DNA from: an uncultured Acidobacteriia bacterium
GTDB lineage: Bacteria > Acidobacteriota > Terriglobia > Bryobacterales > Bryobacteraceae
DNA: 64,000 bases
Reading direction: 5' to 3'
Assembly (NCBI GenBank): GCA_903925975.1
Contig: CAIYHG010000145.1
Span: forward strand, 47,218-111,217
Both the position numbers and the translations under genes were made by a program. Shown piece after piece: positions 1 to 64,000 of the stretch. How positions within the stretch are numbered: the first letter of the stretch is position 1; each line of letters opens with the position of its first letter. The notes below the pieces were generated by a model that worked only from the letters and a program-made list of their open reading frames with translations, ran no database searches and was not told the origin of the DNA.

Positions 1-967
1 TCGGGTACTTGCGTTCCAGGAAGTAGTCGCGCTCGTTTTCGGGAATCTGCGATGCGGCGCGCGCATCGCCCTTCTTCAAGGGCACCCATACGCGCCCGTC
101 GTTGCGGAGCGATTCGCTCATCAGGGTGAGCTTCGATTGGTAATCACCCGAAACCGGGATGCAGGTGGGGTGGATCTGCGTGAAGCACGGGTTGGCGAAC
201 AGGGCGCCGCGCTTGTGCGCGCGCCAGATCGCCGTGGCGTTGCAGTTCTTGGCGTTGGTCGAGAGGTAATACGCGTTCCCGTACCCGCCGGTGCCTAGAA
301 CCACCGCGTCCCCGAAGAACGATTCCACCTTGCCCGTGAGCAGGTCGCGCGTGACGATGCCGCGCGCTTTGCCGTCGATCACGATCACGTCGAGCATTTC
401 GGTGCGCGGGTGCATCTCGACAGTACCCAGGCCGATCTGGCGTTCCAGGGCCTGATAGGCGCCCAGCAGGAGTTGCTGCCCCGTCTGGCCGCGGGCGTAG
501 AACGTGCGCGAAACCTGCGCGCCGCCGAACGAGCGATTATCCAGATACCCGGAATACTCACGGGCAAACGGCACGCCCTGGCCGACGCACTGGTCGATGA
601 TATTCACGCTGACTTGCGCCAGGCGGTATACGTTGGACTCCCGCGCCCGGAAGTCGCCGCCTTTCACCGTGTCGTAGAAAAGGCGGTAGATGCTGTCGCC
701 GTCGTTGTGGTAGTTCTTGGCGGCGTTGATTCCGCCCTGCGCGGCAATGCTATGCGCGCGCCGCGGCGAATCCTGATAGCAGAAGCACTTAACGTTGTAG
801 CCCAGTTCCGCCAGGCTGGCGGCCGCGGAACCTCCCGCGAGGCCGGTACCCACAACGATGATGGTGTGCTTCCGCTTATTGGCCGGATTCACCAGTTTCA
901 GATTGAAACGATGCCGGTCCCAGCGCGTTTCAATAGGGCCAGTCGGGCATTTCGAATCGAGTAGCAT
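1..967 (-). CDS. sdhA: Succinate dehydrogenase/fumarate reductase flavoprotein subunit, 3' end outside the window
   Basis: Minus-strand translation from CAT 965-967 gives [16 protein letters not shown]...[62 protein letters not shown]..., an FAD-binding SdhA signature. It runs off the window edge, so it is missing from the ORF track. Confidence 0.95.
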
Positions 968-980
968 TCGCGTTCCTCAC

Positions 981-1694
981 CTATACCTTCAACCAGCCGG
1001 CCAGGCACGCGACCGGAATGGAAATATTCCCCAAAGCAATTACGATGGCGCACAGCGCCGCGAACTTCTTCAGCAGGGGCGTGTACCGCGGGTGGCTTAC
1101 GCCAACCGACTGAAACATACTCCAGATGCCGTGATAGAGGTGCGTACAAAGCAGACTGATCGCCAGAATGTAGAACCCTGCGACAAGCGGGTTCTGAAAC
1201 CCGGTGATCACGTTATAGTGCACGTCGGGCGAGAGGAAGGCGCCGCCTTCCACCTCATGCAGGGGAAGCACGCTGCCCACGGTCAGATGCAGCACGTGGA
1301 AGGTCACGAACGCGCCGACGATGGGTCCGCTCCAGATCATGGTGCGGGCCGCGTAGGATGCCGGCACGTCGTCTTTCTTGAAATAGCCAATGGGGCGCGC
1401 GGCGCGATTCTGCAACCAGAGCTGCACCGACGCCGTGATGTGCAACCCGACGCAGACCAGCAGGAACGTCCGCGCCATCAACAGCGCGATGGCGTTTGCC
1501 GGGTTGTGTAGAAATGCCGCGTACTTATTGATCTGCGTGGGGTCGCTCGAATAGATCTGCAAATTTCCAAGCAGATGCGCGACCACATAGCCAAAAAGAA
1601 CCAGCCCGGTCACTGCCATGACTGCCTTCTTGCCGATCGGCGCCTCGTAGAAACCCACGGCCCGGTGAATCGGGCGAATTGCGATAGAGCTCAT
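981..1694 (-). CDS. sdhC: Succinate dehydrogenase cytochrome b558 subunit
   Basis: MSSIAIRPIHRAVGFYEAPIGKKAVMAVTGLVLFGYVVAHLLGNLQIY..., multi-TM b558 family; immediately upstream of sdhA. Start trimmed from the ORF (981..1805). Confidence 0.9.
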   Translation of the reverse strand: MSSIAIRPIHRAVGFYEAPIGKKAVMAVTGLVLFGYVVAHLLGNLQIYSSDPTQINKYAAFLHNPANAIALLMARTFLLVCVGLHITASVQLWLQNRAARPIGYFKKDDVPASYAARTMIWSGPIVGAFVTFHVLHLTVGSVLPLHEVEGGAFLSPDVHYNVITGFQNPLVAGFYILAISLLCTHLYHGIWSMFQSVGVSHPRYTPLLKKFAALCAIVIALGNISIPVACLAGWLKV

Positions 1695-2034
1695 CCGAAA
1701 ATCCTCTTTTAGAGCGGCTTCGTGCCGCGAGGTTTGGGCGGAACCGTGCCGCCTTGTTGTGTATAGTAACAAACATACGCGGGCGCCTAGGGACGCCTGT
1801 AGCAATTTTCAACGCTTCTAACGCGCCCGCCCGCGCCCGCTTGAGCGATTTAACGCAGCGCGCTTTCCAGAACGGCATTTGCGGCGCGCAACGTCGTTAT
1901 GCGATAAAAGGATATTAAAGTCTTAATTCCAAGGATATTAGACTCCGGGAGCGAAACACAAGACTCGTTCGGGCTGCCCGGCCACCGGCCGCGCGCCGGG
2001 CGCTACAATAGCATTCCGGATTTGAACACCAGTT

Positions 2035-3666
2035 ATGCCGCGGCGCCTTGCCCGGAAACTCATATTATCGATTACGGTCATCGTGGTGATCGTGGCCGGG
2101 GTTTCCGGCCTGGTCAACGTACGCACGGAGGAAGACCAACTCCTCTACACGATGACTTTGGGCGCGGATCAGCTCTCTAAGGCGATCACGAGCTCGACGT
2201 GGCACGCGATGCTGGACGACCACCGCGACGTGGCCTACCAGGTAATGCAAACCATCGCGTTGAAGCAGGGCATCGACCGCATCCGGATGTTCAACCGGAT
2301 GGGGGAAGCGCGCTTCTCCACCAACCCCGCCGACCAAGGCATGAAGCTCGACCGCGCCTCCCCCACCTGCGCGATCTGCCACGCGCCGGACAAACCGCTG
2401 CTCCAGGTGGACCTGACGCGGCGAGTGCGGATTTTCAAGGGCGCCGACGGCCAGCGGCGGCTGGAGATGGTCACCCCCATCTACAACGAAAAATCGTGCA
2501 GCGAGGCGGAGTGCCACGCCCATCCGGCGCAATTGAAGGTGCTGGGCGTGCTCGATCTGGCGCTGTCGCTCGAAAGCGTCGATCGCGAAGTGGCCGGGAT
2601 GCAGTACCGAGTCCTGCTGGTAACGGCCATCGAGATTACGCTGATCGGCCTGTGCGTTATCCTGTTTACCCGCAGATTCCTGGCGCAGCCCATCGCCCGG
2701 CTGATCGAAGGCTGCAAGGCAGTCAGCCGGATGAAGCTGGACAAGCCGCTGGTGCTCGAACACGACAGCGAGGAACTGGACGAATTGGCCCTCTCGTTCA
2801 ACGTGATGCAAGACCGGCTGCGGGCGGCGCTGGAGGAAATCAACGAATTCACGCAGAACTTGGAGACCAAGGTCGAAGAGCGCACGGAGCAATTGAAGGC
2901 CGCCCAGAAGAAGCTGGTTCAGAGCGACCGGCTGGCCTCGCTCGGCCAGCTTTCGGCCAGCGTGGCCCATGAGATCAACAACCCGATTTCGGGCGTGCTG
3001 AACCTCTCCATGCTGCTGCAGCGCATGTTGAAGGGCGAAGGGATTCCGCCCGGCCGCCTGGAGGAGTTCCGGAAGTACCTCGCGCAGATCACTCATGAAA
3101 CCTCGCGGGTGGGCCGCATCGTCTCCGACCTGCTGGCCTTTTCGCGGCGCGGGAAGCCGCAGCGTTCGCCGGCCGATCTGAACAAGATCGTCGGGATGAC
3201 GCTTTCGCTGGTGCAGCACAAGTTGAAGTTGAGCAACGTGGATGCGCGCGTGCATCTGTTCGACGGGCTGCCGGAAGTGCTGTGCGACTCCTCTCAGATT
3301 CAACAGGTTGTAGTGAATCTGGTGCTCAACGCCGCCGAGGCCACCCAGAATAAAGCCGAGAAGCGGGTGGAGATCGAAACGACCATAAACGAAAACTCCG
3401 TGCTGCTCATGGTGACCGACAACGGCGAGGGCATCCCGCCGGAGAACCTCACCAAGATTTTCGATCCCTTCTTCACGACGAAGTCGGACGGCAAGGGAGT
3501 GGGCTTGGGGCTGGCGGTGAGCTATGGCATTATTCAGGCGCACGGCGGCGATATCGAAGTGAAGAGCGGGGTGGGAGCGGGCACGACGTTTACCGTGTCG
3601 CTTCCCCTGGAGCCTCCTCCCCAGCCGGGGGCGCCGAACGCTCTGGAATCGGCGCGCAATGGATGA
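2035..3666 (+). CDS. Membrane sensor histidine kinase with putative c-type heme sensor domain (CxxCH), HAMP, HisKA, HATPase
   Basis: TM, periplasmic domain with CAICH and CSEAECH, second TM, HAMP, H-box (SVAHEINNPISGVL), N/G boxes (NLVLNAAEAT, DNGEGIPPENLTKIFDPFFTTK). Confidence 0.93.
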   Translation: MPRRLARKLILSITVIVVIVAGVSGLVNVRTEEDQLLYTMTLGADQLSKAITSSTWHAMLDDHRDVAYQVMQTIALKQGIDRIRMFNRMGEARFSTNPADQGMKLDRASPTCAICHAPDKPLLQVDLTRRVRIFKGADGQRRLEMVTPIYNEKSCSEAECHAHPAQLKVLGVLDLALSLESVDREVAGMQYRVLLVTAIEITLIGLCVILFTRRFLAQPIARLIEGCKAVSRMKLDKPLVLEHDSEELDELALSFNVMQDRLRAALEEINEFTQNLETKVEERTEQLKAAQKKLVQSDRLASLGQLSASVAHEINNPISGVLNLSMLLQRMLKGEGIPPGRLEEFRKYLAQITHETSRVGRIVSDLLAFSRRGKPQRSPADLNKIVGMTLSLVQHKLKLSNVDARVHLFDGLPEVLCDSSQIQQVVVNLVLNAAEATQNKAEKRVEIETTINENSVLLMVTDNGEGIPPENLTKIFDPFFTTKSDGKGVGLGLAVSYGIIQAHGGDIEVKSGVGAGTTFTVSLPLEPPPQPGAPNALESARNG

Positions 3667-4196
3667 AGTACCTCTACGTGGGCTCCATGGGAGACGTAGA
3701 CCGGGAAGCGGCTGCCGCCATTGGCGAACGCCTGGAGCGCGAGTTCGGCGCGCCCGTCCGGGGCATGGAACTGCCGGACGCGGAGTTCGCCTACAACGCC
3801 GCGCGAAAACAGTGCGGGTCGATTCCCGTTTTGGAGCTGCTGATCCGATCATGCCCGGAAGACGCGCTGAAGTTGATTGCATTGACGGAGCGGGACCTGT
3901 TCATCCCCGTTCTGACGTTCGTTTATGGGCACGCCCAACTCGGCGGGCGCTCGGCGGTTGTATCGCTGGCCCGGCTGCGCCAGGAGTTTTACGGGCTGCC
4001 GCCGAACCAGGAAGTGTTTCTGCACCGCGCGGTGAAAGAGGCGCTTCACGAAACCGGCCACACATTCGGCCTGGTGCATTGCCCGACCACGGCCTGCGCC
4101 ATGTCGCTGGCGACGAATATCCGGCAGATCGATTCGAAGCAGACGGCCTTTTGCGCCGCTTGCGAGGCGCACTGGCGGCGCCGGTCAAGGGAGTGA
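3663..4196 (+). CDS. amzA: Archaemetzincin-family zinc metallopeptidase
   Basis: HETGHTFGLVHCPTTACAM...CAAC matches the archaemetzincin HExxHxxGx3Cx4CxM...CxxC signature. ATGA overlap with the upstream kinase. Confidence 0.9.
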   Translation: MKYLYVGSMGDVDREAAAAIGERLEREFGAPVRGMELPDAEFAYNAARKQCGSIPVLELLIRSCPEDALKLIALTERDLFIPVLTFVYGHAQLGGRSAVVSLARLRQEFYGLPPNQEVFLHRAVKEALHETGHTFGLVHCPTTACAMSLATNIRQIDSKQTAFCAACEAHWRRRSRE

Positions 4197-4200
4197 GGAA

Positions 4201-5559
4201 ATGAAGACCCACTGGCAAATTCTGGTTGTGGACGACGAAGAGGTGATGCGCGAATCGCTGGCCGCCTGGCTTCGCGAAGACGGCTACGCGGTAGACACCG
4301 CCGCCTCGGGGCGTGAGGCCGTGGAGAAGTCGCGCGGGCGCGACTACGCCATCTATTTCGTCGATCTCAAGATGCCCGGCGGCATGGACGGCATCGAAAC
4401 CATGATGCAGATCCGCCAGATTCGGCCGGAAGCCTCGATCATCATCATCACCGCCTACGCCACCGTGGATACGGCCATCGCGGCGATGAAGGAGGGCGCG
4501 CAGGAGTATATCGTCAAGCCCTGCAACCCCGAGGAAATTTCGCTGCTGGTGAGCCGCATCATCAAGGTGAAGAACCTGCAGCGCGAGAACACAATTCTGC
4601 GGAAGAAGCTGACGCGCCAGTATTCGATACAAGACGTTTTCAGCAAGAACCAGCGCATGCACCAGATTCTGAGCCTGGCGGGGGAAGTGGCCAGCCTGCG
4701 CAGCACGGTTCTGATCCAGGGGGAGAGCGGCACCGGCAAGGAGTTGATCGCGCGCGCGATCCACAACTCGGGGGACCGCGCGCAGAAGCCGTTCGTCCCG
4801 GTTTCGTGCGCGGCCCTGGCGGAGACGCTTCTCGAATCCGAGCTGTTCGGGCACGAGAAAGGGTCGTTCACGGGCGCCTCGACGCAGAGACGCGGAAAAT
4901 TCGAATTGGCCGACGGCGGAACGCTGTTCCTGGATGAGATCGGCGACATTTCTCCCAAGGTGCAGGTGGACCTGCTGCGCGTTCTGCAGGAGCGTTCGTT
5001 CTACCGCGTGGGCGGGTCGGAGGAAGTTCGCGTGGATGTGCGCGTGATCGCCGCCACCAACGTCAACCTGCCGCAAGCTGTTGCCGAGGGCAAGTTCCGC
5101 GAGGACCTTTTCTACCGCCTGAACGTCATCGAAATTCAAATCCCGCCTCTGCGCGAACGCCGCGAAGACATCCCGCTGCTGGCGGGCCACTTCCTGGACC
5201 GCCTTTCGCACGAACTGGGGCGGGCCGTCGGCGAGATCACCGAAGGCGCCTTCCGGCTGCTTATGGATTACAACTGGCCGGGCAACGTGCGCGAACTCGA
5301 GAACGCCATCGAGCGCGCCATCGTAACCTGCCGCGGCGCCTCGCTGAGCGAGGAGGATTTCGGCTTCCTCGCGCAGAACAGCCCGGCTCAGAAGGCCTGG
5401 GCCCCTCCCGCCAACATGACGCTCCAGGACATGGAGAAGCAATTGATCACGGCCACGCTCCAGCGAACCGGCGGCAACATTAAGGAGAGCGCCACGGTTC
5501 TGGGGATCGACCGGTCCACTCTCTACGAGAAAATCAAGCGCTACGAAATACAGCGTTAG
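4201..5559 (+). CDS. NtrC-family sigma-54-dependent response regulator
   Basis: Receiver (VVDDEE, VDLKMPGGMDG), AAA+ with GESGTGKE and GAFTGA-like ESELFGHEKGSFTGA, Fis-type HTH at the C-terminus. Confidence 0.96.
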   Translation: MKTHWQILVVDDEEVMRESLAAWLREDGYAVDTAASGREAVEKSRGRDYAIYFVDLKMPGGMDGIETMMQIRQIRPEASIIIITAYATVDTAIAAMKEGAQEYIVKPCNPEEISLLVSRIIKVKNLQRENTILRKKLTRQYSIQDVFSKNQRMHQILSLAGEVASLRSTVLIQGESGTGKELIARAIHNSGDRAQKPFVPVSCAALAETLLESELFGHEKGSFTGASTQRRGKFELADGGTLFLDEIGDISPKVQVDLLRVLQERSFYRVGGSEEVRVDVRVIAATNVNLPQAVAEGKFREDLFYRLNVIEIQIPPLRERREDIPLLAGHFLDRLSHELGRAVGEITEGAFRLLMDYNWPGNVRELENAIERAIVTCRGASLSEEDFGFLAQNSPAQKAWAPPANMTLQDMEKQLITATLQRTGGNIKESATVLGIDRSTLYEKIKRYEIQR

Positions 5560-5563
5560 GCGC

Positions 5564-6154
5564 TTATGGGCGGATGACCTGGCGGCGCCGTATCAGCCAG
5601 AGCGCGCCTAGCGCCATCACCACCAAACTGGCGGAGACCGGTTCGGGAACCGGCTGGAGGAAGGTTCGAATCTCACCGCCGCCATAGAGGTTGGTGTGTA
5701 TATTCAAATAGGTCTGGCTGCTCTGTAGGCCCGTAATCAGCGCCGCCTCAGCGCCCGCTATGGTGCCTCCGTGAGCGGTCACAAATGCAGAGCTGTAGCT
5801 CGATGCCAACGTCAGGTCAAACGTGTTGGAGTACGATCCGGAGGTGACGCCCAGCGGAAACCCCGGAAAGCTCGGCAGGCTCGTCGCCACGCCCGCGTTT
5901 CCGCTCGACACGCAGCAGTGGATATGCGAAGCCGTCGTGGTTCCCAGTAAGCCGGAAAAGACGACGCTCACCTGAAGCAGTTGGCCTACCGTATCGAGCG
6001 TCACCACGGCGGAGCCCACTCCGGGCGAGATATTCGCAGGGCTCTCAAGCGACCCTAATAGCGTCCCCGTAAGCGTGACAATGGCCGCTTGGCTCGCGCC
6101 TGCCAGAGCAAGCAGGCACACTGACAACAATACCGTCTTCTGGAATGCTTTCAC
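5564..6154 (-). CDS. CHRD-domain protein with PEP-CTERM sorting signal
   Basis: Likely GTG start preceded by GGAGGGG. Signal peptide, CHRD-like HIHCC...YLNIHTNLYGGGEIRTFLQ, C-terminal PVPEPVSASLVVMALGALWLIRRRQ. Confidence 0.85.
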   Translation of the reverse strand: MKAFQKTVLLSVCLLALAGASQAAIVTLTGTLLGSLESPANISPGVGSAVVTLDTVGQLLQVSVVFSGLLGTTTASHIHCCVSSGNAGVATSLPSFPGFPLGVTSGSYSNTFDLTLASSYSSAFVTAHGGTIAGAEAALITGLQSSQTYLNIHTNLYGGGEIRTFLQPVPEPVSASLVVMALGALWLIRRRQVIRP

Positions 6155-6353
6155 TATCCCCTCCACACTAACTTGGGTCCGAGTATATGGTTGTGCACGC
6201 GCCAGGTCAAGCGGGCGAGCGATGCTTGCCGTGAGATATCGCACGTGAAGGCGCGAACCGCGGGCCCGCATTCTTGGGCCGTCAGTGGCGCGGGACCTTG
6301 CGTAACTGCGGCGGCCTCAGGCTTTCCCCGGCGGAACGGACGAAGAGGAAGGC

Positions 6354-7001
6354 TCAGTGCCTCACCGCGATCAACGATTTTGCGAGGCCCAGGAACCGTT
6401 CGCGGACGATGCGCGCGCCGGGGAATAGCCGGCGCATCTCGGCGGCGCCGATGAGGCGGATGTCCTGAAGGAAGTGGCGGATGTAGAACTCGCGGCGATC
6501 TGGCGTTACCCGCGAGAGCGCTCTCCACAGGTTGAACCGGGGAACCACGGCGCGCTGCAAGGGCTTCGGCAGCCAGTGGATGAACGGCGTGAACAGGTGC
6601 TGCTCCACCGGGAACCACAGGTTCGGAGTCTGTATCCAATACGCGCGGCCCACGCGCGCCGCCTCGCGCGCGAAATCTTCCTGCCGCGACCTCGAGCCGA
6701 CGTGTTCGATCACGGAGTTACTGAAAACAATGTCGAACGCGCCGTCGCGGAAGGGCAGGCGGCAGCCATCACCAGCCACGCGGATTTCGGGGCCCTCCGG
6801 GGCGACGATTGAGGACGGTATATTGAGCAGAACCACCCGAGGTTGAACCGGGAGAAGCCGCCAGCACTCGGGGGTGCCGCCGATATCGAGGACGGTGCTA
6901 TGCGGGCCGATAGCGAATTCGCGCGCGAAGCGCTCCATGCGGCGGCGGCGGAACCGGAGCGAGAGCCTACCGATTAGAGAGATGGTGTCCGGGGCTGTCA
7001 T
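6354..7001 (-). CDS. Class I SAM-dependent methyltransferase
   Basis: TVLDIGGTPECW...GDGCRLPFRDGAFDIVFSNSVIEHV: SAM-binding motif and methyltransf_11-like post-motifs. Confidence 0.88.
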   Translation of the reverse strand: MTAPDTISLIGRLSLRFRRRRMERFAREFAIGPHSTVLDIGGTPECWRLLPVQPRVVLLNIPSSIVAPEGPEIRVAGDGCRLPFRDGAFDIVFSNSVIEHVGSRSRQEDFAREAARVGRAYWIQTPNLWFPVEQHLFTPFIHWLPKPLQRAVVPRFNLWRALSRVTPDRREFYIRHFLQDIRLIGAAEMRRLFPGARIVRERFLGLAKSLIAVRH

Positions 7002-7291
7002 CTGGTGAGGCGATCACCGCCTGAAGCCAAAGCGCGGGAACGAACCCAATTTCGGGCGAGCGGCGCACGGGGGCGGGAGACAGCTTCGGTCTTTCGTCTG
7101 GATGACGGCAGCATACTTGAGCGGAACGAACCCAATCCGGCAGGCAGCGGGAGCGGATGGGCTTTCCGGCTTTAGTGTAGCGCAGCGGCTGCGGGCGAGA
7201 TGCGTAAGCGGCTGAGAACATTGCGTAAGTTGGCCGTGAACGGGCAGGCCGGAAGGCTTGCTACACTTGGCTGTGCTACCATACCCGCGAT

Positions 7292-7732
7292 ATGGCATGC
7301 CCCTACTTCCGGCCGGAGACGCCGCTGCGGCGCGGGCCGGGGCCGAACGGTTCCATGCTGCCTTTGGGGGATGAATGGACGGGGACCTGCCATGCGGAGC
7401 CAGAGGCGATCCATACCCCTGAGCCAGATACGGCGCGCCGCTGCTGCAATCTCGGGTACGCGCGCGGAACCTGTAGCCGTTTTCCGGGCGGCGGCGAGCC
7501 CGACGCGGTGCGGTTCGCCATCCGTGCAGCCCGGGATGGCGCGCTGCATCTATATTACGTAGTCGAACGGGATCATCACCCTTGGGCCCACGGCGCGATG
7601 GAGTACTCCACGGCGGAGGCGCGGCTCACAGGATATTCCGGCCCCGACCTGCTTCGCTGGCAGGCCGAGGCGTACGCTAGAAGCTACCTGTATCGAAAGG
7701 AGGAAGCTGATGGAAGAGAACACGGCGGGTAA
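7292..7732 (+). CDS. Conserved Cys-rich protein of unknown function
   Basis: MACPYF...C...CCNLGYARGTCSRFP...VRFAI...YVVERDHHPWAHGAMEYS. 23-nt overlap with the downstream thioesterase supports a real, coupled gene. Confidence 0.7.
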   Translation: MACPYFRPETPLRRGPGPNGSMLPLGDEWTGTCHAEPEAIHTPEPDTARRCCNLGYARGTCSRFPGGGEPDAVRFAIRAARDGALHLYYVVERDHHPWAHGAMEYSTAEARLTGYSGPDLLRWQAEAYARSYLYRKEEADGREHGG

Positions 7733-8198
7733 ACCCGTACGCGAGTCGGCTTCGGAATACGCCGAACTGGCCCTGCCCACGGACGCCAACGGTCTCGGTA
7801 ACCTGCTGGGCGGCAAGGTGATGCACCTGGTGGATCTGGCAGGCGCGATGGCCGCCATGCGGCACGCCCGAATGACCGTGGTCACCGCCGCGGTGGACAG
7901 CCTAAGGTTCCATCACCCGGCGCACATCGGAGATCTGGTGATGCTGAGTTCCTCCGTGAACAGGGTCTTCCACACTTCGATGGAAGTCGGGGTGAAGGTG
8001 GTGGCTGAGAACCTGCTGACTGGCGAGCGCGTGCACACGTGTTCCGCCTACCTCACGTTCGTGGCGCTCGATGAAAAAGGTAAAGCGGCTCCGGTTCAAC
8101 CGGTAATCCCGGAGACCGAGACGGAGAAGAAGCGTTATCGGGAAGCGGGGGAACGAAGAGAGTATCGCCTCGCCCAGCGAAATTCGGGAAAAATCTAA
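7710..8198 (+). CDS. Acyl-CoA thioesterase, hotdog fold (YciA/BACH-like)
   Basis: DANGLGNLLGGKVMHLVDLAGAMAAMRHA...VDSLRFHHPAHIGDLVML...: acyl-CoA hydrolase signature. Confidence 0.9.
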   Translation: MEENTAGKPVRESASEYAELALPTDANGLGNLLGGKVMHLVDLAGAMAAMRHARMTVVTAAVDSLRFHHPAHIGDLVMLSSSVNRVFHTSMEVGVKVVAENLLTGERVHTCSAYLTFVALDEKGKAAPVQPVIPETETEKKRYREAGERREYRLAQRNSGKI

Positions 8199-8213
8199 GG
8201 CCGGCCGGGTCCT

Positions 8214-8531
8214 CTAGGCCTCTTTGTACATGTACTTGATGCTGGGCTTGTACAGGAGCAAGTTGGGCCCCTCGGTCCGGTTCACCTTGAGGCAACACTT
8301 GTCGTACCACTCGATGGTTCCGTGGAGCGTTTCCCCATCGCGCAGCACGAACACCATGGGCGTCTTGGCCTGCATCTGCTTGACGTAATAGAAGTTCTCT
8401 GCGTTTGTCTGATCCGGGGGGACGGGTTTCTTTTGCTGTGCCGTCGGTTGCGGCGGGCGGCGCGGAGGCGTGATCTGTTCCTTGATCTCGTTCAGCGACG
8501 GACGAATCAGCTTACGATTGACAGCTTCCAC
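8214..8531 (-). CDS. Hfq/Sm-like RNA-binding protein with extended N-terminus
   Basis: [39 protein letters not shown]...[12 protein letters not shown] resembles Sm1 and Sm2 (compare G..L.G.IE.FD and YKHAIS in Hfq). Confidence 0.7.
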
Positions 8532-8672
8532 GGCTTGCCATCCTTTGAAGTGGACCTAGAATTAGCCGTCGCTATTGGCATCAGCGGGGCGGTGTAGAAT
8601 CGGTGTCCGACTTGCTTGAACTCATAAATAACACATCAACTCTCCCGAATCAATGTGGAAGCTCGGAGGCAG

Positions 8673-9986
8673 CTACCGTCCCAATAACTTGCTCAGCGAG
8701 GCCCCGAGGCGGGCTGCGGCGCCGTTGATGCGCTGGCGGAGCGACGGCGATTGCGGTTGCGCCGGAGCCACCGGAGCGGCGGGTGAAACGGCGGGCTGAG
8801 TGGACCCGGCGGACCACACCGGCTGCCGCGGCTCGCAGGGCCGTTCACCCGCAAACCGGACCACGTTGGTCAAGAAGGCGAACTCGCGGCGCGCGATAGT
8901 TCCGTCTTTCTTTTGCATGCAGACGGAGAAACCCGGGGATTTCGCCGCGGCGGCAGCCTGTTTTCCCTTTCCTGCAGACAACTCCACTTCGCTCAACAAT
9001 ACCGGCGAGAAGCCCTGGAGGTTGCGCTCGATGTAGGCCGTTTCGTAACGGTGGCGGCGAAGGCTCCAGACAAATACGCGGAAGCTATCGAAATCGTAGG
9101 CGCCGGCGCTGCCGCTCGCGGTGGTCCAAAGCCAGTTGTGTTTCACCTGATCGCCGTCCTGGATGTCCCCTAGAGAAAAATACGACACAATTCGATTGCC
9201 TTCGGCGTATTGCGCGACTTCGTCGGGAATGGACATCACCAAGGGGCGCGCCAGCACCCAGCCGGCCGAGCCATCGCGCGTGCGCACCAAACTCCAGTAA
9301 TCCATGGGAATGGCGGGGGGCGGCGGCGCGGGTTCGGACGGAATTTCGGCTTCGAACTCGCCGGGATCGCTCCTTGAAAGCTCAAGCCAATTTGGCGGCG
9401 GGCCGGGCGGCACGGTCTTCGCCAAGGGAGGGTACTTGGGCTTCGGCGCGGGCTTGGGCGCGGCGGTCTTAGCCTTCTTGGGCGCCGGCGGCACGAGCGG
9501 GGGACGCTGAGGGCCCGCGCGCGGCGCCAGTGCGTGGGCGACCACGTCCACCGAATCGGTTTCCTTCAGGGTGATGAAGCTGGGCGAGGTTCGCGAGGGC
9601 TGCGTGTGGATTCTGAGATCGCCGTAAGTGGTTGCCGCGCCTTGAGATGGCATGGAACGCACGCGTTCGGCAAGAGCGTTCAGGTCTTTCATCTCGCCGG
9701 ACGAGATCAACTGCCGCGCGTCGGTCCATCCTTCGGCGCCGTTGGGCGCGCGCACCCGCAGGAAGATCGTGCGGCGCTGCTGGAGGATCTCCAGACGGTC
9801 TCCGTGACGCACGGTGGTTACGGGGCGGGAATCCGGCGGAATGTCTTCGCGGAGTTTCAGCTCAACCGGCCCGACATACGCTTCACCGATGGCCGAGGCC
9901 CGCGGAGGTCCGCTGGAACATGCAGCCAGCAGGACCGCGCAGAGCCCGGCGGCTGCCCGAATACTCTTGGCAAAGGCCCGCTGCAC
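8673..9986 (-). CDS. Lipoprotein with bacterial SH3-like repeats
   Basis: LCAVLLAACSS lipobox; repeated SH3-like segments (VELKLREDIPPDSRPVTTVRHGDRLEIL; GWTDARQL; GWVLARPL); Pro-rich linker. Confidence 0.75.
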   Translation of the reverse strand: MQRAFAKSIRAAAGLCAVLLAACSSGPPRASAIGEAYVGPVELKLREDIPPDSRPVTTVRHGDRLEILQQRRTIFLRVRAPNGAEGWTDARQLISSGEMKDLNALAERVRSMPSQGAATTYGDLRIHTQPSRTSPSFITLKETDSVDVVAHALAPRAGPQRPPLVPPAPKKAKTAAPKPAPKPKYPPLAKTVPPGPPPNWLELSRSDPGEFEAEIPSEPAPPPPAIPMDYWSLVRTRDGSAGWVLARPLVMSIPDEVAQYAEGNRIVSYFSLGDIQDGDQVKHNWLWTTASGSAGAYDFDSFRVFVWSLRRHRYETAYIERNLQGFSPVLLSEVELSAGKGKQAAAAAKSPGFSVCMQKKDGTIARREFAFLTNVVRFAGERPCEPRQPVWSAGSTQPAVSPAAPVAPAQPQSPSLRQRINGAAARLGASLSKLLGR

Positions 9987-10106
9987 GAATATTCCTATTT
10001 TAGCAACCCTTTTGGGGCTGGACTGCTAACTAAGGTCGTAATGACAGGGGGCCCCGACTGGGTGTAGCGTCTTAGCGTGGGCGCCGGATTCGCGCGGGCG
10101 AACACA

Positions 10107-11393
10107 ATGAGCCATATGACTGCCCTCGAAGGCCTCGCGCCAATGCGCCCAGATTCGCGGCCCATCGTTCCCGACCGGGTGGAAGACCTGGGGATTCCGC
10201 GTTCGCTGGTGAACGATCTGGTTCTGCGCTACTTGTGGCTGCACGGCTCGGGCACGCTGCTCGCGCTGCATGAGACCTTGAAACTCTCGTTTCCCGTTCT
10301 GGAGACGCTGTTCCATCAGCTCCGGCAGCAGCAGTTGCTCGAAGTGAAGGGCATGCTGGGCAACGATTATAGCTTTAGCCTAACCGCCGCCGGCCGCGCG
10401 CAAGCCACTGCGAGGACCGAGGTATGCCAGTATGTAGGTCCGGCCCCGGTTTCCATCATGCAGTATCACGAAGTGGTGAAGGCCCAGGCGGCGCACCCGC
10501 GGCTCAGCCGCAACAGCCTGCGCGAAGCGTACCACGACCTGGTGATCCCGGACGATCTGCTGGATCGCCTCGGTCCGTCGCTGGTGAGCCATCAATCCCT
10601 GTTTATCTATGGTGGCACAGGGAACGGCAAGACCTCGATCGCCGAGCGTATTCTGCGCATTTATGAGGATACTGTCGTGGTGCCGTACGCGGTCGAGGTG
10701 AGCGGCCACGTCATTCACCTGTTCGACCCCGTGGTGCACAGACTGGCCCAGGAACGCGATGAGATACTCGATCCGCGGTGGGTGATTTGCCACCGCCCGT
10801 GCATTACGGTGGGCGGCGAATTGAGCGCCTCCATGCTGGAACTGCGCCTGGATGATGCGACGAAAGTGTTCATAGCGCCCTGCCAGATGAAAGCCAATAA
10901 CGGAATCTTCATCGTGGACGATTTCGGCCGGCAGATGCTGACGCCCCGGGAACTGCTGAATCGCTGGGTGGTCCCGCTCGACCGCCGGGTAGACTACCTC
11001 ACGCTAGCCTCAGGCATGAAGTTCCAAGTCCCGTTCGAGTTGATGGTGGTCTTTTCGAGCAACCTGGACCCGCACGATCTTGCCGACGAAGCTTTCCTGC
11101 GCCGTATCCAGACCAAAGTGCTGGTGGACGACATTAGTCCGGAAGTGTTCGACGAAATCTTCCGCCGCGTCTCCGACGGCCACAAGGTACCCTCGGAGCC
11201 TGGGGGCGCGGAATACTTGCGCCAGCGCTGCTTCGCGTCAGGAGCCACCGAACTGCGCGCCTGCTACCCGATGGACATATACAAGCTGGTGAAGGCCATC
11301 AGCGAGTACGAAGAGAGGCCCGTGGTTCTGTCACACTCCAACATGGACCGGGCCGTAGCGCTGTATTTCGCCAAGAGCGGTAAGAAGGGCTAG
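10107..11393 (+). CDS. AAA ATPase with N-terminal winged-helix-like region
   Basis: Walker A GGTGNGKTS, Walker B-like GIFIVDDFGRQ, sensor VVFSSNLDP. N-terminal LHETLKLSFPVLETLFHQLRQQQLLEVKG looks like a wHTH. Start chosen at MSHMTALEG. Confidence 0.8.
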   Translation: MSHMTALEGLAPMRPDSRPIVPDRVEDLGIPRSLVNDLVLRYLWLHGSGTLLALHETLKLSFPVLETLFHQLRQQQLLEVKGMLGNDYSFSLTAAGRAQATARTEVCQYVGPAPVSIMQYHEVVKAQAAHPRLSRNSLREAYHDLVIPDDLLDRLGPSLVSHQSLFIYGGTGNGKTSIAERILRIYEDTVVVPYAVEVSGHVIHLFDPVVHRLAQERDEILDPRWVICHRPCITVGGELSASMLELRLDDATKVFIAPCQMKANNGIFIVDDFGRQMLTPRELLNRWVVPLDRRVDYLTLASGMKFQVPFELMVVFSSNLDPHDLADEAFLRRIQTKVLVDDISPEVFDEIFRRVSDGHKVPSEPGGAEYLRQRCFASGATELRACYPMDIYKLVKAISEYEERPVVLSHSNMDRAVALYFAKSGKKG

Positions 11394-11460
11394 GGGACTG
11401 AGTACCCTGTCCGCGGAATGCAGCCCGTCGCCCCGCCGTTCCCTCAATAAGTGACAGCGC

Positions 11461-11844
11461 TTACCGTTTTGCGTAGTTGGCCGCTCCCGTGATATCCAGG
11501 AGCACTACGGGCTCGTGCCCTACCACCCAGGCATCGTGTCCCGGAGGAATCGAGCAAAGCTCACCGGGACCGACTTCCTTCTGTGTTCCATCGTTCATCG
11601 CGATGTGCATCCGGCCCGAGATCTGGTATCCCAAATGCGCCGCCTCGCAGCTTTCGGTCTTGGCAACCGGCTTGACGCAGGTGGACCATTTCCAGCCGGG
11701 CTGGAACGTGGCTTTCCCGAACGTGACTCCGTCAAGCGTGATTACTTCAATCTTGCCCTTCTCGAAAGACCGGACTTCGTCCGGCTGCGTGAATCTCTTT
11801 ATTGTCAGGGCCTTGCTTGCGCCCGCGTCGATGGATGGTGACAT
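11461..11844 (-). CDS. Cupin-domain protein
   Basis: GWKWSTCVKP...CEAAHLGYQISGRMHIAMNDGTQKEVGPGELCSIPPGHDAWVVG: cupin motifs 1 and 2. Confidence 0.85.
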   Translation of the reverse strand: MSPSIDAGASKALTIKRFTQPDEVRSFEKGKIEVITLDGVTFGKATFQPGWKWSTCVKPVAKTESCEAAHLGYQISGRMHIAMNDGTQKEVGPGELCSIPPGHDAWVVGHEPVVLLDITGAANYAKR

Positions 11845-11962
11845 CAGCTTCCCCCCTCAGGGGGCCAAGTATATGTGAGAGGGAAAAATCATGCAAGAGT
11901 CAGCGTTTGGGCTCGTGAGCTTTCTCGCACGTTGTGCTTGGGCACCGACCGCGCGCGGGCCC

Positions 11963-14900
11963 CTACTGCACGGCGTGCATCGCCGAAGCGTCCATGAGCA
12001 CTTCTCGATTGTCATCCAGGCCGCTTGACGAAATACCGTACACCTGAAGTTCCGCCCCCACGCCCGTCGGGCCGATTACATAGCCCAGCAGGAGGCGGTC
12101 TGCCGCGCGGACCGTAAGGCCATCCAGCCAAGCCAGGGCAATGGCTCCCGGCCCGCCCTCTTGCGCGATAGAGGGAGGAGCGTCCTGCGCCATTTCGTAG
12201 CGTAGCCGAGAACGCTGCGAGCCGAGCGCGAACGTCAGTGCCACGCGCGTCAAAACTTGTCTTGCTTCCAGGTACAGCGGGATGCGTTCTTCCGCCGTCC
12301 CAAACTGCTCCGGAGTTCCCAAAACCAGCGCACCCTGTGCGCCGGCGCCGCGAGCCGGGAAGGATTCGGCGCGCCATGGGCCGGCGGAGGCTGCGGGCGC
12401 AAACGCGCTCTGTCCGGGCGCGCCGGGGCAGACTCCGCCTCGCGAGGGCCGTACTGGCCGATCCGGGTCCAGGTTATTCACGCGGAACAACTCGCGAATC
12501 AGGTCGCGGATATCCAGAGCGTTGTCGCCTCCGCGCGCGGGCGCGACGTCAACAGGGTAAAGGTCCATTGCGTCGAAGCGGTCGGAGCATGCCGCCGGAC
12601 GAAATCCGGGAACATTGTTGACCGAGAACAGGATTTGGACAAGGTCCAGTATGTTCATGATCTCATCGCCGAACGCCGGCGCCGCGTCGGCGGTGTACGG
12701 AGCTACATCGCCCACGTTGTAGGTGGCCGAGCTTATGGTCAATTGCAGCGATGCCGAGGCCGTGGCTCCGGCGCTATCGGTCACTTGCGCCGTGAATGTG
12801 TAAGCGCCGGTTGCGGTGGGCGCACCGCTCAGTGCACCACCCGCACTCAGGTTCACGCCCGGAGGCAAGGCGCCGTTTGTGACGGCCCAATTCGAATCGG
12901 GCGGCGTGCCTCCGACTGCTACCAGCGTCTGCGAGTATGCCGCTCCCACGGAGCCCTGGGTTAACGGGGACGCGGTAAAGACGGAGAGCGCCCCCGCGCT
13001 AACCGCCAATGTGAAAGAAGCGGTGGCTGCCAGCGCGGAGCTGTCCGTGACTTGGACCGTGAAGGAGGACGCGCCGGCCGCGGCGGGCGTGCCCGATATC
13101 GCGCCGCCCGCGCTGAGCGAAAGGCCCGTGGGAAGAGCGCCGGAGACCACCGACCAGGAATAGGGCGGCAAGCCGCCGGCCGCCGTGAGCGTCCGTGAAT
13201 AGGTCACGCCAACCGCGGCGCGCGGCGATGCCGGCGTGGTGATAGACAAGGGGCTGAGCGGTTGGACACGCCGAACCGCGTTCGCGTAATAGTCTGCCAC
13301 ATAGAGATTTCCTGCTGCGTCAACGGTCACGCCGAATGGGGACCAGAGTTCGGCGCCCGCGGCCGGCCCGCCGTCGCCCGAGTAGCCCGGGGCGCCGTCG
13401 CCGGCCACGGGGGCAACGCCGCCGGAAGAGACCTTCATGACCCGGTGCTCGTCAGGGTACGCGATGTAGAGGTTGCCTGAAAGATCCAGCGCCACGCCGG
13501 AAGCGTAGCCACCGGAGGCCACGGTAGCGATGGACCCGCCGGGAGAAACCATGCGAACAACGCCCCCGGCGATATACAAATTGCCCGCCCCATCAATAGC
13601 TACGCCGGAGGGATAGGAAATCTGTGCGCTGGTTGCAGGCCCGCCGTCGCCCGAGTAGCCGGGAGCGCCGTTGCCGGCCACTGTGCCGATGAGGCCGCCG
13701 GCGGAAACCTCGCGAATGCGCCCGTTATATGCGTCCGCGATGAAGAGGTTGCCCGAAGCATCGAAGGCCAAGCCTGACGGACCGTTTAGCTGGGCTGCCG
13801 TGGCAGGCCCGCCGTCGCCCGAATAACCGGACGAGCCGTTCCCGGCGACCGTGGTAATAATGCCACCGGGCTGGATCTTGCGGACGGCGGCCGCTTCGGC
13901 GATGTAGAGGTTGCCGGAGCCGTCCACCGCCACGGCGGACGGGCTGTTCAACCGGGCGCTGGCGCCAGGCCCGCCGTCACCGGAGTGCCCTGCAACGCCA
14001 TCGCCGGCCACTGTGGTGATAGTGCCGGCGGGTGACACTTTGCGCACCCGGTTGTTGGCAGTGTCCGCGATGAAGAGGTTGCCCGAGGCGTCCACGGCTG
14101 TGCCGGACGGATGGAACAACTGAGCGCTGGTGGCGGGCCCGCCATCGCCGGAATAGGCGGAGTGGCCGGCGCCCGCCAGCGTGTCGATGTCGCCGTTGAG
14201 CCAAACCTTGCGAATCCTGCCGTTGTATGTATCCGCGAGGTACAGATTGCCGGACCCGTCGATTGCGACGCCGGATGGGGCGTTTAGCTGGGCTGCCGTG
14301 GCCGTGCCGTCGTCGCCCGAATAACCGGGAGAGCCATTGCCGGCTACCGTCGTAATGACTCCGGCCGGCGTGACTTTGCGGATGTTTCCCGCCGCGATAT
14401 AGAGGTTCCCCGTTGCATCGCACGCCAAGCCGTATATTGAGCCGAGGTGCGCACTTCGCGCTGGTCCGCCATCGCCGGGCACGTTGGGGCCGCCGCCAGC
14501 CACGATCACGGTGAGTGCCAAGCCGCCGCTGACCCATACCTTGCTAACAATCCCCGAGTGCTGGTCCGCAACATAGACGTTCTCCGACGCATCGACGGCG
14601 ATGGCGGACGGGAAATACGTAGAAGGGCCGCCCACGGCCCAGCCCATCACAGTGCTGATGACGCCGCCGGGCGCGACCTTTCTAACGACGGTGGCGCCGT
14701 CGAGCGCCTCGGCGATATAGAGGTTTCCAGACCCGCTCACCGCCACGCCATTCGGCCAGGAAAGTGTTGCGCTTGTGGCAGGACCGCCGTCTCCCGACTC
14801 GCCGCGAACGCCGTTGCCGGCGACGGTGGTAATGACGCCGGCCGAAACCTTGCGGACGCGGTTATTGCCCGCATCGGCAATGTAGAGATTCCCCGAGCTA

Positions 14901-17900
14901 TCAACGGCCAAGCCGCCCGGCCAGCTCAGCGATGCGCTCGCGGCTGGTCCGCCATCGCCTGAGTAACCCGGCCGGCCGGTACCGGCAACCAGAGTTACCG
15001 CCCCTGTGGAATCGATCTTGAACACGTTCTGAAGGGCGCTGAAATACACGTTTCCGCTGGAATCGGCGGCCACTCCCACGGGTTCGCCGAAGGACGCCCC
15101 GGCAGCCACCGGCGAGGGCGCAGGCGCGCCGCCGGCCACTGTCGCGATGACGGTGGGCGCGGTAACGGCAAGGCCGAATGCGCCGGTGATCGTTCGTGAG
15201 ACGCTGTCCTGCACCCTGACCGTGAAACCAAAGTAGCCGCCCGCCACAGGAGTACCGGAAAGCGTGCCATCAACGGAAAGCGAGACGCCGCCGGGAAGCG
15301 CCCCGGCAACTACCGTCCAGGAATACGGAGGGGAGCCGCCCGAAGCGACCAGCGTGTAAGAATACGGCCCGCCGACAGCCGTCCGCGGCAGCGGCGATGC
15401 GCTGACAATGGCAATAGGGGGCGGAGCAATCGTGAGACTGAATGCTGCGCCCGCTGTCATCGAGATGCCATCGGACACCTGGAGTGCAAAGCTGAAGACT
15501 CCAGCCCTGGTCGGCGTTCCGGAAAGCGTTCCACCGGAGGCCAGCGTCAAGCCATCCGGAAGCGCGCCCGCGGTCAGCGACCAGGTGTAGACAGACGCTC
15601 CTCCAGACGCGGTGAATGTTTGGGAGTATGCGGTCCCTACCGTCCCCGGCGTAAACGGCGATGCGCTGACAATTGAGGGAGAGTTCAAGATTGAAAAGGT
15701 GAGCGTCACGGTGGCAGTCGCGCCGGCGCCGTCCATGACCTGGGACGTGAACGCGTAGTTGCCGGCCTGGCTAGGCGTTCCGGAAAGGGTTCCAGCGGCG
15801 GCGAGCGCCAAGCCAGGCGGAAGCGCGCCCGAGGTTATCGACCAGGTAAGCGGCCCCGTGCCGTTGGTCGCTAATAGTTTCCCGGAGTAGGGCACGCCCA
15901 CAAGCCCCGCGTGCAAACCTTGCGCCGGGATGTAAAGCGCAGTCCGCACAATGACCTGGAAACTGCCTCTGGCGGTGAGAACGTTAGCATCGGTTACCAG
16001 AACGGTGAACTGCACCGTTCCGCATCCGCCGGTGTTTGCGGTTGGAATTCCGCCGAGTTTCCCGTCGTACCCGAGCCGAAGGCCGCACATCGGGCTCGAA
16101 GACTCGAAGTAGTAGGGCGGCTTTCCCCCCGATGCCGTCAGTTGCGCCGAGTAGGCTTGTCCGGTGTGTGCGTCGGGCAGGGTCGTGGGGCCCAGCGTGA
16201 TCGCGTCAGGGTCAATCTGAAGCTGGTAGGTAACCGTTCCCCTGACTCCTTTGGTATCCTCGGCCGTTACGTGTATTTCTCTGGCGTTGCCGGCCTCCGA
16301 CGGGGTCCCGCTCAGCACGCCCGAGATGCCGAGCGTTAAGCCAATTGGCAGTGTGCCGTAGGTAAGTGAGTACGTGTAGGGCGGCGTTCCGCCGGATGCC
16401 TGAATCGTGGCAGAGTACGGGTTCCCGATATGTCCAGCCGGCAAGGCTGCCGGCGCCAGGCTGAGGGTTGGCCTCAGATCCTTGATGGTGAGTTGAATGA
16501 CGCCGGTTCCGGTGGAACCGTTAGCATCCGTGGCCCGAACCGTGGCGTAGATCCAGCCCGCGCTCGTGGGCGTGCCTGTAATCTTCCCATCGAGCCCCAA
16601 CGGAAGATCCGCGCTCCACATTCCATAGAGCATTACGAATTGGTAGGGCGGGGTTCCTCCCGAAGCGGTCAACTGCGCGGAATACGGCTGACCGACAGAT
16701 GCGTCCGCCAAGGTAGCCGGGCCCACCGTGAGCGTGTCGCCGCCGATGGTCAGGCCATACTGGGCGTAGCCGGTTGCGCCACCGGAGTCCCGAGCCGCTA
16801 TCCGAAAACTGAACGCTCCGGCCTGCGCGGGCGCGCCGCCGATTTGGCCCTGCGCGCTCAGCGTTAAGCCATTGGGAAGCGAGCCCTGAGACAGGGAGAA
16901 ACTGTACGGAGCCGTTCCGCCGGATGCTTGAATCGCAGCCGAGTAAGGGCTTCTGATTTGACCGGCGGGCAACGATGTCGGAGTCAAAGTGAGAAGCGCG
17001 GCGGTGGTCACGATTTGGTAGTCCCGGAAGCACATGGCGCCGTTGGAATCGGCGGCTGCAATCCGGAAGCCGGTGGATGACGCAGCGGCCGGAAAACCCG
17101 AGATGATGCCTGTGTTGCCGTCCAGCGTCAGGCCTGCCGGAAGGAACGACGCGGAGAGGGAGTAAGTATAAGGAGGCGTGCCGCCGGATGCCGCAATGGT
17201 AGCGGAGTACGGGCTCCCGACCGTGCCTGCGGGGAGCGTGTCCGGGCCGATGGCGATGGGCTGGTTCAGTATGCGAAGCGAATAATCCAACGATACGGTA
17301 TGTGATGCGCCATCGGTGGCGGTGACGCGAAAGGGGAACGAACCGGCCGTGGTGGGCTTGCCCGAGATCTGCAAAGGCCCGTTGTCGGGCATGGACGCGG
17401 TCAGGCCGGGCGGCAAGGACCCGTTCGAAATCGTGAACCGAACCGGGGCGGTGGCGCCGGAAGCGGCGATCGAAGCGGTGTAGTAGATAACGCCGACTTG
17501 TCCATCGTGCACCGATGTCGGGTACAGGGTGAACGGCGCTCTGACGAAATCGATGGCGTAACTGACTTGTCCGCCTCCGTTCCCGCTGTCCCGAACGGTG
17601 ATGAGGCATGAGGCGTCGCCTGCCCACGTCGGCGCGCCCGAAATGAGGCCGCTCGCGCTCAGCGCGATGCCCGTTGGCAGCGCACACGCCGTGCTGAACT
17701 GGTACGGCGGCGCCCCGCCGGAAACAGTCAATTGCCAGGAGTAGGGAACGCCCCACTGAAAGGCGGGCAGTGAGGACGGTTGAATGCTAACTTCAGTCCC
17801 CGTCACCATCAAGCTGTAAGCTCGCGCGCCGGCGTTTCCGGAGGAGTCCCCGGCCTGGACCTGGAAAGAGAACGTCCCCGGAGACAACGGCTTGCCTCGC

Positions 17901-19813
17901 AACACGGCATAGGCCGGCGAAGTTCCGCTGTCCAGATACAACGCCAGCCCAGGGGGAACCTTGTCAATGTAGATTCCGTACGGCGGCGTTCCACCCAATG
18001 GCGTGAACGTGACTGAGTAGTCCCGATTCACCACGCCTCCGGGCACTGTCTCCGTCCCGATCGTGAGATGGGCGTCAAACACGAGCGCCGTCACCGTCTT
18101 GGTCGCGGTTTTGCCCAGCAAGGTTCGGGCGCCTACGGTGAAGCTAAACACTCCGGCGGCTTTAGGCGCGCCGCTGAGAACTCCATTCTCGGCGAGCGTC
18201 AACCCAGGCGGCAAGCCGCCCCCCTCAATCGAAAAAGTAAAAGGCCCCGACATGCTGGGGGACGCGGTGTAAACATAACGGTAGGGCTCGCCGACCCAAC
18301 TGGAAAAGCTCCAATCCCCCACCACCCTAAGGGGTTCCGGCGCTATAACGGGCGTCGTGACGGCCATCGTATACGTGCGCGTGGCGTGCTGCCCGCTGGA
18401 ACCGAGTGCCGAGATCGTGAAAGTGTACGAACCGGTTGCCGTGGGCGTTCCCTCGATTGTCTCCATAGGGGCCCCTCCACTCAGCGGCTTGGTTACCAAC
18501 TGCAATCCCGGAGGCAGCGTACCGGATTCCAGCGTCATACTCGTATAATCGAATCCGGAAGTAAATAGCTGTTGAGAATACTTGCTATTGGGCGTCGCAT
18601 CCAGAAAGGTAGCCGGCACGATATCGTAAACATCGAGGCCAAACTCTATATCCCGGACTCGCCCTACGCCATCCGTCAAGCGCACCTTGAACCAGTAGTG
18701 GCCTCCACTCGTGGGCAGGCCCGCAAGAACGCCCTGGCTGCTGAACGTCCACCCGGCCGGCAGTTGATACCCGGTCTGCAGCCTCCACGCATAAGGGGCG
18801 GTCCATCCGGACGCGCTCAATGCGATCGAGTAGGGTACACCCGGGTACGCGGGCGTGGCACTCCAGTTCAGAAATAGATTGGGAAGCGCCACCGGCACGG
18901 TGAAATCGGCGTAACCGCTCCGGCCCGCGGAATCTGTCGCCGTGATCCGAAAGGTATATTCGCCGCCGCTGGTCGGCGCGCCGGAGATAACTCCGGTGGA
19001 ATTGTCGAGTGCCAGGCCAGGCGGCAAAGCGCCTGATGTGACGGCAAACGTGTAGGGGGCGGCACCCCCACTCGGCCATATCTGCGCCGACCACGCCCTA
19101 CCCACCGCCGCTGCTCCCATGACGCTCGAACCGACCTCGACGCCCTGCCGGACACCGAGCGTAAAGGTGCGCTGGATGGACACAGGCGGGACCGAACTAT
19201 CCGTCGCGGTGACAGTGAAGTTGTATGTGCCCGGGGCCTGAGAGACTGTCCCGAACAACCGGCCGCAGGCGTCGGTCGAAAGGCCGTTGGGCATGCTTCC
19301 CGACACGTTGAAGCGGTAGGGCTCCGTTCCGCCCGCCAGCAGATACGTGGTGGGATACGGGTAGTTGTGAACTGCATCCGGGAGCGCGGAGGCGATGAAG
19401 GTGAATGGGGTTGCAGGTTGCTGTATTCGCAGCGTGTATAAGTGCGTTTCGGTTATCGGGGGATCGGAACCGTCCCGCCCCGCGATGTAGAACTGGAACA
19501 TGCCGCTCACTGTCGGTACGCCCCTAAGGAACGTAGGTGACGGGTTACTGTAGAGTTCCAACCCGGCGGGCAGTGCCGACCCCGCGGCAAGCGCGAAGCT
19601 CCACGGTGTGTTCCCCTTCGTCGTGCTCAACTGGGCCCCGTAGGTGGTCCCCACGACGCCGTCCGGCAGAAGGCTCGGGCCCATGCCCAGTTGGGCGTAC
19701 GCGGCGCTCGTCATGCAGAATAAAGCGAAGGCGCACTTCAGCGCGCGAAGAACAAGGGAAACTGCCCGACGACGGGGCCTAACTTCAAGCGAAGCCACCC
19801 ACCAGGAGAGCAT
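11963..19813 (-). CDS. Giant secreted protein: about 19 putative Ig (He_PIG-like) repeats, an NHL-repeat block, two dockerin-like motifs, C-terminal beta-rich domain
   Basis: 2616 aa; signal peptide ...FALFCMTSAAYA|Q. Repeats of type LPAG..G.PYSA.I.ASGGTPPYT.SL..G.LP.GL.L...G.ISG.P..AG...F.I.A.D; then GYSGDGGPATSAQL..PSGVA.D.SGNLYIAD..N.RIRKV; then VGDVAPYTADAAPAFGDEIMNILDLVQILFSVNN and ARGGDNALDIRDLIRELFRVNN. Confidence 0.93.
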   Translation of the reverse strand: MLSWWVASLEVRPRRRAVSLVLRALKCAFALFCMTSAAYAQLGMGPSLLPDGVVGTTYGAQLSTTKGNTPWSFALAAGSALPAGLELYSNPSPTFLRGVPTVSGMFQFYIAGRDGSDPPITETHLYTLRIQQPATPFTFIASALPDAVHNYPYPTTYLLAGGTEPYRFNVSGSMPNGLSTDACGRLFGTVSQAPGTYNFTVTATDSSVPPVSIQRTFTLGVRQGVEVGSSVMGAAAVGRAWSAQIWPSGGAAPYTFAVTSGALPPGLALDNSTGVISGAPTSGGEYTFRITATDSAGRSGYADFTVPVALPNLFLNWSATPAYPGVPYSIALSASGWTAPYAWRLQTGYQLPAGWTFSSQGVLAGLPTSGGHYWFKVRLTDGVGRVRDIEFGLDVYDIVPATFLDATPNSKYSQQLFTSGFDYTSMTLESGTLPPGLQLVTKPLSGGAPMETIEGTPTATGSYTFTISALGSSGQHATRTYTMAVTTPVIAPEPLRVVGDWSFSSWVGEPYRYVYTASPSMSGPFTFSIEGGGLPPGLTLAENGVLSGAPKAAGVFSFTVGARTLLGKTATKTVTALVFDAHLTIGTETVPGGVVNRDYSVTFTPLGGTPPYGIYIDKVPPGLALYLDSGTSPAYAVLRGKPLSPGTFSFQVQAGDSSGNAGARAYSLMVTGTEVSIQPSSLPAFQWGVPYSWQLTVSGGAPPYQFSTACALPTGIALSASGLISGAPTWAGDASCLITVRDSGNGGGQVSYAIDFVRAPFTLYPTSVHDGQVGVIYYTASIAASGATAPVRFTISNGSLPPGLTASMPDNGPLQISGKPTTAGSFPFRVTATDGASHTVSLDYSLRILNQPIAIGPDTLPAGTVGSPYSATIAASGGTPPYTYSLSASFLPAGLTLDGNTGIISGFPAAASSTGFRIAAADSNGAMCFRDYQIVTTAALLTLTPTSLPAGQIRSPYSAAIQASGGTAPYSFSLSQGSLPNGLTLSAQGQIGGAPAQAGAFSFRIAARDSGGATGYAQYGLTIGGDTLTVGPATLADASVGQPYSAQLTASGGTPPYQFVMLYGMWSADLPLGLDGKITGTPTSAGWIYATVRATDANGSTGTGVIQLTIKDLRPTLSLAPAALPAGHIGNPYSATIQASGGTPPYTYSLTYGTLPIGLTLGISGVLSGTPSEAGNAREIHVTAEDTKGVRGTVTYQLQIDPDAITLGPTTLPDAHTGQAYSAQLTASGGKPPYYFESSSPMCGLRLGYDGKLGGIPTANTGGCGTVQFTVLVTDANVLTARGSFQVIVRTALYIPAQGLHAGLVGVPYSGKLLATNGTGPLTWSITSGALPPGLALAAAGTLSGTPSQAGNYAFTSQVMDGAGATATVTLTFSILNSPSIVSASPFTPGTVGTAYSQTFTASGGASVYTWSLTAGALPDGLTLASGGTLSGTPTRAGVFSFALQVSDGISMTAGAAFSLTIAPPPIAIVSASPLPRTAVGGPYSYTLVASGGSPPYSWTVVAGALPGGVSLSVDGTLSGTPVAGGYFGFTVRVQDSVSRTITGAFGLAVTAPTVIATVAGGAPAPSPVAAGASFGEPVGVAADSSGNVYFSALQNVFKIDSTGAVTLVAGTGRPGYSGDGGPAASASLSWPGGLAVDSSGNLYIADAGNNRVRKVSAGVITTVAGNGVRGESGDGGPATSATLSWPNGVAVSGSGNLYIAEALDGATVVRKVAPGGVISTVMGWAVGGPSTYFPSAIAVDASENVYVADQHSGIVSKVWVSGGLALTVIVAGGGPNVPGDGGPARSAHLGSIYGLACDATGNLYIAAGNIRKVTPAGVITTVAGNGSPGYSGDDGTATAAQLNAPSGVAIDGSGNLYLADTYNGRIRKVWLNGDIDTLAGAGHSAYSGDGGPATSAQLFHPSGTAVDASGNLFIADTANNRVRKVSPAGTITTVAGDGVAGHSGDGGPGASARLNSPSAVAVDGSGNLYIAEAAAVRKIQPGGIITTVAGNGSSGYSGDGGPATAAQLNGPSGLAFDASGNLFIADAYNGRIREVSAGGLIGTVAGNGAPGYSGDGGPATSAQISYPSGVAIDGAGNLYIAGGVVRMVSPGGSIATVASGGYASGVALDLSGNLYIAYPDEHRVMKVSSGGVAPVAGDGAPGYSGDGGPAAGAELWSPFGVTVDAAGNLYVADYYANAVRRVQPLSPLSITTPASPRAAVGVTYSRTLTAAGGLPPYSWSVVSGALPTGLSLSAGGAISGTPAAAGASSFTVQVTDSSALAATASFTLAVSAGALSVFTASPLTQGSVGAAYSQTLVAVGGTPPDSNWAVTNGALPPGVNLSAGGALSGAPTATGAYTFTAQVTDSAGATASASLQLTISSATYNVGDVAPYTADAAPAFGDEIMNILDLVQILFSVNNVPGFRPAACSDRFDAMDLYPVDVAPARGGDNALDIRDLIRELFRVNNLDPDRPVRPSRGGVCPGAPGQSAFAPAASAGPWRAESFPARGAGAQGALVLGTPEQFGTAEERIPLYLEARQVLTRVALTFALGSQRSRLRYEMAQDAPPSIAQEGGPGAIALAWLDGLTVRAADRLLLGYVIGPTGVGAELQVYGISSSGLDDNREVLMDASAMHAVQ

Positions 19814-19961
19814 GTCAATTAGGGCAGAAGTTGTATTCGGCGCCCCAGCCGAAAATTATTATACACGAGTTAAAGGCCTGTTACTCTTCTACTTGCTCGC
19901 GCCGGGTTCGCAAGTCCGAAGATTGCGGTGACGCTATAAGTGGGCGCGGGGCGCGCCCCGG

Positions 19962-21917
19962 TTACTCCACAATTCTCAACTGTACGCGCGAACCGTCGGG
20001 GCCGCCGAAGTAGACTCGCTGGGTGGCTTTCTGAAAATCAGCGGGCTGCGCCTTCGGAATCTCGACGAACTTCTGCGGGTTGCGGTCAGTCAGCGGGAAC
20101 CACGAGCTTTGAATCTGCACCATGATCCGATGACCCTGACGCCACGTGTGCGCCACATCCGGCAGGTTGAACGCGATCCGGTCGGGCTTGTTCGGCTCGA
20201 ATGGCACGGGCTTCTCGAAGCTCTTGCGGAACTTGCCGCGGAACGGCTCTCCACGGATCAACTCCTGGTATCCGCCCATGGGCATAGCGGCAGCGGCGGG
20301 AGCGCCCGCGGCGGGAGTGGGGGCGTTGTAATCGGGGTAGTCGTTCGGGAAGACGTCAATGATTTTCACCACGAAATCCGAATCCGTGCCGGAGGTGGAT
20401 ACCTTGAGGTCTATCGAAATCGGCCCGTAGGCGGTTACGTCATGATCAAGCGGTTCGGTCTTGAATACCAGCACGTCAGGGCGCGTGGCCGCGAAGCGCT
20501 GGTCCTCCGTCATGTAAGTGCTCAAAATCCCCTGGCTCACTTGATTCAAATACGGCACCGGCCTGTTCGGGTCGGCAAGATATTCTTCATAGCCGGCGGC
20601 CGAGGGGCGCGCTCGAGACAATTTGCCCTGGCTATCCAGGAACAACTCCGCCGACTTAGCCTCTTTCGGGGGCCATGCGTCAAAACGCCTCCACTGATTC
20701 ATGCCCGTCTGGAAGACCCAGGCTTTGGGGAACGTGCCTTCTCCGCGGCCTTTCAGGTGATACAGGAAGAACGGAAACTCGATGCGCTCGCGGTAGAACT
20801 GCGCGGTACTGGAGCCGAAGTTCACGTTCCCCAAGCGGTCCCCGGCGCCTCGTGAGAAGCCGCCGTGATTCCAGGGGCCCATCACCAGGGTGTCCGCCGG
20901 GGGCGAGTTCTTCTCCATGAAATCGAATTGCCGCAAGAGACCCTGCGGGTCCTCGGTATCGTACCAGCCGCCCACGAGCATCACCGCCGGCTTCACGCCT
21001 TTCAGGTATTTCCAGATGGCGCGGGATTGCCAGTTCTCGTCGTAGGTAGTGTGGTCGATGTTCATGTTCCACATCGGCTGCTGGCCTCTAAAATACTTCG
21101 CGTCGGCGTTCGAGAGCGGGCCGAGGTTCAGATAGAACGCGTAGCCATCCGGCGTGCCGTAGTCGAAGGGAAGCGCGCGCTCGGGGGGCGCCGGAGCGCC
21201 CTCGCGATCCCGGAATCCCATATAGAAACTGAAGCGATGGGCCAGCATGAAGGCGCCGTTATGGTACACGTCGTCGCCCAGGTAGTAATCCGTGACGGGC
21301 GCCTGCGGAGAGACGGCTACCAGCGCCGGATGCGCGTCGATCATCGCCGCCGTGGCGTAGAAACCGGGCTGCGAGATGCCCCAGACTCCCACCTTTCCCG
21401 AATTGCCCGGCACGTTCTTGACGAGCCACTCGATGGCGTCGTAGGCGTCCGTGCTTTCGTCGGTGTCGTTGGGGCCGTTCTTCACCGGCTTCTGCGGGCG
21501 GATCGTGACGAAATTGCCCTCGCTCATGTACCGGCCGCGCACGTCCTGGTAGACGAAGATGAATTTCTCGCGTTCGAAAAGCTCGGATGGCCCAAGCGTG
21601 GCGCGGTACAGGTCGGCCCCATAGGGCGGAACGCTGTAGCCGGTTCGCTGCATGAGGATGGGGTAGGTCCGTGCGTCGGAGAATACGTCCTTGGGAACAT
21701 AAGCCTGCGTGAACAGCCTGACGCCGTCGCGCATGGGGATGCGGTATTCGAACTTCGTATAGTTCTCGCGGATGAAGGCTGCGCGCGCGGCGGGCGTTGC
21801 GGTGGCGCCGGTCGGGGCGGCGGTTACGGATGTTGCCGGTTGAGCGGCTGCCGCCGTCCCGGTTCCCTGAGCCGACGCCAACTGCGCCAGGAAGACCACG
21901 CCGATGATAGTGCGCAT
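19962..21917 (-). CDS. CocE/NonD-family hydrolase (X-Pro dipeptidyl peptidase S15-like), secreted
   Basis: Start MRTIIGVVFLAQLASAQ (signal peptide). YRIPMRDGVRLFTQAYVPK...QDVRGRYMSEG...DAYDAIEWL...GKVGVWGISQPGFYA (GxSxxG nucleophile elbow). Confidence 0.92.
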   Translation of the reverse strand: MRTIIGVVFLAQLASAQGTGTAAAAQPATSVTAAPTGATATPAARAAFIRENYTKFEYRIPMRDGVRLFTQAYVPKDVFSDARTYPILMQRTGYSVPPYGADLYRATLGPSELFEREKFIFVYQDVRGRYMSEGNFVTIRPQKPVKNGPNDTDESTDAYDAIEWLVKNVPGNSGKVGVWGISQPGFYATAAMIDAHPALVAVSPQAPVTDYYLGDDVYHNGAFMLAHRFSFYMGFRDREGAPAPPERALPFDYGTPDGYAFYLNLGPLSNADAKYFRGQQPMWNMNIDHTTYDENWQSRAIWKYLKGVKPAVMLVGGWYDTEDPQGLLRQFDFMEKNSPPADTLVMGPWNHGGFSRGAGDRLGNVNFGSSTAQFYRERIEFPFFLYHLKGRGEGTFPKAWVFQTGMNQWRRFDAWPPKEAKSAELFLDSQGKLSRARPSAAGYEEYLADPNRPVPYLNQVSQGILSTYMTEDQRFAATRPDVLVFKTEPLDHDVTAYGPISIDLKVSTSGTDSDFVVKIIDVFPNDYPDYNAPTPAAGAPAAAAMPMGGYQELIRGEPFRGKFRKSFEKPVPFEPNKPDRIAFNLPDVAHTWRQGHRIMVQIQSSWFPLTDRNPQKFVEIPKAQPADFQKATQRVYFGGPDGSRVQLRIVE

Positions 21918-22061
21918 GGCGTGATTGTAACTCGGTGGCTTTCGCCCGCCGGGAATCGGATTCCCGGCGGCTGGGGTTCGCCGAAGCCGCATGCGCCGAA
22001 GGGCGCTAAATTGGGCCCGAATGCGAACTGCGCATCCTATCGAGCGTGAACTCGAGTGCCG

Positions 22062-22469
22062 CTAGCGGACGGCTGGCCTCCGTGTGCGCTTGCGCGGCCT
22101 TGCCGGAGTATTTCCCCATTGGCGCGGTCTTTCGAGGCCCGGAGGCAGGAGAGTTACCCGGTTGCCTACGGCTTCGTTCACCTGTAGCTGCGTCAGGTAG
22201 AGGCTCCGGCTGAGGTCGGCTCCGCATAAGTTGGCGCGCCACAAGCTTGCCCCGCACAGGTCCGCTTCAGTCAGATCGGCCCCCGCCAGATCGGATTTCT
22301 CCAAATGAGCGCAGTAGAGGCTAGCCCTTGTCAGGTTGACCCGGAGCAGATCCATTCCATCGAGAATGCAAAAGCTCAGGTCGGGCGCGGCAAGTGGATT
22401 CAGCTTCCTCCACCGGTTCCAAACCTTCACCCCCTGCCGTAGCAGCAGAATCTGTTCCCGCTTTGCCAT
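22062..22469 (-). CDS. Pentapeptide-repeat protein
   Basis: A(D/N)LxxA(D/N/S)L repeats: LRVNLTRASLYCAHLEKSDLAGADLTEADLCGASLWRANLCGADLSRSL. Confidence 0.85.
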   Translation of the reverse strand: MAKREQILLLRQGVKVWNRWRKLNPLAAPDLSFCILDGMDLLRVNLTRASLYCAHLEKSDLAGADLTEADLCGASLWRANLCGADLSRSLYLTQLQVNEAVGNRVTLLPPGLERPRQWGNTPARPRKRTRRPAVR

Positions 22470-22532
22470 GAGCCTCCTAGGAATCGCCTTCCGTATTTCT
22501 TATGAATGGACGAGCGGCGCATATGAAAGAAA

Positions 22533-25145
22533 TCAACTCGGGTCGAAGTAGCAGACCGAACACTGGCGCAGGGCATCGGCGTAAATTCGCAGTTTTCCTC
22601 GCGCGGCAATATCCGCCGGGTCAATCACGCGCACCGCGTCGGCCCAAACGGCCTCATCCGGCAGAAGCCTCGCCAGAAGATTCGGCGCCTGCTCGAAGAC
22701 TGCCGCGTTCACGTAGTTCCCCTCACGCCCGGGCGTGAGGGCCAAATACAAAATCTGAGATTCCACCAGGTCGTTGAAGAAATGGGTGCCGAGCGAAACG
22801 TCGGGAACAAGACCCTCGCGCATCTCAATCACCTCGCAGAGCGCCTTCACGCGGGCGATCTCCGCAAAGGATACGGGCACGCCCAAGGACGGCTCTGCCG
22901 TTCCCCACCTTCCGGGACCGATGAGAAACAGCGCTCCTTCGGGGACGTCTTCGAGTCTGGTGAGACGGCCGATCAACCGCGCGATCGAGTATCGCTCCGC
23001 CAGAGGGAGCGCGCCATAGACGCGGGGGACCACATAGATCACCCGGCCCACCGTTAGGGCCGTGCTGGGACCAATCACCGGGCCCTTCGTCTCAAGCGCC
23101 AGATCTTTCGGGTCCACCGCTTCGGGACGGGGCGCCGCGGGCCCTCCAATCCGCACCTGAAACGGCCGGCATTGCACCAGGTTAATGCGATGACTTCCGT
23201 CCGAAAGGAAGTTCGCCGTGAATTCCACGTCCACCGGGTATTGGTATGCGGCTTCGAGCGTTTCGAGCAGTGCCCGCATGTCCGCCACGAACGACGTTTC
23301 CGTCAGCAACCGCTTGAAAGTGAGCACCCAAGGGAACATCGGGCGCCCTGTCTCTCTCGCGCGCCGCATCAGCTCGGGGTCGCGCCCGGCCACCATCTCA
23401 ATGCACCGCTCGCCGCAGCTCTTTACGACTTCCTCAAACGCTCGCGCGCACGGCTGCTGGCCTTCGAGATCGAGTACGTCCACCCGCCATTGCGCGTACT
23501 CGCGCACTTCGAGGGAATTCGTTTCCGGCCGGCGCGACGGAGCGTTGAGAGCCACAATGCGCGTGTAATCGTCGTCGGAACGGCGTACGGCGCGAGTGCC
23601 CAGCCCGAACACGAGCCGCAGCACGCCCGCCTTGGGGTCGATTTGCTCGGACCACGCGTATGGATTGAACGAAAGCCCCACGCCCGCCACTTGCGGAAAG
23701 AAAAGCTTCCCGTAGGTGGCGCCCGAGACGCGTTGAACCAGAATCGCCATCTGTTCATCGCGGTCCAGCAGGCCCCGCTGGGAGCGGTAGAGCAGCGCCT
23801 CGCGCCCCATGGCGCTGGCGTAGATTTGGCGCACGGCCGCGAGGAAGGCGTCCACCCTCTCCTGCGGCGACCCCTGATTCGGGCAGAACACGCTTTCGTA
23901 CTTTCCGGAAAACGAATTACCGAAGCTATCTTCCAGGAGGCTGGACGAGCGGACCACAATCGGCGCCTGCCCGAAATAGTCCAGCATCTCCGCTACCTGA
24001 TCGCGCACGAATTCCGGGAACGATCCGGAGAGCATCTGCTCGCGCGCGCTATCCACGTCGTCGAGGTACCGCTCGCCGTCGCGCTGCCTTTGGCGGATAC
24101 GCCAGCAACCGTTGCTCACCAGGTAGGAATAGAAAAGGTCCGAACCCAGGAAGAAGGAATCGTGGGGCTCCAGAACTTCGCGCCACCGCCCCCCGGCATT
24201 GCGAAGTATGCCGCGTGCCACCAGCATGCCCGTGGCCTTTCCTCCTATCAGTCCGGTGCCGATCATGCGGCGGCGCACGGCCAGCAGATCGTCCAGAGTC
24301 AGATAGCGTTCGGCGAGTTCGAGCATGCGCTCATTGCGCGTGACCACCATTCGCGACAGATGATGCAGCGTCCCCCGCACGGCGTCCGGCGTCCGCTCGC
24401 CCCGCGCGGCGGCTTCGGATGTGTCGCGGGCGGCCCTAAAGGTGCGGTCCCAGAGGTCAAAGCGGTCGGTTTCCCTTCCGGCGGCCTCGCGCGTCAGGGT
24501 TTCGTAAATTCCGGAAATGGCATTGCTCTCCGTCACCGGCCGGAAGGAATCCTCGTTCCAGACGTGCGGCAGATACATGGTTGGCGAGTACCGCTCGAAC
24601 ACCTTCAGAGGATGCACGTAGAGAGAGCCTTCGTGCCGGTGGACATCGAGCAGAAGCTGCGTGGTATCGCGGATCGCGGCTACGGCGCGATACGAATGCC
24701 GCCCCCGCAAGAGGGCGAAGTAGGCGATTGTATCCAGCTCCCTCAGATACGGGCAGGTCACTTTGAAGAAATTGCCCAGCATCATGTCGCTGTACCAATC
24801 CGCCGCAAGGTCGGAAAGGCAGTCGAAGAGGTAGAAAGCGCCGCGCCCCCCGCGCGCGATCACGCGGTGAATTTCCGCGGTGAGAGTTTCAAACCCCGCC
24901 GCCGGGTCCAGCCGGTGCGTCTCAATCCGCGGATCTTCGGGTATCAGTTCCTCATGGCGCTCGAAGTGGAAGTAGATCAGCTTCCGGCCCTGCCGCAGCG
25001 CTTCATCGCAGTACGGACGCACGAACGGCGCATAGTCTTCGATAGCCGCGACTTGCCAGACCACGTTGTCGCCCGGCAGCAAGCCTTCGAGAATGCGATC
25101 GAGCGCAGGCAAGCCCGTGCTGGGATGAGTTTCAGCGGATGGCAT
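22533..25145 (-). CDS. KaiC-like (degenerate P-loop) domain fused to PEP/pyruvate-binding (PPDK-type) ATP-grasp domain
   Basis: N-term STGLPALDRILEGLLPGDNVVWQV...GAFYLFDCLSDLAADW resembles KaiC/RecA-like ATPases without GKT. Middle IGGKATGMLVARGIL...PIVVRSSSLLEDSFGNSFSGKYES. C-term GPGRWGTAEPSLGVPV...GTHFFNDLVESQILYLAL. Confidence 0.8.
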   Translation of the reverse strand: MPSAETHPSTGLPALDRILEGLLPGDNVVWQVAAIEDYAPFVRPYCDEALRQGRKLIYFHFERHEELIPEDPRIETHRLDPAAGFETLTAEIHRVIARGGRGAFYLFDCLSDLAADWYSDMMLGNFFKVTCPYLRELDTIAYFALLRGRHSYRAVAAIRDTTQLLLDVHRHEGSLYVHPLKVFERYSPTMYLPHVWNEDSFRPVTESNAISGIYETLTREAAGRETDRFDLWDRTFRAARDTSEAAARGERTPDAVRGTLHHLSRMVVTRNERMLELAERYLTLDDLLAVRRRMIGTGLIGGKATGMLVARGILRNAGGRWREVLEPHDSFFLGSDLFYSYLVSNGCWRIRQRQRDGERYLDDVDSAREQMLSGSFPEFVRDQVAEMLDYFGQAPIVVRSSSLLEDSFGNSFSGKYESVFCPNQGSPQERVDAFLAAVRQIYASAMGREALLYRSQRGLLDRDEQMAILVQRVSGATYGKLFFPQVAGVGLSFNPYAWSEQIDPKAGVLRLVFGLGTRAVRRSDDDYTRIVALNAPSRRPETNSLEVREYAQWRVDVLDLEGQQPCARAFEEVVKSCGERCIEMVAGRDPELMRRARETGRPMFPWVLTFKRLLTETSFVADMRALLETLEAAYQYPVDVEFTANFLSDGSHRINLVQCRPFQVRIGGPAAPRPEAVDPKDLALETKGPVIGPSTALTVGRVIYVVPRVYGALPLAERYSIARLIGRLTRLEDVPEGALFLIGPGRWGTAEPSLGVPVSFAEIARVKALCEVIEMREGLVPDVSLGTHFFNDLVESQILYLALTPGREGNYVNAAVFEQAPNLLARLLPDEAVWADAVRVIDPADIAARGKLRIYADALRQCSVCYFDPS

Positions 25146-25192
25146 GATGCCTCATCTCGCAGGATGGCCGCACAACCGCGGGGCCGAGCGAA

Positions 25193-25230
25193 AGCCGGCA
25201 TGAATGCCGGCTCTGCACGCTGAAGCGTGC
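25193..25230. repeat. Tandem palindrome (REP-like): two hairpins with GA loops
   Basis: AGCCGGCAT-GA-ATGCCGGCT then GCACGCT-GA-AGCGTGC. Related copy near 31535-31582. Confidence 0.8.
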
Positions 25231-25250
25231 GCCACAAGGGCGTTGTACGG

Positions 25251-28220
25251 TCATGGCAGTACGATCAACCCCCGCTGCGTCTGGCCGTCCATGCGCACCG
25301 AGAAAGGCTGGGCCAGGCGGACATGCCGCACGCCTGGCGCGACTTCCTCGCCCGGCAGCGCCTTCAACAGATCCCAGCGCACGAATTCCCGCTCGTTCGA
25401 CGCCGTGAGCGAGAAATACCCTATGCCCGCCGAGGTCATATTGTGAAAGAAGTGCGTACCCTGCGACGGTTCCATGGGCAGATCCGTCGCCGGAACCTCC
25501 ACGATCACGCTGGCCCACGATATTTGGTGCCACCCCACGGGAATCCCGATCCACGGATCGAACGAACCCCATCTTCCGGGCCCCATCAACAAATAGCGCC
25601 TGCGTTCCTTGGTGAGGCGCTCGTTAATTTCCGCCACCACGGAGGCGAACTCGGCGCTCTTCGACCTGTCGAACTTCGCCGGATCGATATAGACGATGTC
25701 GCGCAGCCCTTCGATCTTTCCGTTCCCCAGCACTCGCTGTGACAGACACAGCGTTTTCTCCGGCGGCACGGAATCCGAAACAATGTCGTAGCGCTCGCGA
25801 AGAGCTACCAGAGGCCGCATCTGCAGGAAGTGGAATTGCGGCTCGCGCCCCGGTCCGCCGTCAAAATCCACGGCAAATTCGATCTCCACGGGAAACCCGA
25901 GGTCCTTCTTACAGGCTTCGAATAAGTCGTTCAAAATAGCGCAGAGCGGAAAGATATTGTGCTTGAGGACGCGCGCGAAGGTGACCACACGGCTGCCGCG
26001 CCGCCCAACGCCATCGTAGATCCGGTCCTCCTCGGTATCCACCACGCTGCCCGCCAGCGCCAGCGTGCCGTGTTCTTCGGCATCGGAAAGCTGCAGCCGC
26101 GCGAGCGTCGCATCCGTGCCGCGCAACAGATCTACGTCGCTGCACTCCAGGTCCAAAGCGAAGAATTGCCGCTGCGCCACCCTCATCACTTCAGCCGGAG
26201 ACCGGAACTGCGGCAGCACCTGCGGGTAGCGCGGGCAGAACCGCACGGCCTCGCCGCCCTCCACCACCTGCTTCCCCAACCCGAGAGCTATGGTCGCCAC
26301 GCCATCGTCCGGCTTCATCTGAAACACCGGGTAATAATTGTGCGACTGCGCCACGCCGGAAACCGCGGGGTAGAAATACCGCCCGTAGCGGCGGCCCGCC
26401 ACCTCTTGAATGATCACCGCCATCCGCGACTCGGTAGCGTCGTGCCCGATCGCCTCCAGGTAGCGCCGCGGCCGCTCCAGATAAGACGATGCGTAGACCA
26501 GCTTCACCGCCGTCTCCAGATGGTTCAACCGGACTTCGAGATCGGGGTGGTTGTTGGGGAGCATGTAGGTTGCGTATAGCCCCGCCAGCGGCTGCCGGTG
26601 AGAGTCTTCGAGTAACCCCGAGGAGCGCACGGCCAGCGGAACATTCACCCGCGAAACGTATAGCTCCAGGCTGTCGCGCAACCGCCGCCCCAGACGGCAG
26701 GCTTCGAAGCGCCGCTGAATTTCATGGTCCGCCTCTCCCACGAAGGAGGCGGGGTCCACCCGGTTTTCCATCAGCAGCGCATCCGATTCGTCGGCGCCGA
26801 TCACCAGGGTTCGCGGCAGGCGCGTCTTCACTCCCCGGAAGCGCTCGTCCGTCATCCACTGGCTGAGTTGCCGGAAGACGAAGGCGAGACCGCGCCCCTT
26901 GCCTCCCAGCGAGCCGCGCCCGAGAACCAGGAAGGGGTACTCGGGGTCGAACTCGGGCGGCCGGAAATCGGCGATGGCGCCGCGGTATTTCTCCTTGCGC
27001 GCAATCGAAATCGCGTTGGCCAGGTACTCCTTGAGCGCGCCAACAGTGGGAAAATCCGAAACCGTGATGGGCGCGAGCACGGAGGCGAGCGTGGTTTCTC
27101 CCCGCGCCCGGAACCAGTGCGAAAGATCGTTGCGTTTGGCGTGAAATGCCAGAGATTCGTCGGGCACGGCGCGCAGCGCCTGTTCCATCTCCCACAGATT
27201 CGAAACGCCGACGATCTTCGCTCCATCCGGCATGCGGAACTCGAAGTCGCCGAAACCGATATCCTCCAGCACGAACTGCTCGATGGCCGGCCGCATGTTC
27301 GAGCCGCGCTTGCTCAAGCAACGCGCTCCCAGAGACGCGGCGAGTTCCTGCGCGTCGGGCTCGGAGGATTGCACCAGAATCGGCAGCCCGGGCGTCCGCG
27401 CCGCTACCGTGCGCAGGAAACGAGCGCCCCGCTCGGGCTCGATCATGTCGTCCTGGAACGTGTGCAGATCGGAAATGATGCCCACGAGCGACGCTTCATA
27501 CTTGTCAAAAAGCGCGCTCGCCTCTTCGAACGTCCGCGCCAGCAGCACCTTCGGGCGCACTCGCGTGCGCACCTGCCGGTCGCTCTCGTTGATGCCCTCC
27601 GGCACCAGCATGAACGTGCGCTGCATGAGCATCGAGTAGAGGTGCGGCAGAATCAGCGAGTAGTGTTCCACCGCGTCCTCCACCAGCAAGATCGTCCCAA
27701 TCGACGCAATCTCCAAATCGGGATCGATGTTCTGGCTGTCCTCCACCAGCTTCATGATCGAGAGCAGAACATCGGCGCTGCCGCGCCACGCGAAAGTCCG
27801 GTCAATTCCTTCGGGCTCGGTACCGCGATAGTTCTGGTCGAACCAGGAGCCGTCAAAAACAACCAGCACGACCGGCAGATCCGGATACGCGGCCTTGACT
27901 TGCCGCCCGAACTCGGAAGTCGTCATGTCCGGCAGATTGCCGGAGACGAGCACCAGGTCGAAACGTTCGCTGCCGAGGATCTTCAGCCCTTCCGATCCGG
28001 AAAGAGCCGAAATCACCTGAGGCACGTTCTGCAAATGCAATAGCTGCGATGTTCCGTAGATATCCTGCGTCAGTGAGTGGTCGCGCGCCAGGCTGAAGGA
28101 TTCATAGGGGTTCGAAACCATCAGAATGGTGCGCACCCGGCGCGCCATCAGATGATGCAGCCCGCGAAACTGCGGATCGTAGGCGTAGCGAAGCTGATCG
28201 CGAAGGTCCGCTGGCTTCAT
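25251..28220 (-). CDS. Tandem receiver-like domains fused to PEP/pyruvate-binding (PPDK-type) ATP-grasp domain
   Basis: Two REC-like blocks (RTILMVSNPYESFSLARD...FDLVLVSGNLPDM; GTILLVEDAVEHYSL...LVGIISDLHTF). Then GRGSLGGKGRGLAFV...PLAVRSSGLLEDSHRQPLAGLYATY. C-term GPGRWGSFDPWIGIPV...GTHFFHNMTSAGIGYFSL. ORF extends to a TTG at 28286; ATG at 28220 preferred. Confidence 0.82.
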   Translation of the reverse strand: MKPADLRDQLRYAYDPQFRGLHHLMARRVRTILMVSNPYESFSLARDHSLTQDIYGTSQLLHLQNVPQVISALSGSEGLKILGSERFDLVLVSGNLPDMTTSEFGRQVKAAYPDLPVVLVVFDGSWFDQNYRGTEPEGIDRTFAWRGSADVLLSIMKLVEDSQNIDPDLEIASIGTILLVEDAVEHYSLILPHLYSMLMQRTFMLVPEGINESDRQVRTRVRPKVLLARTFEEASALFDKYEASLVGIISDLHTFQDDMIEPERGARFLRTVAARTPGLPILVQSSEPDAQELAASLGARCLSKRGSNMRPAIEQFVLEDIGFGDFEFRMPDGAKIVGVSNLWEMEQALRAVPDESLAFHAKRNDLSHWFRARGETTLASVLAPITVSDFPTVGALKEYLANAISIARKEKYRGAIADFRPPEFDPEYPFLVLGRGSLGGKGRGLAFVFRQLSQWMTDERFRGVKTRLPRTLVIGADESDALLMENRVDPASFVGEADHEIQRRFEACRLGRRLRDSLELYVSRVNVPLAVRSSGLLEDSHRQPLAGLYATYMLPNNHPDLEVRLNHLETAVKLVYASSYLERPRRYLEAIGHDATESRMAVIIQEVAGRRYGRYFYPAVSGVAQSHNYYPVFQMKPDDGVATIALGLGKQVVEGGEAVRFCPRYPQVLPQFRSPAEVMRVAQRQFFALDLECSDVDLLRGTDATLARLQLSDAEEHGTLALAGSVVDTEEDRIYDGVGRRGSRVVTFARVLKHNIFPLCAILNDLFEACKKDLGFPVEIEFAVDFDGGPGREPQFHFLQMRPLVALRERYDIVSDSVPPEKTLCLSQRVLGNGKIEGLRDIVYIDPAKFDRSKSAEFASVVAEINERLTKERRRYLLMGPGRWGSFDPWIGIPVGWHQISWASVIVEVPATDLPMEPSQGTHFFHNMTSAGIGYFSLTASNEREFVRWDLLKALPGEEVAPGVRHVRLAQPFSVRMDGQTQRGLIVLP

Positions 28221-28346
28221 TGTGGTTTGGTGGATCGAGTTGACGGCAACATCTTCCTGAGTAACACGTTCCGCGGCGGCGGGCAATTCGCTTGCGCTCC
28301 GGGGCCTGGCGGGAAACTGCGCCAGGCCCCGGAAACGGTGAAGAGC

Positions 28347-29717
<1,371 letters not shown>

Positions 29718-29921
29718 TTAATCTTTGGGTGTCTCGGCCATCCACGTTTGCCGTTCCGAACCGTGTGCCGCGGAAGCGAACCCGGTTGCATCGCCCGAAT
29801 GCCAAGCTTAAGAAGATTAACATATCTCAATTGGCTATTCATTAATGTGTCTTAATGTTTGGGCGAGCGAGTGTGGGCTGGCGGTCTCAGATGCCTTGGT
29901 GCGGACACGGGCGGCTGGTTC

Positions 29922-31442
29922 TTACGTCCAGTAATTCCGGTCCAAGCTGCGATACTGCACTGCCTCGGCTACGTGCTTGGCGGCTACCGTTGGGGAGCCG
30001 GCGAGGTCGGCCACAGTGCGCGCCACTTTGAGGATGCGGTCATGCGCGCGGGCGGAGAGGCCCATTTTGCGGACTGCCATTTCGAGCGTGCGCTCGCCCG
30101 AATCGTCTAGCGCGCAGTGCTTGCGGATGGAGCGCGAGGGCATGGCGCAATTGTAGTAACCCCGCGCCTGCTGCACGGCGCGAGCGGTTTCCACGCGGGC
30201 GCGGATCGCCGCCGAGGGTTCCGCCGAGGCCTCGCCGCGCAGTTCCTTGTAAGGGACCGCGGGAACTTCCACGTGGATATCGATGCGGTCTAGCAGGGGG
30301 CCGCTGATCTTGCCGAGATAGCGCTGAATCAAAGCCGGCGTGCAGCGGCATTCTCGAGTGGAATCGCCGTAGAAACCGCAGGCACACGGATTCATGGCGG
30401 CCACCAGCATGAAGCGCGAGGGGAAACAGAGCGTCATGGTGGAGCGCGCGATAGTCACGTTGCCGTCTTCGAGAGGCTGGCGCAGCATTTCGAGCACGTC
30501 GCGCGGGAACTCGGGAAATTCGTCCAGAAACAGCACGCCGTTGTGGGCCATGCTGACTTCGCCCGGGCGCGGCATGCCGATTCCGCCGCCGATCAGGCCG
30601 GCGTAGGAGATCGTATGGTGCGGCGAGCGGAAAGGCCGCTCGTGCAGCAACCCCACGCCGCTGCTCAGCGCGCCCGCGATGCTGTGAACCTTGGTAGTCT
30701 CGATAGCCTCGGGGAACGGGAGCGGCGGCAGAATGCCCGCCAGGCGCTTGGCGAGCATCGTCTTACCCGATCCCGGCGGGCCGATCATGAGCACGTTGTG
30801 CGAGCCGGCGGCGGCCACTTCGAGGGCGCGCTTGGCCATGGTCTGGCCGCGGACGTCGGAGAAATCGGGCGCCGTTGTGGCATACGCCGCCGATCCGTTC
30901 GCCTTAGGAATCACGGGCTGGAACTCGCTGGGACGCGCCAGCAGTGCGGTCACCTCGGCCAGCGAGCGCACGCCGTAGACGTTCAAGCCAGTGACCACCG
31001 CGGCCTCGGCGGCGTTTTCGGCGGGCACGATCAGGTTGCCGATGCCCTTCTCTTTGGCGCACACGGCCACCGAAAGCGTGCCGCGAACCGGGCGCACGGC
31101 GCCATCGAGCGAGAGTTCCCCGATGAAAAGGTGGTCGTCGGACGCGCGCACCGCCCCCATGGCTCCGAGGATGCCGATGGCCATGGGCAGATCGAACCCG
31201 GCGCCCTCCTTGCGAATGTTCGCGGGCGCCAGATTGATGGTGAAGTTCTTGTTCGGATACCCGAAACCCGAGTTCATCAGGGCCGATTTGATGCGCTCGC
31301 GGCTTTCGCGCACGGCGACGTCGGGCATGCCCACCGTCACGGAATCCCGAGGGTTCCCCGCGGCGTACAGATCCACTTCCACATCGATCAAGTGAGCATC
31401 GATGCCGTACACGGCCGCACTCCGGGTTTTGAACAGCGCCAT
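29922..31442 (-). CDS. comM: YifB/ComM-family Mg-chelatase-like AAA+ ATPase
   Basis: [55 protein letters not shown]...[42 protein letters not shown]...[14 protein letters not shown] start trimmed. Confidence 0.96.
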
Positions 31443-31534
31443 ATGTGATCTGAATAGGTGAGTATAAGTGAATGCGCGGGCGCCCGTAGGGGCGGGGCCG
31501 AGGGAGGGCTTCGGGCACGCTCTGCGCCGGGAAG

Positions 31535-31582
31535 AAAGCCGGCACGAATGCCATCTCTGCGCGCTGAAAGCGCGCGCCACAA
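31535..31582. repeat. Diverged copy of the 25.2-kb tandem palindrome
   Basis: aaagccggcacgaatgccatctctgcgcgctgaaagcgcgcgccacaa; second hairpin GCGCGCT-GAA-AGCGCGC intact, first decayed. Confidence 0.7.
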
Positions 31583-31612
31583 CTTCCGCGTTCGCGCTGC
31601 TAAATTGGGGAG

Positions 31613-32737
31613 GTGTTCGTTTCGTTGCTGCTCCTGGGCCTGGTGCTGGGCTCGCTCGTGTATTGCGCGCTGGCGGTAATTGCCGCGCGGCGATACCGGA
31701 GCGTGCCCCGTCCGGAGGCTACCGAGCATCCGCCGATCAGTATTCTCAAGCCGCTTGCCGGCGTGGATGACGGACTCGAAGAGAACCTCGCATCATTCTT
31801 TGAACAGAGTTACCCGGCGTTTGAGCTGATCTTTGCCGTGCGCGAAGCAGCGGACCCCGCGGTGAAAGTGGTGGAGCGTCTTCGCGAGCGTTACCGCGCT
31901 ATCCCTTCCCGCCTGATCGTCACCGGCGAACCGCCCTACCCCAACGCCAAGGTTTATAGCCTCGACCGCATGTTGGCTGAGGCGGCGAACGATCTGGTTG
32001 TGATGGCCGATAGCGACGTGCGCGTTACGTCTGCGATGCTGAGCGTGATCGCGGCCGAGTTTCAAGATCCGAAACTGGGTCTGGCGACCTGCCCGTATCG
32101 CGCCGTTCCCGGGCCGAGTCTCTGGTCCACTTTGGAAGCGTTGGGACTCAACACCGAATTCCTGAGCGGGGTGCTCGTCGCTCGGATGCTTGACGGCATG
32201 AAGTTCGCTCTCGGGCCCACCATTGCCGCGCGACGGACGGTGGTCAGGGCCATCGGTGGCTTCAACGCGGTGAAGGACTTCCTCGCCGAAGATTTCGTCT
32301 TAGGCAAACTGGCCGCCGAAAACGGCTACGGCGTGATTCTCTCCTCCTACGTGATCGAGCACCGCATCGGCTCGCAAACGTTCGCGGCCAACATGCGGCA
32401 CCGGTTGCGGTGGAACCGCAGCACGCGCCGTTCGCGCCCGTGGGGCTACGTGGGGCAGGTGTTCACCAACCCGCTGCCGCTGGCTCTGATCCTTTGCGCG
32501 GTGAGGCCGGAGTGGCTCCCCGCGCTGGCTGCGGCCGCCGTATTGCGTGCGGGCGCGGGTTGGGCCGCGGCGGGGCTTGTTCTGAACGATCCTCTGGCGC
32601 GCCGTCTATGGTGGCTGGTCCCGGTGCAGGACGTGGCCAGCTTCCTGGCGTGGATTGCGGGATTCTTCGGCAATACGATTCTCTGGCGCGGCCGGCGCTA
32701 CCGCGTTCGCCCCGACGGCCGCTTCGAGCCTGTATAG
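31613..32737 (+). CDS. Ceramide glucosyltransferase-like GT2 enzyme (HpnI type)
   Basis: GTG start after [51 protein letters not shown]...MADSDVRV...EDFVLG...[12 protein letters not shown]-terminal TM segments. Confidence 0.85.
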
Positions 32738-32767
32738 AGACTTCCAGACCCGCATATAATAGTCCCG

Positions 32768-34309
32768 ATGAATCGCCTCGAAGAATTGCGCCGCCGCCAC
32801 GCTGCCGCGGAAAAAGGAGGCGGACCGGAACGGATGGCCCGCCAGCACAAAGAGGGCAAGCTATCCGCGCGCGAGCGTATCGAGTTTCTGTTGGACGAAA
32901 ACTCCTTCGAGGAAACCGATAAGCTGGTTGCCGGGCCGTCGACGGAGAACGGAGGCGACGCGCAATCCATCCCCGGCGACGGGTTTGTGACGGGCTATGG
33001 CCGCGTCGACGGACGCCTGGTTTACGTTTTCGCCCAGGATTTCACCGTGATGGGCGGCTCGCTTTCCGAAGCTAACGCCGGCAAGATTTGCAAGATCATG
33101 GATCTCGCAATGAAGACCGGCGCTCCGGTGATTGGCTTGAACGATTCCGGGGGCGCGCGCATTCAGGAAGGCGTGCGGTCGCTTGCAGGGTACGCGGATA
33201 TCTTTCTGCGCAACACGCTGGCAAGCGGCGTGATCCCCCAGATCTCGGCCATCATGGGGCCGTGCGCCGGCGGCGCCGTGTACTCGCCGGCCATCACCGA
33301 TTTCGTCTTCATGGTGGAGAACACCAGCTACATGTTCGTCACCGGTCCGGAGGTCATCAAGACCGTGACCCATGAAGACGTGACGAAAGAGAAGCTGGGC
33401 GGCTCGATGACGCACAATTCGCTGAGCGGCGTGGGCCACTTCATTTCCGAAAACGACGAAGACTGCCTGCGGATGATCCGCGAATTGCTGAGCTACCTGC
33501 CGCAGAACAATCGCGAAAACCCGCCCCGGCGCCGCTCGACGGACCCGCCAAGCCGCATGGATTCGTCGCTTGATTCCATCGTGCCGCCCGAATCGAACCA
33601 GCCCTACGACATTAAAGATGTGATCCGCAGCGTGGTGGATAACGGCGATTTCTTCGAAGTGCATGAGCACTGGGCGCAGAATCTGGTGGTGGGCTTTGCG
33701 CGCATGGACGGCCGTCCGATCGGCGTGGTGGCCAATCAGCCGGCATTTCTGGCCGGGTGCCTGGATATCAATTCGTCGGTGAAGGGCGCGCGCTTCGTGC
33801 GGTTCTGCGACGCGTTCAACATTCCGCTGGTCACCTTCGAGGACGTGCCCGGGTTCCTGCCGGGAACCGAGCAGGAGTTCGGCGGGATCATCCGCCACGG
33901 GGCCAAGCTGCTCTACGCTTATGCGGAAGCCACCGTCCCCAAGATCACCGTAATCACCCGGAAAGCATACGGGGGCGCCTATTGCGTGATGGGTTCGAAA
34001 CACATCCGCACGGACGTGAACCTGGCCTGGCCCTCGGCGGAAATTGCGGTAATGGGCCCGGAGGGGGCCGTGAACGTGGTCTACCGCCGGGAACTGGCGG
34101 CAGCGGCCGACGCGGACGCCGCGCGCACGCAAAAGGTAGAGGAGTACCGCGAGCGCTTCGCCAACCCGTTCATTGCTGCCGAACAGGGCTACATCGACGA
34201 CGTGATCGAGCCGCACGAAACCCGGCCCCGCGTGATCCGCGCCCTGGAGATGCTGGAAAATAAAGTGGATTCCATGCCGCGCAAAAAGCACGGCAACATT
34301 CCGCTATAG
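32768..34309 (+). CDS. pccB: Acyl-CoA (propionyl/methylmalonyl-CoA type) carboxylase beta subunit
   Basis: [22 protein letters not shown]...[49 protein letters not shown]...[16 protein letters not shown]...[54 protein letters not shown]. Confidence 0.97.
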
Positions 34310-34439
34310 AAGGATGTAAGGAAGCCGGACAACGGCGCCGATGATCACAGACGGCCGCGGATAAGCCTGAATTTCCAAGGCGATTCTGGAGAATGACCGG
34401 CGCAATCATCCTGCTCCCCGCGAGATCAGACCATGGTTG

Positions 34440-34473
34440 GTATCAGGGCACGGCTTCAGCCGTGCCCTGATAC
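34440..34473. repeat. Perfect 16-bp-arm palindrome between convergent genes
   Basis: GTATCAGGGCACGGCT-TC-AGCCGTGCCCTGATAC. Confidence 0.9.
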
Positions 34474-34640
34474 AAGGCCCGGCTTCTCATGGCCTCATGC
34501 TGCGGAAATCCAACTTCGCCGAGGTTGACTTCGGAATTCAGGATAAGCCGTGTTCCTTCAATCAGCGTCAATCGGCGTTGGTCTGCGGCCAGCGTTTCTT
34601 GCTCGTTTCTCGGCAGTACAGCGAAGCCCCCGCCAACCGC

Positions 34641-35564
34641 TCACCCGGCGAAATCGAAAGCGTAGCGGAAGCCGTTTTCCGCAATGCCTCTTAATTCCAT
34701 CTCGCTAAAGCCGAATTCGCGCGCCCAAAGGCGGTATTCCCCCGTGAGCGTGCAGCCGAACATCGCCGGGTCATCTGTATTCAGAATCAGCGGCACTCCT
34801 GCGTCGTAAAGCCGGCGGACCGGGTGATCTTCCAGGCGCTCGACTGAGCCGGTTGCCAGATTGCTCGTGACGCAGACTTCGAGCGGAGTGTCGCCGTCGC
34901 GCAGTTGCTTCATCAACTCGGGGTCGCTCGCCGCCGCGATGCCGTGGCCGATGCGCTCGGCGCCGATCCCGAGCGCGGCGCGGATCGAGTTAGGGTCCCC
35001 GGTTTCTCCTGCATGCGCGGTGAGGCGCAGCCCGGAGTCCCGCGCAAACGCGAAGACTTCGCGGAACCATTCCGCCGGGCCGCGTTCCTCGCTGCCTCCG
35101 ATGCCGAAAGCAACCACGCCTTCGTCCCTGCGCTCCGCGGCGAGCCGGGCCACCTGCATGGCCGGCTCCACGCCGAACTGGCGCACGGCGTCGAGTATCC
35201 AACGCACCTGCACCGGCGATCCAACGGCCGCCTTGCGGATGGCGTCGAATATCGGCGCGAACTCCTCGCCCTTCCACAGGACCACGCCGGCGGCTACGGT
35301 GATTTCGGCGTAGCAGACGCGCTGGGCGGCCAGCTTTTCGAGCAGGCGGCGCGTGGCCAGCGCGTAATCCTCGGGGCCGCGCAGGCGTTTTACCACCGTG
35401 GCGAACGCCTTCAGAAAGCCATTGAAGTCGGTGTAGCGGTAGAGCGCCCGCAGTTCCTCAACAGGAGTGGCCGGGTCCAGTTCATGCAGCGTTTCCGGCT
35501 CCAGCGTTCCTTCCAGGTGTAAATGCAGTTCCGCTTTGGGCATTTCCAAAAGGAAATCGGCCAT
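34641..35564 (-). CDS. add: Adenosine deaminase family protein
   Basis: [19 protein letters not shown]...TAHAGETG...RIGHG...[12 protein letters not shown]...[12 protein letters not shown] start at 35579; inner ATG 35564 ([16 protein letters not shown]) is an alternative. Confidence 0.9.
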
Positions 35565-35577
35565 ACTGCTATTAGAC

Positions 35578-37752
35578 ATGACTGCGGAAGAGATCGAGGC
35601 GATAGCAAGCGGGTATCACGGGGACGCGTTCCGGGCGCTGGGGCCGCACGGCTTGCGAAAGAAGGCGGGCCAGCCGCGGTGGGAGGTGTGCGCCTTCCTG
35701 CCGCAGGCCGAATCGGCCGAGGTCGTGATCGGCGCGGCCGCATATCCCATGGTGAAGCTGCACTCGCAGGGCGTGTTCTCCGCGTGCATGAACGGCAGCC
35801 CGCAGGCGTACGTTCTGAGGCTGCGGCTTTGGGACGGGCGGCAAGTCGAAATCGAAGATCCGTACCGCTTCGGAACGCAGATCTCCGATACGGATGTCTA
35901 CCTTCTCGGCGAAGGCACGCTCTACGAAGCCTACCGCGTTTTGGGCGCGCATCTTACGGCGATGGAGGGCGTGGCCGGCGTGCGGTTTGCGGTGTGGGCG
36001 CCGAACGCCGAGACGGTCACCGTCACGGGCGAATTCAACGATTGGGACGTCAGGCGTCACCCCATGCGCAGGCGCAGCGGCGGCGTCTGGGAGATCTTCA
36101 TTCCCGGCCTGGGCGTGGGAACGGCATACAAGTACAACGTCCGCTCGCGCTTCGCCGGATACCAGCAGCTCAAGGCAGATCCGTACGCGTTCTATTGCGA
36201 GAAGCCGCCGAAATCGGCCTCCGTGGTTTGGGATATCGGCAAGTACGAATGGGGCGACGCCGAGTGGCTCGAAACGCGCGCCAGGACGGAAGTGCTGAAA
36301 TCGCCGGTATCGATTTACGAAGTGCACCTGGAATCGTGGCTGCGCGGGCCGAACGGGCAACCGCTGACTTACGCCGAAATGGCGGTCAACCTGGTTGAGT
36401 ACGTCAAGCAGATGGGCTACACGCACATCGAACTGCTGCCCATGATGGAGCACCCGTTCTCCGGTTCCTGGGGCTATCAGGTGATCGGGTATTTCGCTCC
36501 CACGTCCCGGTTTGGCACGCCCGACGATTTCAAGCATTTCGTGGACGCATGCCATCGGGCCGGAATCGGCGTAATTGTGGATTGGGTGCCGGGGCACTTC
36601 CCCAAAGACGCGCACGGCCTCGTGTTCTTCGACGGCACGGCGCTTTATGAGCATGCCGATCCGCGCAAAGGCGAGCACAAGGATTGGGGCACGCTGATCT
36701 TCAATTACGGCCGCAACGAGGTGAAGGCCTTCCTGATCTCGAACGCCCTGTTCTGGCTGAAGGAGTATCACATCGACGGGCTGCGGGTGGACGCGGTCGC
36801 TTCCATGCTCTACCTGGATTACTCGCGCGAACCCGGCGAATGGGTTCCCAACGAGTTCGGCGGCAACGAAAACCTGGAAGCGATCGAGTTCCTCCGCCAG
36901 TTCAACGTGCTGGCGCATCAGGTTCCGGGCGTGTTCACGGTGGCCGAGGAATCCACCGCCTTTCCGGGCGTCTCGAAGCCGGTCTATCTCAACGGCCTCG
37001 GCTTCACCATGAAGTGGAACATGGGGTGGATGCACGACATGCTGGACTACATCTCCACCGACCCGATCTACCGCAAGTTCCACCACAACAACATCACCTT
37101 CAGCCTGCTCTACGCGTTCACCGAGAATTTCATGCTGCCGATTTCGCATGATGAGGTGGTCCACGGCAAGAAGTCGCTGCTCGGCCGCATGCCCGGGGAC
37201 GAATGGCGGCAGTTTGCGAATGCCCGCGCGTTCCTTGCCTACATGTGGGCGCATCCGGGCAAGAAACTGCTGTTCATGGGCCAGGAGATCGGCCAGCGCG
37301 AAGAGTGGAACCACAATGCCGGAGTCCGTTGGGAGCTATTGGAATTCGATTGCCACCGCAAGCTGCAAACGCTGGCGCGAGATCTGAACCTGATGTATCG
37401 CGCCAACCCGGCCTTGTACGAGGTAGATTTCCGCTACGCCGGCTTCGAGTGGGTAGATTTCCGCGACTGGGAGAACTCGGTAATCGCCTTCCTGCGCCGG
37501 GCTGAAGACCCGAAGGACTTCATCCTGTTCTGCTGCAACTTCACCCCCGTCCCGCGCCAGAATTACGAGTTCGGCGTCCCCGAAGAGGGCTTCTACGAGG
37601 AGATCCTCAACACGGATTCCGAGCTATACGGCGGCACAAACCTAGGCAACGGCGGCATGGTCTCCTCGCGCCCGATCCCCAAGCACAACCGCCAGCACAG
37701 CATCTCAGTAACGTTGCCGCCACTGGCGGTAGTGGCGTTTCGGCGGAGGTAG
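35578..37752 (+). CDS. glgB: 1,4-alpha-glucan branching enzyme
   Basis: [27 protein letters not shown]...[18 protein letters not shown]...[18 protein letters not shown]...[10 protein letters not shown]...[30 protein letters not shown]13_9 motifs. Confidence 0.98.
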
Positions 37753-38147
37753 GCCGTGAACGAAGGCGCAGACGTTTTCAATGGCGTGGGGCCGCGGAGT
37801 CAAGGGAGAAAGTGGCGACGGGTGGGTAGAACCCGCAAGCTTCGGGGTTTCGTCAAGTTGTAGGATGTTGTCAGCCCCCCCGTTATGGCCGAATAATTCC
37901 TCCTAAGTTCACCCGTCCCGTCATGCGGGTTCGTTGGATTTCTTGACTCGTGCGACGGTGAGGTCCAGAGAAAGTGCTGCCTTGTCCGCATCCTCAATCC
38001 TGCGTGCCCGCTTCCTTGTCCTTGTGTGTCATCGCTCTGTTCACAGTCGATTAGCAAGTCCTTTCTTCCGGGTCGAGAGAGTCTCGCTGGGTCGTCGCGT
38101 TGTTGTCCTATAATCCAGCATTTCGAACATGTAAGGCAGGGTCTCTA

Positions 38148-38238
38148 TGCCGGTATGGGACGCTTCCAAAGCCCCGCCGAGGCCCTACGGTGAGCGAAAT
38201 CGAGCATGCTCACCGCAGGCCCTCCGGCGTACCGGCAT
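38148..38238. repeat. Long imperfect inverted repeat in intergenic DNA
   Basis: Outer arms ATGCCGGTA/TACCGGCAT (9/9); inner CCCTACGGTGAGC/GCTCACCGCAGGC (near-perfect). Confidence 0.6.
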
Positions 38239-38335
38239 CCGTTCCACTGGGCCGCGTTTGCGCTGGCGGGCGTCGAGTAGCGGCGCCCCTGCGATCACGG
38301 CAGGCTATCGGCGTTCCGCCGGGGGCTGTCGCTGT

Positions 38336-38980
38336 TCAATGTTTCGCTGCGCGGCGGCACACGGCGATCAAGGCGGCGAAGCCACTGCAGAGCAGAATCG
38401 CGCCGGCGGGTTCCGGCGTACCCGACTGAAAGGTGAAGTTGTCCATCACGAACACCGCTTGACCGTAGGGATTAATATAGCCCGGGTGCACCGTACCGCC
38501 GGTCGCCGCGAAACTGAGTTGATCGATTCCGTTCCAGTCGAACTCGTACAATGTGGCCGACGTAGCGTCTGGAATGACCAGTCGGTGGTCCACCTGAACG
38601 CCCAGCCTGTAAGCCGTAATGTCTACGTTCATCGCATCTCGGTAAACCGAAGTGATGTAGACGCTTTCGAAGTTGAAAGCCGACCCGTCGGCGGTCGAGA
38701 GGCTGGCCGTTAGGCCCCAACCGTTGTAGGCAACCCTTGGGGAACTGATGATACCAGCCGGCCCGCCGGTAGGACCAGCGCCCAGTAACGGCTCCTCAAC
38801 CCCGAAATTGGTCCAATTGAACCCCGAGTAGCCATTGGGGATCAAACTGGCGGGGACCGATCCAGGGTCCCCACAGCATGGGATGTCCTCGAACGTGAGG
38901 ACACCGGCGCTCGCCGTACAAGCCAACAGTGTCAGCAGCCCTGCGGCGCGCACGAGTTGGAGGCACAAACTCTTTCTCAT
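38336..38980 (-). CDS. Secreted PEP-CTERM-type protein of unknown function
   Basis: Signal peptide (LLTLLACTASA) and C-terminal GTPEPAGAILLCSGFAALIAVCRRAAKH (PEP, hydrophobic stretch, RR). Confidence 0.82.
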   Translation of the reverse strand: MRKSLCLQLVRAAGLLTLLACTASAGVLTFEDIPCCGDPGSVPASLIPNGYSGFNWTNFGVEEPLLGAGPTGGPAGIISSPRVAYNGWGLTASLSTADGSAFNFESVYITSVYRDAMNVDITAYRLGVQVDHRLVIPDATSATLYEFDWNGIDQLSFAATGGTVHPGYINPYGQAVFVMDNFTFQSGTPEPAGAILLCSGFAALIAVCRRAAKH

Positions 38981-39561
38981 CTCGATAGTTTCCTTTCATT
39001 CGGAATTTCCGTTTTGGACTTTTGCATCTCAGCCTAGGTCAAGGCGCCATCCTTGGTGGGATAAGGGGACAGGAAGCCGTGAAATAATCGACCATAGCAC
39101 GCGGGCGTCCACGTGTTTTCAATTGCTTGCACGGTGCAAAGCTGGCACAACGGCGATTATTTCACACCTTCCAGGCTACTCAACCACCTATCTTCGGGGG
39201 CGAAAACGGGACTGCTTGAACGTAGCAGATTTCTTTTGGCCGCGCCTGCTTCCTCTGCGGTACGCCTGGCGACGGTTGAGATCAAGGCTACTTCGATGAC
39301 ATGCCGCTTAACCCCAAGCTTCCGAGGGGAAAGCGGGCCGGAGGAGTTGCGCGATTCGAGTTCAGCCGAGAACGGGAAAACCCGCGCCTCACGGTGGCGC
39401 AGTCACCACGTATCCGTCATTCACTTTCAATGACTTACGTCTTTGCAGCCGTACCCGCACGCTACAATGGCGCTGGGTGGGAGGAGCGGTTGGATTGGGT
39501 TCGTTCCGCGCCGATTGCTGAATCTTGGGCTTGGCATTCGCTGGTACCATAGAAGCGGTTG

Positions 39562-39850
39562 ATGCTCTGCAAACAGGTGGTGTTCAGCGGCCACGCGATT
39601 CAGCGAATGTTCGAGCGCGGGATCGAACGCCATCAGGTGCTGGCGACAATCGACCCGGGGAGAAGTTGTCGCGGAATACCCCGATGATCGCCCGTACCCG
39701 AGCAGGTTGCTTCTCGGGACCGGCGGAAGTGGGCCGATTCACGTTGTAGTGGCTTCAGACGATGCGGTGGGCCTGTGCATAGTAGTGACGGTCTATGAGC
39801 CGGATTCGGGGCACTGGAGCGCGGATTTTCGGACGAGGCGAGCGAAATGA
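39562..39850 (+). pseudogene. DUF4258-like putative toxin, frameshifted
   Basis: Frame 1 MLCKQVVFSGHAIQRMFERGIERHQVLATID then a shift to GEVVAEYPDDRPYPSRLLLGTGGSGPIHVVVASDDAVGLCIVVTVYEPDSGHWSADFRTRRAK*. Span is 289 nt (3n+1). Removing one C in gaCCCggggag restores the frame. Confidence 0.8.
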
Positions 39851-40071
39851 ATTGCACGATTTGCAGAAACGGAAGCACCCGCGCCGGCTGCGCCACGGTC
39901 ACTCTCCACCGGGGCGAGACCACCGTCATCCTCAAACAAGTGCCCGCCGAGGTATGTGAAAACTGCGGCGAGTACTACCTTTCCGATGACGTTGCCGCAC
40001 TGGTTCTGCAGAAGGCCGAAGCGGCCGTCAAGAGCGGCGCCGAGGTCGAAATCCTTCGATTCGCCGCGTAA
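39847..40071 (+). CDS. YgiT/MqsA-type zinc-finger putative antitoxin
   Basis: MNCTICRNGSTRAGCATVTLHRGETTVILKQVPAEVCENCGEYYLSDDVAALV: CxxC...CxxC with VPAEVCxNCGE typical of YgiT. ATGA overlap with the upstream reading frame. Confidence 0.88.
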   Translation: MNCTICRNGSTRAGCATVTLHRGETTVILKQVPAEVCENCGEYYLSDDVAALVLQKAEAAVKSGAEVEILRFAA

Positions 40072-40146
40072 CGCTCGTGAGTAATCGAAACTCCGCGTAA
40101 GTGAGAGAGTTGACGGGGCGCGTCCGGCTTAAGCCGCAGTGTCCCG

Positions 40147-40380
40147 ATTGGGTTCGTTCCGTCGCCCTGGTGGGGAAGGCCCTTCGGCCTGCGCCGGACC
40201 CCCCGGTCCGGCCAAACCCGAAAAGGACGCGAATCTCAGAAGCGGAGCCGACTAGGGGGTCGGCTTGCGGTCCAGGGGGACCGCCCCAGTGCCCGGTCAA
40301 ATCGGCTTCGTTCCTTCCGCATGGACGATGCCGCACGGCAGACTCCGGCCGTCCCTCGGCGCCCGGTTTGGGTTCGTTCC
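40147..40380 (+). repeat. Cluster of ATTGGGTTCGTTCC-type short repeats (3 of 6 copies in the window)
   Basis: 40147-40160 exact; 40301-40314 ATCGGCTTCGTTCC; 40367-40380 TTTGGGTTCGTTCC. Other copies: 39494-39507 (+), 7037-7050 (-), 7123-7136 (-). Confidence 0.7.
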
Positions 40381-40458
40381 GTCTCGCCCCAGGGGAGGAG
40401 AGCCAGCACGTTTCCGCCAGCCGATTTCGGCTTTTGAGGACATGTTACTCTGCTTTAC

Positions 40459-40956
40459 ATGAGCACTACTGAGAACCTGAAAGAAGCGTTTGCCGGAGAA
40501 AGCCAGGCATTCCAGAAATACCGCGCGTTCGCTAAGCGCGCCGACCAGGATGGGTTCCCGAATATCGCCAAACTCTTCCGGACCGCGGCTGAAGCCGAGC
40601 GCATCCACGCTGAGGGGCACTTCCGCGCGCTCGAAGGCATCGGCGCCACGGCCGAGAACCTGAAGGCCGCCATCGAAGGCGAGACGTACGAATACACCAC
40701 CATGTATCCGCCCATGCTGGCCGAGGCGGAAGCCGAGAAGCACCGGGCGAGAATCATGTTCGGATATGCCGTGAAGGCGGAAGAGGTTCACGCGGAACTG
40801 TACAAAGTCGCGCTCGAAGCGGCTGCCGCCGGCAAAGACCTTGAGGAAGCGCGGTTCTATGTATGCCCGGTGTGCGGGCACATCGAATTCGGCGTGCCTC
40901 CCGAAAAGTGCCCGATCTGCGGAACCAAGGGCGAAAGGTACGTGCAGGCGGCGTAG
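40459..40956 (+). CDS. rbr: Rubrerythrin
   Basis: Ferritin-like ExxH motifs (EAFAGESQAFQKYRAF, EAERIHAEGHFRAL) plus C-terminal rubredoxin FYVCPVCGHIEFGVPPEKCPICGTKGERY. Confidence 0.96.
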   Translation: MSTTENLKEAFAGESQAFQKYRAFAKRADQDGFPNIAKLFRTAAEAERIHAEGHFRALEGIGATAENLKAAIEGETYEYTTMYPPMLAEAEAEKHRARIMFGYAVKAEEVHAELYKVALEAAAAGKDLEEARFYVCPVCGHIEFGVPPEKCPICGTKGERYVQAA

Positions 40957-41215
40957 TCCGCCGAGTTCGAAGAAGACCCTGCGGGCAAGCGAAAGCAGAC
41001 CCCACCGAAGCGGCGGATGTCGTTGGTGGGGCATGCTTTAGCTTGCCCATGACTGTTTTGCGAGGAGATACAGAATGAACTGCGCCTGCGAGATGCTTAT
41101 AGGGTCTTGCAGGGCAGTAATTCGCGCGGCCCCTTTCTGCCATCCGGCAAGAAGGCGCGCGCTGATCTCAGAAGCTATTTGCTTGAACCCGCACGGGGTT
41201 CCGGGGCTACCCCCC

Positions 41216-41419
41216 TCACCGGAAGCCGCGGCCGCCGCCGCCCGACGGCGCGCAACCGCCACCACCGTTGCCGCCGCCCGAGGCGAAGCTCGACATCTTC
41301 CGCTCCCCCTGGTCGGAGCCGCAACTCGGGCACGTAGCGTTTTGGTCCGCCTCGCGCATCGAGCGCAGTTGCTCGAACTCGGCGGCGCATTCCTTGCAGC
41401 GGTATTCGTAAATAGGCAT
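41216..41419 (-). CDS. FmdB-type zinc-ribbon protein
   Basis: MPIYEYRCKECAAEFEQLRSM...ATCPSCGS...KMSSFASGGGNGGGG; Gly-rich tail. Confidence 0.9.
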   Translation of the reverse strand: MPIYEYRCKECAAEFEQLRSMREADQNATCPSCGSDQGERKMSSFASGGGNGGGGCAPSGGGGRGFR

Positions 41420-41503
41420 TGCTTCTGACCTAAGGATGCAGATGAAACCGTATGGTAACAGCCTGAAGGGCGGCCGGAGTAGCCCCAGAGGCCCAGAGCC
41501 CTG

Positions 41504-42253
41504 CTAGACCTCGACTCGCGAGAAAAGATAGGACCCCAGCACCACCAGAAATACGGCCGCGGCCGATAGAACGCCTATATCCGCGGCCCACCCGAAATGG
41601 GCCGGAACGCCGGTCAGCGCCGCCCGCATGCCATCTACGCCGTAGGCCAGCGGATCGAGGCTGGCCACAATGCGCAGCGCCCTGGGGACGCTGTTCAGCG
41701 GAAACAGCGCACCGGATAGAAAGAACATCGGCATCACCAGGAAATTCATGACCAGCTGAAACCCCTGGAAATCGCCCAGGATCGAAGCAATCGCAGTGCC
41801 CAGGGCCGTGAACATGACGGCGAGCAGAGCCATGCAAAGGAGCGCGTGGGGCAACGTGGCGTAACTCACGGGCCGGAAGCCGGCCACCAGGCAGATCCCC
41901 ACTACGATCAACCCCTGTATCATCGCCACCGAGGCGCCGCCGAGCGTCCGGCCGATCATGATCATGATGCGCGGCACCGGCGCGACCAGCGTCTCTTTGA
42001 GAAACCCAAAATGGCGGTCCCATATCAGCTCGATTCCGGAGAAGACTGCGCTGAACAGGATAGTCATGCCGATGACGCCGGGGGCCAGAAACTGGAGGTA
42101 GTTGCCCTGTCCTGCGCGCTGGTAGATCGGGCCGAATCCGAAGCCCAGCGCCACCAGAAACAGCAGCGGCTGCCCGAGCGAGCCGACCATGCGGGAGCGC
42201 GAACGGAAGTAGCGCTTCAACTGCCGAAGCCAAAGCACGTAGACGGCGTTCAT
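41504..42253 (-). CDS. ABC-2 type transporter permease
   Basis: MNAVYVLWLRQLKRYFRSRSRMVGSLGQPLLFLVALGFGFGPIYQ...ELIWDRHFGFLKETLVAPVPR...FFLSGALFPLNSVPRAL. ORF start trimmed; ATGA overlap with the ATPase gene. Confidence 0.95.
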   Translation of the reverse strand: MNAVYVLWLRQLKRYFRSRSRMVGSLGQPLLFLVALGFGFGPIYQRAGQGNYLQFLAPGVIGMTILFSAVFSGIELIWDRHFGFLKETLVAPVPRIMIMIGRTLGGASVAMIQGLIVVGICLVAGFRPVSYATLPHALLCMALLAVMFTALGTAIASILGDFQGFQLVMNFLVMPMFFLSGALFPLNSVPRALRIVASLDPLAYGVDGMRAALTGVPAHFGWAADIGVLSAAAVFLVVLGSYLFSRVEV

Positions 42254-43056
42254 CAGCGCTTCCTCCCCCACATTCTGGACATCGTGCGCATCTGCTGCAG
42301 GCTGCTGCCGGCTTCCTCGCGGATTCGGGAACCGGTAAGCGACAGGAAGGCGTCTTCGAGCGTCTCGGTTCCGGTGCGCTCCTTCAACTCCTTGGCCGTG
42401 CCCACCGCGATGATGTTGCCGTGGTCGATGATGGCGATGCGATGCGCCACGCGTTCGGCTTCCTCCATGTAATGCGTGGTGAGGAAGACCGTGATGCGCT
42501 CTTCCTGGTTGAGCGTGCGGACGTGGTTCCACAATTGGTTGCGCGTCTGCGGGTCAAGCCCCAGAGTGGGCTCGTCGAGGAAGAGAATCTTGGGAGTGTG
42601 CAGCAGGCCGCGCGCGATCTCCAGGCGCCTCCGCATGCCTCCGGAGAAGTGCTTGACGGTGTCATTCCGCCGCTCCCAGAGTTCGAACAGCCGGAGCAGG
42701 CGCTCGATCCGCTCCACACGCAATTTGCGCGGCAACTTATAGAGGATGCCGTGGAAATCCATGTTCTCGTAGGCGGTGAGTTCGTCGTCCACGCTGGGAT
42801 CCTGGAAGACGATTCCGAAGCGCTGGCGGGCTTCGTGCTGGCGTACGGTAGGGTCTAGGCCGTCGATTTCCACGGTTCCGGAGGTGGGCCTGAGGAGCGT
42901 GGTGAGCATCTTGATGGTGGTGGTCTTTCCGGCTCCGTTGGGGCCGAGAAACGCGAAGATTTCACCCTCCGCAACTTCGAACGAGATGTCGCCCACAGCC
43001 ACAATCTCTCCGAAGGTCCTCACCAGGTTTCGGACGCTGATCATAGTCCTGCTCAC
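42253..43056 (-). CDS. ABC transporter ATP-binding protein (DrrA-like)
   Basis: Walker A GPNGAGKTTT, signature FSGGMRRRLEIARGL, Walker B ILFLDEPTLGLDP. Confidence 0.97.
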   Translation of the reverse strand: MSRTMISVRNLVRTFGEIVAVGDISFEVAEGEIFAFLGPNGAGKTTTIKMLTTLLRPTSGTVEIDGLDPTVRQHEARQRFGIVFQDPSVDDELTAYENMDFHGILYKLPRKLRVERIERLLRLFELWERRNDTVKHFSGGMRRRLEIARGLLHTPKILFLDEPTLGLDPQTRNQLWNHVRTLNQEERITVFLTTHYMEEAERVAHRIAIIDHGNIIAVGTAKELKERTGTETLEDAFLSLTGSRIREEAGSSLQQMRTMSRMWGRKR

Positions 43057-43151
43057 TATTCCATACTAATTGGTCTCTGAACGAGAGTCTCTGCCCGAGC
43101 CGCGGTTCGGGCGAGCGGGAGTCGCCGCGAAGCGGATGCCGTAGGCGGAAC

Positions 43152-44186
43152 TTAGCAGGCAAGCGCCCATTCCAGGCTTCTGAACTTGGCCGAGAATGTG
43201 GTGCGTTTGAGCCGCAACATGTCCGCCGCGGCCCGCTTGTTTCCGCCCGCTTTCCGGAGCGCCTGTTCGAGGATGCCGCGTTCGATCATGGCGAGCGTTT
43301 TCTCGTAATCCATGCCGCCATCCGGTAAGGTGATGCGGGGAAACTCCGGACCGCGGAGCGGGTTGGCGCAAACCTCCGGGCAGGGCGGGAAGCCGGCGAA
43401 ATCGAGTAGCGGGCGATCCCCGCTCAACGCCAAGGTCATTTCCACGGCATTCTCCAACTGGCGCACGTTGCCGGGCCACGGGTGCGCGCTCAGCGCTTCG
43501 AGCGCCTCGGGAGTAGCCGCCTTCTCGGGCATCTCCTCGGCGCGGCAGACCTTCCGGATAAAGTGCTCCACCAGGGCGGGAATATCCTGCCGGCGCTCGC
43601 GCAGGGCGGGCATATGGATTGGCACCACGTTCAGGCGGTAAAAGAGGTCTTCGCGGAACCTGCCCGACTCGATCCGGGCCGTGAGGTTGCAGTTGGCTGC
43701 CGCAATGACTCTCGCGTCCACGCGGATGGTTTCCGAACTGCCGAGGCGCTGGATTTCCCGCTCTTGCAGAGCGCGGAGAAGCTTGGCCTGAAGCTCCACG
43801 GGCATCTCGCCCACCTCATCCAGGAAGAGCACCCCTCCCTGCGCCTGCTCGAAACGGCCTACCCGGCCCTGAATAGCTCCGGTAAACGCGCCGCGCACGT
43901 GCCCGAAGAGTTCGTCTTCCAGCAGATGCTCGGGGATAGCGCTGCAGTTCAGGGCCACGAAGGGGCCAGCTCGCCGGGAGCCCGCCTCGTGCAGAGCGCG
44001 GGCCGCCATTTCCTTTCCGGTGCCGGTTTCCCCGGTGATCAGGACGGAGGCGCGGCGGCTGGCGACCATACGAATGATGTGGCACACCTGGCGCATGAGC
44101 GGGCTCTCGCCGATCAGGAGGCGCCGCCATTCTTCAGTGGCGGGGGGGAGTGCGGCGGGGAAGGCCGGCGCCCGCGCGGTCCGCAT
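43152..44186 (-). CDS. Sigma-54-interacting AAA+ transcriptional regulator (flagellar FleQ/FlrC-like), probably the 3' part of a frameshifted gene
   Basis: GETGTGKE, ELFGHVRGAFTGA, DEVGEMP, C-terminal Fis-like HTH GGNKRAAADMLRLKRTTFSAKFRSLEW; adjacent to flg genes. Confidence 0.93.
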   Translation of the reverse strand: MRTARAPAFPAALPPATEEWRRLLIGESPLMRQVCHIIRMVASRRASVLITGETGTGKEMAARALHEAGSRRAGPFVALNCSAIPEHLLEDELFGHVRGAFTGAIQGRVGRFEQAQGGVLFLDEVGEMPVELQAKLLRALQEREIQRLGSSETIRVDARVIAAANCNLTARIESGRFREDLFYRLNVVPIHMPALRERRQDIPALVEHFIRKVCRAEEMPEKAATPEALEALSAHPWPGNVRQLENAVEMTLALSGDRPLLDFAGFPPCPEVCANPLRGPEFPRITLPDGGMDYEKTLAMIERGILEQALRKAGGNKRAAADMLRLKRTTFSAKFRSLEWALAC

Positions 44187-44517
44187 CCAGCAATTCCAGT
44201 ATTCCGGTCCATACGTCGTCCCCGGGGCGCAAGATGCGCCCGGCGCCGGCCGGGAGCGAGGCAGCGGCGAGGGTTCCCGCCGAGTCGCGCAGGACGACGG
44301 CCGTACGGGGAGTCTCCGCGGCGAGCGCTTCGAGCCAGATTTTCGGGTTCCAGCCGGGCATCGGAAACTCCAGTACTACAACGTCATAGCCGCCGGTTCG
44401 CAGCCGATCGCGGGCCACGCGCGGCGGCAGGCAATCGATTCGCCAGGGACCCCGTGAGCGGGGTGGTTCCTGCGGGGGCGGGGAGCCGCCGATCCAGAGC
44501 ACGCGATTGGGTTCCAT
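44134..44517 (-). CDS. Receiver-like N-terminal segment of the adjacent sigma-54 regulator, probably the 5' part of a frameshifted gene
   Basis: MEPNRVLWIGG...YDVVVLEFPMPGWNPKIWLEAL...TAVVLRDSAGT...GRILRPGDDVWTGILELLDA: REC-like pattern, no canonical phospho-Asp. Overlaps 43152..44186 out of frame at a C7 tract. Confidence 0.65.
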   Translation of the reverse strand: MEPNRVLWIGGSPPPQEPPRSRGPWRIDCLPPRVARDRLRTGGYDVVVLEFPMPGWNPKIWLEALAAETPRTAVVLRDSAGTLAAASLPAGAGRILRPGDDVWTGILELLDADRAGAGLPRRTPPRH

Positions 44518-44616
44518 GACGGGTCAAGGGGATAATCGGGCGCATCCCCGCTCAACTTTATAGGCGGGATGGGCGGCGGCGGGGCGGTCTGGCGCAAATA
44601 AACCGGCATTTCGCTC

Positions 44617-44643
44617 TAAACTGGCGGACAACTCAGCCGATAA
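44617..44643 (+). promoter_or_regulatory. Sigma-28 (FliA) type promoter upstream of flgM
   Basis: TAAA-CTGGCGGACAACTCA(15 nt)-GCCGATAA, exact match to TAAA-N15-GCCGATAA, 27 nt before the flgM ATG. Confidence 0.85.
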
Positions 44644-44669
44644 GACGTGTAGCGAAGAGCAGCTAAACA

Positions 44670-44969
44670 ATGCGAATTCACGATGGCAACCTAACGGGTC
44701 TGAGCCCCGCGGAATCCGGGCGGGCACAAGAGACGCAAAAGACGGGCCGCGAGGAAACGGCTGGCGGGTCCAAGGCGCAGCACGCCGAGGACCGCGTGGA
44801 GTTTTCCGCGGGACTCAGCGAGGTGGCGCGGGCGGTTTCGGCCTTTGGCGCGGACCGGGCCGCGCGTGTCAAGGAGTTGGCCGCGCAATACAGCAGCGGG
44901 AATTACCGGCCGGACGCTCTGGCAACTAGCCGCGGCATGATTACGGAAGCCCTGAGCGAGGCCGCATAA
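44670..44969 (+). CDS. flgM: Anti-sigma-28 factor FlgM
   Basis: C-terminal DRVEFSAGLSEVARAVSAFGADRAARVKELAAQYSSGNYRPDALATSRGMITEAL typical of FlgM; upstream of flgK/flgL. Confidence 0.9.
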   Translation: MRIHDGNLTGLSPAESGRAQETQKTGREETAGGSKAQHAEDRVEFSAGLSEVARAVSAFGADRAARVKELAAQYSSGNYRPDALATSRGMITEALSEAA

Positions 44970-44979
44970 GGCGGACGTT

Positions 44980-45351
44980 ATGACGCTTTGCGGGCTGCCG
45001 GGGGACGGCGCGGGCGTTTCGATTGCCGCGGCGCAGCGAGAGGTGGAAGAAGCGCGAGCGGAATTGCGCGACCCCTCGCCCGCGGTGATGGAACGGTGTG
45101 CGGCGCGGTTGGAACGGGCCGTCTCCCTGCTTGCCACGGCGATGAGCCAACCGGGCGGGCCGGGGGATGTTTCCGCAGCCTGCCAGTTGCGGCGGTCACT
45201 TGGGGCGCTGGCCAAACTGGCAGCGAGACCGGCTGCCTACTATGCCGGGTGGCAGAACCGGCTGGGAGAACTGACGGCAGGCTACGGCCCGGACGGCGAG
45301 CCCGGCGAGCGGCAGTACGTGAGGCCGCCACGGGTCCTCATTAGCGGGTAG
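44980..45351 (+). CDS. Small protein in the flgN position, candidate flagellar export chaperone
   Basis: Helical 123 aa protein exactly between flgM and flgK. Sequence similarity to FlgN not obvious by eye. Confidence 0.55.
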   Translation: MTLCGLPGDGAGVSIAAAQREVEEARAELRDPSPAVMERCAARLERAVSLLATAMSQPGGPGDVSAACQLRRSLGALAKLAARPAAYYAGWQNRLGELTAGYGPDGEPGERQYVRPPRVLISG

Positions 45352-45357
45352 CGCGTC

Positions 45358-46779
45358 ATGAATGGAATCAGCGCGAGTCTGCTCAACGCCGGCATAGCCC
45401 TCCAGGCTTACGGCCGCGTGCTTGAAGCCACTCAAAACAACGTGATCAACGCTTCCACGCCGGGGTATGCGCGGCAATCGCAGGAACTCCGCCCTTTGCC
45501 TTTCGAGCCGGAGTCGGGGTCTCCCGGAGGGGTGGCGTTGGGGGAGTTGACAAGCGCGCGCGACCAGTACTCCGAGCAGGCCGTGCGGACGGAAACGTCA
45601 TCGCTCGGGTTCGCGCAGCAGAGCGTGGAGAGCCTTTCGAATCTCGAATCGATCTTGGACATCTCCGGCGATTCCGGGCTGCCGTACGCTCTCAATAACC
45701 TTTTCAGTGCGTTTTCGGGCTGGGCGCAAAGCCCGGGGGACACGATCGCGCGCTCGAACGTGATTGATCGGGCTCAGGAAACCGCGGTTGCGTTCCGCAA
45801 CGCCGCATCCGCGTTGAGCAATGCTTCCCGGCAGTCGGAAACGCAACTGCGGAGCACCGTCGATAGCATCAATCAACTGGTTGCCAAAGTGGCGGAATAC
45901 AACCAACCGCCGGCCGACGGGGTCGCCAATGACGCCGGGCGAGAGGCGCAGTTCTACTCCACGCTGGAGGAACTCTCGCAATACGCCGATGTTACGGTGG
46001 CCAGACAGTCCGACGGCACGTTAGCGCTACTGCTGGAAGGCCAGACTCCTCTGCTGATCGGCGACACGCAGTACGAGATTGCATTCGATCTCAACCAGAC
46101 TGACGCCACGCGGCCGGCCTCGGCCCGTATCACGGGCGGGGGGCGCGACGTCACGGCCGCGATTGAGGGCGGGAAACTCGGAGCGCTGCTGAAGTTCCGA
46201 AACGAAACTCTGCCCTCCTTCAGCGGGGACGCCGGCCAGGCGGGCAGTTTGAACATTCTGGCCAAGCAGTTCGCCGACCGGGTTAACGCAATCATGACGG
46301 GTGGTTATTCGTCGGTGGATGCGGCGGCTCCCGACGGAGTCGCTCTGTTCGACTACGGCGCGGCCGGCGAAACGAGCATTGCCAGTGCGCTTCGGTTGAA
46401 CGAAGCCGCTACGGCGGAATCTATTGCGCCGGTCGCTATCGGTCCTCCGGTGGCGTCGAACGGGATTCCGCTCCAACTCGCGTCGCTGGCCAGCCCGACC
46501 TCCGACGCTGACCGGATCGACGGGGCGAGCTACGTGGAATATTTCGGCCGGATGGCCGCGAGCGAGGGCTCGGCCCTGAGCAGCGCGAAGGATAGCCAGG
46601 CGGTCCAGGAATCGAGCGTTGCGCAGGCCAAAGCGATACGGCAGCAGAGTTCCGGCGTTTCACTGGACGAAGAGGCCGTGGTGATGCTTGAGTATCAGCG
46701 CGGTTATCAGGCCGTTTCCCGGCTGATTACGATACTCGACCAGCTCACCGAGGACACGATCAACATGCTGCGAGTCTAA
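45358..46779 (+). CDS. flgK: Flagellar hook-associated protein 1
   Basis: N-term LLNAGIALQAYGRVLEATQNNVINASTPGYARQSQEL; C-term SGVSLDEEAVVMLEYQRGYQAVSRLITILDQLTEDTINML. Confidence 0.96.
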   Translation: MNGISASLLNAGIALQAYGRVLEATQNNVINASTPGYARQSQELRPLPFEPESGSPGGVALGELTSARDQYSEQAVRTETSSLGFAQQSVESLSNLESILDISGDSGLPYALNNLFSAFSGWAQSPGDTIARSNVIDRAQETAVAFRNAASALSNASRQSETQLRSTVDSINQLVAKVAEYNQPPADGVANDAGREAQFYSTLEELSQYADVTVARQSDGTLALLLEGQTPLLIGDTQYEIAFDLNQTDATRPASARITGGGRDVTAAIEGGKLGALLKFRNETLPSFSGDAGQAGSLNILAKQFADRVNAIMTGGYSSVDAAAPDGVALFDYGAAGETSIASALRLNEAATAESIAPVAIGPPVASNGIPLQLASLASPTSDADRIDGASYVEYFGRMAASEGSALSSAKDSQAVQESSVAQAKAIRQQSSGVSLDEEAVVMLEYQRGYQAVSRLITILDQLTEDTINMLRV

Positions 46780-46783
46780 ACCT

Positions 46784-47704
46784 ATGAACCTTGACGGCGT
46801 ATCGGAATTGTTTCTGGCCAATGTCGGGCGGATCCAAAGCCGGATCGACGAAGCCAGCCGGCAGGTCTCGTCCGGCAAGAGGATCGCAACCGCATCGGAC
46901 GCCCCGGACCGCGTGGAGCCCCTGCTGCAGCTTCGGGCCGAGAGCGCGCGAAACACCCAGATCAAATCCAATCTGTCACTGGCGCAGATGGAGTTGGAGC
47001 CTGCGGATCAGGCCCTTTCTCAAGCCATCAAACTGATGGACCGGGCGCGGGTTCTGGGCGCGCAAGGCGCCACGGGGACTCTGGACCAGAGCCAGCGCGA
47101 TTCCCTGGCTGACGAGGTTCAGAGCGTCCAGGAGCAGATGGTTGCCCTAAGTCGCACCGCGGTGCAGGGGAAGTTTCTCTTCAGTGGCGATCGGGAAGCG
47201 AGCCCGGCTTATGAACTAGACCTTACGGCGGCTTCCGGAGTAGCCGAACTGGACGCGGCCACGGCGACTGCAAGCCGCCAAGTCGAGGACCCGGCGGGCG
47301 GTTCGTTTGCCTGCTGCCTGACTGCGCGCAGCATATTCGATGCCCGCAACGCAGACGGTACGACGGCCGCAGGGAACGTGTTTGCCGCGCTGAACGATAT
47401 GCGGCTGGCGCTGACGGCGGGCGACTCGGACGCGATTCAAGCGTCGCTCAGTTCGGTCCAAGAGGCGTCCCTGCATCTCGGCCGTTCGCAATCGTTTTAC
47501 GCCACGGTTGCGAACAGAATCGATCAGGCGGAGAGTTATTCGGCCGCTTTGGGCGTCCGTCTCACAACGAGCATCAGCGAAATTGAAGATTCCGATACGG
47601 CCGCCGAGGCGCTCGAGCTGACCCAGGCGAACACGCAACTGAAGGCAGCTTTCGAAATGCGGTCGAGCCTGCCCACCACGAGCCTTTTCGATTATCTGGG
47701 CTAG
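46784..47704 (+). CDS. flgL: Flagellar hook-associated protein 3
   Basis: NVGRIQSRIDEASRQVSSGKRIATASDAPD...FLFSGDREASPAY...; flagellin-like C-term; follows flgK. Confidence 0.94.
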   Translation: MNLDGVSELFLANVGRIQSRIDEASRQVSSGKRIATASDAPDRVEPLLQLRAESARNTQIKSNLSLAQMELEPADQALSQAIKLMDRARVLGAQGATGTLDQSQRDSLADEVQSVQEQMVALSRTAVQGKFLFSGDREASPAYELDLTAASGVAELDAATATASRQVEDPAGGSFACCLTARSIFDARNADGTTAAGNVFAALNDMRLALTAGDSDAIQASLSSVQEASLHLGRSQSFYATVANRIDQAESYSAALGVRLTTSISEIEDSDTAAEALELTQANTQLKAAFEMRSSLPTTSLFDYLG

Positions 47705-47727
47705 ACTGCTGCGAGACCCGTCGGCGA

Positions 47728-48657
47728 TCAAGAAACGACGGTTCGACCCTTTCCAAGATTGCAGTCCTGGCATAGGGTCTGAAGGTTCTCCAGCGTTGTC
47801 TTGCCGCCGTTTGCTGCTGCGAGAACGTGATCGGCATTAAGTATGGTGTTCAGGTGGGTGGCGGGGCTTCGACCACACGCAAGGCAACGGAAACGATCAC
47901 GACTGAACACTTTGAACTGAAGGCCGGGGCGAACTTCACGGTTGTCAGCTTCAGCCCGGCGTAATCTCATCACGGGTTCGGCGTTGACATTCGCATGAGG
48001 CTCCGGTTCGTCTGGCGATTGCGGCTGATCGTCTGCGTTGACCCAATCCACGAAGGCTTTGAGTGTCTTCCGCCACGTTCCCCATCGGGTAACGTAGGTC
48101 TTGCCTCTTATCCTTGACGGAGGATTGAACATCTCTCGATACGTAGGTGGCCGTCCGAAGTGCGTCCAGACCTCTACAATATTCTCGAAACACTGCCGAT
48201 CCGTAAATTGCCGTGCCTGGAATGGGTGATTCGGTATGCCCGCGGCATCAAGTCCTTTGCGGAATGTTCCGAAGCGGTGCCGAATGGCCACTTCACTCGT
48301 TACAGAGTGGGCGTTGAAGTCATCCGACGTAAGCCACTCTTTTCCGACGAGGGCATGTACTCGCTTGAGTTCTGAAATCAAGTCGGCATTCGAAAGCTTC
48401 TTTGCGGGCTGGGACCGCATCTTCTGCGATACGGATTGACCAACATACATATGTCCCAAGCCAGCACGTTCCAGCGCCTCCTTCCATCCACCGATTCGGC
48501 GCCTTACGGTGGTGAGCGCCACTCTTGGAGAATGGAGTTTGTAGACGGTTTTCGTGAGCGGTTGTCCCTCCGGTAGCAGAGCGGCGATTCTGCGAACCTC
48601 GCCTAATATTGCTTCATCGGTGTAGTCGTCCAGAAAACTGATCTCGAACCTCGGCAT
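47728..48657 (-). CDS. HNH endonuclease with homing-endonuclease-associated repeats
   Basis: Repeats of type LTKTVYKLHSPRVALTTVRRRIGGWKEALERAGL / PPTYREMFNPPSRIRGKTYVTRWGTWRKTLKAF, plus HNH FSRDRFRCLACGRSPATHLNTILNADHVLAAANGGKTTLENLQTLCQDCNLGKG. Confidence 0.92.
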   Translation of the reverse strand: MPRFEISFLDDYTDEAILGEVRRIAALLPEGQPLTKTVYKLHSPRVALTTVRRRIGGWKEALERAGLGHMYVGQSVSQKMRSQPAKKLSNADLISELKRVHALVGKEWLTSDDFNAHSVTSEVAIRHRFGTFRKGLDAAGIPNHPFQARQFTDRQCFENIVEVWTHFGRPPTYREMFNPPSRIRGKTYVTRWGTWRKTLKAFVDWVNADDQPQSPDEPEPHANVNAEPVMRLRRAEADNREVRPGLQFKVFSRDRFRCLACGRSPATHLNTILNADHVLAAANGGKTTLENLQTLCQDCNLGKGRTVVS

Positions 48658-48753
48658 TGCTCTCGTTCATTATCAGACGTTTGCGGTGTAAGGTGCCAGT
48701 GGATAACTGAGGGATGGGCTTGCCGTGATCCTTTGCCGGCGCGCTTCTGCCGC

Positions 48754-50589
48754 CTACCAGATGTACTCTTTGGCTAAATCGCGCTTGTCGTAGCCGTCTA
48801 GCACGTGGACTACGCGGATCTTCTTCAGAGATACCGGTGAAAGCTGGCCGACGGGGATATAGATGATCGTGCGGCCTACGCGCGCGGCGATGGTCCGGAA
48901 GATGGAACGCGGGGGCTTTGCGGCTACATATACGACGAGGCGGTGGATGGAGTAATCTATCGCGGCGAGCAGCAGGCGCTCGGCTTTCGATTCGGCTACG
49001 TCGAAATCCGGATCGCGCCAAACATCGTACATTCGCCTGGGGGGCAGGCTCATCAGGAAGCCGCCATATTCGGCGCGGCCGATACCGGGTCCAACCAAAT
49101 TATCGAAGGGGTTGGTGGAATAGAACGCCATGTCCGATTCGTTCTGATTCTCTCCGAGCCAGGTGGTCAGGTAGGGGTAGCGGTCGTCCCGGCCTTCGTC
49201 GAAGACAACGACCAAAGAGCCCACTTCGCCCTGGACCTTCTGGAACTGGCGGACGTAGATGCGGCCCTCGTACCAGCGGCGAATGGTCTCGCGCATATCG
49301 ATGCCGTCCAGGATCGAGGTAGTGAACGGCTCCACGCGGACGCGCTCCTCGGAAAGGATGCTCTTGCCTTTGCGTTTGAGGTAGCGCCCGTAATCCTCCA
49401 CCACCAGATCTTCCGGCGGGTAGGAGCAGATGCCGGAACCATCGAGTTGGCTGGCCCACTCTCCGGGGACGGCCTCCTCGGGCCTCGGCTTCAGGGCGTA
49501 GGGCCGCAACCTGCGCTTCAGGCTGGGCAGACGCCGGCGCAGACGAATGCGCCGGGTTTCGGTCCACATCTCATCGCCCGAGATGCGCACGGTGAGCATG
49601 CCGGCTTCGGTCTTCTGGGGCGGATAGCGGCCGGCAGACTGCCAGACTTCCCAGGCATAGTTATCATCGACGATGCTGCGGGCGGCTACGCACAGATCGT
49701 AAACTCCGGGCGTAAGATCGTGGCCGGCCAGCGCGAGGTTGCGGGCGTAACGGGCGAGCAGCCGTCTCTGCCAGTGCGCCACGCGTTCGCCGGTGGAGGT
49801 CTCGTAGGATTTCTCCGCCTCAAGAAGGACGCTCCATTGGGCATGGCGGCGGTCCACGAGGCGCGTTTCGGCGCGCGTCTGCCGAAACTCCTCGTAGCGC
49901 CACTGCAAAGCGGGGTAATCGAGCACGATCTCGGCGAGCGAATCGGGATGGGGGTTGAACAGCTCGACGCCCTCGCGGTGAATGCGCGTCATGGGCTGGG
50001 CCTGCGGTTCCTCCATGGCGTCGAGTACCGGGTCGAGCAGGTTCAGGGAGATGACCACCAGAACGTCCGCCGTCGGGTCGGCGCCCTGGAGCTTCCAGGC
50101 GATTCCCGCCGCGTGTCTTTCGGTTTCCTCGCTTCGCGGCTGGGGATAGACGCGGTAGGCCTCAATGTACGCCGCAAGGCCGATATGGCGGATGGCGTAG
50201 GGATCGGGATACGCGTCGAGCAAGTGGGGACGAACGCCGGCTTCCGGGTCGGCGAAGACGATTTCAGCCCCGACTTCGAGGCCGGTGCGTATGGCCTCGG
50301 TGAACGGATCGCCGGGTTCCACGGTGACGTAGACGGCCTGGGTATCGCCCTCCGATTCGTCGGGATAGAAGATCAGGGACATCTCGGGCAGACGCTCCAC
50401 TCCGCGGAGCCACGCGGCTTGGAGGCTGGCCGGCAATTCGAGCGCAACCACTTGGGGCTTCAGGCGCAGAATCGCCTCGCGCACCTCAACGGAGAACTCC
50501 AGCCGCCCGGGGACTACCGGGAAATAGGTAAACTGCCCGCGTTGAAGGCTGGCCAGGTCAGGAAGTGGTGTGCCTTGTTCTCCCGGCAT
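48754..50589 (-). CDS. Uncharacterised protein of about 611 aa, operonic with MoxR-type ATPase
   Basis: N-terminal LKPQVVALELPASLQAAWLRGVERLP... resembles TraB/DUF5682-type starts (tentative). 32-nt overlap with the upstream MoxR gene. Start set at MPGEQGTPLPDLASL. Confidence 0.75.
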   Translation of the reverse strand: MPGEQGTPLPDLASLQRGQFTYFPVVPGRLEFSVEVREAILRLKPQVVALELPASLQAAWLRGVERLPEMSLIFYPDESEGDTQAVYVTVEPGDPFTEAIRTGLEVGAEIVFADPEAGVRPHLLDAYPDPYAIRHIGLAAYIEAYRVYPQPRSEETERHAAGIAWKLQGADPTADVLVVISLNLLDPVLDAMEEPQAQPMTRIHREGVELFNPHPDSLAEIVLDYPALQWRYEEFRQTRAETRLVDRRHAQWSVLLEAEKSYETSTGERVAHWQRRLLARYARNLALAGHDLTPGVYDLCVAARSIVDDNYAWEVWQSAGRYPPQKTEAGMLTVRISGDEMWTETRRIRLRRRLPSLKRRLRPYALKPRPEEAVPGEWASQLDGSGICSYPPEDLVVEDYGRYLKRKGKSILSEERVRVEPFTTSILDGIDMRETIRRWYEGRIYVRQFQKVQGEVGSLVVVFDEGRDDRYPYLTTWLGENQNESDMAFYSTNPFDNLVGPGIGRAEYGGFLMSLPPRRMYDVWRDPDFDVAESKAERLLLAAIDYSIHRLVVYVAAKPPRSIFRTIAARVGRTIIYIPVGQLSPVSLKKIRVVHVLDGYDKRDLAKEYIW

Positions 50590-51400
50590 ATCGCAGCGCC
50601 TCTTCTCCCAGCACCTGCATGATCGACAGTTCGAGAGCCTCAACCTCGTGCGTATGCGCGGTGGCCAGGCTCTTCAGCTTGATGGCGAAGCGGCCGATGT
50701 TGATGCCGTCGCGGACGGTATACCGCTCGTCGGCGGCATGGGCGGCCTGGAGGAAATCGGTGACGTAGCGCAGAATGCGTTCTTCGGCGAAGGGCAGGTT
50801 CTCGCGCAGAATCTGATATTCCTCATCGCGCTCGGGGAAGTCGATGAAGATCTGCGGTTGCAGCCGCGAATGGATGTACTCGGGCAACTCGAACGTGGAG
50901 GCGTCGTCGTTCATCGTGGCGACCATCCGGAACTGCGGGTGGGCCTTGATCTTGATGCCGGCGACGATCGATTCCACGTAGCGGCGGTTATCGAGCAGCG
51001 GCGCGAGCGAGGCCCAGCTCTTCTCGCTCATGCGGTTGCCTTCGTCGAGGATAGCGACGCCGCCGCGGATCATGGCCGTGACAAGCGGAGACGCCACATA
51101 GCGGAGCCGGCCCTCGCCCTCGATGACGGGCGTGACCAGCAAGTCTTCGGGCCGCGTATCCATGGTCGCCTGGAGGATGTAGGCGTCGCGGCCCATGCGC
51201 CGGGCGGCGGCGTACGCGAGCGTAGTCTTGCCGACGCCGGGCTTGCCGAGCAGCCGTGGGTTCATCGGCAGATCCTGGTCGTTCACCACCATCCAGGCGG
51301 CCAACAACTGCCGCATCAGCTCATCCTGGCCGACCCACTGCGAGGTCAGGTCGTCCGGATGGGCCAAGTGGAGCGTAACGCCTTCGATCTCGACCGTCAT
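50558..51400 (-). CDS. MoxR-family AAA+ ATPase
   Basis: GKPGVGKTTLAYAAARRMGRD...GGVAILDEGNRMSEKSWASLAPLLDNRRYVES...FRMVATMNDD. Confidence 0.93.
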   Translation of the reverse strand: MTVEIEGVTLHLAHPDDLTSQWVGQDELMRQLLAAWMVVNDQDLPMNPRLLGKPGVGKTTLAYAAARRMGRDAYILQATMDTRPEDLLVTPVIEGEGRLRYVASPLVTAMIRGGVAILDEGNRMSEKSWASLAPLLDNRRYVESIVAGIKIKAHPQFRMVATMNDDASTFELPEYIHSRLQPQIFIDFPERDEEYQILRENLPFAEERILRYVTDFLQAAHAADERYTVRDGINIGRFAIKLKSLATAHTHEVEALELSIMQVLGEEALRYAGRTRHTTS

Positions 51401-51446
51401 AGCCTATCCATTATGCTCCAAGCGGCCCGGCGCCGGACCGCTGCTG

Positions 51447-51965
51447 CTAAGGCGTTCTGTCGGGCGCCGAGGCCGCGGCGCCGAGGTGTCTGTGAAATCC
51501 GAGGTCGCCAGCGGAGAGCTTGGCGGCGAACATAATTTGGCCCGCGTGCAAAGCGAAGTGCTCGACCACATGGTATATGGCCTCAAGCACGGTTAGATCG
51601 AAACGCTGGATGACCACCCGCTCGGTCAGGCGGCTGGGCGGCGTCTCCGTCAGGACGCCCACAGCCTCTTCTACTACGGCTCGCAGGCGCGTACGCAGTT
51701 CCACCGCGGACGCGCCGCCGCGAGCGCTAAACTCGGCATCCCGATCGCGCGTGTTAGGACGGCCGCCAACTCCCCCCGTAATCCATTGCCGCACGTTGCC
51801 GCACAGGTGGAGAACCAGGTTGCCCACCGAGTTCGCGTCCTCGCTCCCCCGGGCCCAGATCTGCTGGTCGTTCATCTTGCCAAGGCAGACCTCGACTTGC
51901 TCCGTGAGTTGCCGTAACTTCCGGATCGAAAAATCCAGGAAGACGCTTTCGAGTAGCTCGGGCAC
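51447..51965 (-). CDS. DinB-like four-helix protein
   Basis: SVGNLVLHLCGNVRQWITGGVGG...VLEAIYHVVEHFALHAGQIMFAAKL: DinB_2 His pattern. Confidence 0.85.
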   Translation of the reverse strand: MPELLESVFLDFSIRKLRQLTEQVEVCLGKMNDQQIWARGSEDANSVGNLVLHLCGNVRQWITGGVGGRPNTRDRDAEFSARGGASAVELRTRLRAVVEEAVGVLTETPPSRLTERVVIQRFDLTVLEAIYHVVEHFALHAGQIMFAAKLSAGDLGFHRHLGAAASAPDRTP

Positions 51966-51968
51966 TTC

Positions 51969-52142
51969 TTAACCTCGCCGTTTGGCCGCGGTCTTCTTTA
52001 CGGCCGTCTTCTTGGTGACCGTCTTCTTGGCTGCCGGCTTCTTTGCAGCAGCGCTCTTCTTCGCGGCAGGGGCCTTCGCCGGTGCGGCCTTCTTTGCGAC
52101 CGCAGTCTTGGTGGATGTGGAACTCTTCTTCTTAGTTGCCAT
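51969..52142 (-). CDS. Histone H1-like Lys/Ala-rich small protein
   Basis: MATKKKSSTSTKTAVAKKAAPAKAPAAKKSAAAKKPAAKKTVTKKTAVKKTAAKRRG. Confidence 0.8.
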   Translation of the reverse strand: MATKKKSSTSTKTAVAKKAAPAKAPAAKKSAAAKKPAAKKTVTKKTAVKKTAAKRRG

Positions 52143-52259
52143 GATTACTCCCACAAAGAGTATAGCGTTGCCTCAAAACATCCCAGCGCAAAGCACGAGA
52201 TAAATCGCACGCTCCACGCAGAGACAAACGACGCGTGTGTATCCTAGACACAGGACATC

Positions 52260-53600
52260 ATGCAGGCTCCGATTCACATTATTGGCGGCGGACTGGCGGG
52301 ACCGGAGGCGGCATGGCAGGCCGCGCGGCGCGGCGCGCGGGTTGTTCTGCATGAAATGCGCCCCGAGCGCACGACGCCCGCTCACCAGACCGGGCAACTG
52401 GCGGAACTGGTGTGCAGCAACTCGCTGAAATCGGAGCAGGAGAACACGGCGTCTTGGCTGCTGAAGGAAGAACTGCGGCGGCTCGATTCGCTGCTGCTAA
52501 GGGCTGCCGAGGCGGCGCGAGTGCCGGGAGGGCATGCGCTGACGGTTGACCGCGGGCGCTTTGCGGCCGAGGTCACCGCGGCCATAGAAGGGGAGCCGCT
52601 GATTGAAGTGCGCCGCGAGGAAGTGACGGCGCTTCCCGAGGGAATCACGGTGATTGCCAGCGGGCCGCTCACGAGCGAGGCGCTGGCCGCGGAGATCGCG
52701 CGCGCCACCGGCTCGGGCCGGCTGTTCTTCTATGACAGCATCAGCCCCATCGTGGACGCGGAGACGGTGGATACCAGCGTTGCGTTTTGGGCGTCGCGCT
52801 ATGGCAAGTCGAGCACCGGCACCGACGACTACCTGAACTGTCCGTTCGACCGCGAGCAGTACGAACGGTTTCTCGATGCGCTGCTTGAAGCCCAGAACGT
52901 GACCGCGCACATCGCTGAAGATCGCACGCCATTTTTCGAAGCGTGCCTGCCCATTGAGGAACTGGCCCGCAGGGGCCGCGACACGCTGCGCTTCGGGCCG
53001 ATGAAGCCGATGGGTTTGACCGATCCGCGAACGGGGAGGCGGCCCTGGGCGGTGGTGCAGTTACGGCAGGAAAACGTGCGCGCCCTCAGCTTCAACCTGG
53101 TGGGCTTTCAGAACCATCTGAAATTCGGCGATCAGGCCCGCATTCTGCGCCTGATTCCCGGGCTGGAGAAGGCCGAGTTCCTGCGGTTCGGGCAGATGCA
53201 CAGGAACACGTATATCAACGCTCCGGCGCTTCTTGCGGCCACGCTGCAAATGCGGACGCGGCCCGAGGTTCTATTCGCGGGCCAGATATCGGGCGTCGAA
53301 GGCTACGTGGAAGCTATCGCCACCGGCCTTGTGGCCGGAATGAACGCGGCGTCGCTGGCTACGGGCGTTCAGCCGCAGGCTCCTCCGAGGGCCACGGCGC
53401 TCGGGTCGCTTTGCCATTACGTTTCGGGCGCCGACCCGGTGGGGTACCAACCGGCCAATATTACGTTCGATCTGCTGCCGGCCCTGGATGAAGAGACGCG
53501 CCAGCGTCTGCGGCGCGATAAGAAGGCGCGGCGCGCGGAGGTGTGCAGGCGGGCGCTTGAGGCATTCGAAGCGTATCGCCTGGAGCGGGCGCATGTCTGA
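52260..53600 (+). CDS. trmFO: Methylenetetrahydrofolate--tRNA-(uracil-5-)-methyltransferase TrmFO
   Basis: IHIIGGGLAGPEAAWQAARRGARVVLHEMRPERTTPAHQTGQLAELVCSNSLKSEQENTASWLLKEELRRLDSL. Confidence 0.98.
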   Translation: MQAPIHIIGGGLAGPEAAWQAARRGARVVLHEMRPERTTPAHQTGQLAELVCSNSLKSEQENTASWLLKEELRRLDSLLLRAAEAARVPGGHALTVDRGRFAAEVTAAIEGEPLIEVRREEVTALPEGITVIASGPLTSEALAAEIARATGSGRLFFYDSISPIVDAETVDTSVAFWASRYGKSSTGTDDYLNCPFDREQYERFLDALLEAQNVTAHIAEDRTPFFEACLPIEELARRGRDTLRFGPMKPMGLTDPRTGRRPWAVVQLRQENVRALSFNLVGFQNHLKFGDQARILRLIPGLEKAEFLRFGQMHRNTYINAPALLAATLQMRTRPEVLFAGQISGVEGYVEAIATGLVAGMNAASLATGVQPQAPPRATALGSLCHYVSGADPVGYQPANITFDLLPALDEETRQRLRRDKKARRAEVCRRALEAFEAYRLERAHV

Positions 53601-54489
53601 GCTTTCCGAAGGCATCGGGGGCTACATTGACGACCTTCACCGCGGTGGGGCGTCGGAACATACGGTGCGCGCCTATGCCTCGGATCTGACGGAATTTCTG
53701 GAATATCTCTCGCCGCCCGAGTGCGAGCCCCCGGCTGCGGGCGACATCGACACCCTGATCTTCCGCGAATGGCTGCTGAATCTATACGAGAAGAAACTCG
53801 CGGCGGTCACCATCCGGAGAAAGCTCGCCGCCGTGCGCGGGTTGTTCGGGTATTTGCGCCGCACGGGCGTGGTGCAGGCGAACCTGGCGAAAGTCGTGCT
53901 GACGCCGCGGGCGCCCAAGCGCCTGCCGGAAGTGATGACGCCCAGCGAGGCCATCGCCCTGATGGAAGGCGCCGGCACAGGCCCCGGCGAGAGGCCGTTC
54001 CCGGCGCGCGACCGCGCGATCTTTGAACTGCTCTACGGGTGCGGGGTGCGCGTGGGCGAACTGGCGGGAATCAATTTGGACGACCTGGACCGGACTGAGA
54101 ACTGGGTTCGCATCCGCGGCAAAGGAAAGAAGGAGCGGCAGGTTCCGATTCCGGGCAAAGCGGTGGAAGCGTTGAACCGGTATATTGCCGGGCGTCCGGT
54201 GGTCCACGGCGAGAATGCGCTTTTCCTGAACCATCGCGGCGGGCGTTTGACCGATCGGGGAATCCGGGCGATCGTCAAGTTCTACGCGACGTACATCGCC
54301 GCGGACCCCTCGATTCACCCGCATAGTTTCCGGCACGCGTACGCGACGCATCTACTTTCGGACGGCGCCGACCTCCGCTCTATACAGGAGTTACTCGGGC
54401 ACGCCCGGCTCTCCACCACGCAGAAATACACGCAGGTCTCGCTGACCGACCTGATGGCCGTATATAACAAGGCCCACCCGAAGGCATAG
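53593..54489 (+). CDS. xerC: Tyrosine recombinase XerC
   Basis: Core-binding N-domain; catalytic R..H-x-x-R..Y: GCGVRVGEL...HPHSFRHAYATHLLSDGADLRSIQELLGHARLSTTQKYTQVS. Start overlaps the trmFO stop. Confidence 0.96.
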   Translation: MSELSEGIGGYIDDLHRGGASEHTVRAYASDLTEFLEYLSPPECEPPAAGDIDTLIFREWLLNLYEKKLAAVTIRRKLAAVRGLFGYLRRTGVVQANLAKVVLTPRAPKRLPEVMTPSEAIALMEGAGTGPGERPFPARDRAIFELLYGCGVRVGELAGINLDDLDRTENWVRIRGKGKKERQVPIPGKAVEALNRYIAGRPVVHGENALFLNHRGGRLTDRGIRAIVKFYATYIAADPSIHPHSFRHAYATHLLSDGADLRSIQELLGHARLSTTQKYTQVSLTDLMAVYNKAHPKA

Positions 54490-54494
54490 TCCGC

Positions 54495-55838
54495 ATGGCG
54501 CACCTTGTGAGCGATCTCAAGCGGGAATTTCGGCCCATGCTCCACTTGGCCGCTCCGCTCGCGCTCGCCGAGTTGGGCTGGATCGCCATGGGCGCCGTGG
54601 ATACGGTGATGGCCGGGCCGCTGGGGCCGGCCGCGCTCGGCGCCGGCAGTCTGGGGGCCACGCTGTTCTATCCCATCGCCATCGGCGGCACAGGCCTTCT
54701 GCTGGGGATGGATACGCTGGTGGCGCGATCGTTCGGTGGTGACGACCAGCTCGAGTGCCGCCGCACATTGGTGAGCGGGTTCTGGCTCGCGACGGCGCTC
54801 GCGCCCGTGCTCATGATCGCGCTTTGGGCGCTGATTCCGCTGCTTGAGGCGCTAGGCACGAACCCGGCGGTGCTCGCGCATTTCGAGCCGTATCTGAAGG
54901 CGCTGCTGTGGGGCGTTGCGCCCTTGCTTTACTACACCGCGTTCCGGCGCTACCTGCAGGCCGTGAACGTAGTCAAGCCGGTGACGTTTGCCTTTGTGAG
55001 CGCCAACCTGGTGAATGTGGCCGGCAACTACGCGCTGATGTACGGGCACTGGGGCTTCGCGGCGATGGGCCTGAAAGGCTCGGGCTATTCGACATCGGCG
55101 GCGCGCCTCTATATGGCGGCCGTTCTGCTGGGCGCGGTGATCTGGAATGAACGGAAGACGGGAAATCCCCTCTTGCGAATATCCTGGCGGCCGCACCTCG
55201 ATCGTTTGCGGGGCCTCGCGGCGCTGGGCTTCCCGGCCGCGTTGCAGATGCTCCTGGAGGGGGCCGTGTTTGGAATCGTGACGGTTTTCGCGGCCCGTCT
55301 GGATGCGGTTTCGCTGGCGGCTCACGGCGTGGCGATCAACGTCACCTCGACAACGTACATGGTTCCTCTGGGCATCAGTTCGGCTGCCGCGGTTCGCGTG
55401 GGGCAGGCGGCGGGCCGTGGAGATTCGCGGGGCATCGCCGCATCCGGGTGGTCCGCTTTGATGCTGGCGGCGTTGTTCATGGGCGGCGCGGGGTGCGCGC
55501 TTTGGGCGGTTCCAAACTGGATCGTAGGGATCTATACGCGCGATACAGCGGTAATCACGGCGGGCGCGGCGCTGCTGCGGATCGCGGCGTTCTTCCAGCT
55601 TTTCGACGGCCTTCAGGTGGTGGCCACAGGCGCGCTGCGAGGGGTTGGGGATACGCGCACGCCCATGCTGGCGCACTTCGGCGGATATTGGGCTGCGGGC
55701 CTGCCCATCGCGTATATCCTGTGTTTCCCGCTCGGCTGGGGCGCCCGGGGGATATGGGCCGGCCTGAGCGCGGCGCTGATACTAATCGGGTCGGCGCTAG
55801 TGGCGTGCTGGGCCTCAAAGGTCAAGCGGCTCAAGTAG
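54495..55838 (+). CDS. MATE-family efflux transporter
   Basis: LAAPLALAELGWIAMGAVDTVMAGPLGPAALGAGSLGATLFYP...; 12-TM MATE pattern. Confidence 0.95.
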   Translation: MAHLVSDLKREFRPMLHLAAPLALAELGWIAMGAVDTVMAGPLGPAALGAGSLGATLFYPIAIGGTGLLLGMDTLVARSFGGDDQLECRRTLVSGFWLATALAPVLMIALWALIPLLEALGTNPAVLAHFEPYLKALLWGVAPLLYYTAFRRYLQAVNVVKPVTFAFVSANLVNVAGNYALMYGHWGFAAMGLKGSGYSTSAARLYMAAVLLGAVIWNERKTGNPLLRISWRPHLDRLRGLAALGFPAALQMLLEGAVFGIVTVFAARLDAVSLAAHGVAINVTSTTYMVPLGISSAAAVRVGQAAGRGDSRGIAASGWSALMLAALFMGGAGCALWAVPNWIVGIYTRDTAVITAGAALLRIAAFFQLFDGLQVVATGALRGVGDTRTPMLAHFGGYWAAGLPIAYILCFPLGWGARGIWAGLSAALILIGSALVACWASKVKRLK

Positions 55839-55960
55839 TTCCCCTGACGAAATCCACACGGATTTCCAGGGGTCCGAGGGCGTAACTCGATTTACGCTTG
55901 CGGCCACCGGACCGGGTGCGCCATATTGGGAATGGCGCAAAGTGGCGGACGGCGAAACAC

Positions 55961-57205
55961 ATGGCGGACAACCTTCTGTTCTTCACAGAACTGTTGAGCA
56001 TGCCGGTCTTCGATCTCAAAGGCCGGCGCATCGGCCGTGTGCGCGACGCCGCCTTGGTTCCGCTGGTCCACTATTCCCGCGTTGACCGCATTCTAGTGGG
56101 CGGCGGAGACGCCTGGCTCACCATCCGGTACGACCAAATCCGCTCGATCTCGCTTGATTCCGGCATTGCTTTAAGCGAAGAGCAACTCACGCCCTATCAC
56201 GAAGATGAGTACATGCTTCGCATCGGGCGCGACCTTCTGGACCAGCAGATTATCGATGTCACCGGGCGCAAGGTTGTGCGGGTGAATGACCTTACGTTCG
56301 ATATCGTGCACGATGGCGAACGCGATACGCTGTCGCTGGCCGACGTGGACGTGGGAATCCGGAGCATTTTCCGACGGGTTTTCCAGGGTGTGCTGCCGCC
56401 TAAGTGGATCCGGCGCTTGCAGCAGCCCATCGTTCCTAACTCGATCAAGTGGGATTTCTGCAACGTGGTTGAGCGCGACCCGTTGCGGCGCCTCCGGCTG
56501 AACATCTCCTACGAGAAACTGGAGCGCCTGCACCCGGCCGACCTGGCGGATATCGTCGAGGATTTGTCCCCGGCCGAGCGGGAAGCCATCTTCGAGACGA
56601 TCGATAGCGAAGTGGCCGCGGATGCCTTGACGGAGATCGATCCCAAGATGCAGGTCAGCATCCTCGAATCGCTCGAGCCCGAAAAGGCGGCGGACATCGT
56701 CGAAGAAATGGCGCCTGACGAGGCGGCGGACCTTCTCTCCGAACTCGGAGAAGAGACCTCCGAAGAGATTCTGGACGAAATGGCAGCCGACCCGAAGACC
56801 GAAGTGCGGGAGTTGCTGGAATTTGAAGACGACACGGCCGGCGGCCTGATGAATACGGAATACGTGGCGCTGCCGGACACCGCCACGGTCCTCGAAGCCG
56901 TATCGGCACTGAAGGACAACGAAGACCTGCTCGAAATTCTCAATACGATATTCCTGGTCGATGGCGAAGGGCGTCCGACGGCGTCCATTCCCCTGGCCCG
57001 CCTCTTCGTCGCGCAAAGCGGCGCGGCGCTGAAGGAACTTGCCGCCGACACGCTGATTTCCGCGCCGGTGGACGAGAAACAGGACCGCGTGACGGAACTC
57101 TTCGATAAGTACAATCTGCTTACCTTGCCCGTGGTGGACGAGGAAGGCCGTCTGGCTGGCGTGATCACGGCCGACGACATCATTTCCGTGCTGAGGAACA
57201 AATAG
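55961..57205 (+). CDS. PRC-barrel-like, MgtE N-terminal and CBS domain protein without MgtE channel domain
   Basis: PVFDLKGRRIGRVRDAALVP (PRC-like), LERLHPADLADIVEDLSPAEREAIFETIDSEVAADALTEI (MgtE_N), DTAGGLMNTEYVALPDTATVLEAV...VVDEEGRLAGVITADDIISVL (CBS). No TM region. Confidence 0.9.
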   Translation: MADNLLFFTELLSMPVFDLKGRRIGRVRDAALVPLVHYSRVDRILVGGGDAWLTIRYDQIRSISLDSGIALSEEQLTPYHEDEYMLRIGRDLLDQQIIDVTGRKVVRVNDLTFDIVHDGERDTLSLADVDVGIRSIFRRVFQGVLPPKWIRRLQQPIVPNSIKWDFCNVVERDPLRRLRLNISYEKLERLHPADLADIVEDLSPAEREAIFETIDSEVAADALTEIDPKMQVSILESLEPEKAADIVEEMAPDEAADLLSELGEETSEEILDEMAADPKTEVRELLEFEDDTAGGLMNTEYVALPDTATVLEAVSALKDNEDLLEILNTIFLVDGEGRPTASIPLARLFVAQSGAALKELAADTLISAPVDEKQDRVTELFDKYNLLTLPVVDEEGRLAGVITADDIISVLRNK

Positions 57206-57207
57206 GG

Positions 57208-58452
57208 ATGCGGGGACTGCTGAGCCGATTCCGCTACCATTTGGCGATATTCTTTGCCGTTATCGGGCCTGGGTTCATTACGGCCGTTGTGGATAACGAT
57301 TCGGGCGGCATCTATACGTATTCCGCGGCGGGGGCGAAATACGGGTACCTGCCGCTTTGGACCCTTCTGCCGATTACTCTGGTGCTGATCATCGCCCAGG
57401 AAATGTGCTCGCGTATGGGCGCGGTCACAGGCAAGGGGCTTTCCGACCTCATCAGGGAGGAGTTTGGGCTAAGGGTCACGTTTCTGATCATGGCGTTGCT
57501 GGTCATCGTCAATTTCACTAACGTTGTCTCGGAGTTCGCCGGCATCGCCAGTTCCTTGGAATTGTTTCACATCAGCAGGTATGTTTCGGTTCCGCTTGCC
57601 GCGTTGGCGGTTTGGTTCCTGGTGGTAAAAGGCAACTACACCAGCGTCGAGAAGATCTTTCTGTTTGCGTGCGTTTTCTACGTGACATATGTGATCTCGG
57701 GAATTATGGTGAAGCCCGATTGGAAAGAGGCCGCGTTATACAGCGTGAAGCCGGTGCTTATGTTGGAGCCCGGGTATATCTACATGCTGATAGGCATGGT
57801 GGGCACTACGATTGCGCCATGGATGCAGTTCTACCTTCAGGCCGCCGTGGTGGAAAAGGGGATTACCGCCAAGGAATACGCGGAATCGCGGATTGAAGTG
57901 ATCGTAGGCTGCGTGATGACCGCCGTGATTGCGTTCTTTATCATCGTGGCCTGCGCGGGCGCGATTTACAGCGTGCGGCCCAGGGATATTCAGGACGCTT
58001 CCGAGGCTGCGCTCGGATTGCGGCCTTTCGGCGAATACGCGTTTCTGCTGTTCAGCGCCGGATTGTTCAATGCGTCCATATTCGCGGCATGTATTTTGCC
58101 TCTCTCGACGGCGTACTCGGTTTGCGAGGGCTTGGGGTTTGAATCGGGCGTGAACAAGCGCTGGGGCGAGGCGCCGATCTTCTACTGGCTGTACACGCTG
58201 CTCATAGTGGTGGGCGCGGGCGTAATCCTCATCCCGGGTTTTCCGTTGGTGCGCATGATCCTGCTCTCGCAGGTGCTGAATGGCATACTGCTGCCGTTCG
58301 TACTGATCTTCATGGTCCTGCTGATCAACAAGACGGACCTCATGGGGCAATGGGCGAACCCGCGCTGGTTCAATGTGGTCTCTTGGGCCGCGGTAGTAAT
58401 CATGATCGGACTATCGCTGGCCTTGGCGGGAATCACCATACGGGCCATGTAG
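57208..58452 (+). CDS. Nramp-related divalent metal transporter
   Basis: GPGFITAVVDNDSGGIYTYSAAGAKYGY (TM1), MVGTTIAPWMQFYLQAAVVEKG (TM6): Nramp fold with altered metal-site residues. 3 nt after the MgtE_N gene. Confidence 0.9.
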   Translation: MRGLLSRFRYHLAIFFAVIGPGFITAVVDNDSGGIYTYSAAGAKYGYLPLWTLLPITLVLIIAQEMCSRMGAVTGKGLSDLIREEFGLRVTFLIMALLVIVNFTNVVSEFAGIASSLELFHISRYVSVPLAALAVWFLVVKGNYTSVEKIFLFACVFYVTYVISGIMVKPDWKEAALYSVKPVLMLEPGYIYMLIGMVGTTIAPWMQFYLQAAVVEKGITAKEYAESRIEVIVGCVMTAVIAFFIIVACAGAIYSVRPRDIQDASEAALGLRPFGEYAFLLFSAGLFNASIFAACILPLSTAYSVCEGLGFESGVNKRWGEAPIFYWLYTLLIVVGAGVILIPGFPLVRMILLSQVLNGILLPFVLIFMVLLINKTDLMGQWANPRWFNVVSWAAVVIMIGLSLALAGITIRAM

Positions 58453-58627
58453 GCGGCGCGGGCTAGGGCCCTGCCTCGGAAGTTCGCGAAATCACTCCGG
58501 GCCGTACACGCGGACCCGCCGTGAAGACGCCCACCGTAACAAACCCTCCCCAAATCGCCGCTCGTGACCAAACCGAGGCCGCTACCTCACACCGTCACCC
58601 CAGCGCCGCGGCGCTACGATAGAAACG

Positions 58628-59380
58628 GTGCTCCGAACTCGAAGACAGTTGCTGCAGGCCGCCGCCATGTGGCCGGCGTGTCTCGCCCTGGGCGCCCAGA
58701 AAACATTCTGGGTTAGCAAAGACCCCGCCGGCTGGAGCGCCGATGAGAAGCAGGTTCTGCTCAACCAATCCCCCTGGGCGCGGGAAGGGTTCATGCGCAT
58801 GGAGGTGCAGAAGAGCAAGCCCGCAATCCCGGACTACGGCGCGAGCCCGACGCCGAACGCCGCACCCAATTCGAGGCCGGGACTCCAGCCAGGGGCCGTG
58901 CGAAGCGTGCCCATCGGAGGGCCCAAACTGCCGCCGCCCCCGAGCAACGATCTGGGCCAGCCGGTTCAGTTCCGGGTGCTGGCGCGATGGGAGAGCGCGA
59001 AACCCGTGCGCCTGGCAGGCGGCCCGGAGACGCCCGAGCTCACCGGCGAATACTACGTGATCCGGCTGCACGGCCTGCCCTTGATGCCGCCGAAGGCCAA
59101 GGCCGCCGAGGGCGCCCCCAATCCCAACGAAGCCGCGCTACAGGAGATCAGGGATAACGCCCGCCTGGAACGCAACGGCAAGCCCGCCATCCTTTGCACC
59201 CGACTCTTCGCGGGTTCGGGCGAGGTAGCCAATCAGGCGCTGCTCTATTTCCCGCGCGGCGCCGACCCGATCACCGTTGCGGATAAGTTAGTGACGCTAG
59301 AGACCCGGTTCTCGCTCTTTCACCTGTCAATCCAGTTCCCGCTGAAAGAGATGATCTACAAAGGCGAGCTGGCCCTCTGA
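58628..59380 (+). CDS. Hypothetical secreted protein
   Basis: N-terminal RRQLLQAAAMWPACLALGA looks like a signal; long coherent ORF between strongly supported genes. Confidence 0.6.
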   Translation: MLRTRRQLLQAAAMWPACLALGAQKTFWVSKDPAGWSADEKQVLLNQSPWAREGFMRMEVQKSKPAIPDYGASPTPNAAPNSRPGLQPGAVRSVPIGGPKLPPPPSNDLGQPVQFRVLARWESAKPVRLAGGPETPELTGEYYVIRLHGLPLMPPKAKAAEGAPNPNEAALQEIRDNARLERNGKPAILCTRLFAGSGEVANQALLYFPRGADPITVADKLVTLETRFSLFHLSIQFPLKEMIYKGELAL

Positions 59381-59404
59381 GGGGAAAGGCGCGGCGGCGC
59401 AGCC

Positions 59405-60739
59405 TCAGGCGTTCATGACTTCCGGCGTCAGTTCCGGCGGCGCCAAGACTTTCACCGGCAAGATTCCGCACTCCTGATTTCCGTCGATATCCAGCACTTC
59501 CCGGAAGGCCGCCTCAATCATTCGCACGGCATTGCTCAATTCGTGGAGCCAGGCGCCCCAGAACTGCTCGATCGAAGGGACCTCGTGGGTTTGGCGGATC
59601 TCGCGCTGGATATCTTTCCGGAACGCGGGCGCGTCAAAACCGCGCAGCATGGCGGCCCCCACGTCGGTAAGATTGATGCGGTCGTTCACGTCGATAGAGA
59701 GAAGATCTTTGCGGAAGGTGCGTTCCCCGCCATCCTTCCCGGTGAACTGCACACGCTCCTGGAAGGTGATGGCGCCGGAAAGAACAGTGGCGCCGTTCGT
59801 CATATTCAGAAGCGTAGTCGCGGTGGTGGGGGCCTTCACGCCGATGGGCGGACTGGCGTCGTGCAGGCGAACCTGCGCGGGGCCGGAGATCCCAACCCAC
59901 AGTTCGCTCGCCAATTGCGTCATTGAAAAATAGTTGGCGACGATCTTTTCCAGTTCGCGGTCTTCCAGCTTTTCGATCTCTTTCGCTTTGAACCGCGTCG
60001 CTTCGTCGGCGCGTTTGGCGAAGTCGTTCTGGTACTGCGTGCCCTCGTACAACCGGTTGACAATTTCCGCCGTCCAATTCGGATGGCCATAGGTCCAGGC
60101 GACGGGGAAGATACCGGCCCCTAACTGTTGGAGCCTCACAACGATCGAGTAGATCAGCTTCTTGTTGGAGCTCTCGATGTAGACGCAGCCTTCGTTGAAG
60201 TCCAGAAGCACCGGAACCTGTTTGCGAACGGCGACCGTTACGCCGAGCGTCTCCTGGTCCACCGACTTCTTGTCGATCGCCTGCAGAAACCGATAGGGCC
60301 GCTCCAGCAATACGTAGGAGCGCTGCTCTTTGATGGAGGCCAGATCGCTGACGTCCTTCCACTCATTCGAGACAGCCCACAGTCCATACCAGGGCATTTT
60401 GGAATCGAGCTGGAACTGTTCTTCGGAGAACCCGTAGCCCTTGCAGTCCAGGACCTCCGCGGGAAGGGCGTGCTCGGAGCCCTCCTCGTGTTCCGTAATC
60501 GCGTACTGCGCGAGCGGCTCCTGGTGCTCTAGAGCGATGGGATGCTCTTCGTCGAGGCGGGGGGCGCGGAAAGGATTGACGCCGAGCGCATCGGAACTGA
60601 ACTGCCGGGTGACGGCGGACGCCGCCATCTGCGAACAACCTGCCATGATCGCCCGGTCTTCTAGGCTTGCTCTGAAGGCTTCGAGCGACTCTTTCGCGAG
60701 CCCAAGGATGGCCCAGGTACCACGTCCAAACATGCTCAA
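59405..60739 (-). CDS. Uncharacterised 444-aa protein
   Basis: Coherent mixed alpha/beta protein with no family recognised by eye; no competing gene on the other strand. Confidence 0.65.
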   Translation of the reverse strand: MSMFGRGTWAILGLAKESLEAFRASLEDRAIMAGCSQMAASAVTRQFSSDALGVNPFRAPRLDEEHPIALEHQEPLAQYAITEHEEGSEHALPAEVLDCKGYGFSEEQFQLDSKMPWYGLWAVSNEWKDVSDLASIKEQRSYVLLERPYRFLQAIDKKSVDQETLGVTVAVRKQVPVLLDFNEGCVYIESSNKKLIYSIVVRLQQLGAGIFPVAWTYGHPNWTAEIVNRLYEGTQYQNDFAKRADEATRFKAKEIEKLEDRELEKIVANYFSMTQLASELWVGISGPAQVRLHDASPPIGVKAPTTATTLLNMTNGATVLSGAITFQERVQFTGKDGGERTFRKDLLSIDVNDRINLTDVGAAMLRGFDAPAFRKDIQREIRQTHEVPSIEQFWGAWLHELSNAVRMIEAAFREVLDIDGNQECGILPVKVLAPPELTPEVMNA

Positions 60740-60878
60740 TTCCTATTCTTGTTGTACTGAGGATCGATTAACGCCTGAAGCTAATAGCGACGAGGGAACT
60801 GGTCGGCCGGAAACCCGGAAGAATCCCTGTGCCCGTGACCCCTACGGCCTGGCGGTTGAGCCTGACCTCACCACCTTT

Positions 60879-61283
60879 TTAGCACGGCGCGGCTTTCGGC
60901 GAGCCTGTTTCGGGCCTGTCCGGTACCGACGAACCAGGGCTCACGGGGAAACGTCCCGTCGCTGGTCGCCCGTCACGTTGATGGCCCGTTGGCTCTGCTC
61001 GGCGCCTTGCCATGGGCTTCTCCACAGCGCCCGATGCCACCTTGGGGATGTGCGAGATGGCGGTTACCGATGGCGCGAATGGGGGCGGGCCGGAAGGCCG
61101 TGAGCGTTCCGCGGCATGATGGATAGCTGCCGCTAAATGGCGCGTAAACTGAAACGGTTCGCTGCAACTGGGGCATCCGATGAAATGGTCCTCAAAAGCG
61201 GCCGCTTCCGAGCTTGTTAACGTGCCGGCTGCGTAAGCCCGGGCGACAGCCGCGAAATTGAGGGGACATTGGTCGATGCTCAT
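60879..61283 (-). CDS. Soluble zf-HC2-like (anti-sigma-type) zinc-finger protein
   Basis: MSIDQCPLNFAAVARAYAAGTLTSSEAAAFEDHFIGCPSCSEPFQFTRHL: HxxxCxxC zinc finger; no TM. ORF start trimmed. Confidence 0.7.
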   Translation of the reverse strand: MSIDQCPLNFAAVARAYAAGTLTSSEAAAFEDHFIGCPSCSEPFQFTRHLAAAIHHAAERSRPSGPPPFAPSVTAISHIPKVASGAVEKPMARRRAEPTGHQRDGRPATGRFPVSPGSSVPDRPETGSPKAAPC

Positions 61284-61299
61284 AGGGAATGTGGGTCTC

Positions 61300-61599
61300 T
61301 CAGAGCGACTCCAGGGGCGATTTGGTACGGATGGGCGAGCGGCTGTAGTAGTTCGGGTCCGCGAACTTCTCGGCGAATACCCGTTCCCATTTTGCGTTGT
61401 CGAGGCATTCTTTGCATGAGCCGCACGTGCAACGCCGGAATGGCGCGAGCGGTGGAAGCGCGGCAGGTCCACGGCCACGACATGCCGGCGCTCGCCTCTG
61501 CGGACGCTGTCCATTCTCCACCATTTCGTCAGGCGTCGGTTGGGTGATTAGGCCTGCCGCACGAAAAGCGGCGTATGCTTTGGACGTCGTTCGCTGCAT
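61300..61599 (-). CDS. Small Cys-cluster protein of unknown function
   Basis: RRCTCGSCKECLDNAKWERVFAEKFADPNYYSRSPIRTKSPLESL: compact CxCxxCxxC; 16 nt upstream of the zf-HC2 gene, same strand. Confidence 0.65.
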   Translation of the reverse strand: MQRTTSKAYAAFRAAGLITQPTPDEMVENGQRPQRRAPACRGRGPAALPPLAPFRRCTCGSCKECLDNAKWERVFAEKFADPNYYSRSPIRTKSPLESL

Positions 61600-61980
61600 C
61601 GCTCCCCTTTGACCTCGAATCTGTTTGCAGCCCGATTCTCCGAATGAGCTTGATTTCCGAGGAACCGTGTCCCAGGCGCACTGGCTTGAGTTTTGCGCGC
61701 CGGGCTGCTATCCGAATACTGCGCTGAACTGGCGGCGCAAACAAGCCCCCGGCGTACGCGCAGCGGCCCAGTACTCCGCCCATCCCCCATCCGTTACCCC
61801 CGGGTCCCATTACCCCCATTTCTTGTCAGACCAACAGGAACTCTAGTCCAATGGCTTTAGTACAGAGGCATGGTCCTAGCAATCTACATATCGCTGCTGA
61901 TCGCACTGACGTTAATCGTCGCCTGGGAACTTCGGCGTTGTAGGCGCTAAGATGCCCCGTTTGCCGCTGAAAGAAGACTC

Positions 61981-62202
61981 ATGGACGTAGACCGTTGTCC
62001 CGTCGCTCTTGAGGAAGTCGCAGAGGCGTACCTGTTGGGCAGTTTGCCGGAGGTGGAAGCCCGCGCCTTCGAGCGGCATTACGTGGTTTGCCCCGGCTGC
62101 GCCGCGATTCTGGAGGCCACCAGGTCATATCTAGAGGCCGTGAAGGCGCTTGTCATCATTGGCGCCCAGAGGGCCATGCCCTTGGCCGGCCAGTCTTCGT
62201 AG
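61981..62202 (+). CDS. Second soluble zf-HC2-like protein
   Basis: MDVDRCPVALEEVAEAYLLGSLPEVEARAFERHYVVCPGCAAILEATRSYLEAVKALV. Confidence 0.7.
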   Translation: MDVDRCPVALEEVAEAYLLGSLPEVEARAFERHYVVCPGCAAILEATRSYLEAVKALVIIGAQRAMPLAGQSS

Positions 62203-62425
62203 CTAGCCTGCCGCCTCGATAGCCTCCGCCCGTTCCCCGGCCTTAGTTGCCGCGCGTTCTGATTCTGCCGCTCCGCACTTGCCGTGATCGCAGGGTAAGC
62301 CGTCACAACACATAGATGCGCGCGACCCATTGGGCCGGGGAGTTCCTCGACCACGGGCAATACGTAAGCCGGGCAGGAGAGCGGTCAGGCTGACGGGAAA
62401 CGCGCGTTCGGCCTGAGATAGTACC

Positions 62426-63700
62426 ATGACTGGAATGGCAACACCCCCGCGTTTGATCCGCAGCCCCCAGGAGAAGCCGCCAGTGACGGCGTCTGATCGG
62501 CCATGGTTCGTGGGCCGCATGATTGTGGGCGCGGCGCTGTTCACGGCCCTGGGGTTCGCGCAAGCGGACGCTCCACCGACCGAGCCACTCCGGAAGGCGC
62601 CGGTGGAAGCGCTCACCGTCAACGCCGGTTTCAGAGACTGGGGGCCCGCAACCGTGGCAGGCACGACGATCCTGGCCGGCAACCAGACGGGCAGCGGCGG
62701 GCTATTCGCCATCGACACGCTCACCGGCAAACTGAAATGGGCCTTTCGACCCGTGTTCCCCACCGGGACCGCGGGCCTATCGACGCCCCCTGCCGTTGCC
62801 GGCGGGCTTGCCATCGCGCCCTTCGCCGCGGCTTATCCTGGCGCGGTGGTGGCCGTTTCGCTCGCTACGGGTAAAGAAGTGTGGCGAGGTCCGGACCCAG
62901 TGCAGCATGCGGCGGTTGCCGTTGGCGGCGATCTGGCCTATGTTCTGGCGAAGAACGGCAACTTCTATGCGCTGGAGGCAGCCACCGGCAGTGAACGGTG
63001 GAAGGCGGCCTTCGCCACGAATCTGGCCCCGTGCGCGTCGCGGCCGATCGTGCGGGATGGCGCTGTCTATCTTACCGGCATCGCCGCCACCACTCCCGGC
63101 GACGCGGCCCACCCGGCGGGCTACTACCTGTTCGCCCTGGATGCCCTGACGGGAAAGGAACTCTGGCGGTATCGGGCTGAGGCGCCCTACGTCCATTCGG
63201 GCGTGTGCCTGAATCAGCCTGTGGTGACGGCGGACACGATTTTTGCGGCGGGCGAAGCGCATCTCTACGCGGTCGAGCGGTCCACGGGACGCGACCGCTG
63301 GCCACCGGTTGAAATCCGCCGGCCGGTTGAGGGGCAAGTTCGCGCGGTGGAAGTGAACGGCTTGGTGGATGCGGGCGCGGTGCTGATCGGTATGACTTCC
63401 GGCTTCCTCATCGCCTTCGAAAAGAACACCGGCCGCACGGCGTGGGAGATTGCCGGCCAGTATCGCGAGTCGCCGGCAATGGCGGTGGCGGGCAACGTCT
63501 TATATTTCCAGGGCAACCCCGGCGGCAAACCCGGAGCCGAGGCAGGCGCCACGCTTCACGCGCTGGATCTAGACACGCGGGCCCTCTTGTGGTCGTTCTC
63601 CCGCCCGACCCGCGAGCCGAACTGGCCGTTCGGACCGGTGACTCCGGTGGATGGCGGGCTGTGGGTAAGCTCCTACCAGGCGCTGTTGAAATTGCAGTAG
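62426..63700 (+). CDS. PQQ-like beta-propeller repeat protein, secreted
   Basis: Repeated LFAIDTLTGKLKWAFRP / VVAVSLATGKEVWRG / YALEAATGSERWKA / FALDALTGKELWRYRAE / YAVERSTGRDRW blades; N-terminal hydrophobic signal. Confidence 0.93.
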   Translation: MTGMATPPRLIRSPQEKPPVTASDRPWFVGRMIVGAALFTALGFAQADAPPTEPLRKAPVEALTVNAGFRDWGPATVAGTTILAGNQTGSGGLFAIDTLTGKLKWAFRPVFPTGTAGLSTPPAVAGGLAIAPFAAAYPGAVVAVSLATGKEVWRGPDPVQHAAVAVGGDLAYVLAKNGNFYALEAATGSERWKAAFATNLAPCASRPIVRDGAVYLTGIAATTPGDAAHPAGYYLFALDALTGKELWRYRAEAPYVHSGVCLNQPVVTADTIFAAGEAHLYAVERSTGRDRWPPVEIRRPVEGQVRAVEVNGLVDAGAVLIGMTSGFLIAFEKNTGRTAWEIAGQYRESPAMAVAGNVLYFQGNPGGKPGAEAGATLHALDLDTRALLWSFSRPTREPNWPFGPVTPVDGGLWVSSYQALLKLQ

Positions 63701-63796
63701 GAAGGGCACAGGGGACGCGACTCCTCGCTGGCCGGATCTGAAATGCGTCCCGTTTTGGTCCGAGGTCTCTGCGGTACAGGCCGCGCTGTGTGGGGC

Positions 63797-63868
63797 GGCC
63801 AATCCTGGCTGCGAGCTTTCAGACGGCTGGACCCGGTGAAACCGGGTCCGCAGGCAGGATTGCCCAAT
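63797..63868. repeat. Nested inverted repeat element
   Basis: Inner GGACCCGGT-GAA-ACCGGGTCC (63829-63849); outer GCCAATCCTGGCTGCG vs reverse complement of CGCAGGCAGGATTGCC (about 14/16). Confidence 0.65.
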
Positions 63869-64000
63869 GCCACTTAAATAAGAGGCAAGCTATTGATTCT
63901 GCTGCACACGGCTCGGTTCTCACGAAGAATGCCGCCCCCGATCTGCGCGGAGTTTCCCGAACTCAAATCCAGGCGACGCGAGTCATGTATCAACAAACCA

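Follow-up and report, generated by a model that had tools for sequence, protein, structure and literature searches.

Three consecutive genes on the minus strand form the subject of this analysis, which covered a stretch of 64,000 nucleotides referred to here as the window. Its nearest homologues and relatives place the window in a genome of Bryobacterales (Acidobacteriota). The first gene of the unit encodes an NADP-type glutamate dehydrogenase, GDH1 (28347-29708; Pfam PF00208/PF02812, NCBIfam NF006929). It is followed by the gene for protein B (25251-28220), in which two receiver domains, REC1 and REC2, precede a linker, a PPDK_N ATP-grasp domain and a C-terminal GPGRWG/GTHFF module, and then by the gene for the 870-residue protein A (22533-25145), in which a KaiC-like N-terminus precedes an ATP-grasp and a GTHFF module of the same kinds. 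The gaps are about 126 bp between GDH1 and B and 105 bp between B and A, and no minus-strand terminator-like site was found between the three genes. The open reading frame of B is listed to 28286, which gives 1011 residues from a TTG (25251-28286), and the residue numbers used here run over that full frame; alignment to homologues places the conserved start at the ATG at 28220, the Met at which most Bryobacterales homologues begin. The initial annotation had described two consecutive same-strand genes with a PPDK-type ATP-grasp core, at 22533-28286, as a candidate undescribed signalling or phosphotransfer system. The reading frames are as described and Pfam finds PPDK_N in both, but the proposed system stops one gene short: the glutamate dehydrogenase gene directly upstream of B belongs to the unit, and its recurrence as a partner makes this a system tied to GDH.

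Downstream of A by 63 bp, and on the same strand, lies a gene for a pentapeptide-repeat protein (22062-22469), which is probably outside the unit because it is absent from the recurrent neighbours. Further along the minus strand, a 2616-residue reading frame (11963-19813) probably encodes a large surface or secreted protein, in which NHL beta-propeller repeats accompany numerous putative Ig (He_PIG) domains.

The ATP-grasp core is recognised by Pfam above its cut-off at residues 299-665 of A (23151-24251; E=7e-45) and residues 459-831 of B (E=1.8e-29), where we delimit the domain to residues 452-831 (25794-26933), with K463, R554, T573, E803, Q822 and R824 conserved. In the family alignment, counting the sequences with a residue at the position, the catalytic Lys K463 is found in 128 of 128, R554 in 131 of 131, and T or S573 in 131 of 131. 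Mutation of Lys22, Arg117 or Thr136 destroys the function of rifampin phosphotransferase (RPH) (PMC4844700); with equivalence assigned by motif, the counterparts of Lys22 and Arg117 are invariant in A and B, and that of Thr136 is Thr or Ser. Turnover of ATP by A and B would be expected because these catalytic residues are kept. AlphaFold models B well (mean pLDDT 84), and its model of A is confident over the ATP-grasp and tail, with pLDDT below 50 at residues 96-230 in the N-terminus. Searched with Foldseek, the core of B resembles RPH, HpeI and PPDK, and the model of A returns the same PDB folds.

The PEP/pyruvate TIM barrel is missing from both proteins, as the initial annotation had claimed: PF02896 was not matched in A or B at E up to 1, and both proteins end after a C-terminal module of about 175-190 residues. 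An identity as a metabolic PEP synthase or PPDK was rejected on the ground of this missing domain. Also rejected were an anti-phage system, given no PADLOC match and a single conserved neighbour that is metabolic, and a phage protein, given a PHROGs match limited to the receiver.

The C-terminal module directly follows the ATP-grasp in both proteins, at residues 835-1011 of B (25254-25784), with the GTHFF motif at 943-947 (25446-25460) including His945, and at residues 680-868 of A (22542-23108), with GTHFF at 786-790 (22776-22790). When searched alone the module matched nothing in Pfam at E up to 10; the weak longin/SNARE matches that it gave by sequence in the PDB were not trusted. The shared module, proposed from these two proteins, holds up across 133 family sequences, in which G904, R905, E930, G943, F946 and F947 are invariant where the residue is present; at position 945, 123 of 124 have His. 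An Arg-Trp pair, a Glu and a Thr/Ser-His pair are almost invariant in the modules of both A and B, and Arg905, Glu930 and His945 are retained across the deep split between the two. Judged from the alignment, this conservation is far beyond chance.

The initial annotation also held that neither protein has a phospho-His domain. The searches agree: PF00391 was not matched by Pfam in A or B at E up to 1, and comparison of the C-terminal module by hhalign with 30 His-domain sequences, and again with 50, produced no match. When the ATP-grasp and tail were aligned as one anchored block, the ATP-grasp match was strong, the tail was unreliable and the histidines of the GTHFF module and the phospho-His domain were not paired. 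The absence is nevertheless less certain than it appeared, given the near-invariant His and the predicted order of secondary structure. In both models, the module runs from a strand (ending in GPGRWG) through a short turn or helix, a strand ending in the Glu, a loop and a helix starting at GTH to a final strand. The phospho-His swivel domain of PF00391 has a similar order of strands and helices, with its His likewise starting a helix, and the modelled order of the GTHFF module resembles it. RPH has a swivel domain built as a beta/beta/alpha sandwich (PMC4844700). In Foldseek, the best alignments to PPDK extend over 637-689 columns, compared with 375-432 for most alignments to RPH, HpeI and ATP-grasp-only structures, these being lengths reported without residue ranges. 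In PPDK the His domain comes after the ATP-grasp, and the alignments of A and B to PPDK reach well past the ATP-grasp-only lengths. Together with the His at a predicted helix start, these long alignments are suggestive, if only indirectly, of a possible swivel domain in A and B. A tandem pair from Chloroflexota (L151/L186) includes one member with GTDFF in place of GTHFF, with the ATP-grasp residues kept and a normal paralogue adjacent, and is possibly a natural His-to-Asp variant.

The claim that the two ATP-grasp cores sit behind different regulatory front ends is supported by receivers in B and a KaiC-like region in A. In B, the two receiver-like domains of the initial annotation are not equal. 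REC2 (residues 196-343; 27258-27701) is complete, and its catalytic set of E203, D204, D273, S307 and K326 is complete in 28 of 29 sequences. REC1 (residues 50-170; 27777-28139) is degenerate, with Ser115 at the position of the phospho-acceptor Asp and a Response_reg match below the Pfam cut-off (E=2e-6); the Foldseek matches to the receiver half include the tandem receivers of PleD. The acidic pair, phospho-Asp, Ser/Thr and Lys of a response regulator are therefore all present in REC2 but not in REC1, and B is equipped for two-component input, as had been proposed. The linker (residues 344-450; 26937-27257) has a conserved NDxSxWxxARxExxLA motif and a weak DUF5752 match below the Pfam cut-off (E=0.012). 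Neighbour clustering found no histidine kinase recurring beside B. The window encodes a sensor histidine kinase (HAMP-HisKA-HATPase) on the plus strand at 2035-3666, some 22 kb from B, and it is conceivable that this is a partner of REC2.

The N-terminus of A (residues 8-212; 24510-25124) matched nothing in Pfam or the PDB, and falls largely in the low-confidence part of the model. By pairwise hhalign it aligns in register with KaiC, from STGLPALD to a Walker-B-like FDCLSDL (E=5e-4, probability 32%), when the alignment is enriched with Armatimonadota homologues; six near-identical sequences alone gave no match. A P-loop, GxxxxGK(T/S), is absent from A of the window and from every aligned homologue. 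The proposed KaiC/RecA-like N-terminus without a P-loop is moderately supported. Relatives of A linked to a second GDH type, GDH2, differ in their ends. A GAF-type N-terminus replaces the KaiC-like one, with weak Pfam support in an acidobacterium (L182) and by eye in a Thermoplasmatota archaeon (L021), and a nucleotidyltransferase domain (PF01909) follows the GTHFF module (L021:7466-10597; L182:10925-15538), reminiscent of nitrogen-regulatory nucleotidyltransferases.

A and B are paralogues of one PPDK_N/GTHFF family. The tree of cores has two clades, each with full support, one of B with receivers and B2, which is a B-type core lacking receivers, and the other of A and a Chloroflexota form whose N-terminus is helical. 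The tree was used for assignment; sorting of B from A by HFFH or HFFQ was dropped because many B proteins have HFFQ. Matches to the B model were found in 118 of 297 Acidobacteriota genomes, whereas full-length B was limited to 2 of 151 genomes of Chloroflexota and to 2 of 250 of Armatimonadota, with A-type genes commoner in the latter. In the tree, B and A of the window are closest to Armatimonadota rather than to other classes of Acidobacteriota, so horizontal transfer is likely. Occurrence among close relatives of the window genome is patchy.

The chief finding beyond the initial annotation is the linkage of this family to glutamate dehydrogenase. A GDH-family gene was present in 21 of the 33 initial B loci, usually directly upstream and on the same strand, with the one at L037 being a more distant dehydrogenase. 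With larger flanks, GDH1 was found near B in 26 of 31 Acidobacteriota genomes, representing about 25 families, compared with none of 20 canonical PPDK loci from Acidobacteriota with similar flanks. No GDH1 lay nearby in the other five Acidobacteriota genomes with B or in about half of the loci from other phyla. GDH was the only neighbour family that recurred: an unbiased clustering of neighbours found it at 37 loci, against five for the family ranking next. GDH is directly upstream of or adjacent to B in Chloroflexota (L030, L033), Armatimonadota (L029), Ignavibacteriota (L031), the archaeon L021 and one further locus (L028). Among 13 loci from Armatimonadota, A-type genes lacking a B lie next to GDH1 in five and next to another type of GDH in two, in convergent, codirectional or divergent orientation. 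The archaeon has the order GDH1-B-GDH2-B2-A and the acidobacterium L182 has GDH1-B facing GDH2-B2-A, such that in both B goes with GDH1, and B2 and A go with GDH2. A Bacteroidales contig (L027:9446-15942) carries two full B-type genes in tandem, with a GDH one gene further downstream.

Within Bryobacteraceae, GDH1 and B were gained and lost together: four genomes have both, one has only B (a 62%-complete MAG), one has only GDH1 and 31 have neither (Fisher p=3.7e-4, uncorrected for relatedness). The same GDH type is common without B in one order (f3), and therefore B is not required for GDH. A few residues distinguish B-linked GDHs from those that are not linked, and comparison of the two sets, of which the unlinked is essentially one order, found no regulatory signature. 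Conserved genetic linkage to GDH, as a class of GDH regulators should show, is observed. Because the linkage persists through gene rearrangement and reaches across domains of life, it argues strongly for a common function of GDH and A/B, whatever its kind.

We propose, with an even measure of confidence and doubt, that B is a two-component-responsive, ATP-driven GDH regulator, with A as its partner, and that it would work by loading of His945. In short, a histidine kinase would phosphorylate REC2 of B, and phosphorylated REC2 would open or close the ATP-grasp. The ATP-grasp would then load a phosphate from ATP onto His945 of the C-terminal module by dikinase-type chemistry, with AMP as product; His945 would be the likeliest acceptor. 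The phospho-His945 state, or phosphate passed on from it, would activate or inactivate the neighbouring GDH. A would be the partner with another input, KaiC-like here and, in the GDH2-linked form, a GAF-type N-terminus with a nucleotidyltransferase, and the pair would tune glutamate/2-oxoglutarate flux to energy and nitrogen status. We infer both the transfer, to His945, GDH or REC2, and the sign of any effect on GDH.

A metabolic role is the best-surviving alternative, although we think it unlikely. A and B would be ATP-dependent kinases or ligases of a metabolite near GDH, such as glutamate, 2-oxoglutarate, ammonia or a derivative, that GDH supplies or drains; the C-terminal module would be a second substrate site and the receiver would only tune activity. 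The model for this is RPH, which acts on a small molecule, and RPH, HpeI and PPDK are the nearest folds. Every characterised PPDK_N protein known to us acts on small molecules or glucans, and the C-terminal module is conserved like an active site. However, a large second substrate domain is missing, and neither transporters nor other genes of a pathway recur in the neighbourhood, leaving GDH as the sole partner. Regulation is favoured over a metabolic role because pathway genes other than GDH do not recur and because the paralogues carry signalling modules of different kinds as their front ends (REC, KaiC-like, GAF-type and nucleotidyltransferase).

Rather improbable, in our estimate, is a pseudo-enzyme sensor, in which the ATP-grasp binds ATP, ADP or AMP without phosphotransfer and A/B serve as a nucleotide- and receiver-controlled allosteric subunit of GDH. 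GDHs are commonly regulated by nucleotides, and a recognisable phospho-His domain was found neither by Pfam nor by profile comparison. Against this, the residues kept include those for RPH catalysis beyond binding, with the Lys22 and Arg117 equivalents invariant, and an almost invariant His starts a predicted helix in the C-terminal module. A bolder version of the preferred model, to which we give similarly little credence, would make the PPDK_N/GTHFF proteins a new class of ATP-driven histidine autokinases, in which the His of GTHFF, within a diverged swivel, exchanges phosphate with REC2 and GDH as a self-contained phosphorelay. That the acceptor is a separate protein with a phospho-His domain, as in the split system of phenylphosphate synthase, would suit an ATP-grasp with no recognised His domain in cis but is very improbable, given that the canonical PPDK is the sole PF00391 match in the 86%-complete genome to which the window belongs, that His-domain proteins do not recur beside A/B and that the family members seen have GTHFF attached.

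A search of open-access text found no paper that ties GDH to receiver proteins or to proteins resembling PPDK or PEP synthase. What appears new is the association with GDH and the joining of the GTHFF module to an ATP-grasp and receivers, which are themselves of known kinds. GDH stands where carbon metabolism meets nitrogen metabolism. In this widespread gene pair, a dikinase-type ATP-grasp travels with GDH together with a two-component receiver and a new conserved module, which makes the control of GDH in most non-model phyla directly testable, and adjacency to GDH across several bacterial phyla and one archaeon suggests an undescribed switch in how cells connect nitrogen with carbon metabolism. 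If the regulatory model is correct, PPDK-type chemistry extends from metabolism to signalling. Today, A and B carry only generic family matches and are easily mistaken for PEP synthases.

Compared with known systems, A and B share with RPH and PPDK/PEP synthase, their best PDB folds, a PPDK_N ATP-grasp with matching catalytic Lys, Arg and Thr/Ser. They differ in having no PF00391 signature and no RIF-binding or PEP/pyruvate TIM-barrel domain, and in having the GPGRWG/GTHFF module, signalling N-termini and a GDH neighbour. The first 343 residues of B resemble the tandem receivers of the response regulator PleD, with a complete catalytic set in REC2, but in B the degenerate receiver is the first and the output is an ATP-grasp protein rather than a GGDEF or DNA-binding domain. 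A shares with KaiC-type ATPases the start motif and Walker-B-like segment that align in register, but it has lost the P-loop and has just one such domain, which is truncated and joined to an ATP-grasp. Regulation of bacterial GDH by phosphorylation or by a nucleotide signal is known from GarA/OdhI and from Thermus APRTh/GdhA. Those regulators have FHA and phosphoribosyltransferase folds with no ATP-grasp, and are unrelated to A and B.
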